Origin: Methanospirillum hungatei | GTDB lineage: Archaea > Halobacteriota > Methanomicrobia > Methanomicrobiales > Methanospirillaceae | Length of the DNA stretch: 64,000 nucleotides | Assembly: GCF_019263745.1 (NCBI RefSeq) | Contig: NZ_CP077107.1 | Location: 2,976,001 to 3,040,000, forward strand | Direction of reading: 5' to 3' | Part shown: piece after piece, positions 1 through 64,000 of the stretch | Position numbering within the stretch: position 1 is the first letter of the stretch | How the letters are laid out: each line of letters opens with the position of its first letter | Made by a program: the position numbers and the translations under genes | The notes under the pieces: generated by a model | The model's input: the letters and a program-made list of their open reading frames with translations, nothing else | Database searches by the model: none | Told to the model about the DNA's origin: nothing

Positions 1-513
1 TGATTCCTGGAGAAGCGGTTCCTGTCCTGGGGTTAGCTCTGTTGCCTGAAGTTGACTAACGAGATCTTTGATCGCATGAAGATGAGTGATGACTTTTGTC
101 CTGACATGGTCATGTTCTGCCGGAGGTGGAATATCCTTCTTTTTCCTGACTGATTCGCGAATTTTATAGGCAAGCTCAGTAAACTGTGCACGCGGATCAC
201 CCCCTTTCTGTATGTAATAATCTGCCCCAGCGTTAAGAGCTTCAATTACCACATCTTCACGACCTCGTCCGGTGAAGATGATAAAAGGAATATGATTCCC
301 ATTTTCACGGATCGCCCGTAAAAAGGCAAGTCCATTCATGACCGGCATTTCATAATCTGACACAACCGCATCAAAACTTTGCTCCTGAAGCATGGTAAGC
401 CCTTCCTGGGCTGATAACACTGTGGTTACTGAAAACTCTCCATGACGCTCGAGAAAAGCACGGGCGATATCCAGTATTACCGGTTCATCATCAACAAGCA
501 GGACAGATATCAT
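1..513 (-). CDS. Response regulator receiver protein, C-terminus outside window
   Basis: Reading leftward from an ATG at 513 the frame is open to the window edge (171 codons). It opens with a REC domain: LLVDDEP acidic pocket near residue 10, a SDYEMPVMNG phospho-acceptor region near residue 55, and FTGRGRE followed by QKGGDP. These last two motifs are typical of the REC domains of methanogen hybrid sensors, which are often followed by PAS or kinase domains. The part after residue 120 looks like a helical linker. An in-frame ATG at 537 is an alternative start; neither has a clear ribosome binding site. The output domain lies beyond the edge, so it could be a histidine kinase or a stand-alone regulator. 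Confidence 0.8.
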   Translation of the reverse strand, partial: MISVLLVDDEPVILDIARAFLERHGEFSVTTVLSAQEGLTMLQEQSFDAVVSDYEMPVMNGLAFLRAIRENGNHIPFIIFTGRGREDVVIEALNAGADYYIQKGGDPRAQFTELAYKIRESVRKKKDIPPPAEHDHVRTKVITHLHAIKDLVSQLQATELTPGQEPLLQES

Positions 514-557
514 AGACAGACACTTATTGCCGCTCATGGTCTTTAATCATGGCGATT

Positions 558-576
558 GTTCTAAAAAAAAAGAACC
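558..576 (-). terminator. Oligo-T terminator of ECF operon
   Basis: Just downstream of the ecfT stop, a run of nine A on the plus strand (563-571) gives T9 on the transcribed strand. It is flanked by GTTCT and AGAAC, which can pair as a short stem. Oligo-T is the usual archaeal termination signal. Confidence 0.55.
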
Positions 577-594
577 CGAAGGTCAGGGTGAGAT

Positions 595-1383
595 TTATGT
601 ATAGATGAAATGGAGCAATGCAAATGTTGCAAGGATAACAATAACCAGCACTGCACAAATAACATCGCCTGCTCCAAAGATAAGTTTATGAAGCGGAAGT
701 TTTTTTCTTGCCCTATATCCTCGCATATCAAGAGTCAAACCCAGAACCTGTGTTTTTGCAAGAGAATTTGCCACCAATGGGATCATGATAGGTTTCATAC
801 TCCTGATCTTTCCTGATACTCCTGTCCCTGGATTATATCCTCTACATAATTGGGCTTCATGAATTCGTTTGGCCTCAAGCTGAAGGCTCGGGATGAACCG
901 GAGAGCAATAAGCAGCATTAGTACGTAATCAACTGGCAGGCGGAATGCAAGCAGTCCGGTAACCAGGTCACTAGGTTTTGTGGCTATGACAAAAAGCTGG
1001 AATGCAGTTATCATCACGATAAACCGGAGCGATAAAATGACACCAAAAAGCAGTCCGCCAAGGGTTATCCCAAATCCTGCCACCGATGGTTCTGTTGAAG
1101 GAAGGATGGTAAAAAGCATATCGCCTTCTTGAACTGTCAGACTTGTCAGAAGGACGAGGAAAAATGACAACAGGATCAGAAACGGAACCTGGGAGATTAC
1201 TTCCTTGATTAATCCGGAGAATAATGCCCCAAACACCAAAACAACGATGAGGAAACAGAGAAAGGGAATCTGTGAAGACATAACACAGAGACCAACAATC
1301 AGGATTACCAGCAGAAGTTTCGTCACCGGATTGAGATGATGAAGCGGACTGTTCCCAGGAATATACTGAAGAATTTCACTCAT
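595..1383 (-). CDS. ecfT: ECF transporter transmembrane component EcfT (CbiQ family)
   Basis: 262 residues, the usual length for EcfT/CbiQ. Several hydrophobic segments fill residues 20-135 and a last one sits at 240-260. The two cytoplasmic coupling motifs are visible as CRGY near residue 180 and MRGY near 222, the Arg-Gly pairs that dock on the ATPase. It lies last in a three-gene operon and its ATG overlaps the stop of the double ATPase by 4 bases, which implies translational coupling. It couples ATP hydrolysis to uptake of the small molecule bound by the S component. Substrate is not readable from this subunit. CbiQ (cobalt) is the alternative label, but no CbiM/CbiN is present here. Confidence 0.9.
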   Translation of the reverse strand: MSEILQYIPGNSPLHHLNPVTKLLLVILIVGLCVMSSQIPFLCFLIVVLVFGALFSGLIKEVISQVPFLILLSFFLVLLTSLTVQEGDMLFTILPSTEPSVAGFGITLGGLLFGVILSLRFIVMITAFQLFVIATKPSDLVTGLLAFRLPVDYVLMLLIALRFIPSLQLEAKRIHEAQLCRGYNPGTGVSGKIRSMKPIMIPLVANSLAKTQVLGLTLDMRGYRARKKLPLHKLIFGAGDVICAVLVIVILATFALLHFIYT

Positions 1384-2816
1384 GCTGCCCGCCCCTTCAG
1401 GTTATGATAATCACCAATGATGTGACCGCTCTCCATCGCAATGATCCGGCTCGCATACTCTTCTGCTATCCTCATGTTATGAGTAACCATGATGATTGTG
1501 TGTCCTCTCTTTTGAAGAGTGAGCATAAGATCCATCATCCGGTCTGATTCTATCTCATCAAGGCCGGTAGTTGGTTCATCCAGAATTATGATTCCCGGTT
1601 TCATGGCAAGGATGCATGCAACAGCCAGGCGTTGTCGCTCGCCACGTGAGAGATGACGGGGATAGGTTGATTCAGAACCGGAGAGACCTACCATGTTCAG
1701 GACATCACTGATTACCTGGTCTGGATTAGCTGATCCAATGTTCTCTAGACCGAACATAATCTCATCCTTCACACTATCGGCAAAGAGCATGGTATCAGGA
1801 TTCTGAAACACAAGCCCCGCTTCTTTAACCAACTCAATTACTGGTGCGGTTACCGCATTATGGCTCCGTACAAAAATTGTTCCACCATCAGGCCTAAGCA
1901 GACCATTCAAGTGTTTTACGAGTGTCGTCTTTCCTGATCCATTTTCACCCAGAATTGCAATAAACTCTCCTTCATAGAGAGTAACTGATACTCCACTGAG
2001 CGCTTCTATTTCACCGTACCGTTTCCTCAACGTGTCTATTTTCACGATCACTGGACGATCTGCCGGAGTGTATGGCACAAGGTCAGAATCAGTATAGAGG
2101 GCTTTCATCGAACCCTGCTGTTCAGGATAAATCTCATCAAATGTTCCCTCCCGACTGATGTGTCCTTCTTCCATGACAATCACCCGGTCAGCGACATTCC
2201 GATATCCTTCAAGAGAGTGATCAACGATAATGATAGTCTTACCAAGCTCTTTCAGCCCTTTTAGGATCTCAATAATCCGTGTTGTTGCATCAACATCTAA
2301 TTCTGAAGTTGGTTCATCAAGGATGATAACTTCAGTATCCATTGCAAGGGCCGCAGCAATCGCTACACGTTGTTTCTGGCCACCAGATAAGGCATAAGGC
2401 GGTCTCTCACGAAGATGGGAGATCCCACACAAATCCATCACTTTTCTGACACGTTCTTCAATTTCCGTCTTTGAATCGATCCTTGTCTCAAGACCTGACG
2501 CCAACTCTTCCTCTACGCTTGTAAAAATGAGTTGGGAATCTGCATCATCAAAGACCATGCTGATATACCGGTTAAGTTCACCCACTCCGGTATATTCTGT
2601 GACTGGTTTGCCTTTCAGTGCAAGATAGCCGGTAACGTTTCCACCAAATTCATGCTGCAGTATTCCTGACAGAGCATAACACAAGGTCGTTTTACCAGCA
2701 GCCGTTGGACCGGTAACAAGGACTAGTTCTCCGGAATGAATAGAAAGAGTGATGTCCCGGAGGGCAGGTCGGATACCAACCGGGTATGTGTAGTTTAAGG
2801 ATGTTGCAAGAATCAT
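1380..2816 (-). CDS. ecfA: Energy-coupling factor ATPase, two fused ABC domains
   Basis: 478 residues, two complete ABC nucleotide-binding domains in one chain. Domain 1: Walker A GPTAAGKTT near residue 36, signature LSGGQKQR near 144, Walker B with DEPTSELD. Domain 2: Walker A GENGSGKTT near 291, signature LSRGERQR, Walker B with DEPTTGLD. Most ECF systems use two separate EcfA proteins, but fused ones are common in archaea. Both sites look catalytically complete. The gene overlaps its neighbours by 4 bases on each side (S component upstream, ecfT downstream), so all three form a tight operon and complex at the cytoplasmic membrane. Confidence 0.93.
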   Translation of the reverse strand: MILATSLNYTYPVGIRPALRDITLSIHSGELVLVTGPTAAGKTTLCYALSGILQHEFGGNVTGYLALKGKPVTEYTGVGELNRYISMVFDDADSQLIFTSVEEELASGLETRIDSKTEIEERVRKVMDLCGISHLRERPPYALSGGQKQRVAIAAALAMDTEVIILDEPTSELDVDATTRIIEILKGLKELGKTIIIVDHSLEGYRNVADRVIVMEEGHISREGTFDEIYPEQQGSMKALYTDSDLVPYTPADRPVIVKIDTLRKRYGEIEALSGVSVTLYEGEFIAILGENGSGKTTLVKHLNGLLRPDGGTIFVRSHNAVTAPVIELVKEAGLVFQNPDTMLFADSVKDEIMFGLENIGSANPDQVISDVLNMVGLSGSESTYPRHLSRGERQRLAVACILAMKPGIIILDEPTTGLDEIESDRMMDLMLTLQKRGHTIIMVTHNMRIAEEYASRIIAMESGHIIGDYHNLKGRAA

Positions 2817-3358
2817 GATCGACGTGATAATGCTCGTGATGCAGGAACATACAGGAGTTGAGCGATTATTGTGTTGATAATTGCCGTCGGGAGAACAATC
2901 ATGATCATCATGGCACTGAAGAATGCATACATGCTCTCATAGTTGAATGCCTTAAACAGCAGGCCAGGAGCTACCATTACGAGCAGCATAACAATGCAGA
3001 TGAATGATATTCCACTTGCAAGGGTTGCTACGAGGGTAGCGGCGAATGGAGCTGCTGAGAACCTTGTTTTCAATGCCTGGAAGACCAGGAGACATGCAAC
3101 AGCCCCGATAGGTTCACTGATAAGATTTCCTGGAGGAAATATTGAATGACTGATGAGGGCACTGATTATTCCGCCAATAAATCCTATCCCGAGTGCCTGG
3201 GAAAATTTAGGAACAACCAGCATGATGGCCAGACAATAAAATACAATAACAAAATTTGGTACTAAGAACGGTGGGAGCGGTGCATAGAGTGCAGCGAATC
3301 GTGCAATTGCACCCACTGCAAGTAAAATGCCGACAATGGCGATATCCTGTGATTTCAT
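2813..3358 (-). CDS. ECF transporter substrate-binding (S) component
   Basis: 181 residues from the ATG at 3358. A longer frame reaches 3502, but its first 48 codons are polar, cover a hairpin-rich leader and do not look like protein. From MKSQDIA onward there are about six hydrophobic helices, the size and pattern of an S component. The N-terminal helix followed by a GAIARF stretch resembles the helix-1 EcfT-contact region of S components. The FPPGN...EPIGA stretch in the middle faintly recalls TrpP-like S components, but the substrate cannot be assigned. Position at the head of the EcfA/EcfT operon supports the role. Confidence 0.8.
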   Translation of the reverse strand: MKSQDIAIVGILLAVGAIARFAALYAPLPPFLVPNFVIVFYCLAIMLVVPKFSQALGIGFIGGIISALISHSIFPPGNLISEPIGAVACLLVFQALKTRFSAAPFAATLVATLASGISFICIVMLLVMVAPGLLFKAFNYESMYAFFSAMMIMIVLPTAIINTIIAQLLYVPASRALSRRS

Positions 3359-3394
3359 GTTTTTCTTTAATGATTGGTATTCAAATGAGCAATA

Positions 3395-3473
3395 CAATAC
3401 TGAATGGAATATTGAGTCATCGCCAGTATATGGGCGATCCTGGACATGCACCTCTGAGAAGGTGATGGACATG
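3395..3473 (-). promoter_or_regulatory. Structured 5' leader of ECF operon (three hairpins)
   Basis: Three consecutive stems lie between the promoter and the S-component start: 3449-3464 (CACCT/AGGTG, 6-nt loop), 3419-3438 (ATCGCC/GGCGAT, 8-nt loop) and 3395-3414 (CAATA/TATTG). The first stem is flanked by direct repeats TGGACATG at 3441-3448 and 3466-3473. If transcription starts about 25 nt after the TATA-like box near 3495, they form a leader of about 110 nt. It may be a cis-regulatory RNA; no known riboswitch class is recognised. Confidence 0.4.
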
Positions 3474-3484
3474 TTGTAACATCT

Positions 3485-3502
3485 ATGTATGAAATTATAC
3501 AT
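3485..3502 (-). promoter_or_regulatory. TATA-like box inside a perfect dyad, ECF promoter
   Basis: ATGTAT at 3485-3490 and ATACAT at 3497-3502 form a 6+6 bp dyad around GAAATT. On the minus strand it contains TATAATTT, a fair archaeal TATA box. It is a candidate operator plus promoter for the ECF operon. Confidence 0.4.
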
Positions 3503-3546
3503 TGGCCTATATGAAGATTGTCAGACCTGTAGTACCTGATCATGTC

Positions 3547-4269
3547 TTATGGCCATCCAAATCCCTGGTATTCCTCTCGGCGCACGATAACTGGAACAAA
3601 ATCCCCCTTGAACCATACATACACCTGAACCGATGCGCCTTTTTTGAATTCCTGAATCCGGCGGTCATAGTTTTTTCTAATATGGCTGGTATTATTCTTG
3701 AGAAAGCGTTCCTCTGCAGTAGTATAGAAATCTATCATCTGCATAAGCCATGCGTTTTCATATTGTATTGTCTCCTCTGCCAGAGCATATGCTTCATCTT
3801 CAGATATAGGGTAGTGATAATCACCGTGTTCATTTAGTCCACTAATTTGTCTAAAAACAGGATTTTTTTTCCTATCTGGTTCACGATGCAGCATGTATGG
3901 ATAAATTCGGCATATTGCAAACCGGTTTTCGTATATAGCGCACCTGTTGTTTTCAAGAAATACGCATGTTCCATCTTCTCTTACACGGAGAGCATATCCA
4001 GAGACGTAAAAATTACCCTCCCCATCAACAAGTTCAAATTCTGGTGCAGGAACTAGTACCTCTGGTTTTATTTTTTTAATTCTTGCTGCATCATCATCTA
4101 GTAAAAAGACATGTCCATTAAATTCTGTTGTACAACACCGCCCGCATAGTGTACAGGAGAACCCTACATCCTGGATAATATCAGCGAGATCCTGAGGACT
4201 CCATTTAGTCAACAGGGCAAGTTCTGTTGTCAGCCTCGTAATCTCATGTCTGATATAAGAGTTTGACAT
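3547..4269 (-). CDS. YkgJ family cysteine-cluster protein
   Basis: 240 residues from the ATG at 4269 (MSNSYIRHE). A longer frame to 4317 would overlap the promoter of the divergent kinase gene. Two cysteine motifs mark the YkgJ/UPF0153 family: CTLCGRCC near residue 40, then CVFLENNRCAIYENRFAICR near 115, where four further positions place Cys in the family pattern CxFL...CxIYExRPxxCRxYP. The family is thought to bind zinc or an iron-sulfur cluster; no reaction is established. The C-terminal half is polar and mixed, without a known domain. It is a single gene divergent from the PPK2 gene. Confidence 0.85.
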   Translation of the reverse strand: MSNSYIRHEITRLTTELALLTKWSPQDLADIIQDVGFSCTLCGRCCTTEFNGHVFLLDDDAARIKKIKPEVLVPAPEFELVDGEGNFYVSGYALRVREDGTCVFLENNRCAIYENRFAICRIYPYMLHREPDRKKNPVFRQISGLNEHGDYHYPISEDEAYALAEETIQYENAWLMQMIDFYTTAEERFLKNNTSHIRKNYDRRIQEFKKGASVQVYVWFKGDFVPVIVRREEYQGFGWP

Positions 4270-4382
4270 TTCGTTATACTCTGCCGTTAAGAGGCATAGT
4301 ATTGACGAAGAGATCAATCATGACGACAACGCCTGCACTGTTGAAAATCTTTAAACCCTGTAATACACTAATGAGAGATAAC

Positions 4383-5879
4383 ATGCTTGAAGCCTTTGAT
4401 CTGACCGGAAGAGTACCAAAAGGACAATATTCTTCAATCGTGGAGCCTCTTGAAGCGCGAACTGCCGAGTTGCAACGAGAAGTCCGAAAACGTGGGAAAT
4501 CTGTCATCATTGTAATGGAGGGATGGAGAGGCTCAGGCATTACCAGAATCATAAATCTCCTTCAGCCTGTGCTTGATCCACGAGGGACCCGGGTTCATCC
4601 TATTGCTGAACCGAATGACATTGAGCGTGACCACGGGATGTTCTGGCGGTTCTGGGCGAGACTTCCCTCATATGGGCAAACTGCTATCTTTGATCGGAGT
4701 TGGTACACAGCAACAATCGTTGAGCGGTATAATAGTGACTCTATGAGGGAGATCCCGGCTTCCTGTATAGAAGATATCAATAATTTTGAAGCCCAGCTTA
4801 TCAGTGATGGAAACCTCATTCTGAAGTTCTTTCTACATATAAGCAAGGAAGAACAGAAAAAGCGGTTAAATGATATAAAAGATAGTCCTTTTACCATGCA
4901 GGCCCGGTACTTGCGCAGAAAAGAAGGCATATACATGGTCAGCCGTGATTTTGAGATGATTGACCACATGCTCATGAAGACTGACATGCCTTCGTCACCC
5001 TGGACGATAATTGAAGCTGAATCGATGAAATACGGATATGTCAGAATTCTTCAGACTTTTAATTCCGCTGTCGAATGTTGGCTTGAAAAAGGTGAAGGTG
5101 GGCAGAAAGAACAAAACCAGACCTTTTTACTGAAAAGTGTTGAAGAATCTGAAGAATCATCACTTCTTCAAAAAGCCGATCTTACAAAAAGTTACACCAG
5201 AGCTGAATATAAACCAATTTTACAAGGAATTCAGGAATCACTCAGAGATCTTCAGGTGGAGGTTTATAAACAAAACATCCCTGTCGTAATAGTTTTTGAA
5301 GGATGGGATGCAGCTGGAAAAGGAGGGTGCATCATCCGGCTTGCTGAATCATTTAATCCCAGAGGCTACGTTGTTGAACCGATTGGTGTTCCAAATGACT
5401 GGGAAAAAATGCATCACTATCTTTGGAGGTTTTATACCCGGTTTCCAAGAAAAGGCCATATTACTATCTTTGACCGGAGCTGGTATGGCCGTGTTTTAGT
5501 AGAACGGGTTGAAGGATTCTGTTCTGAAGCTGAATGGCAGCGTGCATACCATGAAATCAATGTTATGGAAGATGAACTTATCCGTGATGGGACTGTGCTC
5601 ATAAAATTCTGGCTTCACATTGACAAAGATGAGCAACTCAGACGCTTTAATGATCGTCAGAGTAATCTTGAAAAAAACTGGAAAATCACTGATGAGGATT
5701 GGAGAAATCGTGAGAAATGGGATCAGTACGAATCAGCAGTAAGCGCTATGATAAGACGGACAACAACCAGTCGTGCACCATGGACGGTAATTCCGGCAAA
5801 TAGCAAATATTATGGACGTATAGCGGTCCTTGAAACTGTCGAATCTGCTCTGCAGAAAAAAATAAAAGAGATCAAATAA
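4383..5879 (+). CDS. Two-domain PPK2 (polyphosphate:nucleotide phosphotransferase)
   Basis: 498 residues from ATG 4383 (MLEAFDLTG), where relatives of the family start; ATGs at 4320 and 4371 are alternatives. There are two tandem PPK2 domains. The C-terminal one (about 285-498) has a canonical Walker A EGWDAAGKGG, FDRSWYGRV with the lid arginines, and is likely active. The N-terminal one (about 30-240) has the same fold markers (FDRSWYTATIVERY) but its P-loop reads GWRGSGITR and lacks the catalytic lysine, so it is probably structural or regulatory. Two-domain members act as polyphosphate:AMP phosphotransferases, making ADP from AMP and polyP. A TATA-like CTTTAAA around 4349 lies about 30 nt before the chosen start. 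Confidence 0.88.
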   Translation: MLEAFDLTGRVPKGQYSSIVEPLEARTAELQREVRKRGKSVIIVMEGWRGSGITRIINLLQPVLDPRGTRVHPIAEPNDIERDHGMFWRFWARLPSYGQTAIFDRSWYTATIVERYNSDSMREIPASCIEDINNFEAQLISDGNLILKFFLHISKEEQKKRLNDIKDSPFTMQARYLRRKEGIYMVSRDFEMIDHMLMKTDMPSSPWTIIEAESMKYGYVRILQTFNSAVECWLEKGEGGQKEQNQTFLLKSVEESEESSLLQKADLTKSYTRAEYKPILQGIQESLRDLQVEVYKQNIPVVIVFEGWDAAGKGGCIIRLAESFNPRGYVVEPIGVPNDWEKMHHYLWRFYTRFPRKGHITIFDRSWYGRVLVERVEGFCSEAEWQRAYHEINVMEDELIRDGTVLIKFWLHIDKDEQLRRFNDRQSNLEKNWKITDEDWRNREKWDQYESAVSAMIRRTTTSRAPWTVIPANSKYYGRIAVLETVESALQKKIKEIK

Positions 5880-5883
5880 ATTT

Positions 5884-6519
5884 TTAGAACGCAAAAATCT
5901 GCGTTTTCAGTTCTTCAAATCTATTTTTATGGTTTTCGTACTGATGTACGAATTCATGCAATTCAGGAATTTCAAGGTCTGTTTCAATTGTACCATCACG
6001 TTGGATGGGATAAATTCTCCCCAGAATTTCAATAAGACGCTGCTCAACCTGAATTCTTTTTATAAGTTCTGCATATTCATGAGCAGTAGTCGGATCTGCT
6101 CCATTTTTTAATGCATCATCCTTTTTCTGGTGGATCTCAGCATTTCTGTTTCCTACTCCCTCAATCGAACGTATTAAGTCAGGAAGACGAACCGGTTTTA
6201 TCAGATAGTCATCAATAAGGTTCCCATATCGCAGGACATCTTTAATTGTGAGGCTTTTACCTGTCTGCATTATGATCGGGACCGATCGTGCCGGTTCATG
6301 TTCCTTGATATGGAGCAGAGTTTCCCACCCGTCCATGGGTTTCATCATAACATCCAAAATGATGATATCCGGAACGTCTTTGTGAATCAGGTCAATCGCT
6401 TCCTGTCCACTCAACGCTCCTCTGGCGTCAAAACCCTGTTGTTTCAAGGTTTCGACAAATGCCATCTTGAGCAGGGCCTCATCATCAACATACAGGACTT
6501 TTAATCTTGAACCAACCAT
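5884..6519 (-). CDS. Response regulator with C-terminal helical domain
   Basis: 211 residues from ATG 6519, chosen because GGGTGAG, a strong ribosome binding site, sits directly before it; the frame is open to 6555. REC domain at residues 7-125: VLYVDDE acidic pair, LDVMMKPMDGWE with the phospho-acceptor Asp, KPVR with the conserved Lys. The last 80 residues are predicted helical, with no DNA-binding or enzymatic motif. The same architecture recurs at 9738-10364, so these are paralogues. The target is unknown. It ends 5 bases from the convergent PPK2 stop. Confidence 0.88.
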   Translation of the reverse strand: MVGSRLKVLYVDDEALLKMAFVETLKQQGFDARGALSGQEAIDLIHKDVPDIIILDVMMKPMDGWETLLHIKEHEPARSVPIIMQTGKSLTIKDVLRYGNLIDDYLIKPVRLPDLIRSIEGVGNRNAEIHQKKDDALKNGADPTTAHEYAELIKRIQVEQRLIEILGRIYPIQRDGTIETDLEIPELHEFVHQYENHKNRFEELKTQIFAF

Positions 6520-6583
6520 TCTCACCCTTCCTGTGCATGGGGTAACCTCAACCAACCCCCGGCTAACACAGTATTTTCTGCCA

Positions 6584-7669
6584 TTATGTTATCAGCTTTT
6601 TCTCATCAAGATCAGATATAACTGATTCCTGGTCACTAACCATCTCCTCATTCATGATGGCACGTGTTTCATCTTCTATGGATTTGACTACTTCCTGAAT
6701 TCGTTCTGCTGTGGGAATGTCCCCAAGCAGGCTCTCATCCAGGCTGGTTTCAAATGCTTCTGTATCATCCATGGATTCAGTTGCACCAAGGTATTTCGCA
6801 CCTTGTTTGATGAGACTGGAGATCTCGAACGGGAATATGATTTTCGTTGCCTGTCCGTTAGCCATGGTTTTCAGGGCATCAAAGGATAGAACAGTAATTG
6901 CCCGTTTATCCAGGGATCGAGATCCGAGTGCCAGAATACGGAGACCCTGTGATTCTCCTTGTGCCCGTAGAATCTGTGACAGACGCTCTCCTTCAGCCTT
7001 GAGGATTTTACTCTGACGTTCTCCTTCGGCTTCCAGGATCATACTCTTTTTCATACCTTCTGCTTTCAAGATCGCAGATCGCTTTTCTCCATCAGCACGT
7101 AGAATTGCAGCTCTGCGTTCACGTTCGGCAGCGGTCTGTTCGGTCATTGCCTGCTTGACAGTTCCAACCGGATCAACTTCCTTGATCTCAACACGTTCAA
7201 CCTTCACACCCCACTGATCAGTTTCCCGGTCAAGAATGTCACGAAGTTTGGTGTTAATACTCTCACGGTTATAAAGAACTTCATCAAGCTCCATGTCACC
7301 GATGATACCTCGAAGGGTAGTCTGAGCAAGAGCGACTGTTGCCATCCGGTAATTTGCCACCTCGAAATAGGCTTTTTCCGGATCGATGACTCGAATGTAG
7401 ACGATAGCGTCCACATTAGTTGGTGAGTTGTCTTTTGTGATTACTTCCTGGCTGGGGACATCCATCACCAATGTCCGCAGGTCGAGTTTGACCACCTGGG
7501 TAATGAGGGGGATAACCCATCGAAAACCAGGATTCATCCTTCCAATATATCGACCAAGCCTTATCTGCAGACCTTGTTCATATGGCTGTACAATGATAAC
7601 GCCACGGGCAAAGATGATCAGGATAATAATTACCAGAAACAGAGTTACAAGAGTTTCAAATACTGCCAT
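6584..7669 (-). CDS. SPFH/band 7 membrane protein (stomatin/QmcA-like)
   Basis: 361 residues. One N-terminal membrane helix (about 5-25), then an SPFH domain with the stomatin signature QPYEQGLQIRLGRY, RTLVMDVPSQEV and ALAQTTLRGIIGDMELDEVL. Next comes a long charged coiled coil around 170-235 in which AEGE/KAEG motifs repeat. The protein should assemble into a membrane-bound ring or cage. The upstream gene, whose stop abuts this ATG, is NfeD-like; the SPFH-NfeD pair is conserved across archaea and bacteria and the two proteins work together. The last 70 residues are acidic and poorly conserved. GAGGAAT precedes the start. Confidence 0.93.
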   Translation of the reverse strand: MAVFETLVTLFLVIIILIIFARGVIIVQPYEQGLQIRLGRYIGRMNPGFRWVIPLITQVVKLDLRTLVMDVPSQEVITKDNSPTNVDAIVYIRVIDPEKAYFEVANYRMATVALAQTTLRGIIGDMELDEVLYNRESINTKLRDILDRETDQWGVKVERVEIKEVDPVGTVKQAMTEQTAAERERRAAILRADGEKRSAILKAEGMKKSMILEAEGERQSKILKAEGERLSQILRAQGESQGLRILALGSRSLDKRAITVLSFDALKTMANGQATKIIFPFEISSLIKQGAKYLGATESMDDTEAFETSLDESLLGDIPTAERIQEVVKSIEDETRAIMNEEMVSDQESVISDLDEKKLIT

Positions 7670-8125
7670 TTATTCCTCCTCTACAACAATATGCACACCC
7701 TGAGAGGCAATAACTTTTACTTTTGCCCCTTCCGGGATAGTACCTGCATATGATTTCGCACTAAATATCTGTCCTTCAATTGAGACTTTTCCAGACAGGG
7801 TTTGTTCATCAGCAGCAGTTAATACTCTGCCGGTTTTTCCAATCAACGAATCCATACTGATAGTAAGGGGTTTTTCATCTCCTGGTGTCAAGCGGCTATA
7901 CAAGAATACGGTGACAATGGCTGCCAGAATTGCTATGGCAATACCTATGACAATACCATATGTGGAGCCAAATATGTCGATACCGAGTACCACGAGAACG
8001 CCGATTATGAGGAGTACCGTCCCAGGGACGAGGAGGAAAAACCCCGGAGAGAAGACTTCAAGAACAAAAAACAATGCACCGAATAAAATGATGATCCAGC
8101 CATATGAGAAATCTTCAAAAACCAT
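7670..8125 (-). CDS. NfeD family membrane protein
   Basis: 151 residues. Three to four closely packed hydrophobic segments in residues 8-85, then a soluble C-terminal OB-fold-like domain (about 95-151) with SLIGKTGRVLTA and GEGAKVKV-type beta motifs typical of short NfeD proteins. It is the first gene of the NfeD-SPFH operon; its stop directly adjoins the SPFH start. NfeD is a partner of SPFH proteins in membrane microdomain or stress functions. The short version here lacks the ClpP-like protease domain of long NfeD. Confidence 0.9.
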   Translation of the reverse strand: MVFEDFSYGWIIILFGALFFVLEVFSPGFFLLVPGTVLLIIGVLVVLGIDIFGSTYGIVIGIAIAILAAIVTVFLYSRLTPGDEKPLTISMDSLIGKTGRVLTAADEQTLSGKVSIEGQIFSAKSYAGTIPEGAKVKVIASQGVHIVVEEE

Positions 8126-8188
8126 AAGGTTATCTTGTCAGGCTGAACCAAAAAGATGTGTATATGTAATAACTTAGTTTTGTCAGGA

Positions 8189-9058
8189 TCAGATGTTTTT
8201 CAGTACTGCTAGTTTATCCCCGCGACTAACTCCCAGTTCCTCGGCGATTGGATTACATTTTGCAGCGAGCAGATATGCGATCGGGGGAAGTCCTTGTTCT
8301 TCACGAAGACTTTCATAGTTCGCCATGCCTTTTGAGATGATTATACTGCAGTTTTCTAGCGCGATTCTGACTTCTTCTGGAAGTAGGTCAAACCTGATAC
8401 CGAGTTCAACTCCTGCTCCGGTTGTAAGAATGGAATGAACCTGCGTATTAAGGCCAAGTCGTTTTGCATCTTCCAGGGTGGCATCGTTTAGTATTGGCCC
8501 ATCCCGGACAACCAGGGTAACCGTACTTCCATGTGAAATAAGCCAGGAGATAAGAGCCTGATCAAAGACGATCTCTCCGCAGTTGTCTGTAAAATAAAGA
8601 ACATTCGTGCACAACGGAAGAATCTTTTCAGTATCATCAATAGTGAGACCTTTAGAAAATTCACGATCGAAATATGAGACAAAGTCCGCACAAACCTCAT
8701 GACCTTTGACTCCGTAATCAAACATATTGCCAATCACACTGGCAAGCACATAATCGCGAAATCCTGAAAGACGACCAGATATGGCATCAAGAATCTTACG
8801 TGACACTTCATCTGAATCCTGCTTGAGCGCATAAAAAGGATCCGAGCTACCCAGCTTACGATAAATAGATCGATGAAGTTCAGATGCAATCATCGGATGA
8901 GTTAGTGGTGTAGTATGCAAAAATCTGATCAACTCTTCTGCGTGGGAGTAGGTGTCACTGATCTTTTTTTTATCTGATTTTTTGTCTGATTCAACCAGTT
9001 CGATTTCAAGTTCTACCCTTGAAAGAAGGCAATCATAACAACGTGGGTCATGGTTCAT
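8189..9058 (-). CDS. DUF89 / ARMT1-like damage-control phosphatase
   Basis: 289 residues. It starts with RCYDCLLSR, the conserved N-terminal Cys pair of the archaeal DUF89 branch, and has the two active-site motifs of the family: DNCGEIVFD near residue 155 (metal-binding Asp/Asn) and SKGMANYESL near 245. Members are metal-dependent phosphatases that clear damaged or excess sugar phosphates. The substrate here is not known. It stands alone between the NfeD operon and tRNA-Pro, in the same direction as both. Confidence 0.88.
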   Translation of the reverse strand: MNHDPRCYDCLLSRVELEIELVESDKKSDKKKISDTYSHAEELIRFLHTTPLTHPMIASELHRSIYRKLGSSDPFYALKQDSDEVSRKILDAISGRLSGFRDYVLASVIGNMFDYGVKGHEVCADFVSYFDREFSKGLTIDDTEKILPLCTNVLYFTDNCGEIVFDQALISWLISHGSTVTLVVRDGPILNDATLEDAKRLGLNTQVHSILTTGAGVELGIRFDLLPEEVRIALENCSIIISKGMANYESLREEQGLPPIAYLLAAKCNPIAEELGVSRGDKLAVLKNI

Positions 9059-9080
9059 TTCATTCCCCGAAAAAATGTAA

Positions 9081-9153
9081 TGGGGCCATCGAGATTCGAA
9101 CTCGAGTCAGAAGACCCCCAGTCTCCTAGGATGCCAGGCTACCCTATGGCCCC
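9081..9153 (-). tRNA. tRNA-Pro (GGG)
   Basis: Read on the minus strand: 7-bp acceptor GGGGCCA/TGGCCCC, D-arm GGGT..ATCC, anticodon stem GGAGA/TCTTC with loop CTGGGGG (anticodon GGG), T-arm TCGAG TTCGAAT CTCGA, discriminator A at 9081. All arms pair; the anticodon stem has one G-U. No intron, and no CCA is encoded. Confidence 0.95.
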
Positions 9154-9322
9154 AATTCCATACTATTTTCTCAGCTGTTCCATATGTACTTACCCATTCT
9201 TACCTGACCGGAACAGGAACCTTTGAGAATATTCTATTGTGTGGCAGAGGGGGACGCATGATGAGAGGTAAACCAGAGAGAGAATCGAAACTTATATTCT
9301 CATATCCCAAAACAACAAACCA

Positions 9323-9333
9323 TTAAATATATA
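9323..9333 (+). promoter_or_regulatory. TATA box of roadblock/REC operon
   Basis: An AT-rich TTAAATATATAG stretch lies about 50 nt before the ATG at 9379, with a GGGAGCGGGG purine-rich ribosome binding site just before that ATG. Confidence 0.5.
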
Positions 9334-9378
9334 GCTCTGTGACTATATCGTATTATCAGCAGGTAACGGGAGCGGGGT

Positions 9379-9738
9379 ATGCTAAAAGAAAAGATTGCAG
9401 GGATAATAGAAAATATCAGGCTGATTGAAGGGGTCAAATTATGTGCACTCGTATCCCGTGATGGTATCATGCTTGGCCGGTACTCTGCCGGTGATTTTAA
9501 CGAAGCATGGTTTGCAGCGATGTGTGCCACCCTTCTTGCTTCAGCTGAATCTGCAGCAGTTATTGTGAAGATTCAATCACCTGAAATGGTCACACTTCAT
9601 TCTCCGGATGGCATTTTGATAATAATGGGGGCCGGAGAGAAGATTTTATTAGCTGCCCTGGTGGACCCAGCATGGGATCTGCAACAAATGACCGGGATGC
9701 TCAGGGAAATTGCGGAAGATGTGGGAGGGACGTTCTAA
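9379..9738 (+). CDS. Roadblock/LC7-domain protein
   Basis: 119 residues, the length of a single Roadblock/LC7 (MglB-type) domain. The pattern fits: N-terminal helix, then LCALVSRDGIMLGRYSAG, an amphipathic helix rich in Ala, and a strand GILIIMGAGEKILLAALV. Such proteins dimerise and in bacteria act on small GTPases such as MglA; none is encoded here. The gene overlaps the next one (REC protein) by one base (TAATG), so the two proteins are likely made together and may interact. Confidence 0.8.
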   Translation: MLKEKIAGIIENIRLIEGVKLCALVSRDGIMLGRYSAGDFNEAWFAAMCATLLASAESAAVIVKIQSPEMVTLHSPDGILIIMGAGEKILLAALVDPAWDLQQMTGMLREIAEDVGGTF

Positions 9739-10364
9739 TGTCAACAATAATGGTGATCGACGATAGTCCTTTTATTGTCGATATTTTTGTAACCATGCTT
9801 GAAAGAGGGGGATATACCGTTTATTCTGCAAATAGCGGCCCGGAAGGTATTGATTTATTAAAAACCGTAACTCCGGATCTCATTCTTCTGGATATCATGA
9901 TGGAGCCCATGGACGGATGGGAAACCCTTGTTGCGATAAAACAGAATTTTGATACAAAGGATATTCCCGTGATGATGCTGACTGCAAAACAGCTGACTCC
10001 TCAGGAAGCTCAGGAGTACGGGATGTACATCGAGGATTACATCTTAAAGCCAGTCACCCATTCAGAGCTCTATGCAGCAATTGAAGGAGTCATCAACCGA
10101 CGGAAACAGATCGCAGATGATATGGTTCGGGCAAAAGAAGGTGGATTTGATGATGCTCTTATCAATGAATATGGGCGGCTTGTAAAAAGTACAGAGATTA
10201 CCAAGCGTCTGTTAAAGCTTCTTTCCACCACGTACGATCTCTCTGATCCTTCGATGAAATTCTCCGATGATATCAATATTGCAATAAAAAGTATGGAGAC
10301 GAATATGAAATTCCAGGAGATGCGCCTGGGGCAGATCCGCGAGATCTTTTCGGGGTCATCCTGA
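9738..10364 (+). CDS. Response regulator with C-terminal helical domain
   Basis: 208 residues from ATG 9738, which overlaps the stop of the roadblock gene; GGGAGG at 9723-9728 serves as ribosome binding site. The REC domain has MVIDDSPF, LDIMMEPMDGWE with the phospho-acceptor Asp, MLTAKQ and LKPV. The C-terminal 80 residues are helical and unrecognised, matching the layout of the regulator at 5884-6519. A role downstream of a chemosensory or kinase pathway is likely; the output is not known. Confidence 0.88.
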   Translation: MSTIMVIDDSPFIVDIFVTMLERGGYTVYSANSGPEGIDLLKTVTPDLILLDIMMEPMDGWETLVAIKQNFDTKDIPVMMLTAKQLTPQEAQEYGMYIEDYILKPVTHSELYAAIEGVINRRKQIADDMVRAKEGGFDDALINEYGRLVKSTEITKRLLKLLSTTYDLSDPSMKFSDDINIAIKSMETNMKFQEMRLGQIREIFSGSS

Positions 10365-10422
10365 TCCTTGGTTCATTTCTTTTCTAAACCCCATTCCCTC
10401 CCACAGTATGAAGTAAGAAAAG

Positions 10423-11649
10423 ATGCTAACCTTTTTTCCTATGTTTGATCTCGTATGCATTGGTTGTGGGGCAACCTATCGGTCTGATGCCGTGATTTAT
10501 TCCTGCAGCAAATGCGGACACCTTCTTGAGGTCAGGTATGACCTTGCCAATATCAATATTACCAGAAAAGAATGGCAGAAACGACCACTCTCAGTATGGA
10601 GATATCATGAACTGCTCCCGGTTTCAGGTAGTCCGGTTACTCTTTACGAAGGTGGTACCCCTCTATACCATCTCAAACGTATTGGTGAAGAGCTTGGAAT
10701 CAAAGAGTTATACGCAAAGCATGAAGGGATGAACCCGTCCGGATCTTTTAAGGATCGGGGTATGACCGTTGGTGTTTCCATGGCCCTCCAGCTTGGGATG
10801 AAATCTGTTGCTTGTGCCAGCACTGGAAATACTTCAGCCTCACTTGCTGTCTATGGGGCAAAGGCCGGTATTCCTGTCATTGTTTTGCTCCCATCCGGAA
10901 AAGTAGCACTTGGGAAAGTTGCTCAGGCGCTTATGCATGGTGCCAAAGTCATATCCATTCATGGGAACTTTGACCGGGCATTAGAGATGGTCCGCGACCT
11001 CTGTGAGAAAAAAGGTATCTATCTCCTGAACTCTGTCAATCCATACCGACTTGAAGGACAGAAGACCATTGGGTTTGAGACTATCGATCAACTCGATGGG
11101 GAAGTCCCGGATCGGATGATTCTGCCTGTTGGAAATGCTGGGAATATATCAGCTGTCTACAAAGGTCTTATAGAACTTACAGAACTTGGATTTGTTGACC
11201 ATATGCCAATGATGACTGGCATACAGGCAGAAGGATCACAACCAGTGGTGAAAGCAATCAAAGAAAACCTGCCTGAGGTAATTCCAGAAGCATCACCAGA
11301 AACTATTGCAACAGCAATCCGTATCGGTGCTCCGGTCAATGCAGAAAAGGTTCTGAATGCAATAAGGATGAGCAAGGGAACTGCTGATTCAGTAACCGAT
11401 GATGAGATTCTTGCCATGCAGCGTGCTCTTGCACAAAAAGAAGGAATCGGTGTTGAACCTGCATCTGCTGCATCTGTTGCAGGAGTGAAGAAACTCGTTG
11501 AAGCTGGTGTTATCGATCGTGACGAACGGATTGTGTGCGTGGTCACCGGTCACCTGCTCAAAGATCCGGAAACGGTAATAAAACAATGTGCTCCACCAAT
11601 CGAATGCGAAGCCACACTCGAATCATTGCTTGCTGCATTGCATCTCTGA
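10423..11649 (+). CDS. thrC: Threonine synthase
   Basis: 408 residues. Converts O-phosphohomoserine to threonine with PLP. The N-terminus has a zinc-ribbon pair (CIGCG and CSKCG), frequent in archaeal ThrC. The PLP lysine is in NPSGSFKDRGM near residue 108, followed by CASTGNTSASLA and, further on, the glycine-rich phosphate loop PVGNAGNISA. Full length for the family. An alternative start is ATG 10441 (MFDLVCIGCG). The downstream membrane-protein gene starts inside the last 15 codons of thrC, which suggests coupled translation. Confidence 0.93.
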   Translation: MLTFFPMFDLVCIGCGATYRSDAVIYSCSKCGHLLEVRYDLANINITRKEWQKRPLSVWRYHELLPVSGSPVTLYEGGTPLYHLKRIGEELGIKELYAKHEGMNPSGSFKDRGMTVGVSMALQLGMKSVACASTGNTSASLAVYGAKAGIPVIVLLPSGKVALGKVAQALMHGAKVISIHGNFDRALEMVRDLCEKKGIYLLNSVNPYRLEGQKTIGFETIDQLDGEVPDRMILPVGNAGNISAVYKGLIELTELGFVDHMPMMTGIQAEGSQPVVKAIKENLPEVIPEASPETIATAIRIGAPVNAEKVLNAIRMSKGTADSVTDDEILAMQRALAQKEGIGVEPASAASVAGVKKLVEAGVIDRDERIVCVVTGHLLKDPETVIKQCAPPIECEATLESLLAALHL

Positions 11650-12194
11650 TCCTGTTCATCATCCCGGTGGCCGGGACATCCATCTCGGTCGCGGTTGATG
11701 ACGGAGGAAAAAACTATCAAGCCATCGTGATGGTCAATAATACTGACCGGTATGAACTTATTCAGCCTGGAATGGTAGGTGAACGGATACCCCTCCAGGC
11801 AAAGAATCTCACGATCCGAAATGAAACTGACAATATCTTAGTCACTCCAGACCGTGGGATTCTGACCTTCCCAAAAGGGAACTACACGATTGGATATGAA
11901 GCTCCGATCACTTCTAACACATTACAGTTTCTTTTTACTGAGCCGTCCAACATAACTGTATCACTCCCTCATCCGTACCATATTGGAAATCCTTTACTTA
12001 CCTCAATTCAACCTGCGGGATCAACAACAAATCTGACCAATAATACTACCATGGTATCCTGGGATCAGGTCAGGTCAGTTGAACTCCGGTACTATGATGA
12101 AGGGCAGGAACATTTGCTCTATCTATTTGCCCAGTTCTGGCTCATTATTGCTGTAGTAATGCTCCTGCCATTTTTCCTCTCCAGAAAAAAATAG
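11604..12194 (+). CDS. Secreted, C-terminally membrane-anchored protein
   Basis: 196 residues from ATG 11604 (MRSHTRIIACC), which gives a signal peptide of about 25 residues ending near VAGTS; ATG 11586 is an alternative. The mature part is Thr/Asn-rich with several NxS/T sequons and beta-like strands, then one C-terminal helix (about 172-192) followed by SRKK, so it should sit outside the cell anchored by its C-terminus. No family is recognised. It overlaps thrC by 46 bases in another frame; whether the link with threonine synthesis is functional is unclear. Confidence 0.65.
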   Translation: MRSHTRIIACCIASLILFIIPVAGTSISVAVDDGGKNYQAIVMVNNTDRYELIQPGMVGERIPLQAKNLTIRNETDNILVTPDRGILTFPKGNYTIGYEAPITSNTLQFLFTEPSNITVSLPHPYHIGNPLLTSIQPAGSTTNLTNNTTMVSWDQVRSVELRYYDEGQEHLLYLFAQFWLIIAVVMLLPFFLSRKK

Positions 12195-12711
12195 CGCACA
12201 GATCTTTCTCCCGGAATGATCCATTTCCCTGATTCTTCTTTTTGGTCCCTCATAGAAGAGGCAACTGAATGCGGCACCTCATGAAAACCATCTCATGAGG
12301 AAGGATCTGTATGGCATCATGTTGTATGTTTACGAATGTGAAGTAAAAAACCTCAATTTTTTCGTTTTTTCTTATAAAAAATAATCTCCTTAAATCCTAC
12401 ATTTTGGTCGAAAGAGCGATTGTAATTTGTTTAATTGAGATCGGTTTGATTAAAAATGCCTGTATTTACGCGCAAGCCTTAAAAACGATTAGAAATGATT
12501 TATTTCGATTATACGGAGAGATCAAAATCCCAGATCTGCCTTAAAATTAAATTTCACGGATAAACCGAGATTTTTTGTTTAAAATGGTTTTAAATCGCCT
12601 AAAATGGCTTTTAACGCTCAAAAATAGTGATTTCTCAATTCGGGCACTTTTGATCAGAGTAAACCTTAAATCCTCAGGGATACACGTGATTGAGTCAAAA
12701 GGAGATACACC
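12195..12711. other. AT-rich intergenic region upstream of the SpeD-like gene
   Basis: About 520 bases without a supportable gene. It holds a perfect 8-bp inverted repeat CCTCATGA/TCATGAGG (12277-12284 and 12293-12300, 8-nt loop), several T-tracts near 12230-12245 and 12358-12372 that could terminate the thrC transcript, and many TTTTAA/AAAATGG-type elements between 12560 and 12630. The unusual length suggests a long promoter or leader for the gene at 12712. Confidence 0.4.
12664..12706 (+). promoter_or_regulatory. TATA-like box and ribosome binding site of SpeD-like gene
   Basis: CCTTAAATCC at 12664-12673 is a reasonable archaeal TATA box. AAGGAGAT at 12699-12706 is a strong ribosome binding site 5 nt before the ATG at 12712, which fixes the start. 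Confidence 0.55.
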
Positions 12712-13152
12712 ATGATAGACACACTCGTTCCAACAAGAGAAGGAATCGCAACCGTACCAGCAAAATCAGATCAGGAGATTATGGAGGAGTTTAAAGTCAG
12801 GAATGCCTGGGGCCTCTATACCAGTGTTGATCTGAAAAACTGCAACCCGGAAACCATCAGAGATGCAGGAAAGATCAGAGAGTTTGTTGTTGAGCTTTGT
12901 GACCTTATCAAGATGAAGCGGTTTGGGGAACCACAGATCATCAACTTCGGGCCATGTGAGCGGGTAGCAGGATATTCCATGACTCAGCTGATCGAAACAT
13001 CACTCATCGGTGCGCACTTTGCAAATGAAACCAATGCTGCCTACATTGATATCTTCTCATGCAAAGAATATGCACCACAGCTCACCGCTGAATTCTGCCG
13101 TGAATTCTTTGGTGCAGACCAGGTGACCGTTCACATCGCATTCCGGGATTAA
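12712..13152 (+). CDS. S-adenosylmethionine decarboxylase (SpeD)-like protein without pyruvoyl serine
   Basis: 146 residues. The C-terminal half follows the class 1B AdoMet decarboxylase plan: LGSS-like strand, then ETSLIGAHFANETNAA (about 95-110) and IDIFSCKEY, which align with the SpeD stretch ESHLSIHTWPE...AAVDVFTCG. In SpeD the serine of LSIH is cleaved to form the pyruvoyl cofactor; here that position is Ile or Gly, so self-processing is not expected. The catalytic Cys equivalent (FSC) is kept. It may be a regulatory relative or an enzyme of other chemistry. Long AT-rich upstream region and strong ribosome binding site suggest high expression. Confidence 0.6.
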   Translation: MIDTLVPTREGIATVPAKSDQEIMEEFKVRNAWGLYTSVDLKNCNPETIRDAGKIREFVVELCDLIKMKRFGEPQIINFGPCERVAGYSMTQLIETSLIGAHFANETNAAYIDIFSCKEYAPQLTAEFCREFFGADQVTVHIAFRD

Positions 13153-13163
13153 ACCCTCAATAC

Positions 13164-13186
13164 CCTTTTTCTTTTATCCTTTTTAA
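13164..13186 (+). terminator. T-rich terminator of SpeD-like gene
   Basis: Three T-tracts (13166-13170, 13172-13175, 13180-13184) lie within 35 nt of the stop codon; a typical archaeal terminator. Confidence 0.5.
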
Positions 13187-13213
13187 AGCCCACCGGTTTG
13201 ATCCAAAATAGAG

Positions 13214-13753
13214 TTATAAAGCCATTACGGCTTTTACAATTTTCTCTCCAAATCCTGGAGCAGCGGGAGGACCGTTTGCGGTTATTACTCGGCCATCAAT
13301 GACAATTGGGTCGGGTTTATACACTGCCCCGCCTTCTTTTAATTGTGTAATCGCAGCATCGTCATTCCAGGCCGTTGCTTGTTTCCCTTTTAAAACCCCC
13401 GCTTGGGCAAGGATTGCGGAAGATAGACATATTGCTGAAAGAATCTTCTCTTCATGGTCGAATTTTTTTACCAGGTCAATAAGCATCAGATTATTCCAGA
13501 GAAAATCAGGTGATCCCCCTCCTCCTACGATCAATATCCCGGAATAGGGAGAAATCCCTGTCTGAATTACATCCTGAATGGTCTTTTCAATAAGGACTTT
13601 ACCGCCCAGCATCCCGACCGCTAGACCTGTTCTGGTAGAGACAATGTCATACCCTATCCCAAATTTTTCAAGATATTTAATCGGTTCAGAGAGTTCTTCA
13701 TCACGAAATTTCATGGGTGCAATAACAATCAGGATTCGTTTTTCTATAGACAT
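13214..13753 (-). CDS. DJ-1/PfpI family protein
   Basis: 179 residues from ATG 13753; a GTG nine bases upstream is possible. It has the DJ-1/PfpI core: LIVIAPMKFRDEEL at the start, GILIVGGGGSPDFLWNN, and the nucleophile elbow ICLSSAILAQAGVL with the Cys near residue 104, then GKQATAW. Family members act as glyoxalases, deglycases, proteases or redox sensors, so the reaction is open. Single gene, upstream of and on the same strand as nothing obvious; the ACT gene also reads leftward and lies 70 bases upstream. Confidence 0.88.
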   Translation of the reverse strand: MSIEKRILIVIAPMKFRDEELSEPIKYLEKFGIGYDIVSTRTGLAVGMLGGKVLIEKTIQDVIQTGISPYSGILIVGGGGSPDFLWNNLMLIDLVKKFDHEEKILSAICLSSAILAQAGVLKGKQATAWNDDAAITQLKEGGAVYKPDPIVIDGRVITANGPPAAPGFGEKIVKAVMAL

Positions 13754-13826
13754 GCTCCTCACTGAAGGGAAGTCTTCTCACAAATCAATAAAGGTATGGA
13801 TCTATACCAGAAAAAGAGTAGGTTGG

Positions 13827-14261
13827 TTATTGAATAGTATCTGAAGCAATCAGGCTGAATTTATGAGATAACAAAAGTCTGATTGCTTCTTCGACCTGGT
13901 CGACTCGTAAAATGAGAACTGCCTTGTTTTTTCCGGAGAAAGCATATGAGTATTCGATATTGATCCTAGCATCACTGAGTTTTGAGGCAATCTCAAACAG
14001 CCCGCCGGGTTCATCTTTCATCTCGACAGCGATAACATGGGTAAATGCCACATTAAATCCCATTGAGGTGAGTTTTTGAAATGCGATGTCGGGTTTGTCA
14101 ACAAGTACTCTTATGACACCAAATCCTTCTGCCTCAGCAATAGAAAAGGCTAGGATGTTTACTTTCTCTTCCTGACATGCTTTTGCCAATGCAGCCAGAC
14201 GACCTGGTTTATTCTCTGAAAAAAGAGAGATCTGGCGGATCATATACTGTTCACAACTCAT
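13827..14261 (-). CDS. Tandem ACT-domain protein
   Basis: 144 residues, two ACT domains in tandem: residues 5-70 (ISLFSENKPGRLAALAKACQ) and 72-140 (AVEMKDEPGGLFEIASKLSD). No enzymatic domain. ACT domains bind amino acids. The gene directly follows two phenylacetate-CoA ligase genes; ACT-PaaK pairs, often near indolepyruvate oxidoreductase, are common in methanogens. It likely senses an aromatic amino acid for this pathway (inference). The start adjoins the stop of the upstream ligase. Confidence 0.87.
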   Translation of the reverse strand: MSCEQYMIRQISLFSENKPGRLAALAKACQEEKVNILAFSIAEAEGFGVIRVLVDKPDIAFQKLTSMGFNVAFTHVIAVEMKDEPGGLFEIASKLSDARINIEYSYAFSGKNKAVLILRVDQVEEAIRLLLSHKFSLIASDTIQ

Positions 14262-15563
14262 TTAAATCAACCTCTTGTCAATGACTCGTTTTGCTTTTCC
14301 TTCAAACCGTGGAAGTGTTCCTGGTTCTGTTAATTCTACTGAAACCTGGACATTCAAAGCACTCTTCAATATCTTTTCTACATGCCTGCGTGTACGCATC
14401 AGGTCTGATATCTTATCAGAAAAGGCTTCTTTTGCAAGTTCAACCTTAATGAGCATCTCGTCAAGAGCACCTATCCGGTCAACCTCGATCATGAAATGTT
14501 CTGCAACTTCGGGGATTCCGAGGAGGGCATGCTCTATCTGACTTGGGAAGACATTAATCCCGCGAATAATAAGCATATCATCCACCCGTCCAGAGAGGCG
14601 TTCAAGTCGTGGATGTGTCCGTCCACATGGGCACGGTTCTTCTCGTATTGCGGTTACATCACCTGTACGGTATCTGATAATCGGCAGACCGTCTTTTTGG
14701 AGCATGGTAACAACAAGTTCGCCTCGTTCCCCCGGGGGTAATGGCTCTTGTGAATCCGGATCCAGAATTTCTGGATAAATCAGGTCACCCCAGACATGAA
14801 AGCCCTGTTGATATTCACATTCACAAAAGAGCGGTCCGGAAAGTTCACTGGTACCATAGATGTCATATGCATCCACCCCAAGGCTGTCTTTTATCCGGAT
14901 ACGCATCTGCTCACTCCATGGTTCTGCCCCTACAACCGCTTTACGAAGAAGGGTATCATTCTTTATTGAGATCCCCATCTTTTCGGCGACTTCTCCCATG
15001 TGGAGGAGGTATGATGGAGTGCAGGCAATTGCTGTGACTTTAAGATCCTGCATCAACTCAATCTGGCGTTCAGTATTACCGACCGATGTTGGAAGAACTG
15101 TTGCACCAATCCGTTCTGCCCCGTAATGTAACCCAAGTCCCCCGGTGAAAAGGCCATACCCATAACTAACCTGCATGACATCTCCCCGTCCCAATCCGGC
15201 GGATGTAAGGGCGCGGGCAAGGGATTCAGTCCAGTTGTAAATATCGTTTTTAGTATAACCGACAACGGTTGGTTTTCCTGTTGTTCCAGATGAGACATGG
15301 TATCGGACGAGTTCTTCCTGCTCACTCATAATCATCCCATCTGGATATGTATCCCGGAGGTCTTTTTTATACATAAATGGCAGTTTGGTGATATCAGCGA
15401 GAGAGTTGATATCATCCGGATGGACTCCTGCCTCTTTCATGCGCTGGTGATAAAAAGGAGAAAAACTGTAAACCCGGTATACCAGTGTTTTTAGGAGTTT
15501 ATACTGAAGTTTCTGCAGATCGGAAACCGGCATCTCCTCGATTCTTGGATCCCAGCACCGCAT
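14262..15563 (-). CDS. paaK: Phenylacetate-CoA ligase (copy 2)
   Basis: 433 residues, standard PaaK length. AMP-forming adenylation motifs: SSGTTGKPTVVGYT near residue 91, YGTSELSGPLFCECE near 240, YRTGDVTAIREEPCPCGR near 300, and the C-terminal hinge RVDDMLIIRGINVFP. It activates aryl acids such as phenylacetate or indoleacetate to CoA thioesters. In methanogens this supports making aromatic amino acids from aryl acids with indolepyruvate oxidoreductase (known context). It starts one base inside the stop of copy 1 and is about as diverged from it as separate orthologues would be. Confidence 0.92.
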   Translation of the reverse strand: MRCWDPRIEEMPVSDLQKLQYKLLKTLVYRVYSFSPFYHQRMKEAGVHPDDINSLADITKLPFMYKKDLRDTYPDGMIMSEQEELVRYHVSSGTTGKPTVVGYTKNDIYNWTESLARALTSAGLGRGDVMQVSYGYGLFTGGLGLHYGAERIGATVLPTSVGNTERQIELMQDLKVTAIACTPSYLLHMGEVAEKMGISIKNDTLLRKAVVGAEPWSEQMRIRIKDSLGVDAYDIYGTSELSGPLFCECEYQQGFHVWGDLIYPEILDPDSQEPLPPGERGELVVTMLQKDGLPIIRYRTGDVTAIREEPCPCGRTHPRLERLSGRVDDMLIIRGINVFPSQIEHALLGIPEVAEHFMIEVDRIGALDEMLIKVELAKEAFSDKISDLMRTRRHVEKILKSALNVQVSVELTEPGTLPRFEGKAKRVIDKRLI

Positions 15564-16852
15564 TAGTCAGACCCCCGCCTGTCAATGACTCGTTTTGCTT
15601 TTCCTTCAAACCTTGGAAGTGTTCCTGGTTCCACAAGATGGACCGTTGTCCGAAGCTCAAGGACATCTCGAAGCGATTTTATCACTTTATTTTGAACTTT
15701 CTTTAAATCAGCAAGTTCACCGTGAAAATTTTCACGGGAAACTTCTACATCAATCGTCATCTCATCCATATGGTTGATCCGGTCAACATAAACCATATAG
15801 TGATTGCCTACCTCCGGGATGGATAAAAGGACATGTTCTATCTGGCTGGGAAATACGTTAATTCCACGAATAACCAGCATATCATCACTTCTTCCGGTAA
15901 ACCGTGCAAGTTTCGGACCTCTGCCACATGAACACTCATCATCCATGATCATCGTGATATCACCGGTCCGGTACCGGAGTAGTGGCATTGCCTCCTTTGT
16001 CAGGGGAGTTATGACTAATTCTCCCCGCTCTCCAGGACCAAGGCTTTCACCGGTCAGTGGATCAATTATTTCAACCAGGTACGAATCATGCCAGATGTGC
16101 AGTCCATTGTGTTCAGAGCATTCAAAGGCTACACCAGGACCATACAGTTCACTCATCCCATAACTGTCAAACGCCTCAACACCCAGCTTCTCCTCAAGTT
16201 CGTTCCGAGTCTTCTCAGACCAGGGCTCAGCTCCAAAGATACCTACCCGGAGTGAAGGGAGATCCATTTTCATCTCTGCTGCAGCCTCTGCAAGATGAAG
16301 ACCATAACTTGGAGTGCAATGAATCGCCGTAACACCAAAGTCCTGGATCAGTTCAATCTGTCGTTTTGTATTGCCCGTACCGCTTGGCACCGCAGTCAGG
16401 CCTGCTTTTTCTGCACCATAGTGAAATCCGAGTCCGCCGGTAAACATTCCGTAATTTACCATATTCTGAAAGACATCATCATTTGTCAGGCCGACCATGG
16501 TCAGGTTTCTTGCAATAAGAGATGACCAGGTGTCAATATCTCCTGCCGTATATCCAACAACAGTTGGTTTTCCTGTCGTCCCTGAAGTGGTGTGAATTCT
16601 TACAACATCTTTGAGCGGGACTGCAAGAAATCCAAAGGGGTATCCGTCACGAAGATCCGTTTTTCGTGTAAATGGAATCTTTTGGAGATCCTCTATTGTT
16701 CGAATATCTGATGGACGAATCCCTGCTTCTTTGAACTTTTTCTGGTAAAAACCGACATTCGCACAACGGGAAACTGTTTCACGGAGACGCTTTTCCTGGA
16801 GAACTTTTAGTTCTGCTGGTTTTATCGTCTCAATAGCCTCATCCCAGAACAT
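15563..16852 (-). CDS. paaK: Phenylacetate-CoA ligase (copy 1)
   Basis: 429 residues, first gene of the PaaK-PaaK-ACT operon. Motifs: TSGTTGKPTVVGYT near residue 91, YGMSELYGPGVAFEC, YRTGDITMIMDDECSCGRG, and RSDDMLVIRGINVFPSQIE. The substrate pocket stretch between SE(L) and CSCGR differs between the two copies, which hints at different aryl acids. The near-identical tail GTLPRFEGKAKRVIDRR in both copies speaks for a tandem duplication. The 180-base gap to the divergent flavoprotein gene holds both promoters. Confidence 0.92.
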   Translation of the reverse strand: MFWDEAIETIKPAELKVLQEKRLRETVSRCANVGFYQKKFKEAGIRPSDIRTIEDLQKIPFTRKTDLRDGYPFGFLAVPLKDVVRIHTTSGTTGKPTVVGYTAGDIDTWSSLIARNLTMVGLTNDDVFQNMVNYGMFTGGLGFHYGAEKAGLTAVPSGTGNTKRQIELIQDFGVTAIHCTPSYGLHLAEAAAEMKMDLPSLRVGIFGAEPWSEKTRNELEEKLGVEAFDSYGMSELYGPGVAFECSEHNGLHIWHDSYLVEIIDPLTGESLGPGERGELVITPLTKEAMPLLRYRTGDITMIMDDECSCGRGPKLARFTGRSDDMLVIRGINVFPSQIEHVLLSIPEVGNHYMVYVDRINHMDEMTIDVEVSRENFHGELADLKKVQNKVIKSLRDVLELRTTVHLVEPGTLPRFEGKAKRVIDRRGSD

Positions 16853-17033
16853 AACCGTATTATCCTGAACACCCTGGAATGGATGTTTATGGTATATGGT
16901 TTGGGAGGGACAAGGAATAACCCTTGTTACACGATAACACGCAGCACGAAACTTTCAAAACAAATAAATGAAAACCAGCGACCTGGTATCTCAAGAAAAA
17001 TGATCCATTAATTTATCTTTTTTTACTCCCTTT

Positions 17034-17705
17034 ATGAATTATATGCAGGTTGTCGGTATTAGCAGCAGCCCGAGGAAAAAAAGCAACACAGACCTTCTCT
17101 TATCTGCAGTATTAAGTGGTGCATCTGATGGAGGATGTGAAACAGTGCACATTGATCTCTATAATTTTGAGATTGAGTATTGCAAAGCCTGTGATACCTG
17201 TTATAAAACCGGATCTTGTGTGCACATGGATGAGTTTTCTGATGTATATGATGTCATCCTTGAATCTGATGGTATTGTAATGAGCAGCCCGAATTATATC
17301 AATAATGTTACAGCAAAGATGAAATCGTTACTTGATAGAATGGCTGATACTGTTCACTGTCAGCGACTTTTAGGTAAGTATTCTGTGGCTGTCAGTACAG
17401 CAGGAGGATCAGGAGCACAAGAGGTTGCAGATTATCTGAATCAGTCGCTCTTTATCATGGGTGCTTCTATTGTCGGATCTGTGGGATTAAACCTTTCTGA
17501 TGGCGAAGAATTGTTTCAAAAGGGGATTGATCGATCTTATCAATTGGGTATTCAGCTTGCTGATGCAATCCTTACGAAAGCAGAGTTTCCTGATCAGCAG
17601 GAAGGTCATAACGCCATGCTAGATCGGATGAAACAACTCGTCTCCTTTAGAAAGGATGAATGGCCGTACGAATACACATATTTCGTGCAAAAAAAGTGGT
17701 TATGA
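17034..17705 (+). CDS. Iron-sulfur flavoprotein (Isf family)
   Basis: 223 residues. Flavodoxin-like fold: GISSSPRKKSNTDLLL FMN phosphate loop at residues 8-23, and SSPNYINNVTAKMKSLLDR, the second FMN-binding region. Between them is the compact cysteine motif CKACDTCYKTGSC (C-x2-C-x2-C-x5-C), the signature of iron-sulfur flavoproteins, which carry FMN and a [4Fe-4S] cluster and were first described in Methanosarcina. They transfer electrons, often in oxygen or disulfide stress. A TATA-like ATTAATTTATC lies near 17010. Its stop abuts the convergent acyl-CoA synthetase. Confidence 0.88.
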   Translation: MNYMQVVGISSSPRKKSNTDLLLSAVLSGASDGGCETVHIDLYNFEIEYCKACDTCYKTGSCVHMDEFSDVYDVILESDGIVMSSPNYINNVTAKMKSLLDRMADTVHCQRLLGKYSVAVSTAGGSGAQEVADYLNQSLFIMGASIVGSVGLNLSDGEELFQKGIDRSYQLGIQLADAILTKAEFPDQQEGHNAMLDRMKQLVSFRKDEWPYEYTYFVQKKWL

Positions 17706-19421
17706 TCAGGCAGTTTTAATCTGTGCAACTTCCTGAAGGCCAAGCATCTCAATTCCCATCTCCCTCATTTTAAACTTCTGGATCTTACCAGATACAGTAA
17801 TCGGGAAGGAATCCACAAAGGCATAATACCGGGGGATCTTATACCGGGCAATCTTTCCGTCAGCATATGTACGGATCTCATCTTCGGTCAGGGATGCCCC
17901 TTCTTCAAGTTTTATCCAGGCCATGAGTTCTTCTCCGTACTTCTCATCCGGAACCCCGATTACATATACATCTGCAATCTTCGGATGCTGGTGAAGGAAT
18001 TCTTCGATTTCACGTGGATAGATATTTTCTCCGCCACGAATGACCATATCTTTGAGCCGGCCTTCGATGTGGACAAATCCTTCAGGATCAAACGAACCCA
18101 GGTCTCCGGTATGGACCCAGCCATGTTCATCTTTTGCCTGCCGAGTTGCGGTCGGATTGTTGTAGTAACACCGCATGGTCATATATCCTCTGGCACAAAT
18201 CTCCCCAATCTCACCACGGGGGATAATTTTCTTTGTCTCTGGATCGATGATCTTTATCTCAGTATGGGGGAATACCCGGCCAACAGTCGCCACACGTTTG
18301 TCAATCGGATCGCGGGTGGTTGTCATGGTAACGCCTGGTGAAAGTTCTGTCTGACCATATACAATGACTACTTCTGACATGTGCATTTTTGTTGCGACTT
18401 CTTTCATTGTCTCAATAGGGCAGGGAGATCCGGCCATGATGCCAGTCCGAAGTGAGCGGAGGTCAAATTTTGCAAAATCGGGGTGGCGAAGTTCAGCAAT
18501 AAACATGGTGGGAACACCGTGCACCGCCGTGCACCGCTCGGCTTCGATGGTCTTGAGGACATCGCCAGGATCGAAAGCCGGGCCTGGGATGACCATGGTT
18601 GAACCATGCGATACACAGGCCATGTTTGAGAGGACCATACCAAAACAGTGGTAAAACGGAACAGGTATGCAGAGACGGTCCTTCTCGGTAAATCCCATCC
18701 CTTCACCGATGATATATCCATTGGTTAAAACCCCGTGATGAGTAAGCACCACTCCTTTTGGATAGCCGGTGGTTCCGGAGGTATACTGGATATTGATTGC
18801 ATCATCAAAATCGAGAGCATTTTCCCGCTCAATTAGTTCATCCTGGCTGATACTGTCTGCTTTCTTGAGCAGGTCATCCCACTGGTACATTCCGTTATAA
18901 GGAATATCACCCATGAAGACCACGGTTTTTAGGAAGGGAAACTTTTCAGATAAAATGCGCCCTGGTCGTGATTCATATGCCTCCGGACATGTTTCATAAA
19001 ACATTCCGACATAGTCTGATGTTTTAAATCGCCCTTGCAGGATGAGTAACTTGATTTCAGATTGCTTCAGACAATATTCAAGTTCAAATGTCCGATATGA
19101 GGGGTTGATATTGACCATAATTGCCCCGATCTTGGCGGTTGCAAACTGAACAACAATCCATTCTGCATAATTCATCGCCCAGATACCGACGCGGTCACCC
19201 TTGTTTACATCAAGAGCCATAAGCCCGCGGGCTACTTTGTCGACCGCCTCCCGAAACTGCCGGTAGGTTAATCTGATCTCCTGTTCTGGTGATACAAGCG
19301 CCTCATTGTCAGGATACCGTTCTGCGATTTCATTTAGAATTTCACCGATAGTCTGCCCGAGTAGAGGAACCTCGGCAGTCCCACAGGCATAACTCAGTTC
19401 GGGAGTGGCCTTTGAATCCAT
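17706..19421 (-). CDS. Acyl-CoA synthetase (AMP-forming)
   Basis: 571 residues, long-chain/medium-chain acyl-CoA synthetase type. Motifs: YTSGTTGYPKGVVLTH near residue 215, YGQTELSPGVTMT, HTGDLGSFDPEGFVHI and GRLKDMVIRGGENIYP hinge near 455, with the late catalytic Lys in SGKIQKFKMRE. It activates carboxylic acids via acyl-AMP; chain length cannot be read from sequence. It could be used for lipid, biotin or imported acid activation. A 16-bp dyad lies 29 bases before its ATG and may regulate it. Confidence 0.92.
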   Translation of the reverse strand: MDSKATPELSYACGTAEVPLLGQTIGEILNEIAERYPDNEALVSPEQEIRLTYRQFREAVDKVARGLMALDVNKGDRVGIWAMNYAEWIVVQFATAKIGAIMVNINPSYRTFELEYCLKQSEIKLLILQGRFKTSDYVGMFYETCPEAYESRPGRILSEKFPFLKTVVFMGDIPYNGMYQWDDLLKKADSISQDELIERENALDFDDAINIQYTSGTTGYPKGVVLTHHGVLTNGYIIGEGMGFTEKDRLCIPVPFYHCFGMVLSNMACVSHGSTMVIPGPAFDPGDVLKTIEAERCTAVHGVPTMFIAELRHPDFAKFDLRSLRTGIMAGSPCPIETMKEVATKMHMSEVVIVYGQTELSPGVTMTTTRDPIDKRVATVGRVFPHTEIKIIDPETKKIIPRGEIGEICARGYMTMRCYYNNPTATRQAKDEHGWVHTGDLGSFDPEGFVHIEGRLKDMVIRGGENIYPREIEEFLHQHPKIADVYVIGVPDEKYGEELMAWIKLEEGASLTEDEIRTYADGKIARYKIPRYYAFVDSFPITVSGKIQKFKMREMGIEMLGLQEVAQIKTA

Positions 19422-19449
19422 TGATCTCAGGTGGGAACTCCCTGAATTT

Positions 19450-19465
19450 ATCAGTCACGACTGAT
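19450..19465. promoter_or_regulatory. Dyad ATCAGTC-N2-GACTGAT upstream of acyl-CoA synthetase
   Basis: 7-bp arms, perfect, with two central bases. It lies between the acyl-CoA synthetase start and the tRNA-Trp promoter, so it is a candidate operator for a dimeric regulator of the synthetase; a hairpin role cannot be excluded. Confidence 0.35.
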
Positions 19466-19474
19466 GATCATAAT

Positions 19475-19482
19475 CTTTAAAT
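19475..19482 (+). promoter_or_regulatory. TATA box of tRNA-Trp
   Basis: CTTTAAAT ends 28 bases before the tRNA 5' end at 19511, the expected archaeal box A distance for a tRNA starting at or near its mature end. Confidence 0.55.
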
Positions 19483-19510
19483 CAGCTTTCAGACTACGTA
19501 TATGAGCACA

Positions 19511-19670
19511 GGGGTCGTGGCCTAGTCCGGCATGGCGACGGGCTCCAGCGGTCTTTGCATTCCGGTGCAGATGATGACAAATGGGTCTTCTGATTTGATG
19601 ATGATCCGTTGGAGCACTGATGCATATCGGAGAGACCCGTCGATCGTGAGTTCAAATCTCACCGACCCCA
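19511..19670 (+). tRNA. tRNA-Trp (CCA) with intron
   Basis: Exon 1 19511-19548 and exon 2 19635-19670 give a 74-base tRNA: acceptor GGGGTCG/CGACCCC, D-arm GCC..GGC, anticodon stem ACGGG/CCCGT, loop CTCCAGA with CCA at 19545-19547, T-arm GTGAG TTCAAAT CTCAC, discriminator A at 19670. The intron of 86 bases lies at the usual archaeal site, 3' of position 37. Boundaries follow the tRNA pairing; the exact bulge-helix-bulge cleavage bases may differ by one or two. Confidence 0.93.
19549..19634 (+). ncRNA. Box C/D guide RNA inside tRNA-Trp intron
   Basis: Box C ATGATGA 19571-19577, D' CTGA 19590-19593, C' ATGATGA 19598-19604, D CTGA 19617-19620. The five bases 19611-19615 before D pair with 19542-19546; the base five before D (19612) pairs with C34 (19545). 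The bases 19581-19589 before D' pair with 19632-19640 (two G-U); the fifth (19585) pairs with position 39 (19636). These are the two 2'-O-methyl targets known for haloarchaeal tRNA-Trp, so the intron should guide methylation of its own tRNA. Confidence 0.9.
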
Positions 19671-19758
19671 CCTGTTTTACGAACATCAGAGTACGCAGAC
19701 CATAAGCTGCGCTGTTGATTTATAGTCTGGTCGCTGAAATATAGGGGAAGGTTATCAT

Positions 19759-20940
19759 ATGTATCTAATAGGCGAAGCCCTGATCGGCGAAGGTTCCGAA
19801 CTGGCTCATGTTGACCTGATCGTCGGAGATAAGAACGGTCCGGTCGGGATTGCATTTGCAAATGCCCTCTCACAGCTCTCTGCCGGACACACCCCTCTTC
19901 TGGCTGTAGTAAGACCAAATCTGCTTACGAAACCGGCAACAGTCGTCATTCCAAAGGTCACCCTGAAACATGAGGGACAGGTAAACCAGATGTTCGGGCC
20001 TGTCCAGGCAGCAGTTGCCAAGGCGGTTGCTGATGCGGTTGAAGAAGGGCTTTTTGGCGATGTAAATATCAACGATATCTGTATTCTAGCCAGCGCTTTC
20101 CTTCATCCATCAGCAAAAGACTATAATCGGATTTATCGGTACAACTACGGAGCAACAAAACTTGCAATATCTCGTGCATTTGAGGAATTCCCTGATGAAA
20201 AGACTTTGATCCACGAAAAAGACCGCGCCGCTCATGCGGTTATGGGCTTTAAGGTTCCGCGCCTGTGGGATCCACCATACCTTCAGGTTGCCCTCGATAT
20301 TGTTGACATGGGCAAACTGAGATCAGTGCTCTCATCACTTCCTGAGAATGACCACCTGATCATCGAAGCAGGAACCCCACTCATCAAGAAGTTCGGACTG
20401 CAGGTTATCAGCGAGATCCGAGCAATAAAGCCAAACGCATTTATCGTCGCCGATATGAAGATTCTTGATACCGGTAACCTTGAGGCCCGGATGGCAGCCG
20501 ACTCATCTGCTGATGCAGTGGTTATGTCAGGTCTTGCTCCGGCATCTACCATCGAGAAAGCAATTACCGAGGCACGCAAGACTGGTATCTACTCAGTCAT
20601 TGACATGCTCAACGTCGAAGACCCGGTTGGTCTTATCGCAAGCTTGAAGGTCAAGCCTGACATCGTTGAGCTTCACCGTGCCATTGATGCAGAACACACA
20701 TCCCATGCATGGGGCAACATAGGTGACATCAAGAAGGCAGCAGGTGGAAAACTCCTGGTCGCAACCGCCGGCGGTATCCGTGTCCCGGTTGTCAAGGAAG
20801 CACTCAAAACCGGTGCAGATATTCTTGTGGTCGGCAGAGCAATTACCGCCAGCAAGGATGTCAGACATGCTGCCGAGGAATTCCTTGAGCAGCTCAATAA
20901 GGAAGAGATCGATCAGTTTAGAATTATGACCGATTTCTAA
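19759..20940 (+). CDS. fae-hps: Bifunctional formaldehyde-activating enzyme / 3-hexulose-6-phosphate synthase
   Basis: 393 residues. Residues 1-165 are Fae (GEALIGEGSELAHVDLIVGDK at the start), which joins formaldehyde to tetrahydromethanopterin. Residues 170-393 are Hps (aldolase of the OMP decarboxylase superfamily; VADMKILDTGNLEARMA with the catalytic Asp/Lys set and TAGGIRVPV phosphate loop), which condenses formaldehyde with ribulose 5-phosphate, or runs backwards to supply ribulose 5-phosphate. The fusion is known in methanogens, where it serves ribose phosphate synthesis. GGGGAAGG serves as ribosome binding site. It stands alone behind tRNA-Trp. Confidence 0.95.
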   Translation: MYLIGEALIGEGSELAHVDLIVGDKNGPVGIAFANALSQLSAGHTPLLAVVRPNLLTKPATVVIPKVTLKHEGQVNQMFGPVQAAVAKAVADAVEEGLFGDVNINDICILASAFLHPSAKDYNRIYRYNYGATKLAISRAFEEFPDEKTLIHEKDRAAHAVMGFKVPRLWDPPYLQVALDIVDMGKLRSVLSSLPENDHLIIEAGTPLIKKFGLQVISEIRAIKPNAFIVADMKILDTGNLEARMAADSSADAVVMSGLAPASTIEKAITEARKTGIYSVIDMLNVEDPVGLIASLKVKPDIVELHRAIDAEHTSHAWGNIGDIKKAAGGKLLVATAGGIRVPVVKEALKTGADILVVGRAITASKDVRHAAEEFLEQLNKEEIDQFRIMTDF

Positions 20941-20942
20941 TA

Positions 20943-20979
20943 CCAGAACAAAAAAATGCCCAGCATTTTCATGTTCTGG
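20943..20979 (+). terminator. Long hairpin after fae-hps
   Basis: An almost perfect stem-loop starts two bases after the stop: CCAGAAC..AAAATGC pairs with GCATTTT..GTTCTGG around a CCA loop, 15 of 17 pairs. It is not followed by a clear T-tract, so it may stabilise the mRNA end as well as mark termination. Confidence 0.5.
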
Positions 20980-21443
20980 TGAAGTGGTCTGTTCAGATCA
21001 TCAATTTTTTTATCCTACTGTAGCTTCACTCGGTTTCTTCAGTTTTTTGATATCCATTCCTTATTGGGTGGTGATCCTACATGATAATCCCGAACCACAA
21101 AGGGATAAGAAGAATACGTTCATGCCCTTATATCTTTTAATATTGTTAAATCTTCGAGCATCAGATATTTCACTTATATCAGGAGATATTAAAATAGCAG
21201 AACCTTTCAATACATCAATAACTCTCACCAAAGATGATACTCGGCGTTTTCTTGAATACGATATTGATCCCTTGATATACGAAAATGACCGGAGCAAAGC
21301 CGCTGCTTGCCGGGCCAGGTAAATCGCTCAAAATTTCATATTCTAATTCATGGATTTTGATTCGGCTGGGATATCCTTGATGTATCTATTAGATTCTATT
21401 CTTATCAATGAACTTTAAAAAAGAGTGATACATCAACATTTAG
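20980..21443. other. Intergenic region, no supported gene
   Basis: About 460 bases between the fae-hps hairpin and a gene remnant. Short frames on both strands (20984-21322 forward, 21061-21297 reverse) overlap each other, lack ribosome binding sites and show no family motif. It may hold decayed coding sequence. Confidence 0.3.
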
Positions 21444-21641
21444 TCCCGTGAACAGAAAATTGTAGATTGGATGAACCAGGTGATGAAGTATTCTGATCGA
21501 TGTGGTGCTGATGAGGCGGATCTCGTTGTTATTGACCGGAGAGAGGAAGTACCGTGGGATGAGAAGGTATTTTGTGAGAAAAAAGAGCCTGATATGAGTG
21601 GAGAAATGAACCGGCTCTTCATAACCGTTTGGGGGATGTAA
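21444..21641 (+). pseudogene. C-terminal remnant of AAA-ATPase/PD-(D/E)XK nuclease-like protein
   Basis: The open stretch reads SREQKIVDWMNQVMKYSDR, then CGADEADLVVIDRREEV and PWDEKVF, ending ITVWGM and stop. It matches the usual tail of a large family of AAA ATPases with a C-terminal PD-(D/E)XK nuclease-like domain (Q-x2-xYxDRC...LVxFDR...WEEK.F...VWGM). About 65 residues remain; an in-frame stop precedes it at 21441-21443 and the ATPase part is missing. Family assignment comes from memory of that tail. Confidence 0.45.
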
Positions 21642-21906
21642 AATAACTCGTGATTCATCATTCTCTCACAAATTTAAACTATTTATGTGAAATCTGTGTT
21701 TTTGCTATCCTAGATAGATATTTTATACCTGTCTGTAATCATTTCTACCGCTCGTTGAGCCAATTTTTTCCTGAATTGATTGAACGGCAATTCAATACGA
21801 TGTCCATAGAATATTGAGAGTTATATGCCTATTCATTATCAACAATGCAATACATATATATACCAAAAAGTCGAGTTCTCTCTTACCTTTACAGAGGTGA
21901 TAGTAA
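21642..21906. promoter_or_regulatory. Promoter region of DUF4013 gene
   Basis: An AT-rich stretch with TATA box ACATATATATA at 21853-21863 and ribosome binding site GAGGTGA at 21894-21900, 6 nt before ATG 21907. No other feature seen. Confidence 0.55.
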
Positions 21907-22572
21907 ATGGGAATTGGCGAATTACTTAGCGACTCATTTGGCTATGCAAACGAAGGTTTGTTTGGAAAATGGGTTCGATGGATTATTCTCATCATCGCAT
22001 CGATTATCTTTCCGTTGATAATGGGGTATTCACTCCGGATAATGAAAGGAACAACACCTGCTCCGGAACCCGGTGAATATCTTGGTATGTTTATCGACGG
22101 GATCAAGATGCTCATCATTGAAATAGTGTATATGATTATCCCGATTATCATTGGAGTTGCGATATTTGCCTTAAGTGGCGGATTTGGGAGTGCAGCTATG
22201 TTTGGCATGAATGTGGAAAACCCGGCTGCTTACATGGGCATGCTCCTGGCTTCATTTGGCATCTCAATGATTATCTTCATCATTGTTGCATTCATCTTCT
22301 CATTGTTTGCAATCATTGGTATGGTACGTTTTGCCAGAACCGGAAGCATGGGACAGGCATTTGCATTTGGTGAGATCACAAACACTATCGGGAAAATTGG
22401 GTGGGGTTCATACCTTATTGCACTCATCGTGTTGTTCATCGTTATTTTCATAATCTATGCGGTATTAGGCTTAATTCCTGTAATTGGGGGTATAATAAAT
22501 CTTATTATCGCTCCATATATCGTCATGATGACCTCACGGTACTATTCCCTGATCTATGATCAGGGTGCCTGA
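21907..22572 (+). CDS. DUF4013 multi-pass membrane protein
   Basis: 221 residues with about five to six long hydrophobic helices rich in Ile, Met and Gly. The start GIGELLSDSFGYANEGL, the RWIILIIASIIFPLIMGY first helix and the GMVRFARTGSMGQAFAFGEI loop fit DUF4013, a family widespread in methanogens with no known function. ATG fixed by GAGGTGA. Not in an operon; a T6 tract at 22608-22613 follows. Confidence 0.82.
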   Translation: MGIGELLSDSFGYANEGLFGKWVRWIILIIASIIFPLIMGYSLRIMKGTTPAPEPGEYLGMFIDGIKMLIIEIVYMIIPIIIGVAIFALSGGFGSAAMFGMNVENPAAYMGMLLASFGISMIIFIIVAFIFSLFAIIGMVRFARTGSMGQAFAFGEITNTIGKIGWGSYLIALIVLFIVIFIIYAVLGLIPVIGGIINLIIAPYIVMMTSRYYSLIYDQGA

Positions 22573-22607
22573 GACTCTGCAACTGAAAAAACCACAAAAA
22601 CCACACC

Positions 22608-22613
22608 TTTTTT
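22608..22613 (+). terminator. T-tract terminator of DUF4013 gene
   Basis: T6 about 36 nt after the stop, preceded by an A/C-rich stretch. Confidence 0.4.
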
Positions 22614-22758
22614 AGATGTGCTTTAAATATCCTGTGAAGGATCATCCTTGTTGTGATATTTAACACATAAAATCGCTGAAATTCCACAAAATCTCATGAA
22701 TTTTTTCCCCTCTTCATCATGGCATACCTTTATAGTATCTGATATACTTGTATCATAT

Positions 22759-23154
22759 ATGTCAACAGAAGAAGTATTACGAGAAGCGGCTAATGAGCTG
22801 AGTAAACTCATTTCAGCAGAGCGAATTATGGGAGAACCCATTGATCTTGGTGATAAAATGGTCATACCTGTAACCCGGTTTGGTATTGGGTTTGGTGCCG
22901 GAAGCGGGAAAGGGAAAGATGGAGATGGAGCCGGAGCTGGAGGAGGAGGGGGAATTGAGCCGTTAGCCCTCCTGGTTGCTCATAAAGAAATCAAAGGAGC
23001 TGAAGGGGTTCAGGTTTTTTCTCTCAAGAAGGAAAACCCCGTTGCTCAGGTTATTACTGCCCTGAGTGAATCACTCGTTCCCCAGGTTATTGAGTTAATA
23101 AAAAAGAAGGATTCTGAATCCACCGAAACAAAACCCGAAGAAACAAGCGAATAA
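22759..23154 (+). CDS. GerW/YtfJ-family protein
   Basis: 131 residues from ATG 22759 (MSTEEVLREA); the frame is open from 22696, but a TATA-like TTTATAGTA near 22730 sits about 26 nt ahead, so the mRNA may be leaderless. The family core is clear: helix 1-20, GEPIDLGDKMVIPVTRFGIGFGAG, a Gly/Lys/Asp-rich loop, GGGGIEPLALLV, and a helical tail. YtfJ/GerW is named from Bacillus sporulation, but homologues are widespread in non-sporulating archaea. With the next gene (DUF2953) it forms the same pair as in Firmicutes. Confidence 0.85.
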   Translation: MSTEEVLREAANELSKLISAERIMGEPIDLGDKMVIPVTRFGIGFGAGSGKGKDGDGAGAGGGGGIEPLALLVAHKEIKGAEGVQVFSLKKENPVAQVITALSESLVPQVIELIKKKDSESTETKPEETSE

Positions 23155-23164
23155 GGGAATAATT

Positions 23165-23791
23165 ATGATAGTTCCGGCAGGTGACATAGTAATTCCGGCC
23201 GGGATTATAGTGATTTTTCTTCTTCTCGCTCGTTTTTTTTATACCCTCCCCCTGGCAATAACGCTTTCAGGGACCAGAAATTCGAATATTTTATCCGGAG
23301 AAGGTGCTTTTGGTTATGGACCATTTAGTGTAGCTCTGGCTTATGATGGAATTATGACCGGAGAACTACGAATATGTAAGAAACGGTTATTCCTGTTTAC
23401 AATTCCTCCTTCCGAACAATCCGAGGATCGGTCAGGAGAACAGATAGAAGATGATGGTTTTCATCACCATGATGTTTCATCGATCATGAAATGGTTTCCG
23501 ATTGGTTTACAGAGTATAAGACGATTCACTCAATATTTCCGGATTGATTTCCTCTCATGTCATGCCAGGGTCGGGTGTGGGGATCCGTTTACTACTGGAC
23601 TGGCGTTTGGATATATGCAGGCAATCATTCCTGTAATCCCGGTTCGGTATGACATCTGCATTGTTCCTGATTTTGATAAACCAGCATTGGATGGAGAAAT
23701 ATCACTCCGCTGCCTGATAATTACTCCTATCTCCTTGATTGTGAAAATATGCCGGCGTTTTCTTCCTGAAATATTGAAAAAACATGGATGA
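23165..23791 (+). CDS. DUF2953 membrane-anchored protein
   Basis: 208 residues. One or two N-terminal hydrophobic segments (about 8-40), a charged His/Asp/Glu loop around 80-110, then a beta-rich part with ARVGCGDPFTTGLAFGYMQA and PDFDKPALDGEISL, the diagnostic stretch of DUF2953. It starts 11 bases after the GerW-like stop; the two genes are neighbours in many genomes and likely work together at the membrane. Function unknown. Confidence 0.82.
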   Translation: MIVPAGDIVIPAGIIVIFLLLARFFYTLPLAITLSGTRNSNILSGEGAFGYGPFSVALAYDGIMTGELRICKKRLFLFTIPPSEQSEDRSGEQIEDDGFHHHDVSSIMKWFPIGLQSIRRFTQYFRIDFLSCHARVGCGDPFTTGLAFGYMQAIIPVIPVRYDICIVPDFDKPALDGEISLRCLIITPISLIVKICRRFLPEILKKHG

Positions 23792-23800
23792 TGAATTCAA

Positions 23801-24043
23801 ATGAAACAAACAATCATGAATTCCCGTATTCAGATTCTTAGCCCTCCAATTTTTCTAGCAGGAAGAGAGCTGTATTTGGTTGTTAGGGTGTTTGTCTGGA
23901 CAGATCCTGAAGGGGGAATACTAGCAGTTGAACCGTGTGCTCTCTTTATTCGGGAAGATCTATCATGGTTCTTTGTCTCTTTTGATAACGAGATTCCGGA
24001 TATAGATATTCTGTTATCTGTGTTAAATCGTCAGGAATCCTGA
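23801..24043 (+). CDS. Small protein of unknown function, third gene of GerW/DUF2953 operon
   Basis: 80 residues, ATG 23801 or 23816. The body alternates hydrophobic strands (YLVVRVFVW, LAVEPCALFI, WFFVSF), suggesting a small beta fold without membrane helix. No family recognised. It starts 10 bases after DUF2953, so it belongs to that operon. Confidence 0.55.
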   Translation: MKQTIMNSRIQILSPPIFLAGRELYLVVRVFVWTDPEGGILAVEPCALFIREDLSWFFVSFDNEIPDIDILLSVLNRQES

Positions 24044-24123
24044 AAAGATGATTGATTGGCAATTGATTTACCGATATTGAGTAATGCAATTATTAATCTT
24101 TGTTGTAATACATATTTTAATAC

Positions 24124-24369
24124 GTGGCAAAAACAAAGGTCAAAACACATGTAAGTGTATCACTTCGGATGCCTATTGAACTGAAAGAAGCTCTTGACGG
24201 GTATGTATCTGAATATGAACTCAATTCTATGTCAGAAGCGATCATTGCTATCCTTGTAGAAAAATTAAATCCCCCCATCCCTGGATTATGCTGGCCGTGC
24301 AACTACCAGAATCCGATTGATGCAAAGTATTGTTGTAGATGTGGAAAAAAATTAGAACTAAAAAAATAA
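24124..24369 (+). CDS. Ribbon-helix-helix protein with C-terminal zinc ribbon
   Basis: 81 residues, GTG start at 24124. Residues 8-50 fit a ribbon-helix-helix DNA-binding domain: VSVSLRMPIELKEALDGYV strand and helix, then SMSEAIIAILVEKL. Residues 55-77 carry CWPCN...CCRCGKK, a zinc-ribbon pair. The combination suggests a small transcription factor; its targets may be its own gene or the neighbouring iron-sulfur flavoprotein. A TATA-like TATTTTAATA lies directly before the start, so it may be leaderless. Confidence 0.7.
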   Translation: MAKTKVKTHVSVSLRMPIELKEALDGYVSEYELNSMSEAIIAILVEKLNPPIPGLCWPCNYQNPIDAKYCCRCGKKLELKK

Positions 24370-24440
24370 TTGGTGTATTATTTATTGTATGATGGATTAT
24401 AATACAACTATTTATCGCATTTCAATGTGAGGTATACGAT

Positions 24441-24992
24441 ATGAGAATAGTCAGCATCATTGGAAGCCATAGGAAAAATGGAAACACAGAAACAATCCTC
24501 AAAGGATTTGATAAAGAATTTAAATCTGCAGAAATACCGGATTACAAAAATAAATTCTTCAATATCTCGGAGATGAATATTTACCCCTGCAGATCCTGTT
24601 TAAAATGTAAAAAGAAAGACAACTGTGTTATTGGGGATGATTTTGGAAAGGTTGCCCTGAAAATGATCCAGAGTGACCTTATTATTTTAGGTTCTCCTGT
24701 TTATTTCTCTGATGTGAGTGCCCAGATAAAAGGCCTTTTTGATCGGACCTATTCACTCTGGCATAAAAAAATGTTGAAAGGCAAAAATATCATTCTCGTT
24801 GCCACCTGTGCAGAAGAAGGGACTGGACATACCATTGATTCTATGAGGCATTGGGCTATAGATCATGAAATGAACATCATCGCGACCGTTGAAGGATCAA
24901 GCGAAAAGAAGGGGAAAGTTCTTGATAATCCTATGACCTTAAAAGCCATTCAGGATGCAGTGCGGGAATGTGATGGGATACCTCAGAAATGA
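24441..24992 (+). CDS. Iron-sulfur flavoprotein (Isf family)
   Basis: 183 residues. FMN loop GSHRKNGNTETIL at residues 7-20, cysteine motif CRSCLKCKKKDNC (C-x2-C-x2-C-x5-C) at about 50-62, and GSPVYFSDVSAQIKGLFDR. Shortest of three Isf-type proteins in the window, but full length for the family core. Redox partner unknown. It follows the ribbon-helix-helix gene by 70 bases and could be under its control (inference). Confidence 0.87.
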   Translation: MRIVSIIGSHRKNGNTETILKGFDKEFKSAEIPDYKNKFFNISEMNIYPCRSCLKCKKKDNCVIGDDFGKVALKMIQSDLIILGSPVYFSDVSAQIKGLFDRTYSLWHKKMLKGKNIILVATCAEEGTGHTIDSMRHWAIDHEMNIIATVEGSSEKKGKVLDNPMTLKAIQDAVRECDGIPQK

Positions 24993-25211
24993 AAACCACT
25001 TCCTCCAGATAATTCAAAAATTTTTTAGAGTAGGGAGATTCCATCTTTTTTCTAGATAATTTCGTTTTTATTCATTTACATGCAACAATTCGAGGATATC
25101 AGTAATTGAATTTGTATTATGTCATCTTTTACTGTTAATGTTAAAGGGGATGTGATGTCATGGTCTCTGAAAAATATATAACTAAATAAGCAAATACCTA
25201 TATGCTAACCT

Positions 25212-26105
25212 ATGGATATATGCAACAAGTGTGAAGAGTGTACAAAACTCTGTGAGATCGTTCCAAAAATGGCAGGCGTTTTCAAAGCCCTTGGTGATCT
25301 CACCAGACTGAGAATAATATATCTCCTGACCACTGACACGACCGGTACACTGGGGGTGTCTGAACTTGCAACCAGACTTGGTATCTCCCAACCTGCAGTT
25401 TCCCAGCATTTAAAAACCCTCAAATCAGAAGGCATTGTTGATTCACGCCGGAATGGATTTTATATATACTATACTATAAACCGCGACCGGATGGTGGAAT
25501 TCCGGGATAATTTTGAGCTGATGTATTCGAGTGTCATGGGAAGATGCAACCGAGAACTTATCCGGAAATCATCACCAGATCAGGGATTCAGGGCATGTAT
25601 TATCTATTATTCATATTCAGGGATTACCCGCCATATTGCTGAAGAGATACGAAATGCCAGCGGGTGTGATCTCATTGAGGTCAGAACGAAAAAACCCTAT
25701 TCTTCCTTTTCAGCATACACCACGGGAGTTTTTCGATCCAGGAAGATGGCATGTGATCCGATTGAACCAGACACTATCGATGTTTCACCGTATGATCTCA
25801 TCGTAATGGGAACACCGGTTTGGGCATGGAAACCTGCTCCTGCCATGAATGCTGCTGTCCAGGCACTGAAGGGATGTGAGGGAAAGAGAGTCGTGGTTAT
25901 TACTACCTGTTCCAATCAGCCGGGCGAAGCTCTCCCGATTCTGAAGGAATCGCTGACCCGCCGCGGCGCCATCGTTGCCCTAGAGATCTCACTTACCTCA
26001 GAGGACACAAAGAATCCTGATGCCGGGGGAGAAATTCTCCGAAGAATCATTGAGGCACAACCATTCGGAGATACCACAAAAACACTGGATTCGGAGGAGA
26101 AATGA
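25212..26105 (+). CDS. Fusion: Cys-motif + ArsR-type HTH + flavodoxin-like domain
   Basis: 297 residues. Residues 4-14 read C-x2-C-x2-C-x3-C (CNKCEECTKLC), a spacing like a ferredoxin half site. Residues 20-105 are an ArsR winged helix: FKALGDLTRLRIIYLL, LATRLGISQPAVSQHLKTL recognition helix, then a wing RNGFYIYYTI. Residues 125-290 are flavodoxin-like: IIYYSYSGITRHIAEEI FMN loop and GTPVWAWKPAPAM. A DNA-binding protein with two possible redox cofactors suggests direct redox control, probably of its own operon. The start of the next gene overlaps by 4 bases. TATA box at 25173-25181. Confidence 0.85.
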   Translation: MDICNKCEECTKLCEIVPKMAGVFKALGDLTRLRIIYLLTTDTTGTLGVSELATRLGISQPAVSQHLKTLKSEGIVDSRRNGFYIYYTINRDRMVEFRDNFELMYSSVMGRCNRELIRKSSPDQGFRACIIYYSYSGITRHIAEEIRNASGCDLIEVRTKKPYSSFSAYTTGVFRSRKMACDPIEPDTIDVSPYDLIVMGTPVWAWKPAPAMNAAVQALKGCEGKRVVVITTCSNQPGEALPILKESLTRRGAIVALEISLTSEDTKNPDAGGEILRRIIEAQPFGDTTKTLDSEEK

Positions 26106-26920
26106 GCACCACAGATCCAAAACATATCCTGATCATCATGGGAAGCCCCCGGAAAGGGAACACGTTCCATGCATGTGAAATGTTCAGAGAGTACCTGGAG
26201 CAGGAGATTCCGGTTCAATGTGAATATATCTGGCTGAAAGACCTCAACCTGCATCCCTGTAGAGGCTGTCTTCTCTGTTTCACTAAAGGAGAACAGGCAT
26301 GTCCCATCCATGATGATATCCCAGGAATTCAGGAGAAGATGAGAAAGGCCGATGCAGTCATTTTTGCATCCCCAGTTTATGCAATGAATGTACCAAGCCA
26401 GTTGAAACTCATGATAGACCGGCTCTCTTTTACGTTCCACCGGCCGGAATATTTTGATAAAAAGGCCTTTCTTATCGCAACCACCGGAGCACTCGGACAT
26501 GAGGATGTGCTGAAATACCTGGCAGATGTAGTAGGCATTTGGGGGTTTGAGGTCGTTGGAAAAGCAGGAATGGTTACACCAATTCCGGTCCCTGCCCACC
26601 TTGCAGAGAGAAACAGGAAAACCCTGCAACAAACAGCTCATACCTTTTCCGCTGCATTGAAGCGAACCAGGAGAAGATCTCCGGGACTGAAAGATGTCAT
26701 TATCTTTCACGGACAGCGTGCAGCCTTTTCCCAGCTCAAGGCCTTGTCTCCTGCAGACTACCACTATTGGAATGAAAAAGGATGGCTTGACAAAAAGGTG
26801 AAGTTTTTTGTTCCTGTTCCGGTCAATCCCCTCTCCCATGCCATCGGGGTTCTTGTCGAATGGATTGCGGCTAAAAAAGTGCGAAAAGATTTGATTCAGA
26901 ATCCGGGTGCCAACGAATGA
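26102..26920 (+). CDS. Iron-sulfur flavoprotein (Isf family), long form
   Basis: 272 residues. GSPRKGNTFHACEMF FMN loop near residue 13, cysteine motif CRGCLLCFTKGEQAC (C-x2-C-x2-C-x7-C) near 57, SPVYAMNVPSQLKLMIDR near 95. The C-terminal 90 residues extend beyond the usual Isf length and hold a hydrophobic stretch near 245-260 that may touch the membrane. ATG overlaps the stop of the fusion regulator, so both come from one transcript. It is a likely target or partner of that regulator. Confidence 0.87.
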   Translation: MSTTDPKHILIIMGSPRKGNTFHACEMFREYLEQEIPVQCEYIWLKDLNLHPCRGCLLCFTKGEQACPIHDDIPGIQEKMRKADAVIFASPVYAMNVPSQLKLMIDRLSFTFHRPEYFDKKAFLIATTGALGHEDVLKYLADVVGIWGFEVVGKAGMVTPIPVPAHLAERNRKTLQQTAHTFSAALKRTRRRSPGLKDVIIFHGQRAAFSQLKALSPADYHYWNEKGWLDKKVKFFVPVPVNPLSHAIGVLVEWIAAKKVRKDLIQNPGANE

Positions 26921-26950
26921 TCCAAACAAGGTTCATCGACGGAGGATTCT

Positions 26951-28057
26951 ATGACTGATCAGATACTCTCCCCCCACGCAGAACAGGAACAGTACCGGGA
27001 TCTCTTCAACACAACCATCGGTGAGGTCATCAATCATGCAATCCGGATAATCGGCGCCGATCCCTCACTTATTATTCCTGCAGGAAGAATTCTCCGGTAC
27101 CAGAAGAAAGCAGCAAAAATCCGATTACAGCATGAGAAAGGAGGACTTCTGGTCCCACCGGTTATGATAATCAGCATCACCTCACGATGTAACCTTACCT
27201 GCAAAGGCTGCTACATGCATGCCAGAAAGGAGAATCCAAGATCAGAAATGAGCCCTGAAATGCTCACATCAATCATTGACCAGGCTGTAGAACTGGGAGT
27301 CTCCATCATCGTCATTGCCGGTGGTGAACCACTTGTCCGGGTAGTTGAAATAATCCGTATTGCCCAGACAAATCCCAATATACTCTTTCCGGTCTTTACC
27401 AATGGCCTGATGATTGATGAACAGATGGTTGACACCCTTACATCATGCCGGAATATCGTCCCCCTGATAAGTTTTGAAGGACTTCGGGATGAGACCGATG
27501 CTCGAAGAGGGAACGGAGTCTTTGACCGGCTTCTTGCCACCTGTAATCTGCTCAAATCCCGTGGCATCTTCTTTGGCTGCTCAATCACGGCAACCAGTGC
27601 AAATCTTGAGATAGTCACCGGTGACGTATTTATCAGGCAGATGACTGATGCCCATATCAGGGTATTTTCGTATGTCGAGTATGTTCCTATGACATCCGGA
27701 TCAGAAGACCTCATCCTCACCCATGAACAGAAAAAAAACCTTCCAGACATACTCGCCCGTTTAAATCAGAAATACCTGGCACTCTTTCTTGGTTTTCCCG
27801 GAGATGAAGCATACTATGGGGGATGCCTTGCTGCAGGGCGTGGATTTGTGCATGTCAGTCCGTCCGGAGATTTAGAGCCATGTCCGGCAGCATCATTCTC
27901 TGATGCAAACCTGACCGAAATGCCACTGAAAGAAGGATTGAAATCACAGTTTCTTCAAAGACTGAGAGATACGCCTGAAGTGCTGACAGAATCAGCGGGT
28001 GGATGTGCTCTTCATGAAAATCAGGAGTGGGTGGGGGAGATTCTTTCACAATCCTGA
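26951..28057 (+). CDS. Radical SAM protein with SPASM-like C-terminus
   Basis: 368 residues. The [4Fe-4S]-SAM motif CNLTCKGCYMHA (C-x3-C-x2-C) is at residue 80; VIAGGEPLVR follows as the GGE motif. The C-terminal part carries GGCLAAGRGFVHVSPSGDLEPCPAASF, as in SPASM/twitch proteins with an auxiliary cluster. No exact subfamily can be named: heme maturation (AhbC/D-like) and peptide modification are alternatives. It starts 30 bases after the flavoprotein gene, third in the redox-regulated operon, so the flavoprotein could deliver electrons to it. Confidence 0.85.
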   Translation: MTDQILSPHAEQEQYRDLFNTTIGEVINHAIRIIGADPSLIIPAGRILRYQKKAAKIRLQHEKGGLLVPPVMIISITSRCNLTCKGCYMHARKENPRSEMSPEMLTSIIDQAVELGVSIIVIAGGEPLVRVVEIIRIAQTNPNILFPVFTNGLMIDEQMVDTLTSCRNIVPLISFEGLRDETDARRGNGVFDRLLATCNLLKSRGIFFGCSITATSANLEIVTGDVFIRQMTDAHIRVFSYVEYVPMTSGSEDLILTHEQKKNLPDILARLNQKYLALFLGFPGDEAYYGGCLAAGRGFVHVSPSGDLEPCPAASFSDANLTEMPLKEGLKSQFLQRLRDTPEVLTESAGGCALHENQEWVGEILSQS

Positions 28058-28075
28058 ATCACTATACACGATGGA

Positions 28076-30484
28076 TTAAACGGTAAACCCGCTTATTCCT
28101 CCATGGATCTCTCCTGCATATCTGGCAACCGTTTCAATATGACCGGATATCTGTTCAATTGACCGGCAGGATGAAGCACAGGCCTCAGCAGATGCCCCGG
28201 CATCCCGGGCTGTCTCAACCATCAATTCACCAATTGTTCGTGCCCGCTGATTCAGATCGGCAATCCTGTTCTCTTGTTCCTGTGACAGTACACCGGTTTC
28301 CCTGCTCATGGTTGCAATAACTTCTATTTCTCCAGCCATTTTTTCAAACAGATGCACCATTTCACAGATGGCGTAACTTCGTGACTCAATCTCACCCTGG
28401 ACCTGTGAGACTTTATCTCTCACCTCTCGGAATGCATCATGCAAGGCATCAAGCGTCTGTGAAATGCTGGTTGTGGACTCTTTTGATTGAACGGCCAGGT
28501 TTTTTACTTCACTTGCAACAACTGCAAATCCCTTTCCATAACTCCCGGCATGGGCCGCCTCTATAGCTGCATTTATGGCAAGCAGATTTGTCTGGTTTGC
28601 AATATCCGTCACCACTTTTATTATCTTTTCAATACTGATCAGTTCTTCATGGATACGTGAAATTCCATTGTCAACTGAACCTGCAGCTTCTGAAATGGCA
28701 TCAATTCCTTCACGGCTCTGTGTTGCGAGTATTACTCCCTGAGATGACATTTCGTGTGTTCTGGCAGAGGTACAAGCGACCTCCTGCACCTTTTCATTCA
28801 TCCCACAGAGTGCCTGCATGGCAGTATCAGTACTTACGACCATCTGCCTGACCTCCTCCTGTACACTGACTGCTCGATCTGAAACTGCACCGGTATAACA
28901 GGCAAGGGTCTCAGCCTGCCCTGAAACCGCGGCAATCTCTCGTTTTATCCCATCAGCTTCAATGGTCAACACATCAGCGGCATTCCTGAGCACCGTGATA
29001 CTATCAGATATCTGAATCCCGATATTGTCAAGTGAATTTCTTATTGTTGTGAAATCTCCTGTAACTTCAAGTTTTGAATTCATCTTGGCAGTAAAATCTC
29101 CGGATGAATACCGGCTGCTTACCCGGTCAATCTCTCCAACAACCGCAGAACACCATATCCCTATTGCATCCATTGACTCTCTCATACTGGCAAAATCACC
29201 CGGATATGCAATTTTCTCGTCCATCCGCGAGGAAAATTCACACCCTGCGAAGGATTTTGCAACCCGTTTCATCTCTAGTAATGGAGTATTCAGTTTGACC
29301 AGCATTTGGTTCATTCCGGCAATCATCGCATGATAATACCCCGAGAGTCCAGAGGTATCTCCTTTCATCGTGAGATTTCCTTCCATAACCGACATGGTGA
29401 AGGATTCAACGGTTGCAACCATTAATTGCAGGCTATCAAGTGCCCCGTTCAGATTATTGATGATCCCAGTAAACGGACCTTCTGCAGGCGCTGGAATGGA
29501 AAGTGGTATCCATCCCGAATTCATCTGAGATATTCCATCCGTAAGAGCACAAAACTGCTTTTCAATCCGTTCCATTGCATTATTTATTGCCTGAATACCC
29601 GGATGTAAATCCTCCGGCCAGAGTTCGATCTCTAATCTGTGTGAAAAATTCCCTTCAGTTATTTCGGTTGCAAGCTGTTCCAGTGAAGAAGAAAGAGCAG
29701 AATTATCCGGAGTAACTGGCTTTTGCTCATTTACCGGTGGGATAAGTTCAGTTACTGTCAAAAACAGTACCGAACGTTTAAGAATAACCACAGAACAGAC
29801 CCGGACTGTAATGAGGTGTGACACCTCTAACATTTTATTTTCGTGAACAAACCTGATCTCTGTGCCTGGATGGTTTTGTACTTCCTGTATTGCAGGATTT
29901 TCTGTGAGAACATCCCACTTCAGGATATTATTATTTAGAATGATATCTGCTGGAAGAGGAATTGAAGAACCTGAAGACATTGAAAGTATGGTACCATCCA
30001 TCTCGGCTAATATTTCACAGGATTCAGAAAGAGAATTCCTGATTTTATCATATGAGGGAAAGTCTGGCGGGTTATCTGGCTTTATAAAGAACACGAGCAT
30101 AACTGGAAGTGATGCACCTTCAGGAACCGTAGGAAGGGCTCGAATCTCGTAAAATCCTGCATTTTCTGGAAAGACAATCTCAGCAATCCCTGATGTTATT
30201 TTTCCTGACAATGCTGCATCCCATACCGATTCTCCAGAAATGAGGGAGATTGTCAAATTTCTAAAATGCATCCCCTCCATTGTTTCTTTCTGAAATCCTG
30301 AAAAGGAAAGGAAGGCTTCATTTGCATGTGAAATTGTCAGGGTATGATCACAAAGGAGAAGTGGAACAGGGAATGAATCAACGTAATCATCCCAACATGA
30401 AAAAGCATATGATCCTTGAGAAATATGCTGAATAAATGAATCTGCCGCAGTGCCTTCCCTGGAAACTATGGAATTATGAATCAT
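28076..30484 (-). CDS. Cytoplasmic methyl-accepting chemotaxis-type protein with PAS
   Basis: 802 residues from ATG 30484, which overlaps the upstream kinase stop by 11 bases; a longer frame to 30598 only re-reads kinase sequence. A PAS-like domain lies at about 25-125 (LCDHTLTISHANEAFLSFSG), followed by a less defined region, two HAMP-like repeats (LEVTGDFTTIRNSLDNIG and similar, 320-500), and a signalling domain with the hairpin tip ANQTNLLAINAAIEAAHAG near residue 655. No membrane helix. It belongs to a four-gene signalling operon. Confidence 0.88.
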   Translation of the reverse strand: MIHNSIVSREGTAADSFIQHISQGSYAFSCWDDYVDSFPVPLLLCDHTLTISHANEAFLSFSGFQKETMEGMHFRNLTISLISGESVWDAALSGKITSGIAEIVFPENAGFYEIRALPTVPEGASLPVMLVFFIKPDNPPDFPSYDKIRNSLSESCEILAEMDGTILSMSSGSSIPLPADIILNNNILKWDVLTENPAIQEVQNHPGTEIRFVHENKMLEVSHLITVRVCSVVILKRSVLFLTVTELIPPVNEQKPVTPDNSALSSSLEQLATEITEGNFSHRLEIELWPEDLHPGIQAINNAMERIEKQFCALTDGISQMNSGWIPLSIPAPAEGPFTGIINNLNGALDSLQLMVATVESFTMSVMEGNLTMKGDTSGLSGYYHAMIAGMNQMLVKLNTPLLEMKRVAKSFAGCEFSSRMDEKIAYPGDFASMRESMDAIGIWCSAVVGEIDRVSSRYSSGDFTAKMNSKLEVTGDFTTIRNSLDNIGIQISDSITVLRNAADVLTIEADGIKREIAAVSGQAETLACYTGAVSDRAVSVQEEVRQMVVSTDTAMQALCGMNEKVQEVACTSARTHEMSSQGVILATQSREGIDAISEAAGSVDNGISRIHEELISIEKIIKVVTDIANQTNLLAINAAIEAAHAGSYGKGFAVVASEVKNLAVQSKESTTSISQTLDALHDAFREVRDKVSQVQGEIESRSYAICEMVHLFEKMAGEIEVIATMSRETGVLSQEQENRIADLNQRARTIGELMVETARDAGASAEACASSCRSIEQISGHIETVARYAGEIHGGISGFTV

Positions 30485-32135
30485 CGGAATGCACCCGCAT
30501 TGCAAAAGAAGTGGGAATAGAGTCCAACAGTTCTTCCCCTTTATAAAATCGGTAACATCGCTTTGGAACCGTGATCTCAAACCTGGCCCCGTTTCCATAT
30601 CTGCCGGTTTCTGTAATACTCATACCAGTCAGTGCTAGAATTTCCCTTGTGTAAAAAAGGCCAAGTCCTGAGTTTCTTCCAACTCCCCGCTCGAATATAA
30701 GACTTTTTTTTGTATCCGGAATGCCCACTCCGTCGTCTTCGATAATAAGGAGACCAGAATCAATTTGTTCTATAAACCTAATTTGAATGGTTGATACCCG
30801 GCATCCATGCATCAAAGCATTTTCAACAAGATTTATGATGATCTTTCCAAACATTGGATCAGTGTATATCTCAAGTGTCCCGGTTGAATGTAGGATAGAA
30901 ACATTTCCAAATCCATGGGAAAGAGTGATATTTTCAATAATACGATGAATCGAGAGCCATTGTGGTTTTTGTATCCCAATCTTCTGGTATACATCAGAAA
31001 ACATCAGATGTTCCTGAATATTGTTCAGGGAATTGCCAATCTCAATAACATCTTCTCTGATATCCGGATATTTATTGGCTAATTCAAGCAGGTTTTCGTA
31101 ATGAAATGACTGGACGGTCAGTTCGTTCCGAATATCATGTCTTGTGATGGTATTGAGGATATCGAGTTTTTTATTAGTCCCTATAAGGGCTTCCATTGCA
31201 TTATGCTCTTCTTTCAAAGAAAAATGGTATAATGCATATGATATTTCACGGGAAATGTCAATTAGCATGGCCTGTTCATCAGGGTCGCAGGAATATGCCG
31301 AATTAAGGGTAACTGACACTATTCCATATATTGTTCCTCCGTGTTCAAGTGGCATGGTGAGTGTATGTGATTCATGATGACCAGAATATAATGGGCATGA
31401 ATGACAGGTATCATCCGGGGCACAAATAACCGGACGCCCTTTAGAATGAAGAGCCTTTCTATAACATGATGTCCGCTGGCCGGTCTTCAGGTATGAGACA
31501 AATCGTTCGATCTGTTCTTCAAGTCCTGCATGATATACTCCGCGTACTTCACCAGATCGATCAAGCAATACGATCCGCATATTCTGATACCCGGGCTCTG
31601 AAGTAATTCTCGTGCAAAGCCGGCTGAAAACTTCCCGAGTATCCTCATTTCCAAAAACAGCATCTCCGACTTCCCGAAGAACCTGAAAAATTCTAGATAG
31701 ATGTCTTACTTTTTGTTGATCCCGGTATTGTCTGCAGGCTTTTAGAACCTTATCTGAAAGTTCAGCAAATTGTGATTTTGGATCTCCACCTTTCTGAACA
31801 TAAAATGTGGCCCCGGAATTCATTGCAGAAATAGCAACACTTTCTCTTCCCCGGCCGGTAAAAAGAATAAACGGGGTGTCACAGTTATGTCCCCGGATAG
31901 TCTGAAGAAATTCAATACCTGTCATGTCAGGCATCTCATAATCAGAAATAAACACATCAACCGATTCACGAAGGAGATACTCAAATGCTTCCTGAACAGA
32001 TGAACATGAATTAACCCTGATCTGACCGGAGTGTTCAAGAAAAACCTTTGTAATGGCAAGTATGTTTGGATCATCGTCAACATGTAGCACTTGAATCGGC
32101 TGATAATGGTATAGGGGTTGCTGATATTCACTCAT
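30474..32135 (-). CDS. Hybrid sensor histidine kinase, REC-GAF-HisKA-HATPase
   Basis: 553 residues. REC at 15-130 (HVDDDPN, SDYEMPDMTG, FTGRGRE, QKGGDP), GAF-like at 150-290 with several Cys (CAPDDTCHSCPLY), H-box TITRHDIRNELTV near 335, and ATPase motifs NALMHG, EDDGVGIP, GVGRNSGLGLF. No membrane helix. The N-terminal REC may receive signals from another kinase, or autoregulate. Its ATG overlaps the stop of the 76-residue gene by 4 bases. It resembles the REC fragment at the left window edge. Confidence 0.92.
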   Translation of the reverse strand: MSEYQQPLYHYQPIQVLHVDDDPNILAITKVFLEHSGQIRVNSCSSVQEAFEYLLRESVDVFISDYEMPDMTGIEFLQTIRGHNCDTPFILFTGRGRESVAISAMNSGATFYVQKGGDPKSQFAELSDKVLKACRQYRDQQKVRHLSRIFQVLREVGDAVFGNEDTREVFSRLCTRITSEPGYQNMRIVLLDRSGEVRGVYHAGLEEQIERFVSYLKTGQRTSCYRKALHSKGRPVICAPDDTCHSCPLYSGHHESHTLTMPLEHGGTIYGIVSVTLNSAYSCDPDEQAMLIDISREISYALYHFSLKEEHNAMEALIGTNKKLDILNTITRHDIRNELTVQSFHYENLLELANKYPDIREDVIEIGNSLNNIQEHLMFSDVYQKIGIQKPQWLSIHRIIENITLSHGFGNVSILHSTGTLEIYTDPMFGKIIINLVENALMHGCRVSTIQIRFIEQIDSGLLIIEDDGVGIPDTKKSLIFERGVGRNSGLGLFYTREILALTGMSITETGRYGNGARFEITVPKRCYRFYKGEELLDSIPTSFAMRVHSDDS

Positions 32136-32362
32136 GCCAGCCTCCCGATTTTATCAGCAAGTTCCTGTGCAAGATCCTGTTCTATAAACATGGATGATGC
32201 AAGAGCTACCCATTTTGCAAGTTCTATGCAATGTTCCGGTCCGATGTCTGAAAAGTTCAATCCGTTCAGATGAAATTTGGTCTGACGTTCCAGGAGGGTG
32301 ATTGCTGCAGGCCCAAGATACTCAACAGACATCTCAAGCACTGCATCAGAGGTTTTACTCAT
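32132..32362 (-). CDS. Small protein of unknown function in signalling operon
   Basis: 76 residues. Mostly helical, acidic, with VEYLGPAAITLLERQTKFH and AKWVALASSMFIEQ segments; no Cys motif or membrane helix. It lies between the Cache-HAMP gene and the kinase, overlapping the latter by 4 bases. Such a small conserved partner in a chemosensory-like operon may bind the receptor or kinase (inference). No family recognised. Confidence 0.65.
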   Translation of the reverse strand: MSKTSDAVLEMSVEYLGPAAITLLERQTKFHLNGLNFSDIGPEHCIELAKWVALASSMFIEQDLAQELADKIGRLA

Positions 32363-32384
32363 AAAAAATCCCCCTTATACCTGA

Positions 32385-33200
32385 TTACTCATGCTGGTAA
32401 TCCTGGTGCATCAGGATCTTCAGACTGGTAATCATTCGTTTGAATGAGGAGGCAAGTTCACCAATTTCGTCATTTCTTTGAATAAAAATTGACACATTCG
32501 TATCTCCCCTGCTAATCTTATTTGCCGATTCTATCAGCATGTGGATGTCACGAATCATGGTTCGGGAGAATATGGCTATGATGAGTCCGGCACAGAGAAT
32601 GCCAAGGAATAGAATAAGATAAATGGTCTGGCCAACAAAGTCCATCCGGTCCTGTACGACTGCTGCATGCATATCCACCCCAACTATACCAATGACCTCT
32701 CCCTTTGCATTCTTAATCGGTGCATACCCAGCAAGAACCGTCCCCCAGGGCCTTTCAACAAAGTCTTTTTCAACAGATGGTCCAGTAAATGCTGATGTCA
32801 TGGCAGTTGTCGGATTTGAGACCGGAGTGCCTATCTTCACATCTCGCTTTCCGATATTGTATCCACTGTCTATGACATATTCCATCCCGCCATTTTGCTT
32901 TCTGACGGTGAATATCTTGACAATTTCATGATCTGCCTGGGACATATGGGCTAACTGTTCAGCATTCATCAGGTAGAGGATTTCAGCTTCCATTCCTGGT
33001 TTTAATTTAGCGATTTCATCTCCGTTCAGGTCTGCTGCAGTAATAGCGGCAAGAGCCACCAGTTCCTGCTGAGTTGATTCCTGAATTTTTTCCGTTGATG
33101 CACCGACGGTGAACAAAAATGTAAGTCCGGTAATAAGGATTACCAGGATAACAAAACCGGCGGTAAGTTTTGTCATGATTGAGTGCAGCATGGATGCCAT
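32385..33200 (-). CDS. Membrane protein with extracellular Cache-like domain and HAMP, no output domain
   Basis: 271 residues from ATG 33200, chosen because GGAGAG precedes it by 9 bases (a TTG at 33227 is the other option). Membrane helix 1 at about 12-32, an extracellular region of about 140 residues with single-Cache features (SGYNIGKRDVKIGTPV, GYAPIKNAKGEVIGIVGVDM), helix 2 at about 180-205, HAMP at 205-255 (ISRGDTNVSI...DEIGELASSFKRM). It stops right after HAMP, so signal must pass to separate proteins, probably the MCP or kinase encoded downstream in the same operon. Confidence 0.88.
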   Translation of the reverse strand: MASMLHSIMTKLTAGFVILVILITGLTFLFTVGASTEKIQESTQQELVALAAITAADLNGDEIAKLKPGMEAEILYLMNAEQLAHMSQADHEIVKIFTVRKQNGGMEYVIDSGYNIGKRDVKIGTPVSNPTTAMTSAFTGPSVEKDFVERPWGTVLAGYAPIKNAKGEVIGIVGVDMHAAVVQDRMDFVGQTIYLILFLGILCAGLIIAIFSRTMIRDIHMLIESANKISRGDTNVSIFIQRNDEIGELASSFKRMITSLKILMHQDYQHE

Positions 33201-33441
33201 TGAATAAATCTCTCCAAAATGTTCCAAATCACCGACCAGAAGACATCCGGTCAGGAACGGAATGTATGCACATGAGATCCCTCGCCGGTTCGATAATGAT
33301 TGGGCATAGAGGATATTGTCAGATATAGTGAGAATAGGGAACTATAGAGATATCATACCTCTCATGAGTCTCCATACTCCTCCGTATTCTCTATCGAAAA
33401 ACGGAATATTCCCGGGATGATAATGGGTGTCGGGAATTATC

Positions 33442-34281
33442 ATGTCTCATACGATGAAAACTCCGGTTCTCCGGTTTGCAGGAATCATGCTCCTGCTCTG
33501 TGCTGTCTTTTTTGCTACTGCTCCTGTTATGGCAGAAGAGACTACTTTAAGTATCTCAGGTTCAACCACCGTTCTCCCGATCGCCTCTGCATGTGCAGAA
33601 GCATTCATGGACGCTCACCCTGACGTTGATGTTCAAGTCAGTGGCGGCGGATCTGGTGCAGGTATCAAGGCAATGGGCGAAGGAGTTGTCAGCCTTGCAA
33701 TGGCATCCCGTGAACTGAAAGATGAAGAGAAGACTGCATACCCGGAGCTTCAGACCGTCGCAGTTGCAAAGGATGGAATTGCAGTTATTGTAAACCCTGA
33801 AAACCCGGTAGAAGCATTAACCCTCTCACAGATCAAGGACATCTACACCGGTACCATCACCGGATGGCAGGACCTTGGTGGAGAGACCGCTAATATTGAG
33901 ATCGTCGGACGTGACAGTGCATCAGGAACCAGAGAGTTCTTCTTTGAGAAAGTTCTCCACAAGGAAGACTTCACCAAGTTCATGCTTGAAAAGAACTCCA
34001 ACGGTGCAGTCCAGCAGTATGTCTCCCAGACCCCGACCGCAATCGGATATGTCGGTATGGGCTTTGAAGATGGCGTAAAAGTCATCGGAATCACAGGCGA
34101 CGATGGAAAGAACTTAAAACCGTCTGTTGAAACCGTAAAGTCCGGTACATACCCACTCTCCCGTGAATTATACTTCGTTACCGCTGGTGAGCCAGAAGGC
34201 CTTGCAAAAGAGTTCCTTGACTTTGTCGTGAGTGCAGAGGGACAGAAGATCGTTGAAGAACAGGGCTTTGTAAGCCTGTAA
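33442..34281 (+). CDS. pstS: Phosphate ABC transporter substrate-binding protein
   Basis: 279 residues from ATG 33442 (GTG 33427 and ATG 33454 possible). Signal peptide of about 30 residues ending ATAPVMAEE. Mature protein: LSISGSTTVLPIA phosphate-binding loop at the start, SGGGSGAGIKA, MASRELKDEE, and GRDSASGTREFF. All are hallmarks of PstS, which binds phosphate outside the membrane. No pstC, pstA, pstB or phoU genes are nearby, so the permease would be elsewhere. The gap to the divergent Cache-HAMP gene is 240 bases. Confidence 0.92.
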   Translation: MSHTMKTPVLRFAGIMLLLCAVFFATAPVMAEETTLSISGSTTVLPIASACAEAFMDAHPDVDVQVSGGGSGAGIKAMGEGVVSLAMASRELKDEEKTAYPELQTVAVAKDGIAVIVNPENPVEALTLSQIKDIYTGTITGWQDLGGETANIEIVGRDSASGTREFFFEKVLHKEDFTKFMLEKNSNGAVQQYVSQTPTAIGYVGMGFEDGVKVIGITGDDGKNLKPSVETVKSGTYPLSRELYFVTAGEPEGLAKEFLDFVVSAEGQKIVEEQGFVSL

Positions 34282-34349
34282 GATAATCATATCGGACCAC
34301 AATCAATTGGAGAGAAGAACCCTCTCCATTTCTGTTCTTCTATAATGTA

Positions 34350-35015
34350 TCAGGTGTCGATAGTTCCATCCATAAACCTGATGACCCGATCAAAGTACTC
34401 CTCATGCCATGGTTCATGGGAAACCATCACGATCGTCTGACCATACTCCTGGTTCAGCCGTTTGAAGAGGTCAAGGACCATCCGTGAAGAGGAGGTATCA
34501 AGATTTGCACATGGCTCATCAGCAAAAACTATTGCAGGCTCATTCATCAGGGCACGTGCAATTGCCACCCGTTGCTGCTGACCGCCAGAAAGTTCACGCT
34601 TTAGGTGGCCACTTCTTCCTGAAAGACCAACCTCTTCTGCCAGCATCATTGCCCGATCCATCACCCGGTAAAAATCCATGCCCAAACCTAAACCAGGCAC
34701 AGCGATATTTTCCACTACGGTCAGATCTTCAATGAGAGCGTAGTCCTGAAAAACATATCCCATGGTTTCCAGTCGAAATTGGGATCGTTTTTCATTGGAA
34801 AACAGAGAGACATCAGTTCCGGAGATCAGAACCTTTCCGGAGGTCTGGCTGTCAAGGAGCCCGGTAAGATGAAGAAATGTGGACTTTCCACTTCCGGATG
34901 GCCCCATAATCCCCACAAACTCTCCTTTGTGTATTCGGACTGACACACCCCGTAATGCATGTATGCTGACATCACCCATCTGATAGGTTTTTATAAGGTC
35001 GCAGGTCTCGATCAT
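34350..35015 (-). CDS. ABC transporter ATPase (LolD/MacB type)
   Basis: 221 residues. Walker A GPSGSGKST near residue 39, signature LSGGQQQR near 140, Walker B VFADEPCANLD. The layout (IETCDLIKTYQMGDVSIHALRGV start) is that of LolD/MacB ATPases that pair with FtsX-like permeases. It is the last gene of a three-gene operon, 4 bases overlapping the permease stop, and should power extrusion or mechanical work on a substrate outside the membrane. Confidence 0.92.
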   Translation of the reverse strand: MIETCDLIKTYQMGDVSIHALRGVSVRIHKGEFVGIMGPSGSGKSTFLHLTGLLDSQTSGKVLISGTDVSLFSNEKRSQFRLETMGYVFQDYALIEDLTVVENIAVPGLGLGMDFYRVMDRAMMLAEEVGLSGRSGHLKRELSGGQQQRVAIARALMNEPAIVFADEPCANLDTSSSRMVLDLFKRLNQEYGQTIVMVSHEPWHEEYFDRVIRFMDGTIDT

Positions 35016-36211
35016 CGGTTCACCAGGTCCAAGATCTCTTCTGATGTTGCCTGTTGTGCAGGAATAAATCCGGCAACCAGGGAAACAAATCCCAGGACTA
35101 CCAGTGATGGAAGGAGTACTGTCAGATCAAACACCGGATACACTGCACCGGCTGGGAACTGAAGAGGAAAAGCCTTGAAATATTCACTAATGCCCGTGAA
35201 GAGAGCTACTCCGCATACTGCACCGAAGCCGTAGATAACGGCAACCTGAACCAGATAATCCCTGATTATATCCCGCTCAGGAATACCGATAGCCTTGAGA
35301 ATTCCTATCTGTCTTCGTTGATGGGTTGTATTGATGTATACCACAATGAAGATGACAATACTTGCAATAACAAGAGAAAAGACCAGCATGATAGAGTTCA
35401 GGAGGGAGAAACTCTTCAGTGCATCGCCTATTATCCCTTCTCCTTTTTCAGTTACCGTCTTGATATCATCATGAATTCCAAACTCCATAAGCCTGACCTT
35501 GGTCTCTTTGAGCGAATCTGCATCATACGCACGGATGAGGATCAAAGAAGATTCTCCGGTCTCTCCAAGTACTGATTCCATCTCCTTTCGCGTAATAAAT
35601 GCCTCATTATCAGCAGAGAGAGACCCGGTCTCAAATATCCCTGCCACGGTCATTTTCCTGACAACTCCATTCTGAAATGTTACATCCAGAGAATCACCGG
35701 CATGAACACCCCCGAGTGATTCCATTTTATCCTTTTTTTCATCATCATGACCTGCAAGAACAGAACCGAGCAGAATCATATCAGTGTCGCCATCAGAGAG
35801 ATACCGACCCTCGGTTATCTTCCCGGCTGTTCTGGTGACCTGCTCTTCATCTGAAGGAATAATTGTAGTAATCCCACGGGAAAGCGTTTTTTTCTCTGAT
35901 TTCAGGGAGGTGCTGACGATCATGTGGGAAGAGGCTGCAGAGATTCCCGGAATCCGTTCAATAGTCCTGATCAGATTATCGGTATCTGAAAGAACCTGGT
36001 TGTCATCATCTGGTTCGATCACGAGGTCAGCATACTGGTAATCACTGACCTGCTGATTGTATGCTCCGGTAATTCCTGCGGTAAGGGATGGCATGAAGAC
36101 CATCAGGACAAAGGATAATGCAACGATCATGATGGTAAGGAGAAATGTTCCTTTATTTCCCCTCTGTATCGCACGAACGGCCAGATATACAGGCAGGTAA
36201 ACTTTTTTCAT
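35012..36211 (-). CDS. FtsX/MacB-like ABC transporter permease
   Basis: 399 residues from ATG 36211 (MKKVYLPV), which overlaps the upstream stop by 4 bases as ATGA; a longer frame to 36268 is unlikely. Helix 1 at about 22-42, an extracellular MacB periplasmic-core-like region (45-265), then three C-terminal helices (about 280-385) as in the FtsX family. Partner of the ATPase at 34350. Confidence 0.9.
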   Translation of the reverse strand: MKKVYLPVYLAVRAIQRGNKGTFLLTIMIVALSFVLMVFMPSLTAGITGAYNQQVSDYQYADLVIEPDDDNQVLSDTDNLIRTIERIPGISAASSHMIVSTSLKSEKKTLSRGITTIIPSDEEQVTRTAGKITEGRYLSDGDTDMILLGSVLAGHDDEKKDKMESLGGVHAGDSLDVTFQNGVVRKMTVAGIFETGSLSADNEAFITRKEMESVLGETGESSLILIRAYDADSLKETKVRLMEFGIHDDIKTVTEKGEGIIGDALKSFSLLNSIMLVFSLVIASIVIFIVVYINTTHQRRQIGILKAIGIPERDIIRDYLVQVAVIYGFGAVCGVALFTGISEYFKAFPLQFPAGAVYPVFDLTVLLPSLVVLGFVSLVAGFIPAQQATSEEILDLVNR

Positions 36212-37503
36212 CGCCCGTTCACCGATTTCCGGCGATGGTACATCACTATACCGACACCAAGTAGACACAGGATAACCACTGACGGAATGAACAGAGGATT
36301 TCCTCGTGGTGCAATAGTCAGAGAGATGAGATCATCCATGACATATTCCGCCCCTTCATGCTCCATCCTGATGGTTATCGGGATCTGAACATCACCGGCA
36401 GGGGCATCCTGAAGGTAAAATACAGCGGGTCCGTCATTATTTGTTTCAATCTTCCCAACAAATGCCTCTTTTGTCCCTCGCACCGGGGCATCGATGACTG
36501 CCCTGACCCCATTCGCATCCCCGGTCCCTGTGTTTTCAATCCGAACAATGAGAGAGAAGGGCATTCCTTCAGATATCCGGACGGGATCAGATGTTACTGC
36601 TGCTATGGCAAGATCAGGTTTTCCCGATATTTTGACAGGTACCTGTTCAGTCTGGTGCAGGATGGTCCCTGCAGCAGTACTGTACTGCAGGGTGCAGGAA
36701 AGAAGTGAGATTCCCTCTGGTGTTTTCCGGCTGGTCGTAACCATGAGAGGGATACTCATATCCTCACCAGGGCCAAGCCGTGAAATATGTGTTACAACCT
36801 GGCTGGTTACAGAGATCTCAGGACTTGCCGGACTGATGTTCACCATGATTTCTGATGCAGCCGTTTCCCCGTCATTGCGAAGAACAAGAACACCCTCTGC
36901 ATTTTCCCCAGGTATCACTGATGGAGGAATCTCTTTTGTAATCTGCAGTGCAGGATTTTTCTGCACCAGGCTGTCATCATTGACATTCACCGGGATCGGG
37001 TATTTCAGGCTTCTTCCCCCCTCGGTTGCGATATGCAACTCTGGAAAATAGATTCCTGATTGATGCGGAGCCTGCACCAGGAATGTCAGGGGTACTGACT
37101 GTCCAGGACCTACCTCTCCGACCCGACGGTAATCACCGGACTCCACCTGAAGACCGTTTCCAAACAGGGAGACATCTGACAGGTAGACATTGATATCCCT
37201 GGTTTCTGTAACCGACTGGCCGGTTGTCTGATCTCCACCAACTTTTGTAATTGTGGCCCCTTTTGCCGTGTTTGATACATGGACGGTAATAAGAGCAGAA
37301 CCTCCTGGCATAATCACGTCTGGTCTGACCTCATACGAAGAGACTACAATGGTCGGTTCACTTGCAGTTACCACTCCGAAAAAGCCGACACCCGCCAGTA
37401 TGATGGACAAAGAGATAAGGATGCAGACGATTCGATTATGTGCTGTTTCTTTTTTGATCCGACATGGAGTAGATCCTGCCGGACATGCTGACACGTGCGT
37501 CAT
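36208..37503 (-). CDS. Secreted, membrane-anchored COG1361-like protein
   Basis: 431 residues. Signal/anchor helix about 24-46, three to four beta-sandwich repeats (CARDB/NEW3-like: PGGSALITVHVSNTAKG, PGENAEGVLVLRNDGETA, ISEGMPFSLIVRIENTGTG), and a C-terminal helix at 403-423 followed by RRKS. Head gene of the ABC exporter operon, so it may be the extracellular accessory or the substrate-handling subunit. The family is common beside MacB-like transporters in methanogens. Confidence 0.8.
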   Translation of the reverse strand: MTHVSACPAGSTPCRIKKETAHNRIVCILISLSIILAGVGFFGVVTASEPTIVVSSYEVRPDVIMPGGSALITVHVSNTAKGATITKVGGDQTTGQSVTETRDINVYLSDVSLFGNGLQVESGDYRRVGEVGPGQSVPLTFLVQAPHQSGIYFPELHIATEGGRSLKYPIPVNVNDDSLVQKNPALQITKEIPPSVIPGENAEGVLVLRNDGETAASEIMVNISPASPEISVTSQVVTHISRLGPGEDMSIPLMVTTSRKTPEGISLLSCTLQYSTAAGTILHQTEQVPVKISGKPDLAIAAVTSDPVRISEGMPFSLIVRIENTGTGDANGVRAVIDAPVRGTKEAFVGKIETNNDGPAVFYLQDAPAGDVQIPITIRMEHEGAEYVMDDLISLTIAPRGNPLFIPSVVILCLLGVGIVMYHRRKSVNGR

Positions 37504-37516
37504 TTATTATAACATA

Positions 37517-37560
37517 AGTGTCAGTTGAATGACATAAATGTTACTGACGCCAGTGTCATT
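37517..37560. promoter_or_regulatory. Overlapping dyads between exporter operon and TetR gene
   Basis: AGTGTCA occurs as a direct repeat at 37517-37523 and 37552-37558. TGTCA-N6-TGACA (37519-37534), AATGACA/TGTCATT (37528-37534 and 37554-37560) and the near-perfect palindrome ACTGACGCCAGT (37543-37554) overlap. TATA-like TTATATC at 37558-37565 is about 25 bases before the TetR ATG. A TetR dimer bound here would block both divergent promoters. Confidence 0.5.
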
Positions 37561-37587
37561 ATATCATCTCACCACAAACATTCTCCT

Positions 37588-38166
37588 ATGCCTCGGGTTG
37601 TGCCGGAATACAAAGAAGAAGCAAAGAAGCGAATACTGGAGGTTGCCACCCGGATTGTCTTTGAAAAAGGATACCAGCATGTGCGGATGGACGACATTGC
37701 CAGGGAAGCTGGTATTTCACGACCAACGCTGTACTTGTATTATAAAAATAAAGAAGCCCTGTTTCTTGAGATCATCAAATCCATCATTGCAGATGTCAGT
37801 TCTATGGCACAAGAGACCATCCAGTCAGGAGAGATCCAGTCCTTTGGAGAATTTTTCGCAAAGGCCAATAACCGCTATAAGGACCAGTTTGCAATTGTCT
37901 TTGAAGTTATAGCAGGACTTCCAAAAAAACACATGATTATTACTGAGATTGCCCATCTTCATGATGAGATGATTCATCAGATCGCATTGTACCTGTCTAT
38001 GCGGTTTCCTGACCGGCCGATAGAGTCTGAACCGGAAATCATGGCCAATGCTATGCTGGCCCTGTTCATTGGTCTGCAGATAAGACAAAGACTGGGCCTT
38101 GATCCGGAGAAAGCAGCACAGGTGTGGGAAACGGTGATATCAGCCCCGTTTCAACATGGCAGATGA
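37588..38166 (+). CDS. TetR family regulator
   Basis: 192 residues from ATG 37588 (MPRVVPEYKEEAK); the frame is open from a TTG at 37525. The HTH is at 10-55: KRILEVATRIVFEKGY, MDDIAREAGISRPTLYLYYKNKEALF. The C-terminal ligand domain is variable. It is divergent from the exporter operon with dyads in between, so it likely represses that operon and itself in response to an unknown ligand. The ATG is so close to its TATA box that the mRNA is probably leaderless. Confidence 0.87.
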   Translation: MPRVVPEYKEEAKKRILEVATRIVFEKGYQHVRMDDIAREAGISRPTLYLYYKNKEALFLEIIKSIIADVSSMAQETIQSGEIQSFGEFFAKANNRYKDQFAIVFEVIAGLPKKHMIITEIAHLHDEMIHQIALYLSMRFPDRPIESEPEIMANAMLALFIGLQIRQRLGLDPEKAAQVWETVISAPFQHGR

Positions 38167-38300
38167 ATACGTAAAAATACTCCAGAGTGGAGGTGGGAAT
38201 TTATTGTAACCCAAAAAAAAGAGTATATGAATAAAAGAGTGGCGATTTGATTTTTTCTCAAGTTTCTTGATCTTAATTGAAAATGAAAAGATCCTGATTC

Positions 38301-40253
38301 TTACTTAATCATAACCGTCCCACCATCTACCGCTACATAGAGGACACCATTCTGAACAGAAATCGCTGCAGGTTGATCTAATCCAATCTTTAAAGGAGTA
38401 ACTTTACCATTGAGATCTACCATTACAACGGTATCGTCATAACTGACATATATTTTCTGATCTTCAATAGTCATCCCTTTGATGGGCTTTCCTAAATCCA
38501 CCAAATTGCTTGAAACACCACCTCGAGATATCTTTTTAATAAGAGAACCTTTGTCATTCACAACAAACATATCTCTTGATTGGGTAACAACCAGATGTTT
38601 TGGATTTGGAAATCCGGAGGGGATATTAGTTATACTTCCAGTTTTGGTAATTTTATAGATATTCCCATCATATCCTCCGGCAACATACAACGTATCATCA
38701 GCATCGCAACCCATCGCTTGAGGGCTCCATATACCTGATGCTATCACCGTTTTTGTCCCGTCAGGGGTTATTTTCTGAATAGTTCCATCAAATGAACCTA
38801 CATAGAGGTTTCCTCTACTGTCAAATACCGGGGAGCGTGGCCGATCAATACCACTGGTAACTACCTTTTCAGTCCCATCTGCACCGATTACTCCAATAGT
38901 TCCCTTTGTATAGTCTACAAAGTATACATCTCCTGCATTATTGACGGTGAATGAACCAAGATTATTGCTCGTTATCTGTGCCACGCTGTTATATGATGGA
39001 ATATCACCCGTACTGGAAGGACTTATACGAACATTTTGAGATGCAATTTCCGTGTCTGTCGCAAATATTACTTCCATTATAATGGTGTAGGTTCCATAAT
39101 CCGAGTATAGTCTGTTATGTGGATCAGACGGCGAACCTAATCCAATATTATACATATCTTCAAATCCATCTCCATATTTCCACCGTATTGCCTGAGCATG
39201 GGGGCAGGGAATAATTGGTGTTAAAATAACTTCTTTTGGATTAGCAGAGTTAATGGCAACAGAAAATGATACTGGACAACTGGTTTGTGGAGTATCCCAT
39301 CCCTCTACCGTTGCACTGATTGTATCCTTTCCTCCATCTTTACAGGTAACCGTAAGAGTAGCCGTATATTTCCCAGGTTTAGAGTACACCCATTTGGGAT
39401 CCTGGGCAAATGATACTCCTCCATCACCAAAATTCCAATGCCATGCTATAGGATCAGAGTAGGAACAATCCTTAAATTGTATCGTCAAAGGAACTGTGCC
39501 TGATGCTATGTCACCCCTACTTTCAGGTGCTATAGCGGAGAAACATGCCGTGCAAGAAGAATCAGTTGATATCGGACATCCTTTGGCATCAACTATCACT
39601 CCTGTTGGTGTGTTCGGACATGTGTCATCATCATCAGCAATCCCATCCTCATCTGAATCAGGTCTCTGTTCACTCCCAATAGCTCCTACTGCATCAATAT
39701 CTGCTCCATAGTATAACTCTTTCCCGATTTCGCTCGGATTTTGAGGAGAATATGATGTAGGATCAGTAAGCCGCACATAACTAAATTTATCTCCAGAATT
39801 CACCATTCCATGAATGTCCACTCCGGTTGGCTGACCTGATATGACCCCAAGGTCAATCCATTCAATTCCGTCTTTGCTGATTTCAACTTTGAATGGTTCC
39901 ACTGCAGGCCCATATTCATAAATATAGATGTCGAGTCCTTCTCCATCAATAAGGAAATTATTAGTGAATTTAAGGATGATACTCCCACCCTTGCCTAATG
40001 TGACATCACCTTTCGCTCCGATTATTGATGGACCTACCTCTCCATTGGGTGGGCCAATAACCGCAGATCCATCACTCTCTCCGGATTCACTCCCTGGAGT
40101 AAAATCAATAACGATGTCTGCAAAGGATACATCCCCCAAAGGGAACGTAACACCAGAATACGTTGCAGATTCACCCATTGCTAAGGGAGATGTTCCCCCC
40201 AGCACGAAAAAAATAGTCAAAAAAATCTTTATAAATACAATGGTTTTTTCCAT
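38301..40253 (-). CDS. Secreted PKD and beta-propeller surface protein
   Basis: 650 residues from ATG 40253, behind GGAGG. Signal peptide ends near LAMGES. Domains in order: an N-terminal beta-sandwich (about 25-190), a thrombospondin type 3-like calcium motif DSDEDGIADDDDTCPNTP near 205, a PKD domain (WHWNFGDGGVSFAQDPKWVYS, about 240-315), a second PKD-like domain (325-410), and six NHL/SMP-like repeats of 30-40 residues (425-650; each with a VDxxG or DxxGNLY motif). No anchor is seen, so it may be bound by the calcium-motif region or released. Likely a cell-surface or sheath protein. Confidence 0.85.
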   Translation of the reverse strand: MEKTIVFIKIFLTIFFVLGGTSPLAMGESATYSGVTFPLGDVSFADIVIDFTPGSESGESDGSAVIGPPNGEVGPSIIGAKGDVTLGKGGSIILKFTNNFLIDGEGLDIYIYEYGPAVEPFKVEISKDGIEWIDLGVISGQPTGVDIHGMVNSGDKFSYVRLTDPTSYSPQNPSEIGKELYYGADIDAVGAIGSEQRPDSDEDGIADDDDTCPNTPTGVIVDAKGCPISTDSSCTACFSAIAPESRGDIASGTVPLTIQFKDCSYSDPIAWHWNFGDGGVSFAQDPKWVYSKPGKYTATLTVTCKDGGKDTISATVEGWDTPQTSCPVSFSVAINSANPKEVILTPIIPCPHAQAIRWKYGDGFEDMYNIGLGSPSDPHNRLYSDYGTYTIIMEVIFATDTEIASQNVRISPSSTGDIPSYNSVAQITSNNLGSFTVNNAGDVYFVDYTKGTIGVIGADGTEKVVTSGIDRPRSPVFDSRGNLYVGSFDGTIQKITPDGTKTVIASGIWSPQAMGCDADDTLYVAGGYDGNIYKITKTGSITNIPSGFPNPKHLVVTQSRDMFVVNDKGSLIKKISRGGVSSNLVDLGKPIKGMTIEDQKIYVSYDDTVVMVDLNGKVTPLKIGLDQPAAISVQNGVLYVAVDGGTVMIK

Positions 40254-40580
40254 ATCCTTCCCTCCATTATACAATTGATAAGGAGGATTAGGAGATCAAT
40301 TCAATGAGGTATTGCCTATTCCCCCTTGGTTTGGGTTTCATTATTTCCATAACCTGAAATGAGTAGGGTATAACAAAACCTGAACCCTCAATAGATCCCC
40401 AACTACCTTAAAACTTTACACCAATAAAAAAAATTTCATTTTAAAAATTTATTTTATCACCAAAATTCTCTTAAAATGGCAATTCGATTATAAAACTTGG
40501 AAAACCTTTTTTTCTATTCCACAAACCGTTTGTCAGTGTACGAAAAAAATAAATCAAAAAAGGTGAGAATCCCTAGCAGC
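40254..40580. other. AT-rich intergenic region
   Basis: About 330 bases with several long A and T runs and no gene or repeat that I can support. It should hold the promoter of the PKD gene and the terminator of the small basic gene. Confidence 0.35.
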
Positions 40581-40718
40581 TTACTTAATTTTTTTCTCAA
40601 GTTTCTTGAGTTTTTTCTTGGCAGATTCACTTCCCGCTGCTGCCTGCTTTGAGAGTTCTTCTGCCTTTGCCTTCTTCTCTCGGTTCAGCTTTACCAGCTG
40701 CTTTTTACTCGTTGGCAT
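40581..40718 (-). CDS. Small basic 45-residue protein
   Basis: ATG 40718 to TAA 40581, 45 codons. The product begins MPTSKKQLVKLN and is rich in Lys, Ala and Glu, ending KKLKKLEKKIK: a single charged amphipathic helix, possibly coiled coil. AGGAG lies about 12 nt upstream of the ATG. Codon use and a good start support expression. It may bind nucleic acid or another helical partner; no family is recognised. Confidence 0.6.
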   Translation of the reverse strand: MPTSKKQLVKLNREKKAKAEELSKQAAAGSESAKKKLKKLEKKIK

Positions 40719-40845
40719 CTAACTCGTTGCTCCTAATAGGGGGTTCTATTTGCTTTTTTCCTTCTTAACCATATGTCTGTTCTTTTACACCGGAGAATGA
40801 AGGATGAATACTTCCAGACCACTCAATAACCAATAATCAGCCCAT

Positions 40846-41685
40846 TCATAGATATATCCTGCTCTTCTTTCCGTTCATCTCCTCTTCGGTGATATGCTCT
40901 CCTTTTAATTTAAACTTCCAGCTCGGGGTCATATCATTTATCATAAGCACTCCTTCCGGACATCGAAGGACACAACCAAGACAGGCGATACATCGGGAAG
41001 GATCCGTCTCTCCGGTCATTGCATCAATTGCTCCGGTCGGGCAAAACTCCTCGCACTCCCGGCACATACAGCAATCTGCTCCTTGCCGCGTTGGAACCTG
41101 TGTTAGAATCCGGAACCTGAATCCCTCAATCTTGTCCAGTAATTCCTCCGGATGACTGGTCTTTTCAAGTTCACCAACCAAACAGGGATCCTCTCCGGAG
41201 AACCGGGCATAGATAATCTCAGCATACTCCCGTGCAACTGCAATGTCTGATTCATCCGGACGACCCTCCATCGCCTTCCAGCCACCGATATTGAAGGTAT
41301 GAAATGCGAGAAATTCTGCAGATGAAACGACTGAAAACCCCTGTTTTTGAAGGAGTTGGGATGTGGTATAATGGGCCGGATTGATCTGAAAACCTCCATA
41401 GGTCAGAAAGATTGCACATTTCTTTCCGTCTCCGGAGAGATTCGGTAACCACTCCCGAACTACCCGGGGGATTCGCCAAGAGTGCACCGGTGCTCCGAGT
41501 ATCAGGGCATCATATGATGTGCAGTCAAATCCGCCTTTCCTAGATGAAAGTGGAGTGATATCAATCATATCTACAGTACATCCGAATTCTTCCAGGCGGT
41601 TTTTAATGACTCTGCTTATTTTTTCCGTGTTTCCGGTTGCTGAAAAGTACAACAATCCTAGGTTCATTGATTTATTCTGATTCAT
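40846..41685 (-). CDS. Flavodoxin-ferredoxin fusion (EFR1 type)
   Basis: 279 residues from ATG 41685 (GTG 41694 possible). Flavodoxin-like N-terminus: LYFSATGNTEKISRVI FMN loop, LGAPVHSWRIPRVVREW. C-terminal dicluster ferredoxin: CCMCRECEEFCPTGAID near residue 210 and CIACLGCVLRCPEGVL near 235, two [4Fe-4S] sites. It moves electrons between FMN and the clusters; partners are unknown. A 19-bp dyad overlaps its promoter and matches one in front of the upstream MarR gene. Confidence 0.9.
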   Translation of the reverse strand: MNQNKSMNLGLLYFSATGNTEKISRVIKNRLEEFGCTVDMIDITPLSSRKGGFDCTSYDALILGAPVHSWRIPRVVREWLPNLSGDGKKCAIFLTYGGFQINPAHYTTSQLLQKQGFSVVSSAEFLAFHTFNIGGWKAMEGRPDESDIAVAREYAEIIYARFSGEDPCLVGELEKTSHPEELLDKIEGFRFRILTQVPTRQGADCCMCRECEEFCPTGAIDAMTGETDPSRCIACLGCVLRCPEGVLMINDMTPSWKFKLKGEHITEEEMNGKKSRIYL

Positions 41686-41696
41686 AGTTTTCACTT

Positions 41697-41715
41697 TTGT
41701 TAATTAACTTAACAA
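41697..41715. promoter_or_regulatory. MarR-type operator, flavodoxin promoter
   Basis: TTGTTAA-N5-TTAACAA, perfect 7-bp arms, 12-30 bases upstream of the ATG of the flavodoxin-ferredoxin gene. Same arms and spacing as at 42232-42250. Confidence 0.65.
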
Positions 41716-41734
41716 TAAATTTCTCGAAAAAAAT

Positions 41735-42199
41735 TCAGTCTTCCCTCATGAATTCATCAGCCGTCGATTCGATTGCAGAGAAAAAAGTCATAATGGAAGC
41801 AAATTGTTCTTCTGTCATGTCGCCGAGTTTCTCATGCATCCGGGCAAATATGACCGCATGATGTGTTTCATGCCCGAGAAAAGCAATTCTTCCTCGAGGA
41901 GTTAAAGAAAGCCGAATCTCTTTTTCATTATCCGGAAGTTGGGACCGTTCCACGAGATTTTTTTGCTCCAACTTTCGAACCATCTGTGAGACTGCACTCT
42001 TCGAAATCCCCAGTTCTTCAGAGATAGAGGTGATATTCTGGCTGGGATTTTTCCCGATGACCATGATCATGTGGATCTCAGCACTTGAGAGGTGATCTCC
42101 TGATCCGAAATCACGGGGATTTTTCTCAAGTGCCATCATCTTGTTCATGATCCGAATCCAGGCCGATGAGATCTGCATCATATCAGCACAGGAGACCAT
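41735..42199 (-). CDS. MarR family regulator
   Basis: 154 residues. Winged helix at about 40-115: LSSAEIHMIMVIGKNP, ITSISEELGISKSAVSQMVRKLEQKNLVERSQ recognition helix, then the DNEKEIRLSLTPRG wing. One Cys near the N-terminus (C4) might sense redox state, but this is a guess. It lies directly upstream of the flavodoxin-ferredoxin gene on the same strand; identical dyads precede both genes, so autoregulation and co-control are likely. Confidence 0.92.
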   Translation of the reverse strand: MVSCADMMQISSAWIRIMNKMMALEKNPRDFGSGDHLSSAEIHMIMVIGKNPSQNITSISEELGISKSAVSQMVRKLEQKNLVERSQLPDNEKEIRLSLTPRGRIAFLGHETHHAVIFARMHEKLGDMTEEQFASIMTFFSAIESTADEFMRED

Positions 42200-42231
42200 T
42201 CACTATTCCTCTAGATATCATCTCTGCCATA

Positions 42232-42250
42232 TTGTTAAGTTATTTAACAA
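42232..42250. promoter_or_regulatory. MarR-type operator, marR promoter
   Basis: TTGTTAA-N5-TTAACAA, extended by one A-T pair on each side to 8-bp arms, 33-51 bases upstream of the MarR ATG. Confidence 0.65.
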
Positions 42251-42387
42251 TATATGTGTTGTCCTAACTCAATATTTTGAAGGTTATATTAATTTTTAAA
42301 GTGATTCTCCAAAAAGAAACAGAATTCCATAATCTCATGGAAATAGGAGAACAAAAATTTAAGAAACTCAAGAACATGAGGATGGAG

Positions 42388-45264
42388 TCATATCCTAATC
42401 TCTCGACGACATTGCGATGAACTATTCTGAAATACAACTTTGCGAGTTATCGAAAAATTGCCCGCTGATTGATAGGTATGATTTATGGGATTTCCATAGG
42501 CAGTTACCCCATCACCAAAATCCCAGAATTCCCAGGTAGCATCCGGATAAGATTCAGAAATTATTGAAATATTCCTGGTTTCATTTCCTTCTGGAAGAAA
42601 TAGTGAGAAATTTGCCCAATTTGGTGATATATTCCGGTCTGAAACAAGATGTATTTCATGATCTCTAGTGACTGGATTCAATATCCATGAATTATGAACA
42701 TGAACCGGAATCGTATCAACAAGAAGATGGACAATATGAAAATCAGTTAATGTTGTCATTTGAAATGGGATTAACGACCCCTTCGGCACAGTGATGGTTC
42801 CGTTTGGAGTAATCATACTTCCATAATCGGATGAAACACTGATTGAGTAAAATACTGGATCTGGTGTTGGCGGAGGTACGGGGATTATTGTTGGAATCGG
42901 TGTAGGAACTGGGATTATCTGTGAGAATTCTACAAATACATAGTGCTTTGAACGAATATCAGGAAGTGTGAACACCGGAACAGGTCCCTGTGGAATTGAA
43001 TCAAGGTACACATTCTTTACTGTATACCCGGCACATGGCGTACTACGAATGGAAAGATCTGAAGATTCTGAAACAATTACAATTCCATGTGGTTCTGTTT
43101 TTCCTCCATTTCCTGAATGAATAGTTATTTCATACGAAGGATTAGGAGGAGACTGAATCCTAAATATCACTGTATCAAATGACAAAACTCCATTCGGATT
43201 TTCAACATACAGGTTGTATTCCCCAGCAATCACTCCAGTAAGATCAAAGCTACCACGAACACTGGTTCCCTCTTCAGTTATCACCGTTGGTCCAGTAGTT
43301 ACAACGATCTCACCACTTTCCGGATCACGAAGATGGAGAACACAACCGTCAAGAAAACCTGATCCAGTGACGGTTACCTCAACATTCTCCTCTGATGTTA
43401 ATCCGGAATCCGGGTTCACTGAAATCACAACAGGAACAGGATGACTTATACTGAATACCACATCCTCGACATTACTCTGATCGTCTGGATTGACCACTCG
43501 TACCACATAATTACCCGCAGTTACTCCGGACAGATCAAAACTACCACAAACACTGTTTCCCTCTTCAGTAACCACCGTCGGTCCAGAAGTTACAACGATC
43601 TCACCACTTTCCGGATCACGAAGATGGAGAACACAACCGTCAAGAAAACCTGATCCAGTGACGGTTACCTCAACACTCTCCTCTGATGTTAATCCGGAAT
43701 CCGGGTTCACCGAAATCACAACAGGAGCAGGATGATTTATACTGAATACCACATCCTCGACATTACTCTGACCATCTGGATTGACCACTCTTACTATATA
43801 GTCCCCCACAGTTACTCCGGACAGATCAAAACTACCACAAACACTGTTTCCCTCTTCATTCACTACCGTCGGTCCGGAAGTCACAACGATCTCACCACTA
43901 TCCGGATCACGAAGATGGAGAACACAACCGTCAAGAAAACCTGATCCAGTGACGGTTACCTCAACACTCTCCTCTGATGTTAATCCGGAATCCGGGTTCA
44001 CCGAAATCACAACAGGAGCAGGATGATTTATACTGAATACCACATCTTCGACATTACTCTGACCATCTGGATTGACCACTCTTACTATATAGTCCCCCAC
44101 AGTTACTCCGGACAGATCAAAACTACCACAAACACTGGTTCCCCCTTCATTCACCCCCGTTGGTCCTGAAGTCACAACGATCTCACCACTTTCCGGATCA
44201 CGAAGATGGAGAACACAACCGTCTAAAAAACCTGATCCAGTGATAGTTACCTCAACACTCTCCTCTGATGTTAATCCGGAATCCGGGTTCACCGAAATCA
44301 CAACAGGAACAGGATGACTTATACTGAATACCACATCCTCGGCATTACTCTGACCGTCTGGATTGACCACTCGTACCACATAATCACCGACAGATAATCC
44401 GGAAAGATCAAAAATACCTTGAACACTGTTTCCCCCTTCATTCACCCCCGTTGGTCCTGAACTCACAACGATCTCACCACTTTCAGGATCACGAAGATGG
44501 AGAACACAACCGTCAAGGAACCCAGAACCGGTGACGGTTACCTCAATATTCTCATCTGAAGTTAATCCGATTTCTGGCTGGACACCTGTTACAACAGGAG
44601 GAATGCCAATCGTAGTGAAATAAACAAGTTCGGATGATACCTGACCATCACCATTGACAACCTGGACACGATACACCCCACCATGTTCAGTATCAACTGA
44701 AAATGAAGCTGAAAGACTATCCCCATTATGAACTACTGTAGATGCCTGATAAATGGTCCCGGATTCATGTACCAGTTCAACAAGAGAGTCAAAAGTAAAA
44801 CCACTTCCCGTCACCGTACATGAAAATGGTTGTTCGTTTACCTGACCTGAATCAGGGGTAATTGCAGTTACTTTGGGAGATACTGGATACATTATCTTAA
44901 AAGGAACCTGACTCACATATGTTGCTAATGAGCGAGTCTTCATCCATATTTGGTACGAACCGACTTCTTGTTGGGCGATATCAAAAGTAACGGACAATTG
45001 GGTATCCGAATGAATTGAAAAACTTGAACATGGTATTCTATTGGTAATCGATTGATTTAGCAATATTTGATCAATTATTTCACTTTGAAAACCACTTCCA
45101 GTTATGGTAATCGTAACCTGGCCGGTATTTGTCCCACTTACCGGTGTAAAAGAATCAATACTCATTGCTCCGGCTGCTGAAGAAACCAGAAATAATGACG
45201 ATAAACACATCAAACACACAAAATGGATAACAACACGACGCACAATCATGAAAGGAACCCACAT
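42388..45264 (-). CDS. Large surface protein with TIG/IPT repeats and C-terminal PKD
   Basis: 958 residues. Signal peptide ends near VSSAAGAMS. Two diverged IPT/TIG-like domains (about 35-220), then five 97-residue repeats (223-707) with NPDSGLTSEE, GSGFLDGCVLHLRDP and VVRVVNPDGQSN. Next come a GxGGKTxPxG-type surface domain twice (about 710-860), with a Pro/Thr-rich linker between, and a PKD-like end (WDFGDGVTAYGNPINHTY). Each repeat has one conserved Cys (GCVLH), unusual for secreted TIG domains. Start could be ATG 45249. Likely adhesin or S-layer-associated. Confidence 0.87.
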   Translation of the reverse strand: MWVPFMIVRRVVIHFVCLMCLSSLFLVSSAAGAMSIDSFTPVSGTNTGQVTITITGSGFQSEIIDQILLNQSITNRIPCSSFSIHSDTQLSVTFDIAQQEVGSYQIWMKTRSLATYVSQVPFKIMYPVSPKVTAITPDSGQVNEQPFSCTVTGSGFTFDSLVELVHESGTIYQASTVVHNGDSLSASFSVDTEHGGVYRVQVVNGDGQVSSELVYFTTIGIPPVVTGVQPEIGLTSDENIEVTVTGSGFLDGCVLHLRDPESGEIVVSSGPTGVNEGGNSVQGIFDLSGLSVGDYVVRVVNPDGQSNAEDVVFSISHPVPVVISVNPDSGLTSEESVEVTITGSGFLDGCVLHLRDPESGEIVVTSGPTGVNEGGTSVCGSFDLSGVTVGDYIVRVVNPDGQSNVEDVVFSINHPAPVVISVNPDSGLTSEESVEVTVTGSGFLDGCVLHLRDPDSGEIVVTSGPTVVNEEGNSVCGSFDLSGVTVGDYIVRVVNPDGQSNVEDVVFSINHPAPVVISVNPDSGLTSEESVEVTVTGSGFLDGCVLHLRDPESGEIVVTSGPTVVTEEGNSVCGSFDLSGVTAGNYVVRVVNPDDQSNVEDVVFSISHPVPVVISVNPDSGLTSEENVEVTVTGSGFLDGCVLHLRDPESGEIVVTTGPTVITEEGTSVRGSFDLTGVIAGEYNLYVENPNGVLSFDTVIFRIQSPPNPSYEITIHSGNGGKTEPHGIVIVSESSDLSIRSTPCAGYTVKNVYLDSIPQGPVPVFTLPDIRSKHYVFVEFSQIIPVPTPIPTIIPVPPPTPDPVFYSISVSSDYGSMITPNGTITVPKGSLIPFQMTTLTDFHIVHLLVDTIPVHVHNSWILNPVTRDHEIHLVSDRNISPNWANFSLFLPEGNETRNISIISESYPDATWEFWDFGDGVTAYGNPINHTYQSAGNFSITRKVVFQNSSSQCRREIRI
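43144..44598 (-). repeat. Five tandem 291-bp repeats inside the TIG surface gene
   Basis: Repeat units begin at residues 223, 320, 417, 514 and 611 of the protein, exactly 97 codons apart. Units 2-5 are nearly identical at DNA level over most of their length; unit 1 and the end of unit 5 are more diverged, as expected for recent internal amplification and homogenisation. Confidence 0.9.
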
Positions 45265-45356
45265 GGTAGGTGAGAACAGAATATTAATGTCACGATTTTA
45301 TGGCATAGGTTATATATACTAAAATAAGGAGAAAAATAAAATATTTGATTAACGTA

Positions 45357-46202
45357 TCACCCTAACTCAAAGGTGGTAACTCCAAAAATTTCGTCAAGAG
45401 GGAGGGATGGCATCTTTTTCGTATACATCCGTGCAGTTCCGAACACCTGAGTCATTGAACGTTTTTGAGCCATTCGGACAGCTGCAGAATTTGGTTCAGG
45501 TGTATCGAAAAATACCATTTCACCAGAAATTGTTGCAGTAAGCCCATCAAATAACTCATCTGCTATTGCAGGGGAATTAGCGAAGATGGGCCCTATTTTG
45601 TATCCTTCATAGCATTTGCGGATAACTCCATACCCATTGATCTGTTCCTTGTTATCGATCTTCACGAGAGCTGTTGCTTCTGGCTGTTGTATCCAGTTTT
45701 TTAGGAATACTTCTCTTTTAACCGGAAAGTGAGCAGTATCATATTGAAGAAGAGAATCAAACGGCACATCTGTTGCGAATACAAGATCCGGCTGATCAGT
45801 TCCATTACCAATACCTTGCCACCGGATGTTTCGGTATGCAAACTGAAGACCTATCTTTGCATGATATTTATCCTGCATCTCATAAACGCCGTCTCCACCA
45901 AAGTTTCTATCACCCACATGTCGAAGCATCGCAGAAAAGATATCCCATCCGATACCATGATGCCGGAATGGTTCCTTTACAATGTAAAAACCACCAAAAG
46001 AAAAAGTGTTGTCATAATTAGTAGCAACACCAACTCCCAGAATCTCATCCTCATGTTCAGCACAAAACCAGCCATCAGGATCAACCGGATAATGACATTC
46101 TGCATCATAAAGACCGGGATTCCATCCGACATCCCGTGCCCATTCAATGGGAATATGTATCTCATCCGGTCTTATCGTTCTGATATGATATGAAAAAGAC
46201 AT
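45357..46202 (-). CDS. GNAT family acetyltransferase
   Basis: 281 residues from ATG 46202. The N-terminal 130 residues are a GNAT domain: RTIRPDEIHIPIEWARDVGWNPG, GVGVATNYDNTFSFGGFYI and the acetyl-CoA loop EPFRHHGIGWDIFSAML. A second half (140-281) resembles the YitH/HolE-type extension found in double-GNAT proteins. Acetyl acceptor unknown. Single gene, divergent from the PLD gene. Confidence 0.87.
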   Translation of the reverse strand: MSFSYHIRTIRPDEIHIPIEWARDVGWNPGLYDAECHYPVDPDGWFCAEHEDEILGVGVATNYDNTFSFGGFYIVKEPFRHHGIGWDIFSAMLRHVGDRNFGGDGVYEMQDKYHAKIGLQFAYRNIRWQGIGNGTDQPDLVFATDVPFDSLLQYDTAHFPVKREVFLKNWIQQPEATALVKIDNKEQINGYGVIRKCYEGYKIGPIFANSPAIADELFDGLTATISGEMVFFDTPEPNSAAVRMAQKRSMTQVFGTARMYTKKMPSLPLDEIFGVTTFELG

Positions 46203-46342
46203 ATGAACCAAATCAGTACATCGTTCAAAAGAGTAATAAAACCGGCGATGTATGAAGAATGTCCGGGCAGGTGAGCGGAGAGTATCAGATCCATATCCTT
46301 CTATTAAGGAAAGAATAATGAAATACCATACAGGTGGACAGT

Positions 46343-47815
46343 ATGATACATGATTTGGTTTTATTCCTGAATGATTTCATTCTCCCTATAATTTTTATCG
46401 TCAATATACTCTTTGCCATCATGGTTGTTTTTATTGAGAGGAAAAATCCCACAGCGACTATTGCCTGGCTTATGGCACTTCTTCTCCTTCCGGTTGTCGG
46501 CTTTATTCTCTACCTCTTTGTTGGTCAGAGTTTTTACCGGGAGCGAATGTTCAGAGTAAAAAAAGAGGACGATGACAGTCTTACAACCATCATTGAATCC
46601 CAAAAGAAAGAACTCTTTGTGAATGATGTACCAGGAGAGCATCCGATTTCTGATGCGTATAAACGGATGATGTTCATGCTCATGGAGAGCAATAAAGCAC
46701 CAGTTACGGTGAGAAATGAAGTTAGCGTATTTATTGATGGAAATGATAAATTTAAAGCCTTGGTTGATGCCATTCGAGGAGCGCAGGATCATATTCACCT
46801 TGAATATTATATTCTCAAAGATGATGAGATTGGAAACGAAGTTTTTGCAGCTCTGACCGAACGTGCACAAGCCGGAGTAACTGTTCGATTCCTGGGTGAC
46901 GGTCTTGGTTGTGCCGGGCCGGGAAAGAAATTTTTCGAACCTTACCAGAAGGCAGGAGGAAAACTTGCATTCTTCTTTCCATCACTCATGAATATATCAC
47001 ACCCCAGACTTAATTACCGAAACCATAGAAAAATTGCTGTTATCGATGGAAAAGTGGGATTCATTGGCGGTTTTAATATTGGAGATGATTATTTAAGCAG
47101 AATTCCCCAATGGGCACCATGGCGGGACACTGCCGTACAAGTATCGGGAGACGCCGTTCTGGCAATGCAGATGCGATTCTTTCTTGACTGGAATTATGCT
47201 GCAAAGGACGATACCCTGGAGTACTCACCACGATTTTTCCCGGATAATGGTGCCCCGGTTGATGCCTGGGTTCCCATCCAGATCGTGTCTGGAGGCCCGG
47301 ATACTTATTGGAACCCGATAAAAGAATCATATCTGAAACTCATCACCCTTGCATCAGATTCGGTATACATTCAGACACCCTATTTCATTCCTGATGAAAG
47401 CATTATGGATGCCCTCCGGATGGCAGCACTATCAGGGATTGATGTTCGGATCATGATGCCGGCAAAACCTGATCACATGTTTGTTTATTGGGCAGGATAT
47501 TCCTACATTGAGCAACTGGTAGAATCCGGAGTCAGAGCGTATACCTATGATACCGGATTTATCCATGCAAAAACTATTGTAGTAGATGAGGTAGCTGCTT
47601 CCGTTGGAAGTGCAAATTGGGATGTCAGAAGTTTCAGACTCAATTTTGAAACAAATACCATCATGTATGATCATACCATAGCAAAAGAACTGAAAGAATT
47701 TTTTATTCATGATCTTCAGGTCAGTACTGAACTAACAAAAGAACGGTTTGAAGCCCTGCCTACAAAAATAAAGATAAAACAATCTATTTCAAGGCTTTTC
47801 TCTCCGCTCCTCTGA
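46343..47815 (+). CDS. cls: Cardiolipin synthase-like phospholipase D protein
   Basis: 490 residues from ATG 46343, behind AGGTGG; a GTG at 46334 is less likely. Two N-terminal membrane helices (about 8-30 and 42-62), then two HKD motifs: HRKIAVIDGKVGFIGG near 230 and HAKTIVVDEVAASVGS near 405, the catalytic pair of the PLD family. It joins phospholipid head groups to glycerophospholipids; archaeal members make diether cardiolipin analogues. Full length for Cls. Confidence 0.92.
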   Translation: MIHDLVLFLNDFILPIIFIVNILFAIMVVFIERKNPTATIAWLMALLLLPVVGFILYLFVGQSFYRERMFRVKKEDDDSLTTIIESQKKELFVNDVPGEHPISDAYKRMMFMLMESNKAPVTVRNEVSVFIDGNDKFKALVDAIRGAQDHIHLEYYILKDDEIGNEVFAALTERAQAGVTVRFLGDGLGCAGPGKKFFEPYQKAGGKLAFFFPSLMNISHPRLNYRNHRKIAVIDGKVGFIGGFNIGDDYLSRIPQWAPWRDTAVQVSGDAVLAMQMRFFLDWNYAAKDDTLEYSPRFFPDNGAPVDAWVPIQIVSGGPDTYWNPIKESYLKLITLASDSVYIQTPYFIPDESIMDALRMAALSGIDVRIMMPAKPDHMFVYWAGYSYIEQLVESGVRAYTYDTGFIHAKTIVVDEVAASVGSANWDVRSFRLNFETNTIMYDHTIAKELKEFFIHDLQVSTELTKERFEALPTKIKIKQSISRLFSPLL

Positions 47816-48718
47816 ACAATCATATCCTTTTTTTCGGTTACTGTACAGCGTGAATTTTCTTTGACAGGATGTTATCAGATGTGAGGTTCTTCTTTTTTGT
47901 ACAGAATAATGTGCACCCAGTTTTGAAAGCGAATATGGGACAAAACTCCAGGCAATCACTCCAGCGGTGGCACCTTTGGCAATATAACCTCCTGGCCTGC
48001 CCATGACAACATTTTTTCGTTTCAGAACGCCTTTGAGAAAATCTTCAACTGAATCAGCCTGAACACCAGTTACAACATTTCCGACATCTGATAAAATATG
48101 TGCATCTGAACCGCCAGTATAAGGGATTTTATGATGTTCTGCATATGCAATAGCCTTTTTATTCAGGCTCTCGATCATGCCTCCACAGATAACCTCAATA
48201 CCATCAATATGATCAAGAACTCCTGGAAGCATCTGTTTTTCAACACATTTGAGAACACCGCGATTAATCCCATAATACCCAAATGGATGAGCTGCTATCC
48301 GGAGACAATCAAATGATTCGGCAAGAAGCAGACAGTCCAGAACTGGAAGATTTTTCGGAAGCCCTGGTGTTTTTTCTGTTCGCCGCCGGGAGAATTCATC
48401 GTAAAAATCCTGCATATCACCTCCTGTATAAAAATATAACAAGAGGTGGGGACCCTCTTGTGTTTCAAGTTCAATACCGGGGATAATAAGAACATCTGAT
48501 CTGATTGATAAAGCCTGAAGAGAACCACTAATTTCATTATGATCAGTTATTGCAACCCCTATCTGCCGATCTGATGCATATCTGATCAGATCCTCAATCC
48601 GTGTTATTCCATCTGAATGAGTAGTATGCAAATGCATATCCAATGGATAATATCCATGCGAAAGAAGTAAAGCAATGTCAGGTCTGGAATAATCAATGGT
48701 GCTGGAATGATCAATCAT
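47789..48718 (-). CDS. PHP-domain phosphoesterase
   Basis: 309 residues. DMHLHTTHSDG metal-binding motif near residue 28, ITDHNEISG, PGIELETQEGPHLL, AHPFGYYG and GSDAHILSD: complete set of PHP metal ligands. It may act on nucleotides, histidinol phosphate or RNA ends; the family is too wide to choose. Its last 9 codons overlap the convergent cls gene by 27 bases. The membrane-protein gene upstream ends 12 bases before it. Confidence 0.9.
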   Translation of the reverse strand: MIDHSSTIDYSRPDIALLLSHGYYPLDMHLHTTHSDGITRIEDLIRYASDRQIGVAITDHNEISGSLQALSIRSDVLIIPGIELETQEGPHLLLYFYTGGDMQDFYDEFSRRRTEKTPGLPKNLPVLDCLLLAESFDCLRIAAHPFGYYGINRGVLKCVEKQMLPGVLDHIDGIEVICGGMIESLNKKAIAYAEHHKIPYTGGSDAHILSDVGNVVTGVQADSVEDFLKGVLKRKNVVMGRPGGYIAKGATAGVIAWSFVPYSLSKLGAHYSVQKRRTSHLITSCQRKFTLYSNRKKGYDCSEERREKP

Positions 48719-48730
48719 TTTTTGTTGAAT

Positions 48731-49384
48731 TCACGAACGTATTTTATTAAAGGTATGTTTTTTTAAGTAACAACTCGGTAGGGGCTTAACCCCTTGGTAT
48801 AAATCCTGTGTTTTCATCCAAGGAGTTACAAAATATAATAGAAATGGCGCAATACATCCGCTCACTATGATATTTACAATAAACCAGCTTCCCATAGTAT
48901 TGAAAAGCTGGGCGGATGAGATTATTCCTCCGATTTCAAGCGTAAATGCTCCCCAGATAGCACCAGCGAGATTATTGAGAATCACTCCAAATATCATGAA
49001 TACCATCAGATCATGCCAGGTTTGAAGAACTGGGTCTGCATGAAAATACCGAAATGCAATCAAGGGAATGAAAGCCTGCAAAAGATCTGCTACTGACCAG
49101 TAGAGAGAAACATCTAAAGGGAGCCCGCTCAGAATCCCCGCTCCAATAACACATCCAAAATACGCAGCAAATACTCCCCACATTCCAAACCATAATGCAC
49201 ACACGATCATGAATGCCACAATCAGGTAAAAAGATGAAACACCTGGAACAATCGGATAGGAAAAGACGAAATATTTCGCACCAAGTGAATGAAGACACAC
49301 CAGTAAAAAAAATAAAGATAGATAAATTATTGTTGGTGGTCGGGCTATTTCTTCATTGCATAGATCTGACTGTTCCTGAACCAC
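48731..49384 (-). CDS. Integral membrane protein, MASE1-like
   Basis: 217 residues from a GTG at 49384. Six to seven hydrophobic helices cover residues 18-190; loops are short. The pattern (GVSSFYLIVAFMIVCALWFGMWGVFAAYFGCVIGAG) recalls MASE1-type sensor membrane domains, which normally carry a C-terminal output domain; none is present. Operon with the PHP gene. It is divergent from a PAS kinase, and the two might share a signal, though this is speculation. Confidence 0.75.
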   Translation of the reverse strand: MVQEQSDLCNEEIARPPTIIYLSLFFLLVCLHSLGAKYFVFSYPIVPGVSSFYLIVAFMIVCALWFGMWGVFAAYFGCVIGAGILSGLPLDVSLYWSVADLLQAFIPLIAFRYFHADPVLQTWHDLMVFMIFGVILNNLAGAIWGAFTLEIGGIISSAQLFNTMGSWFIVNIIVSGCIAPFLLYFVTPWMKTQDLYQGVKPLPSCYLKKHTFNKIRS

Positions 49385-49448
49385 AGGATACTACATATGT
49401 AAGAAGAGGATATAAACAATTACCTGATATCAGAAGTCCGGAGAAATA

Positions 49449-51089
49449 ATGCATCCAATGATAACAAAATGGAGACAGGATCCAGTAACGGGTGCATTTT
49501 TTATCGCTCTTTTACTGGCACTTATCTTGTTTCCATATTGGTGGCTTGCTGACCGGTGGTTTAGGACTATCATATTTGATGACGCAACACGGTTTACTTT
49601 TACTTCAACTACTTTTCTTCTGATACTGGCAATAGTTGATTGTGCATTTCTTGTCAGATATTATCAGATCAGACGAAAAAATGATCTTGCTCATAGTGCT
49701 GACCTAATACGAAAAGGAGCTGAAAATTATCGGTTGCTCATTGAAAAAGCACCTTTTCCCATCGTGATTACCAAACTTTCAGACAGAACAATTTTGGAAA
49801 TTAACAATGAAGCTGCAGACCTCTTCTCTATTATACCATATGAGAGGATAGGAAAAAAAGTATCAGAACGATTTATCACAGCAATGAACCAGGAAAAAAT
49901 TCTTGAGATCCTTTCAACAAAAAAACAGGTCTCTGATTTTGAAGTATCGTTTCAAAAAGACAATAATGAAGTTGTATACGCATCGCTATCCGCTAATATT
50001 ATTGATTATCTCGGTGAAAAGGCAGTTTTTTCCGCTTTTGTAAATATCTCTGAGCGGGTTACTCTTGAAAAGGAAATATTATACCGTGAAGAGAAGTTTT
50101 CAACAGTTTTTCACGAGGTCCCAAATCCGCTGATGATCCTCTCTGATGCCGGGGAAATTATTGAAATTAATAAAGGATGTGAAACCTTTATCGGTCTCTC
50201 AAAGGATCTTCTGGTTAACAAAAAACTTGAAGACTTTCAGTTTTTCCCGGATATTGATAAGGAATTTTACTGTAAGGCAGTTCATGACAGTCAGGCAGTA
50301 GAGACCGTGATAGTTCTTCCTGATAACCGGAGGAAATTTGTATCTCTCTATATCAGGTCAATCTCTATTCATGATGCTCCTCATGGGCTCCTTCTCATCC
50401 AGGATATCGATGAGATAAAAAGAACACAAAATGCTATCAGCCAGGCAAATAATCAACTTTCAATTCTCAACAGCATTACCAGACATGATATCTTAAACAG
50501 GGTTATGGTGGTCATCTCTTATTGTGAACTATTAGGATACAAGGTGAAAGAAGACCCTGAGTCAACCTGGATACGAAATATTGTTAAATCCGGAGAAGAC
50601 ATTCAGGCTTTGATTGATTTTACACGACAATACCAGGATCTGGGAATAAACCCCCCGAAATGGCAACGAGTAGAGGAGATTATGAAAAAGAGAAACATTG
50701 CCTCTCTCCTTTCTGATGTATCTGTCTCTTTGCCAGATGAACACATAGAGGTGTATGCTGACCCTATGTTTGAAAAGGTGTTATACAATCTTATTGACAA
50801 TTCAATTCGTCATGGTGAAAAAGTTACCCTGATATCACTTTCATATGTCAACCATGATCCAGATCTCATTCTTCGGTATACTGATAACGGTGTTGGAATT
50901 AGTACTGAAGATAAGAAAAAAATCTTTAAGAAAGGATTTGGAAAAAATACTGGACTCGGTCTTTTTCTTATCAGGGAGATATTACATTTAACGGGCATTA
51001 TTATTTCTGAAGAAGGGATTCCAGGTAATGGAGTCAGATTTGACATGATAGTTCCAGCGGGTGCATTCCGAACGCAACGTGGTACGTGA
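49449..51089 (+). CDS. Membrane-bound PAS sensor histidine kinase
   Basis: 546 residues. Two membrane helices (about 15-35 and 50-72) with a short loop, two PAS domains (about 95-215 and 220-330), H-box ITRHDILNRVMVVISYCELLG near residue 345, and ATPase motifs NSIRHGE, TDNGVGIS, GFGKNTGLGLFLIREILH. No attached REC domain, so a separate regulator receives the phosphate. Its stop overlaps the GTG/ATG region of the MBL gene. Confidence 0.92.
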   Translation: MHPMITKWRQDPVTGAFFIALLLALILFPYWWLADRWFRTIIFDDATRFTFTSTTFLLILAIVDCAFLVRYYQIRRKNDLAHSADLIRKGAENYRLLIEKAPFPIVITKLSDRTILEINNEAADLFSIIPYERIGKKVSERFITAMNQEKILEILSTKKQVSDFEVSFQKDNNEVVYASLSANIIDYLGEKAVFSAFVNISERVTLEKEILYREEKFSTVFHEVPNPLMILSDAGEIIEINKGCETFIGLSKDLLVNKKLEDFQFFPDIDKEFYCKAVHDSQAVETVIVLPDNRRKFVSLYIRSISIHDAPHGLLLIQDIDEIKRTQNAISQANNQLSILNSITRHDILNRVMVVISYCELLGYKVKEDPESTWIRNIVKSGEDIQALIDFTRQYQDLGINPPKWQRVEEIMKKRNIASLLSDVSVSLPDEHIEVYADPMFEKVLYNLIDNSIRHGEKVTLISLSYVNHDPDLILRYTDNGVGISTEDKKKIFKKGFGKNTGLGLFLIREILHLTGIIISEEGIPGNGVRFDMIVPAGAFRTQRGT

Positions 51090-51094
51090 AAATC

Positions 51095-51982
51095 ATGAGT
51101 GATATTTCATGCACCATTCTCTCCCCCCGGACAAGAATTCTAACTTTTGATGATAATATTTCTGTTCTGCTTATCATCGGAAGCAGATTCACATTTTTGT
51201 GTGATACACACCTCGGTCCGGAATCGATGAAAAAAGTTCTAAATGAATTAGGTACTATCTCGCATCCGGAACAAATGGTGATATTTAATTCTCATTCAGA
51301 CTGGGACCATGTATGGGGGAATTGCGAATTTTCACATAATCTTATAATCGGCCATTCCACCTGCCGGGATCGTTTAAAAGAGCGGGGTGAGTATGACCTG
51401 ATATCTCATTCATCGATGACTCGGGGAATTGTAACAATAACTCTACCAAATATGACCTTTGATAGCCGGCTAACATTTGAAGAGGATGATGTTGAATTTA
51501 TTTATGCTCCTGGGCATACGATAGATTCCTCACTATGTTTTGACCGGAAAGATTCAATCCTCTATGTTGGAGACCTGGTTGAGGATCCGATTCCATACCT
51601 TGATTACGAAAGAACAGATCTCTACCTGAATACACTGGAAATGTTGCTTACATTCCCGGCTGATATTATGGTATCAGCACATTCTGGAATTATAGTCAGG
51701 GATCTGATCAGGGCGAATATTGCATACATACAAGCGGTCCAGGAAGGAAAATCCATTGACAACAGCAGATTTGGAGCATATAATAATGTTCACCAACTCA
51801 ATCTGAACACCCGAATCATGTTCCGTTATGAAAAAGAAGTCAGGGACATATTGAAGGAAAAATTTGATTTTCTCTCTTTCTGGTCACTTTTTCCAAACTT
51901 TGAAAAAAAATCATCGGACGAATTAGAAATAAACTTAAAACAGTACCTCATGGAAATTGAGAACGTACGACACCATCAATAA
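51095..51982 (+). CDS. MBL-fold hydrolase
   Basis: 295 residues from ATG 51095; GTG 51086 overlaps the kinase stop. The metal motif is HSDWDH near residue 68, so the second ligand is Asp instead of the His of HxHxDH. The other ligands are present: GHTIDSS, VGDLVED and AHSG. The C-terminal 80 residues are charged and helical. Substrate unknown. Coupling to the kinase gene suggests linked expression. Confidence 0.85.
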   Translation: MSDISCTILSPRTRILTFDDNISVLLIIGSRFTFLCDTHLGPESMKKVLNELGTISHPEQMVIFNSHSDWDHVWGNCEFSHNLIIGHSTCRDRLKERGEYDLISHSSMTRGIVTITLPNMTFDSRLTFEEDDVEFIYAPGHTIDSSLCFDRKDSILYVGDLVEDPIPYLDYERTDLYLNTLEMLLTFPADIMVSAHSGIIVRDLIRANIAYIQAVQEGKSIDNSRFGAYNNVHQLNLNTRIMFRYEKEVRDILKEKFDFLSFWSLFPNFEKKSSDELEINLKQYLMEIENVRHHQ

Positions 51983-51993
51983 TAAATTAAAAA

Positions 51994-52581
51994 TTATTTA
52001 AAAATTTTTTCGATTCCCGCTGCAATTATTGCTTCATCAGACATGTCTCCATCATGAAGTGTCAATAATTCTAGGACACCATTTAATATCTGGGCTATCA
52101 TGACCATGTGATAATGAACCGGATGATTTGAAAAAATCCCTTCTCTGATGGCTCGAGAATACAGATCTGTCATCCATCGAAACTCTTCATAGGCCCGGTT
52201 TTGAACGGCATCGCTGATGTTTGGAGAATGATGAAACTGAGTTAAGAATCGTGCTTTTTCCGGATTTGCAATACCCCAATCGATATATCGGATAAATCCC
52301 CGTTCAAGCAATGTTCTGGTAGGAAGTGCAGGATTATCTTCATTTCCGACAACCGAACTCATCTCCTTTTTTATCGACAGATATAATTCATCAATAAGAG
52401 TTTGTTTATCAGGAAAATAGTGAAAAAGTGTTCCTGTTGATACATGAGCAGCTTTGCTAATCTGTGATGTTGGTGTTGCATGAAATCCAAAGGTGGTAAA
52501 AAGGTGAAGAGCTGATGATACTATTCTCTCCCGCTTATCTTCGTTATTTATATGAGTTTCTGGTAATTTCTGTAAGTTCAT
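51994..52581 (-). CDS. TetR family regulator
   Basis: 195 residues. HTH at 15-60: RERIVSSALHLFTTFGFHATPTSQISKAA, then STGTLFHYFPDKQTLIDELY. It follows the aldo-keto reductase gene on the same strand after a 27-base gap, so both are probably one operon. A large dyad in front of the reductase is a likely binding site. Confidence 0.9.
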   Translation of the reverse strand: MNLQKLPETHINNEDKRERIVSSALHLFTTFGFHATPTSQISKAAHVSTGTLFHYFPDKQTLIDELYLSIKKEMSSVVGNEDNPALPTRTLLERGFIRYIDWGIANPEKARFLTQFHHSPNISDAVQNRAYEEFRWMTDLYSRAIREGIFSNHPVHYHMVMIAQILNGVLELLTLHDGDMSDEAIIAAGIEKIFK

Positions 52582-52607
52582 GATACATCTTATAAGGAAG
52601 ATCTCAT

Positions 52608-53810
52608 TTATTCATTCTTTATTGATGATCCAAACATTCGCTTTGCAATCATGAAAACCAGTTTTGTTGTCAATCCATCCATAGTTTTCGCAACTTCTTT
52701 CAATTCTTCCGGGATTGGGATATTCTGGGGACATTTTGATACACATTTTCCACATTGTCTACAAAGAGAAGCATTTCCTGGCGAACCCATCCCTCCCATG
52801 AGTTGCATGCTATAAAATCCACGGGTCATCAGTTTATCGCCAAGCATGTGATACTGGTTATAAAAATAAAAACACATGGGGATGTTCACACCAAACGGAC
52901 ATGGCGTACAATATGAACAACCAGTACACCCGACTTTCATCATCTTTGTATACACATCCCGGGCATCATCGATAACCTGGATATCCATATCTGATAAACT
53001 GCCCGGAGTTGCTGCATCACATGTTGCAATATTTTCTGCAAGATGAGTTTCATCATTCATTCCGGATAAAACCACAGTAACCTCTGGATGATTCCAGACC
53101 CAGGAAAGACCAAAGGCCGCTGCAGTTCGTAATGAACCAGATTTCTCATATATATGTCGTACCTCTTTTGGAACCTTTTCAGCAAGCATACCGCCCCGGA
53201 GTGGTTCCATCACCATAACGGCAATGTTTTTTGAAGCAGCATAGAGCAAGCCATCTTTTCCTGCCTGGTTCTCTTCGTCAAGAATATTATACTGGATTTG
53301 ACAGAAGGTCCAGTCATACGCATCAATGATCTCCCGAAATGTTTTTCGGTCACCATGGAATGAAAATCCAATATTTTTTATGAGTCCGGCCTGCTGAGCA
53401 GACTCTAAAAACTCAAACACTCCAAGGTCCTGAAATTTTTTCCATGAACCGGAGTTGAGGGAATGAAGAAGGTAATAATCAATATGATCCGTCTGAAGAC
53501 GTTTCAGTTGAATTGAAAGAATTTTATCCATATCTTCCCTCGTTTGCACATTCCATGGTGGAAGTTTCGTTGCCAGTTTTACCTTCTCCCGGTAGCCATT
53601 CGTGAGGATCCTTCCAAGGACTTTCTCACTTTCACCTCCATGATATGAAAAAGCAGTGTCAATGTAATTCACACCCTGATCAATGGCATGGCGAATGAGC
53701 CTGGAGGCACGTTCTTCATCAATATTTCCTCTTTTTGTCGGAAGTCTCATTGCTCCAAATCCCAATGCGGATAAAGAATCACCATTTTTTGGTACTGTTC
53801 TGTATTGCAT
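52608..53810 (-). CDS. Aldo-keto reductase with C-terminal ferredoxin domain
   Basis: 400 residues. AKR TIM barrel (1-290): GFGAMRLPT, DTAFSYHGGESEKVLGR (Asp and Tyr of the tetrad), KLATKLPPW, HSLNSGSW. C-terminal cysteines in two groups: CTGCSYCTPCPFGV near 305 and CRQCGKCVSKCPQNI near 357, a dicluster ferredoxin-like part. It should couple NAD(P)H or ferredoxin to carbonyl reduction. ATG preceded by GGAGTG. Confidence 0.9.
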   Translation of the reverse strand: MQYRTVPKNGDSLSALGFGAMRLPTKRGNIDEERASRLIRHAIDQGVNYIDTAFSYHGGESEKVLGRILTNGYREKVKLATKLPPWNVQTREDMDKILSIQLKRLQTDHIDYYLLHSLNSGSWKKFQDLGVFEFLESAQQAGLIKNIGFSFHGDRKTFREIIDAYDWTFCQIQYNILDEENQAGKDGLLYAASKNIAVMVMEPLRGGMLAEKVPKEVRHIYEKSGSLRTAAAFGLSWVWNHPEVTVVLSGMNDETHLAENIATCDAATPGSLSDMDIQVIDDARDVYTKMMKVGCTGCSYCTPCPFGVNIPMCFYFYNQYHMLGDKLMTRGFYSMQLMGGMGSPGNASLCRQCGKCVSKCPQNIPIPEELKEVAKTMDGLTTKLVFMIAKRMFGSSIKNE

Positions 53811-53836
53811 AGTCCACTCCGGATCACGTGTTGATT

Positions 53837-53862
53837 GACTAGTTAGTCTAGACTGATTAGTC
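53837..53862. promoter_or_regulatory. 26-bp dyad upstream of aldo-keto reductase/TetR operon
   Basis: GACTA...TAGTC with central AGTCTAGACT palindrome; 22 of 26 positions are symmetric. It starts 27 bases before the reductase ATG and has two half-site pairs, as for two TetR dimers. Confidence 0.6.
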
Positions 53863-53944
53863 GATCAGACTTGATAAAATTTTCGCGGAGCAATCAGTAG
53901 ATCTGAAACCTTATGATGGATCACCCACATGATCTGGTAAAAAG

Positions 53945-54481
53945 ATGATGAACACTATGAACCACGAATCAGGTTTTTCAGGACTGGAAGCTGCCTTAAT
54001 CATGATTGCATTTGTGGTCGTTGCAGCAGTATTTGGCTATAGTATGATAAGTACAGGTTTTTTTGCTTCTCAAAAAGTTCAGGAGGTCACATATGCAGGA
54101 ATCAAGCAGAGTTCGTCTGTTGCGATAACTGACGGATTAATCAGGGGACAATATGATGCAGGAAAGGGAGGAATCACGTCTCTGACTTTCAGCCTATCTG
54201 TTCCTGACACTGGAGAATCCATTGATCTCTCAAAGATGATTTATTATTATGTACGGAATAATGAAGGAGGGAATGCAGTTCCTCTTGATTATGTAACTCC
54301 GAAATCAGGAATTCTTGCATCTGGAGATTCTACTCGGATAAGGCTTGCCCTTTTTGATGCAGGACTTGCAGGTCCGATGGCAGGTGGTACTTTCTCACTG
54401 GAAATTAAACCTCCGATTGGTGCTTCAACATTAATTCAAAGGCAATTACCAACAGGATACAATGGAGGATATCTCTCCTGA
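53945..54481 (+). CDS. flaB: Archaellin / type IV pilin-like subunit
   Basis: 178 residues. Class III signal peptide: MMNTMNHESGFSG cut after Gly13 by a FlaK/PibD peptidase, before LEAALIMIAFVVVAAVF, the conserved archaellin core helix. GFFASQKVQEV follows as in FlaB proteins, and the rest is beta-rich. Length is typical. No other fla genes are within the window, so it stands apart from an archaellum operon. No good ribosome binding site; starts at 53948 or 53957 are possible. Confidence 0.88.
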   Translation: MMNTMNHESGFSGLEAALIMIAFVVVAAVFGYSMISTGFFASQKVQEVTYAGIKQSSSVAITDGLIRGQYDAGKGGITSLTFSLSVPDTGESIDLSKMIYYYVRNNEGGNAVPLDYVTPKSGILASGDSTRIRLALFDAGLAGPMAGGTFSLEIKPPIGASTLIQRQLPTGYNGGYLS

Positions 54482-54482
54482 T

Positions 54483-55670
54483 TTAATCAATTATCTCACT
54501 TAATTTTCGTACTGTCGCTTCTATTGCATCAATAGTATGCATAATTTTTCCGATATCAAGTCTGTCCATTGTGTCAAGACTAGTATGGATAATATTCTTC
54601 ATGACATTCCCTTCGGCAGCGGTTGAAAAAGCAATTGATGGAATATTTTTCTGGGCAAATATCATGTGATCTCCTTCAGGCCAGGGATCAACACGAACAA
54701 CACCCGGATATTTTTTTCTAGTTTCCTCAGCTACTGCTTCATATGTATGCGGCATTGAAAAATATGCAACACTTGAGGGATTGCCACAAAGACCAATACC
54801 ATCAAGGTTAATAACAAGACCGATATCTTGTAGATTGACTGAATCTGATGATAAATATGCCATCTCACCTGGGGCATTATAACATTCTTCTCCATTCAAA
54901 AAAACAAACTCAATATTATTTTTTGGAGGTCCCCTTCGAAGCCGATCTACAAGGACTAAGAGGGCTGCAACACCAGATGCATTATCAAGAGCACCAGGCG
55001 TATAATATTTCGTGTCAAAATGAGCACATAACACGATCTTCTTTCCTTCACCTGGAATCTGGCAAAGGATATTTGCAGCTCTTGATGGAGTAGTTTCAGA
55101 ATCAATTGACAGATGGATGGATGTACCACTATGATCTAGTAAATAAGGAATATCTGATTCACTGATAGTCACTGATGGGAGTGAAAAATCCCCATCGATA
55201 AGGATTGGCGTCAGTTCTTTACCTGGATATGTAAAGATAACAGCGTGAGGATTTTTCTCTTCTAATAACCGAATAATCTCCTGATGTGATTCCAAATTAA
55301 AAAAAGGAAAATTTTTGGGCATCAATGGTGTTTGTGAAAGATCACCAGTAATCATTACAATAGTATCAGATACATCAGAGTAACGTAGTTCTTCAAGAGT
55401 GCGAATAATCTGTACCGACGTGGTCAGGTCACATGATGGAGAATAGGGATTCGCATATACACAGATGTTCTGATCTCCGGACTGCAGGGATGCTCTAGAT
55501 ACATTCCATTCTTTGCAATCAAATAACTGGTATGTTACCGGATAACCAAGGCATTCGAGATGTCTTCCAATATACTCCATTACCTGCCGGTTTGCCAGTG
55601 TTCCGGTTGGTCGTTCTCCAATTGTTTTGCAAATAGTCTTTAGGTGTCCATACAGGGTTGCCGGATTCAT
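54483..55670 (-). CDS. M28 family metallopeptidase
   Basis: 395 residues. Zinc-ligand motifs: CAHFDTKYYTPGALDNASG near residue 216 (HxD and bridging D), FLNGEECYNAPG near 254 (catalytic EE), NLDGIGL and PEGDHMIFA. The N-terminal half has a PA-like insert. Aminopeptidase is the usual reaction; no signal peptide is seen, so it is probably cytoplasmic. Convergent with the archaellin gene, one base apart. Confidence 0.9.
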   Translation of the reverse strand: MNPATLYGHLKTICKTIGERPTGTLANRQVMEYIGRHLECLGYPVTYQLFDCKEWNVSRASLQSGDQNICVYANPYSPSCDLTTSVQIIRTLEELRYSDVSDTIVMITGDLSQTPLMPKNFPFFNLESHQEIIRLLEEKNPHAVIFTYPGKELTPILIDGDFSLPSVTISESDIPYLLDHSGTSIHLSIDSETTPSRAANILCQIPGEGKKIVLCAHFDTKYYTPGALDNASGVAALLVLVDRLRRGPPKNNIEFVFLNGEECYNAPGEMAYLSSDSVNLQDIGLVINLDGIGLCGNPSSVAYFSMPHTYEAVAEETRKKYPGVVRVDPWPEGDHMIFAQKNIPSIAFSTAAEGNVMKNIIHTSLDTMDRLDIGKIMHTIDAIEATVRKLSEIID

Positions 55671-55799
55671 TAGATTGCTCTGATATTTGTATATCGGAGA
55701 TTGTGATTCGAGTGTAAAAAACCCTTTTCATAAATGCAAAAACGATGGGAACCTAACTTTAATCATAAATAGAATGAAAAATTGTTGTGTATGCTGAAA

Positions 55800-56435
55800 T
55801 TAACGGATTGTAAATTCAGCATATTCAATTTCTTTCTCGTTTTTTGGATCCCAGATATTTGAGAGAGTTGTGCTTGGATAAGCCTTCTTTTTTATGATGT
55901 CCCATCCATTTGGCATAATTGTTCCCGGACGTTCAATCTCCATGGATGCATCATAGACATTGACATGATATTTTCCTGGCTGGAATGGTATTTTCTTAAT
56001 TTTTTCATTTATCTCTGCAGAAAAAATCACTTTCCCTGAGGCATCTTTTTTTACAGGAACAATAGTCAACGCATAATCTTCAGGCACATCAACAGTCAGA
56101 TATGACTGTGTTCCATCAAGGTTATAACGAACAAGATTAATTCCCACTGGATTTACTGAATCACTGGAGGCTGCCAACTCTTTATACCGGACTTTTCCGG
56201 AGTTGTTCATCCGGGCATATTCTTCAGTTTCATCCCAGAATTCTTTTGGAAAGATCTCGATTCCTATTTTTTTAATCTTGTCAATGGTTGTGGAGCCGGT
56301 GATGTTAAACTTCTCTCCGGCTCCAGGTGTGCCAATAGAATCTATGGTAATATTCGAATTTGCTGATGCAAACCCAACCATTCCAATAACAATCATTGCA
56401 ATTATTAATAATTGTTTCAGACTCATTTTTATCAT
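55800..56435 (-). CDS. Secreted protein of unknown function
   Basis: 211 residues from ATG 56435 (56426 also possible). Signal peptide of about 24 residues ending GFASANS. The mature part begins ITIDSIGTPGAGEKFNITGS, a beta-sandwich-like start common in Methanomicrobiales secreted proteins (DUF3821-like), then mixed strands. No enzymatic motif. Single gene with a 230-base AT-rich upstream gap that holds a perfect palindrome AGATATATCT at 56627-56636. Confidence 0.7.
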   Translation of the reverse strand: MIKMSLKQLLIIAMIVIGMVGFASANSNITIDSIGTPGAGEKFNITGSTTIDKIKKIGIEIFPKEFWDETEEYARMNNSGKVRYKELAASSDSVNPVGINLVRYNLDGTQSYLTVDVPEDYALTIVPVKKDASGKVIFSAEINEKIKKIPFQPGKYHVNVYDASMEIERPGTIMPNGWDIIKKKAYPSTTLSNIWDPKNEKEIEYAEFTIR

Positions 56436-56666
56436 CCACGTGACATAAGAATGTACTAAAAATTGCATTTAATCAGCAAAATTTATTATATGATTCTGTT
56501 TTTTTCCCATAAGGGGTTTCTTCTTTCATGTAAAAATCAGAAATTTAGAATTAAGGTATTGTGTGTTTTAATGATTTTTTAAAAAAAGATATTTTGAGTA
56601 AACACCTTGGATATATATAATTCGTTAGATATATCTGATTTGATATGCAATTTCCTTATAAATCGA

Positions 56667-57170
56667 TTATCTCCCTGAACTTACCGTTGCTGAACCTCGT
56701 TGCAAAGCAATCTTTCCGGTTCTGACAAGTTCCAGTATTCCATATGGTTTTAGCAGATCTTCAATCGCAGCAATTTTTCCACTGTCGCCGGTGACTTCAA
56801 CAACCAGAGTATCACTCCCGACATCAATAATTTTCGCCCGGAATATTCCTGCAATCTGCATTATCTCTGAACGGGCCGTTCCTGGTTCAGCTTTTACCTT
56901 TATCAGGGCCAGTTCCCGTTCAACATGCTCATATTCAGAAACATCAAGAACTTTAATAACCTCGATCAGTTTGTTCAGCTGCTTTTTTACCTGCTCTATC
57001 TGAACATCATTACCAGTAACAACGATGGTAATACGACTCGTCGCAGGTTGTTCACAGTGCCCTACAGCAAGACTTTCAATATTAAAACCGCGGCGGGAGA
57101 AGAGCCCGGTCACTCGGGAGAGAACACCAGGGCTGTCCTCAACAAGAACACTGAATATATGGGCAGTCAT
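56667..57170 (-). CDS. ilvN: Acetolactate synthase small subunit
   Basis: 167 residues, one ACT domain (1-75: FSVLVEDSPGVLSRVTGLFSRRGFNIESLAVG) and a C-terminal helical/ACT-like domain, typical IlvH/IlvN. It binds valine and controls the catalytic subunit. Its start follows the ilvB stop after 2 bases. Confidence 0.95.
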   Translation of the reverse strand: MTAHIFSVLVEDSPGVLSRVTGLFSRRGFNIESLAVGHCEQPATSRITIVVTGNDVQIEQVKKQLNKLIEVIKVLDVSEYEHVERELALIKVKAEPGTARSEIMQIAGIFRAKIIDVGSDTLVVEVTGDSGKIAAIEDLLKPYGILELVRTGKIALQRGSATVSSGR

Positions 57171-57172
57171 GG

Positions 57173-58864
57173 TTACTCCTCCTCATGACCGGTGTGGTGA
57201 CCGACGATCATTTCACTGATATTTGCTCCTGCCGGAACCATCGGGAACACATTCTCTTCCCGTTCAACCCTGACATCCAGAACATAGGGCCCAGGATGTT
57301 CCAGAGCAGTACTTATAGCTGCTTTTACATCAGATGCTTTTGTGACTGTTGCAGCTTCAATACCATATGCTTTTGCAATCCGTTCAAAATGAACTTCAGG
57401 CAACTCGGTGTATGAGTACCGGTGCTCGTAGAAGAGCTGTTGCCATTGTCTGACCATTCCAAGAAACTGGTTATTCAGAACAATGACTTTCACAGGAATA
57501 TTATACTGGGCTACTGTCCCAAGTTCCTGGATATTCATCTGAAATGAACCATCTCCGGCCAGGACAAAAACCGGCTGGTCAGGACATGCTAACTGTGCTC
57601 CCATCGAAGCAGGAAATCCATATCCCATTGTTCCAAGGCCACCAGAACTAATCCACTGTCTTGGCCTGGTGAATTTAAACCACTGAGCGGTCCACATCTG
57701 GTTCTGACCTACTTCACTGACAATAACTCCCTTTTCGCCTAGGATATCAGCAAGAGTTTTGATAACAAACTGGGGATAGAGTTTCCCATCAGATCGGTAT
57801 CTGAGCGGATGATTTTTTTTCCATCCTGCTACGGTTTCAGACCATTCCGGATGTGGGCATGACTCCGGGATCTTTTTAATAATCTCGGTGAGTACACTTT
57901 TAGCATCTCCGACAATTGGAACATCCGGCTGCTTATTTTTTCCAATTTCAGCAGGATCAATATCAATATGGATGACTTTCGCTTGTGGTGCAAATGCTTC
58001 AATCTTGCCGGTCACCCGGTCATCAAACCTGACACCAATGGAAAAGAGCAGATCTGATTCAGTTATTGCATAATTTGCATACTCAGTCCCATGCATCCCA
58101 AGCATACCAAGGTTTAGCGGGTGATCTGTCGGAATACAACCAAGACCCATCAGGGTAGTGGTTATGGGCATGCACATTCGTTCAGCCAGGGCAACTAACT
58201 CTGCTGATGCATCGGATGAAATCACTCCACCCCCTGCATAAATAATTGGGCGCTTTGCCTGAAGCAGAAGATCTACTGCCCGCTGAATCATCTTGCTATG
58301 ACCCTGGTATTTTGGTTTATATCCTCTGAGTCGTGGCTGCTCTTCCGGACCGTCCACATCAGGCACCATTGCTGTGCTGACATCTTTTGGAAGATCAATG
58401 AGGACAGGTCCTTTTCGTCCGGTACTTGCGATATGAAAAGCCTCTCTGATAATCCGTTTTAGATCACGAGCATCTGTTACCAGATAATTATGTTTGGTAA
58501 CCGGCATCGTAATTCCAGTAATATCAGACTCTTGAAAGGCATCATTTCCCAGAAGAGATGTCGGAACCTGGCCGGTAATTGCAACTACCGGAATTGAGTC
58601 CATATATGCGGTTGCAAGACCGGTGACAAGATTGCATGCTCCCGGCCCTGAAGTGGCTAGACATACGCCAGTCTTACCACTTGCCCGTGCATATCCATCT
58701 GCTGCATGAATAGCGGCCTGTTCGTGGCGAACAAGGATATGACGAATATCAGCATCATAGAGTTCGTCATAAATCGGAAGAACAACACCACCCGGATACC
58801 CGAAGATGATGTCAACTCCCTGTTCCTTTAAACCTTCAATCAGTATTTGTGCTCCGCTTTTCAT
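57173..58864 (-). CDS. ilvB: Acetolactate synthase large subunit
   Basis: 563 residues. ThDP enzyme: FGYPGGVVLPIYDEL with catalytic Glu RHEQAAIHAADG, ATSGPGACNLVTG, FAD-contact KGPVLIDLPKDV, and the ThDP motif GDGSFQMN...NNQFLG. It makes acetolactate and acetohydroxybutyrate. ATG 58864 lies 29 bases inside the 3' end of the upstream leuA/cimA gene, with MKSGAQILIEGLK matching the family start. Confidence 0.96.
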   Translation of the reverse strand: MKSGAQILIEGLKEQGVDIIFGYPGGVVLPIYDELYDADIRHILVRHEQAAIHAADGYARASGKTGVCLATSGPGACNLVTGLATAYMDSIPVVAITGQVPTSLLGNDAFQESDITGITMPVTKHNYLVTDARDLKRIIREAFHIASTGRKGPVLIDLPKDVSTAMVPDVDGPEEQPRLRGYKPKYQGHSKMIQRAVDLLLQAKRPIIYAGGGVISSDASAELVALAERMCMPITTTLMGLGCIPTDHPLNLGMLGMHGTEYANYAITESDLLFSIGVRFDDRVTGKIEAFAPQAKVIHIDIDPAEIGKNKQPDVPIVGDAKSVLTEIIKKIPESCPHPEWSETVAGWKKNHPLRYRSDGKLYPQFVIKTLADILGEKGVIVSEVGQNQMWTAQWFKFTRPRQWISSGGLGTMGYGFPASMGAQLACPDQPVFVLAGDGSFQMNIQELGTVAQYNIPVKVIVLNNQFLGMVRQWQQLFYEHRYSYTELPEVHFERIAKAYGIEAATVTKASDVKAAISTALEHPGPYVLDVRVEREENVFPMVPAGANISEMIVGHHTGHEEE

Positions 58865-60350
58865 GATACTCCCTCAGCAGACGGTTCATCCCCGTGATGA
58901 CCGCCTCCACGCTGGCCTGGATAATGTCAGTTCTGGCCCCGCGTGATGTTATCGTGTGTCCATCTTTTCTAAGCTTTACGGTAACTTCTACCATGGCGTC
59001 TGTTCCGCCGGTGACTGCATCTACATGATACTCATCAAGTCTGATGTCTCCGGCCACTGCAACGGACTGCTGTAATACCCGGAGTGCAGCATCAACCGGG
59101 CCATCTCCAGTCGCTGCACCAGTCACTTCCTTTCCATTTACCTGCATGGTAACAGAAGCAGTTGGAATTACATTTGTTCCTGAAACAACTGTATACTGCT
59201 TAAGTGAGATGACCGGCCTGCATTCAAGAAGCATGACCGCGTCTGATATAGCCATGACATCGGTATCAGTAACCCGCCGTCCTTCATCACCCAGAGTCTT
59301 GATTCGTTTTACAATCTCCTCAAGCTGACGGGGATTTGGAGAATACCCAAGCTCAGTCAGGGCGGCTTTTACCGAGGCAGACCCGGAATGTTTCCCAAGA
59401 ACAATACGCCGCATTCTTCCCACAAGCTCTGGTGCAATCGGCTCATATGTCCTGGTGTCTCTGAAGAGTCCATGAGCATGGATCCCACTCTCATGAGTAA
59501 ATGCCATAGTCCCGACAATCGGCTTGTTTGTAGCAAATGGAACACCAGTTAGTCGTGAAACCAAGGTCGACAGAGGATAGATCTTTCTTGTTTCTATACC
59601 TGTGTCCACCTTATACAGATGTTCAAGAGCCATAACCACTTCTTCGAACGGGGTGTTACCTGCACGCTCCCCAAGTCCGTTGACCGTTACATGACAACAG
59701 GATGCTCCGGCTTTCAGCGCAGCAAGTGTGTTTGCAAGGGCAAGCCCAAGATCATTGTGACAATGTATACTTAGTGGTGCAAGACAAAGAGGTGGTATTA
59801 TCTCCGCAGTTACTTCCGGAGTAAGCACTCCGACAGTGTCACAGAAACAGAGCCGATCTGCACCATGCTCAATACCTGCAGCATAGAGGGTTTGGAGAAA
59901 TTCCATGTCTGCTCTTGATGCATCTTCACCAGAGAGTTCTACAATAAGACCGCGGGTTTTTGCATATTCAACAGCTTCCATAGCCATTGAAAATACCTGT
60001 TCACGAGTCTTTTGCATCTTGCGTTCTATGTGAAGGTCTGAAACAGGAACAACCAGATGAACTGAATCTGCCCCAGCATCAGCAGCACAGTCTATATCCT
60101 GTGGTAATGCCCGGACATAGGTGCAGCATTCAGCGGACAGACCTGCCTGTGCAATAAGACGGATAGCTTCCCGTTCACCTTCAGAGGCAACCGCAGACCC
60201 TGCTTCGATGACATGAACCCCGATGTCTGATAATGCAGTGGCTATCTCTACCTTGTCTGTTGGAGACAGAGAGACGCCAGGGGTCTGTTCGCCATCTCGA
60301 AGCGTTGTATCCAGGAATCGAATCTTTTTATCGCGCAATAAAACAATCAC
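58836..60350 (-). CDS. 2-Isopropylmalate / (R)-citramalate synthase
   Basis: 504 residues, GTG start at 60350. FLDTTLRDGEQTPGVSL at the start, HCHNDLGLALANT, NGLGERAGN and KHSGSASV: the catalytic set of the DRE-TIM condensing family. A full C-terminal LeuA allosteric domain (about 385-504, GAATGDGPVDAALRVL) is present, excluding AksA. LeuA and CimA are too close to tell apart by eye. Either fits the branched-chain operon with ilvB-ilvN downstream. TATA box at about 60392-60402. Confidence 0.93.
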   Translation of the reverse strand: MIVLLRDKKIRFLDTTLRDGEQTPGVSLSPTDKVEIATALSDIGVHVIEAGSAVASEGEREAIRLIAQAGLSAECCTYVRALPQDIDCAADAGADSVHLVVPVSDLHIERKMQKTREQVFSMAMEAVEYAKTRGLIVELSGEDASRADMEFLQTLYAAGIEHGADRLCFCDTVGVLTPEVTAEIIPPLCLAPLSIHCHNDLGLALANTLAALKAGASCCHVTVNGLGERAGNTPFEEVVMALEHLYKVDTGIETRKIYPLSTLVSRLTGVPFATNKPIVGTMAFTHESGIHAHGLFRDTRTYEPIAPELVGRMRRIVLGKHSGSASVKAALTELGYSPNPRQLEEIVKRIKTLGDEGRRVTDTDVMAISDAVMLLECRPVISLKQYTVVSGTNVIPTASVTMQVNGKEVTGAATGDGPVDAALRVLQQSVAVAGDIRLDEYHVDAVTGGTDAMVEVTVKLRKDGHTITSRGARTDIIQASVEAVITGMNRLLREYHEKRSTNTD

Positions 60351-60432
60351 TCATAGGATGTCACTCCCGGATCAATGTCGTCGTTGGAATGCATATAAAT
60401 TTTCCATCCATTCAATGAATGTTTTAAATGAT

Positions 60433-60461
60433 GGTGCAAAATTGTAAGAAAAGTGGTGCAT
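60433..60461. promoter_or_regulatory. GGTGCA motif pair upstream of leuA/cimA
   Basis: GGTGCAA at 60433-60439 and GTGGTGCAT at 60453-60461, about 20 bases apart, 30-60 bases upstream of the TATA box. The same word occurs three times in front of ilvC. Confidence 0.45.
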
Positions 60462-60503
60462 ATTTACCCCGTTCGAGCATAGGGTATGATCCTGACACAC
60501 TTT

Positions 60504-61199
60504 TTATCGAGCCTTGGCCTGCACCCGTGGCTCAATGAGCGTCCATATCCAGTCAGCCATCTCACGAATGTTCTTTGTCTGAACATACACATCCCCGGGT
60601 CCGGTAATATCGGTGACTAAAAATTCCCCACTCAGAAGAGTTTCTTTCCATCCACCAAATTTTGTTACCTGGTACTGACATGAATCACTAAATGCAACCA
60701 GGTGGAAGTTATCAACAATAAGCCGTTCTCCAGCTCCAAGAACATGCTTGTCAATCGCTCCAAAGGTATTGATAAAAAGAAGTCCTTCTCCGGATACCTT
60801 AATCATAAAAAGTCCCTGGCCAAACAACCCCTTTGAAAAGCCCTGCCATTCCACATCAAGATTGACATCTTTTTCTGAAGCGAGATACGCTGATTTCTGG
60901 ATGATAAATCCTTTTCCCGGTGAAACCTGCAAGGTGTCTACGTCTCCTAAGGGGGCCGCTGAAAATCCGGCTTTTCCAGGTGAGTTTGTGGCAGTAAAAT
61001 CATTCACAAAGAAAGACTGACCGCCGATGAGGGCCATTCCTATCGAACCAAGAAGCCCCTTTTTTCGCATCCGTGTATGAACCTCAATAGAAGGCTGCAT
61101 CCAGCTCATCGATCCTGCTTCAGCAGTGATGGATTCATTCGGTTGAAGGGTCACTTCAAGCATTGCGTAGGATGGTTTGTACTTGATCTCATACTGCAT
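60504..61199 (-). CDS. TIGR00266/AIM24 family protein
   Basis: 231 residues from ATG 61199 (MQYEIKYKPSYAML), where family members start; the frame continues upstream to 61289. The family is recognised by SITAEAGSMSWMQ, SFFVNDFTA, GLFGQGLFMIKVSGEGLLFI and an all-beta fold. Function unknown. Between leuA and ilvC but no known link with branched-chain synthesis. Confidence 0.87.
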   Translation of the reverse strand: MQYEIKYKPSYAMLEVTLQPNESITAEAGSMSWMQPSIEVHTRMRKKGLLGSIGMALIGGQSFFVNDFTATNSPGKAGFSAAPLGDVDTLQVSPGKGFIIQKSAYLASEKDVNLDVEWQGFSKGLFGQGLFMIKVSGEGLLFINTFGAIDKHVLGAGERLIVDNFHLVAFSDSCQYQVTKFGGWKETLLSGEFLVTDITGPGDVYVQTKNIREMADWIWTLIEPRVQAKAR

Positions 61200-61266
61200 G
61201 GTATTTCCGTCAGATGAAGCCTGGATGTCTGATGAGATAAGCACTCTGGTTCGTTGATCTTTTACA

Positions 61267-61314
61267 GTGGTGCATTTAATGCGCGACAATGCACCACATT
61301 ACCAACGGTGCATT
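61267..61314. promoter_or_regulatory. GGTGCAT inverted repeat and third copy upstream of ilvC
   Basis: GTGGTGCATT (61267-61276) and AATGCACCAC (61288-61297) form a perfect 10-bp inverted repeat with an 11-bp spacer; GGTGCATT recurs at 61307-61314. A TATA-like TTTAATG lies in the spacer. Candidate operator shared with leuA/cimA; it could also serve the AIM24 gene on the other side. Confidence 0.5.
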
Positions 61315-61401
61315 CATGGTCCGGATTCGGATCACACATGAAGGAAAAAAGATATCAGGTCCACCCCAATGAATGAGAAGAGAACAAGACAAGAGGCTAT
61401 C

Positions 61402-62394
61402 ATGTTAGAGAAATACTATGACAAAGATGCCGACATGTCAGCTATCTCTTCAAAGACGATAGCAGTCATCGGGTATGGATCCCAGGGCAGAGGACAGGCA
61501 TTAAACCTGAAAGATAGCGGTCTTAACGTTGTTATCGGTCTTCGTCCAGGTAAGAGCTGGGACCTGGCAAAAAGTGAAGGCTTTGAAGTGATGGAAGTCG
61601 CCGATGCAGCAAAAAAGGCAGATGTAATTCAGATCCTCATCCCTGATGAACACCAGGGAGCAGTCTACCGTGAACAGATTGCAAAAGGACTTACCAAAGG
61701 CAAGACCCTCATGTTCTCACACGGATTTAACATCCACTTCGGCCAGATTGTTCCCCCGGCTGATGTAGATGTAGTCATGGTGGCACCAAAAGGACCAGGA
61801 CATATGGTTCGGCGGACATATACCGAAGGAAAGGGTGTTCCCGCACTCATCGCTATCCACCAGGATGTTTCTGGAAATGCACGAAAACTTGCTCTTGCCT
61901 ATGCAAAAGGAATTGGAGCCACCCGTGCAGTTGTCTTTGAGACATCATTCCGCGAGGAGACCGAGACTGATCTCTTTGGAGAACAGGCAGTTTTGTGTGG
62001 TGGAATGACATCACTCATTCGGGCAGGATTTGAAACCCTTGTTGAAGCTGGATATGCACCGGAAATGGCATATCTTGAGGTACTCCATGAGACAAAACTC
62101 ATCGTTGACCTCATTTATGAAGGTGGATTTACTAAAATGCGTAATGCAATCTCGAACACTGCACAGTTTGGAGACCTGACCAGGGGACCCAGAGTTATTG
62201 GTCAGGAGTCATATCTGGCTATGCAGGAGATTCTTGAAGAAATTCAGACAGGAGCATTTGCAAAAGAATGGATGCTTGAGAATATGGTCAATCGTCCTGT
62301 ATTTACCGCACTCACCAAAGCCGATGAAGAGCACCTCATCGAAGAAGTTGGAAAAGAGATCAGGGCAACCATGCCCCAGTTTAAAAATCTCTAA
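61402..62394 (+). CDS. ilvC: Ketol-acid reductoisomerase
   Basis: 330 residues from ATG 61402 ([11 protein letters not shown]), the usual class I length and start; the frame is open from 61369. NADPH motif [17 protein letters not shown] near residue 22, GLRPGKSW phosphate loop, [11 protein letters not shown] and the acidic metal ligands [14 protein letters not shown] and EVLHE. Second step of valine and isoleucine synthesis, downstream of IlvBN. Convergent with the CARF-HEPN gene by 4 bases. Confidence 0.96.
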
Positions 62395-63632
62395 ATATTC
62401 TCAATATTATTTTTTCCTGACAGACAAAGAACCATAAAGCGTTCAATATCCGGAAGAATATCAGACGAACGCTTTCGGATAGAACGGATGCTGTCATCAC
62501 GCTGGTTCATTCCACAATGAGCAAGATTATTTCGAAGATCAGATACCCGAATCCAGATCCTGACCAACTCTTTCCAGTCTGGATACAATATCAGATCATC
62601 TGAATATTGGGTTTTGTCATATGATTTTTGTTGCAAATCCAAAGCTCCACCGGTCAATGTTCTGGATACCTGGTGGCGGATATCAGCATCCAACCAGTTT
62701 GCATTCACATTCATCCGAATCATTAAAAGAGTTATCAGTACTTCGCGGGCAAGAGTAACTGCCTGGAGATATAATCCCTTATCAAGCTGGAATGATATCA
62801 CCCGGATCTGTTTTTGAATATATTCTTCCGAGCAGTGATCAGGTTCAGGTTCTGCTGCAAGATCTGCAAGTTCCCTGGTTGCTCCAAGAACGGGAACAAG
62901 GGATGGAGCATACCTGACCAGTTCTTCATTGACTTCATCCATATCACGGACTATTCCTGATGCAGCATACATCGCATCAACCGGACGAGCAAGGCGGACT
63001 GCGTCACTAAATTGCCAGAGTAGGCTTGCCCAACCAGTCAAACGAACCGGAGGATTTTGTTCTTCTCCTGACCGGTGAATGTTGCCTTGTAGATGATTGA
63101 GAAGGTTGTATATTGGCTCTGCATCAACATAGTGCGTAACTGATCTGACTCCTGCAATCCAATCCAAAATGTCCATCAAGGGTTTGAGGTCTACGAACCT
63201 GCAAAATCCATCATCACCAATAGCAGGTGCATAGATAACACCATGAATTGTTACATGTCTGACCGAGTGGAGATAAGAAGCGGCCAGGAAGGTCATGAAG
63301 GGTAACGAATGGCACCCTGCTGTGATATCGAAGAGAATTTCTTCATGATCAAGGGGGAGGGTACATAAAATACTAAAAATCTCCCACAACTGATCTTCAT
63401 CAGTTCCACATGGGATCCATACTTTGTTAACCGGAATATTACGGCTTTCTAAAGATGAAGCAATATGTGCAGCAGCCGGTTCAGAAAGGCAAAGAATAAT
63501 CTCATTTGGATGATACAAATGAAATATTGCCTCCTGAACAAGGTCTGATTCCATACAGGTTGTGTCACGACAATATCTTCTTTTTTCTAATAGGCCAGGA
63601 CCAGCAAATGAGATACATCGCATCTGATTCAT
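62391..63632 (-). CDS. CARF-HEPN protein, Csx1/TM1812-like
   Basis: 413 residues. Residues 1-150 fit a CARF domain: [19 protein letters not shown] at the first strand, [13 protein letters not shown], then [19 protein letters not shown] near 99, the DITxGxxSLP motif of TM1812/Csx1 proteins. Residues 200-400 are helical, with RNNLAH at 367-372, the R-x4-H motif of HEPN ribonucleases. Such proteins cut RNA when CARF binds cyclic oligoadenylate from type III CRISPR complexes. No cas gene or array lies within the window. It ends 4 bases inside the convergent ilvC end and is divergent from a glycosyltransferase. Confidence 0.75.
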
Positions 63633-63640
63633 TCATTTGT

Positions 63641-63658
63641 TTACATGCCTATATGTAA
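63641..63658. promoter_or_regulatory. Dyad TTACAT-N6-ATGTAA between CARF-HEPN and glycosyltransferase genes
   Basis: Perfect 6-bp arms 9 bases upstream of the CARF-HEPN ATG and about 28 bases before the glycosyltransferase ATG. It contains a TATA-like CTATATGTAA, so it may be promoter or operator. Confidence 0.4.
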
Positions 63659-63685
63659 CTGAACGAATATCTTGTGGCTTCATCG

Positions 63686-64000
63686 ATGAAAATTGCATTT
63701 GTATATGATGTGCTCTATCCAGATACCATAGGGGGGGTAGAAAAGCGGATATATGAGATTGGCAAACGTCTTGCGAAACGAGGTCATGAAGTTCATGTAT
63801 TTCCTATGACCACAGGATCAGGGAATGAGATTATCCGCCGCGATGGACTAATTATACACCCGGTATGCCGACCAATTGGGCTTTATACAGGAGGGAGACG
63901 ATCAGTCTTTCAGGCAGTCTGGTATGCTCTGCACCTCTTTCCAGTTCTTCTCAGGATTCGGGTTGACATCATAGATTGTCAGAATTTCCCATATTTTCCC
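63686..64000 (+). CDS. Glycosyltransferase, family 4 type, N-terminal part
   Basis: 105 codons to the window edge. MKIAFVYDVLYPDTIGGVE and then LAKRGHEVHVF is the N-terminal Rossmann half of GT4/GT-B transferases: the GGVE loop and the GHEVHV strand. Donor and acceptor cannot be read from this part. The catalytic C-terminus lies beyond the edge. Confidence 0.85.
   Translation, partial: MKIAFVYDVLYPDTIGGVEKRIYEIGKRLAKRGHEVHVFPMTTGSGNEIIRRDGLIIHPVCRPIGLYTGGRRSVFQAVWYALHLFPVLLRIRVDIIDCQNFPYFP

Follow-up and report, generated by a model that had tools for sequence, protein, structure and literature searches.

What would a methanogen do with a transcription factor that carries its own flavodoxin? 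The question is raised by a gene of Methanospirillum hungatei within the 64,000-nucleotide stretch of DNA analysed here (the window), part of a Methanospirillum-type genome of 3.39 Mb. To our knowledge, low-potential redox sensing is poorly known in strict anaerobes, MsvR being the main worked example in methanogens. The reading favoured here, with a probability of about 0.6, is that the product of this gene is an autoregulated one-component transcriptional repressor that would use FMN in its flavodoxin domain as a redox sensor. The protein is laid out as follows.

25212 to 26105, plus strand: ArsR-flavodoxin fusion regulator, 297 aa (ORF, Pfam, NCBIfam and AlphaFold2; full-length in 47 genomes)
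25221 to 25253, plus strand: N-terminal four-Cys group, a non-conserved accessory (26 of 45 orthologues have the full set)
25302 to 25445, plus strand: ArsR-type winged helix core, residues 31-78, with recognition helix SQPAVSQHL (profile matches)
25482 to 25571, plus strand: predicted long helix between the two domains, residues 91-120, holding the invariant Cys112
25587 to 26066, plus strand: flavodoxin domain, residues ~126-285 (Pfam, loop conservation and Foldseek)

The gene is one unbroken ORF starting with ATG. Both domains match Pfam above the curated cut-offs, HTH_5/ArsR over residues 31-78 (3.1e-13; PF01022, 49.8 bits against a cut-off of 22) and Flavodoxin_4 over residues 130-234 (1.1e-9), bearing out the original prediction of a single polypeptide that fuses an ArsR helix to a flavodoxin. 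The NCBIfam model HTH_metalloreg (NF033788) is also exceeded, at 82.7 against 55. A frameshift joining two genes, named at the outset as grounds for abandoning the idea, is ruled out, and so is an assembly join: in 47 genomes, from 10 genera, a single open frame runs through both domains. An AlphaFold2 model built from 12 sequences (mean pLDDT 79.7) comprises the winged helix, the helix of residues 91-120 and a flavodoxin-type alpha/beta fold; its pTM is modest (0.56), and the mutual placement of the two domains is of low confidence. The best Foldseek matches of the model include the FMN-bound flavodoxins 3edo and 3klb, and also the ArsR-type proteins NolR, CzrA and ArsR.

A domain search in other genomes, suggested with the original prediction, recovered the same architecture intact in 47 of the 232 genomes of the class, distributed over four families and ten genera as coded by the tool, with Methanospirillum, Methanoregula and Methanolinea as named carriers. 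A sample of 393 genomes from the phylum showed it in no other lineage, and a plasmid collection yielded ArsR or flavodoxin matches as separate proteins only. A scan of genome contigs with a single protein query, which reaches close relatives only, matched just Methanospirillum, Methanoregula and their relatives. In the open-access literature no published description of the architecture was found, in agreement with the earlier impression that no regulator of exactly this kind had been described; the protein appears to be an ArsR-fold one-component regulator whose putative sensor domain has no precedent found there. On a tree made without the four-Cys columns, the window's fusion and those of two close relatives nest within the Methanoregula group, and other Methanospirillum species hold a distant fusion clade of their own; lateral transfer of the window's copy is therefore probable.

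Conservation was counted over 45 distinct orthologue sequences. Residues S59-K68 of the winged helix are nearly invariant. The flavodoxin domain has an FMN phosphate loop, S134-x-S/T-G-x-T139, with S134, S/T136, G137 and T139 kept in all 45 sequences, a P202-V203-W204 loop that is equally invariant (45/45), and a T232/P237-G238 loop; from these residues the domain would be expected to bind FMN. Cys112 is the sole invariant cysteine of the fusion (45/45) and the sole invariant column in the otherwise variable residues 100-125. The N-terminal cysteines present a different picture. Their spacing before the helix-turn-helix is exactly as had been claimed (C4-x2-C7-x2-C10-x3-C14), yet of the two elements whose conservation had been put forward as a check, the FMN loop passes and the four-Cys group fails in part: cysteine is found at C4, C7, C10 and C14 in 28, 30, 35 and 35 sequences, respectively, and the full spaced motif in 26. 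On a tree from which the motif columns were excluded, the distribution of the motif takes 8 changes to explain, and well-supported branches force no fewer than 4 of these. The four cysteines tend to come or go together, and their presence in both f1 and f5, two groups distant from each other, makes an old motif with repeated later loss probable. These losses are not accompanied by loss of the operator, the recognition helix or the flavodoxin. Given the incomplete conservation and the several changes on the tree, an N-terminal Fe-S sensor is not, on this evidence, a family-wide mechanism, and the original proposal of redox sensing through such a cluster is not supported as a general one. Where it is kept, the window protein included, the group may bind a cluster, a metal or zinc.

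The region upstream of the gene contains two further elements.

25175 to 25181, plus strand: TATATAA, a TATA-box-like element, the likely promoter of the fusion gene (orthologues alike in position)
25184 to 25203, plus strand: putative operator AAATAAGCAAATACCTATAT, an imperfect copy of the palindrome shared by the family, 8 bp upstream of the ATG

The promoters of the orthologues have the same order, with a TATA box, then GTATAAG-N6-CTTATAC, then the ATG 6-10 bp further on, and transcripts of the fusion gene are, judging by this layout, probably nearly leaderless. The exact palindrome occurs in 28 of the 231 genomes scanned, as a single copy in each, and comparison of coordinates places all 28 copies directly upstream of the fusion gene; no copy lies elsewhere in the 231 genomes. 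Chance occurrence is thereby ruled out. The window's own site is degenerate, several positions in its arms departing from the family form, and the family pattern with one mismatch fails to match sites of the M. hungatei type. It was identified by alignment with the orthologues and by searching the genome for its own form: the Methanospirillum form ATAAGCAAATACCTATA matches once in the window and nowhere else in the genome at one mismatch or fewer, and the window and two close relatives have forms like AAATAAGCAAATACCTATAT, again unique per genome at one mismatch or fewer. In the divergent Methanospirillum group the same place is occupied by TATAA-GTAATTAG-TTATA or something very similar. Since the tested genomes contain no second convincing site, the protein would be a local regulator and the operator not part of a wider regulon. 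Suitable candidate operator DNA would be window positions 25164-25215, and also GTATAAGCAAACACTTATAC.

The original prediction placed the regulator at the head of an operon with an iron-sulphur flavoprotein and a radical SAM protein, and the gene order agrees.

26102 to 26920, plus strand: ISF-like FMN_red protein, 272 aa, with a CxxCxxCx7C group (start overlaps the regulator's stop by 4 nt)
26951 to 28057, plus strand: radical SAM protein with a SPASM-like C-terminus (30 nt after the ISF-like gene)

The ISF-like gene has counterparts in Methanoregula operons (61-62%) and in genome G154 (57%), and relatives often retain the radical SAM gene in their operons; every NCBIfam match of the radical SAM protein is far below its cut-off. 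Compared with the window's operon of regulator, ISF-like gene and radical SAM gene, those of Methanoregula are more elaborate, the fusion gene being followed by varying subsets of a standalone flavodoxin, at least one EFR1 ferredoxin (217-248 bits against a cut-off of 75), a NapH-like polyferredoxin, the ISF-like FMN_red protein and the radical SAM protein. Every operon member that could be recognised is a redox protein of the flavin or Fe-S type. At two Methanoregula loci (L037:8197-12851 and L038:7397-12854) the EFR1 ferredoxins number two or three and the NapH-like polyferredoxins one or two, a gene content that suggests electron flow to the radical SAM protein by a membrane-linked route. 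G002, the closest complete relative, has an intact radical SAM gene, but a deletion has shortened the ISF gene after its regulator (L117:2699-2950) to ~83 aa. Just upstream of the window's fusion, on the same strand (window 24441-24992), lies a gene for another ISF-like FMN_red protein, with CxxCxxCx5C; in other genomes this gene does not adjoin the fusion.

Two genomes of one genus hold the ArsR and the flavodoxin as adjacent in-frame genes.

L110:1440-2276 (genome G161): split ArsR/flavodoxin pair
L111:1186-2022 (genome G162): split ArsR/flavodoxin pair

At the junction the ArsR gene ends in TGA, followed by ATT and then by the ATG of the flavodoxin, at the same position in both genomes. The split-form ArsR holds the equivalent of Cys112 (...EKCRQ...), and upstream of the pair lies TATAA-N8-TTATA, with the geometry found at the fusion gene. 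This two-gene form is independent support, at the level of sequence, for an ArsR and a flavodoxin acting together, and it shows an arrangement that could give rise to such a fusion by loss of one stop codon. The helix-turn-helix tree that includes the split form is unrooted. In the flavodoxin tree the fusion domains make up a clade that excludes the operon's standalone flavodoxin, and the G161 and G162 flavodoxins group with the standalone ones, outside it; some f4 and f5 fusions, and L082, are wrongly labelled ‘alone’ in this tree by a motif filter. The split pair is followed by ABC transporter genes and not by the redox operon. As the flavodoxin is here a separate protein and the downstream genes differ, it could have another role, such as that of electron donor, instead of being a built-in sensor. 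The split form, like the operator and the invariance of Cys112, goes beyond what the original prediction contained.

In the mechanism we propose, a homodimer of the fusion would grip the palindrome through its ArsR winged helices and, bound between its own TATA box and the start codon, would stop transcription of the operon, that is, of the regulator, flavodoxin, EFR1 ferredoxins, NapH-like polyferredoxin, ISF and radical SAM genes in their varied subsets. With a dimer in that position, repression rather than activation is the natural inference. The flavodoxin domain with FMN would be the sensor, redox presumably being the signal: a change in the redox state of the FMN would be passed on through the long helix with Cys112 to the DNA-binding dimer and would alter its hold on DNA. 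The N-terminal four-Cys group would be an optional accessory. More tentatively, at somewhat below even odds, the FMN flavodoxin may be a low-potential sensor hard-wired to the ArsR helix, by which the methanogen reads its own flavodoxin-type carriers and adjusts their synthesis, and the G161/G162 pair may illustrate how such a fusion could come about.

The main rival is a thiol switch, in which Cys112 would be the real sensor, for example through an intersubunit disulphide between paired long helices, and the flavodoxin, as a tethered reductase, would reset it. It accounts for a residue that stands alone in its constancy within a variable stretch and persists in the split-form ArsR, and it has precedents in MsvR of methanogens, a cysteine-modulated regulator (PMC3729527), and in the ArsR of Paracoccus, which lets go of DNA on treatment with diamide (PMC9137774). 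The strict conservation of the FMN loops and a fusion fixed in 10 genera suggest, however, that the flavodoxin is more than an electron donor, and the placement of Cys112 relative to its partner is of low confidence in the AlphaFold2 model; such a switch is rather unlikely. The same fixed fusion, suggesting coupled activities, weighs against an improbable arrangement in which the flavodoxin is a DNA-tethered carrier that mainly serves the radical SAM enzyme and the ArsR domain autoregulates simply according to how much protein is present, without sensing redox state. In its favour, the split form keeps both activities apart, and the operon often continues with a standalone flavodoxin from the same family; but most operons have separate carriers for that role.

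The remaining alternatives turn on the cysteines. A [4Fe-4S] cluster on the N-terminal CxxCxxCxxxC group could be the primary signal and the flavodoxin secondary, for the spacing is near that of ferredoxin and ISF motifs, and the co-occurrence of the four residues in groups as distant as f1 and f5 points to an old motif. With the full motif in only 26 of the 45 orthologues, four or more changes needed on the tree, and operator, recognition helix and flavodoxin retained in genomes that lack it, this is very improbable. An ordinary ArsR repressor that senses a metal or metalloid through cysteines is scarcely credible. The HTH_metalloreg score favours it, but that model spans ArsR-type folds broadly; no metal exporter is encoded in the operon, and the N-terminal cysteines are not conserved. 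Inspection of the sequence at the known ArsR metal sites (alpha3, alpha3N and alpha5) found no Cys in helix 3 (SELATRL) and no His in helix 5, which makes a metal sensor less likely and leaves the assignment to the ArsR fold unaffected. The FMN-sensing repressor is the reading that we favour.

If it is correct, the sensor would respond to potentials close to those at which flavodoxin and ferredoxin work, and not to oxidative damage, and the regulator would provide a handle on an uncharacterised radical SAM operon of methanogens. The putative operator, the putative target operon and the boundaries of the protein are now defined, and in two genomes the proposed switch and sensor are proteins of their own, which puts the idea within reach of ordinary biochemistry.

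The fusion can be compared with several known systems. Like ArsR/SmtB repressors, it has a winged-helix fold and a palindromic putative operator at its own promoter; unlike them, it has no known metal site and has a large C-terminal flavodoxin domain and a lengthened helix with Cys112. The FMN phosphate loop and the aromatic loop are shared with FMN flavodoxins of the Flavodoxin_4/PRK07116 type, from which it differs in being joined to a DNA-binding domain and in having its flavodoxin domains in a clade of their own. In Paracoccus denitrificans, a redox-responsive ArsR governs ArsH, a flavodoxin-fold FMN protein, in the same operon (PMC9137774). There too an ArsR is paired with a flavodoxin-fold domain of FMN type, but as separate proteins, in an arsenic operon and in a bacterium, and ArsH, an NADPH:FMN reductase, belongs to a different family of the flavodoxin fold.

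MsvR, specific to methanogens, combines a helix-turn-helix with a C-terminal, redox-responsive V4R domain bearing three conserved cysteines and is autoregulated, with a motif upstream of its own gene (PMC3729527). The fusion resembles it in being from a methanogen, in having the helix-turn-helix N-terminal to the other domain, and in its conserved motif before its own gene and putative target of redox genes, but has a flavodoxin as putative sensor in place of the V4R domain with its three cysteines. It gives no V4R match and scores 18.9 bits against the MsvR model NF053755, whose cut-off is 220. The same genome encodes a full-length MsvR (G000:C1:2930163-2930873; 284 bits against the cut-off of 220), and hence two redox-type helix-turn-helix regulators, as judged from their sequences, coexist in it.
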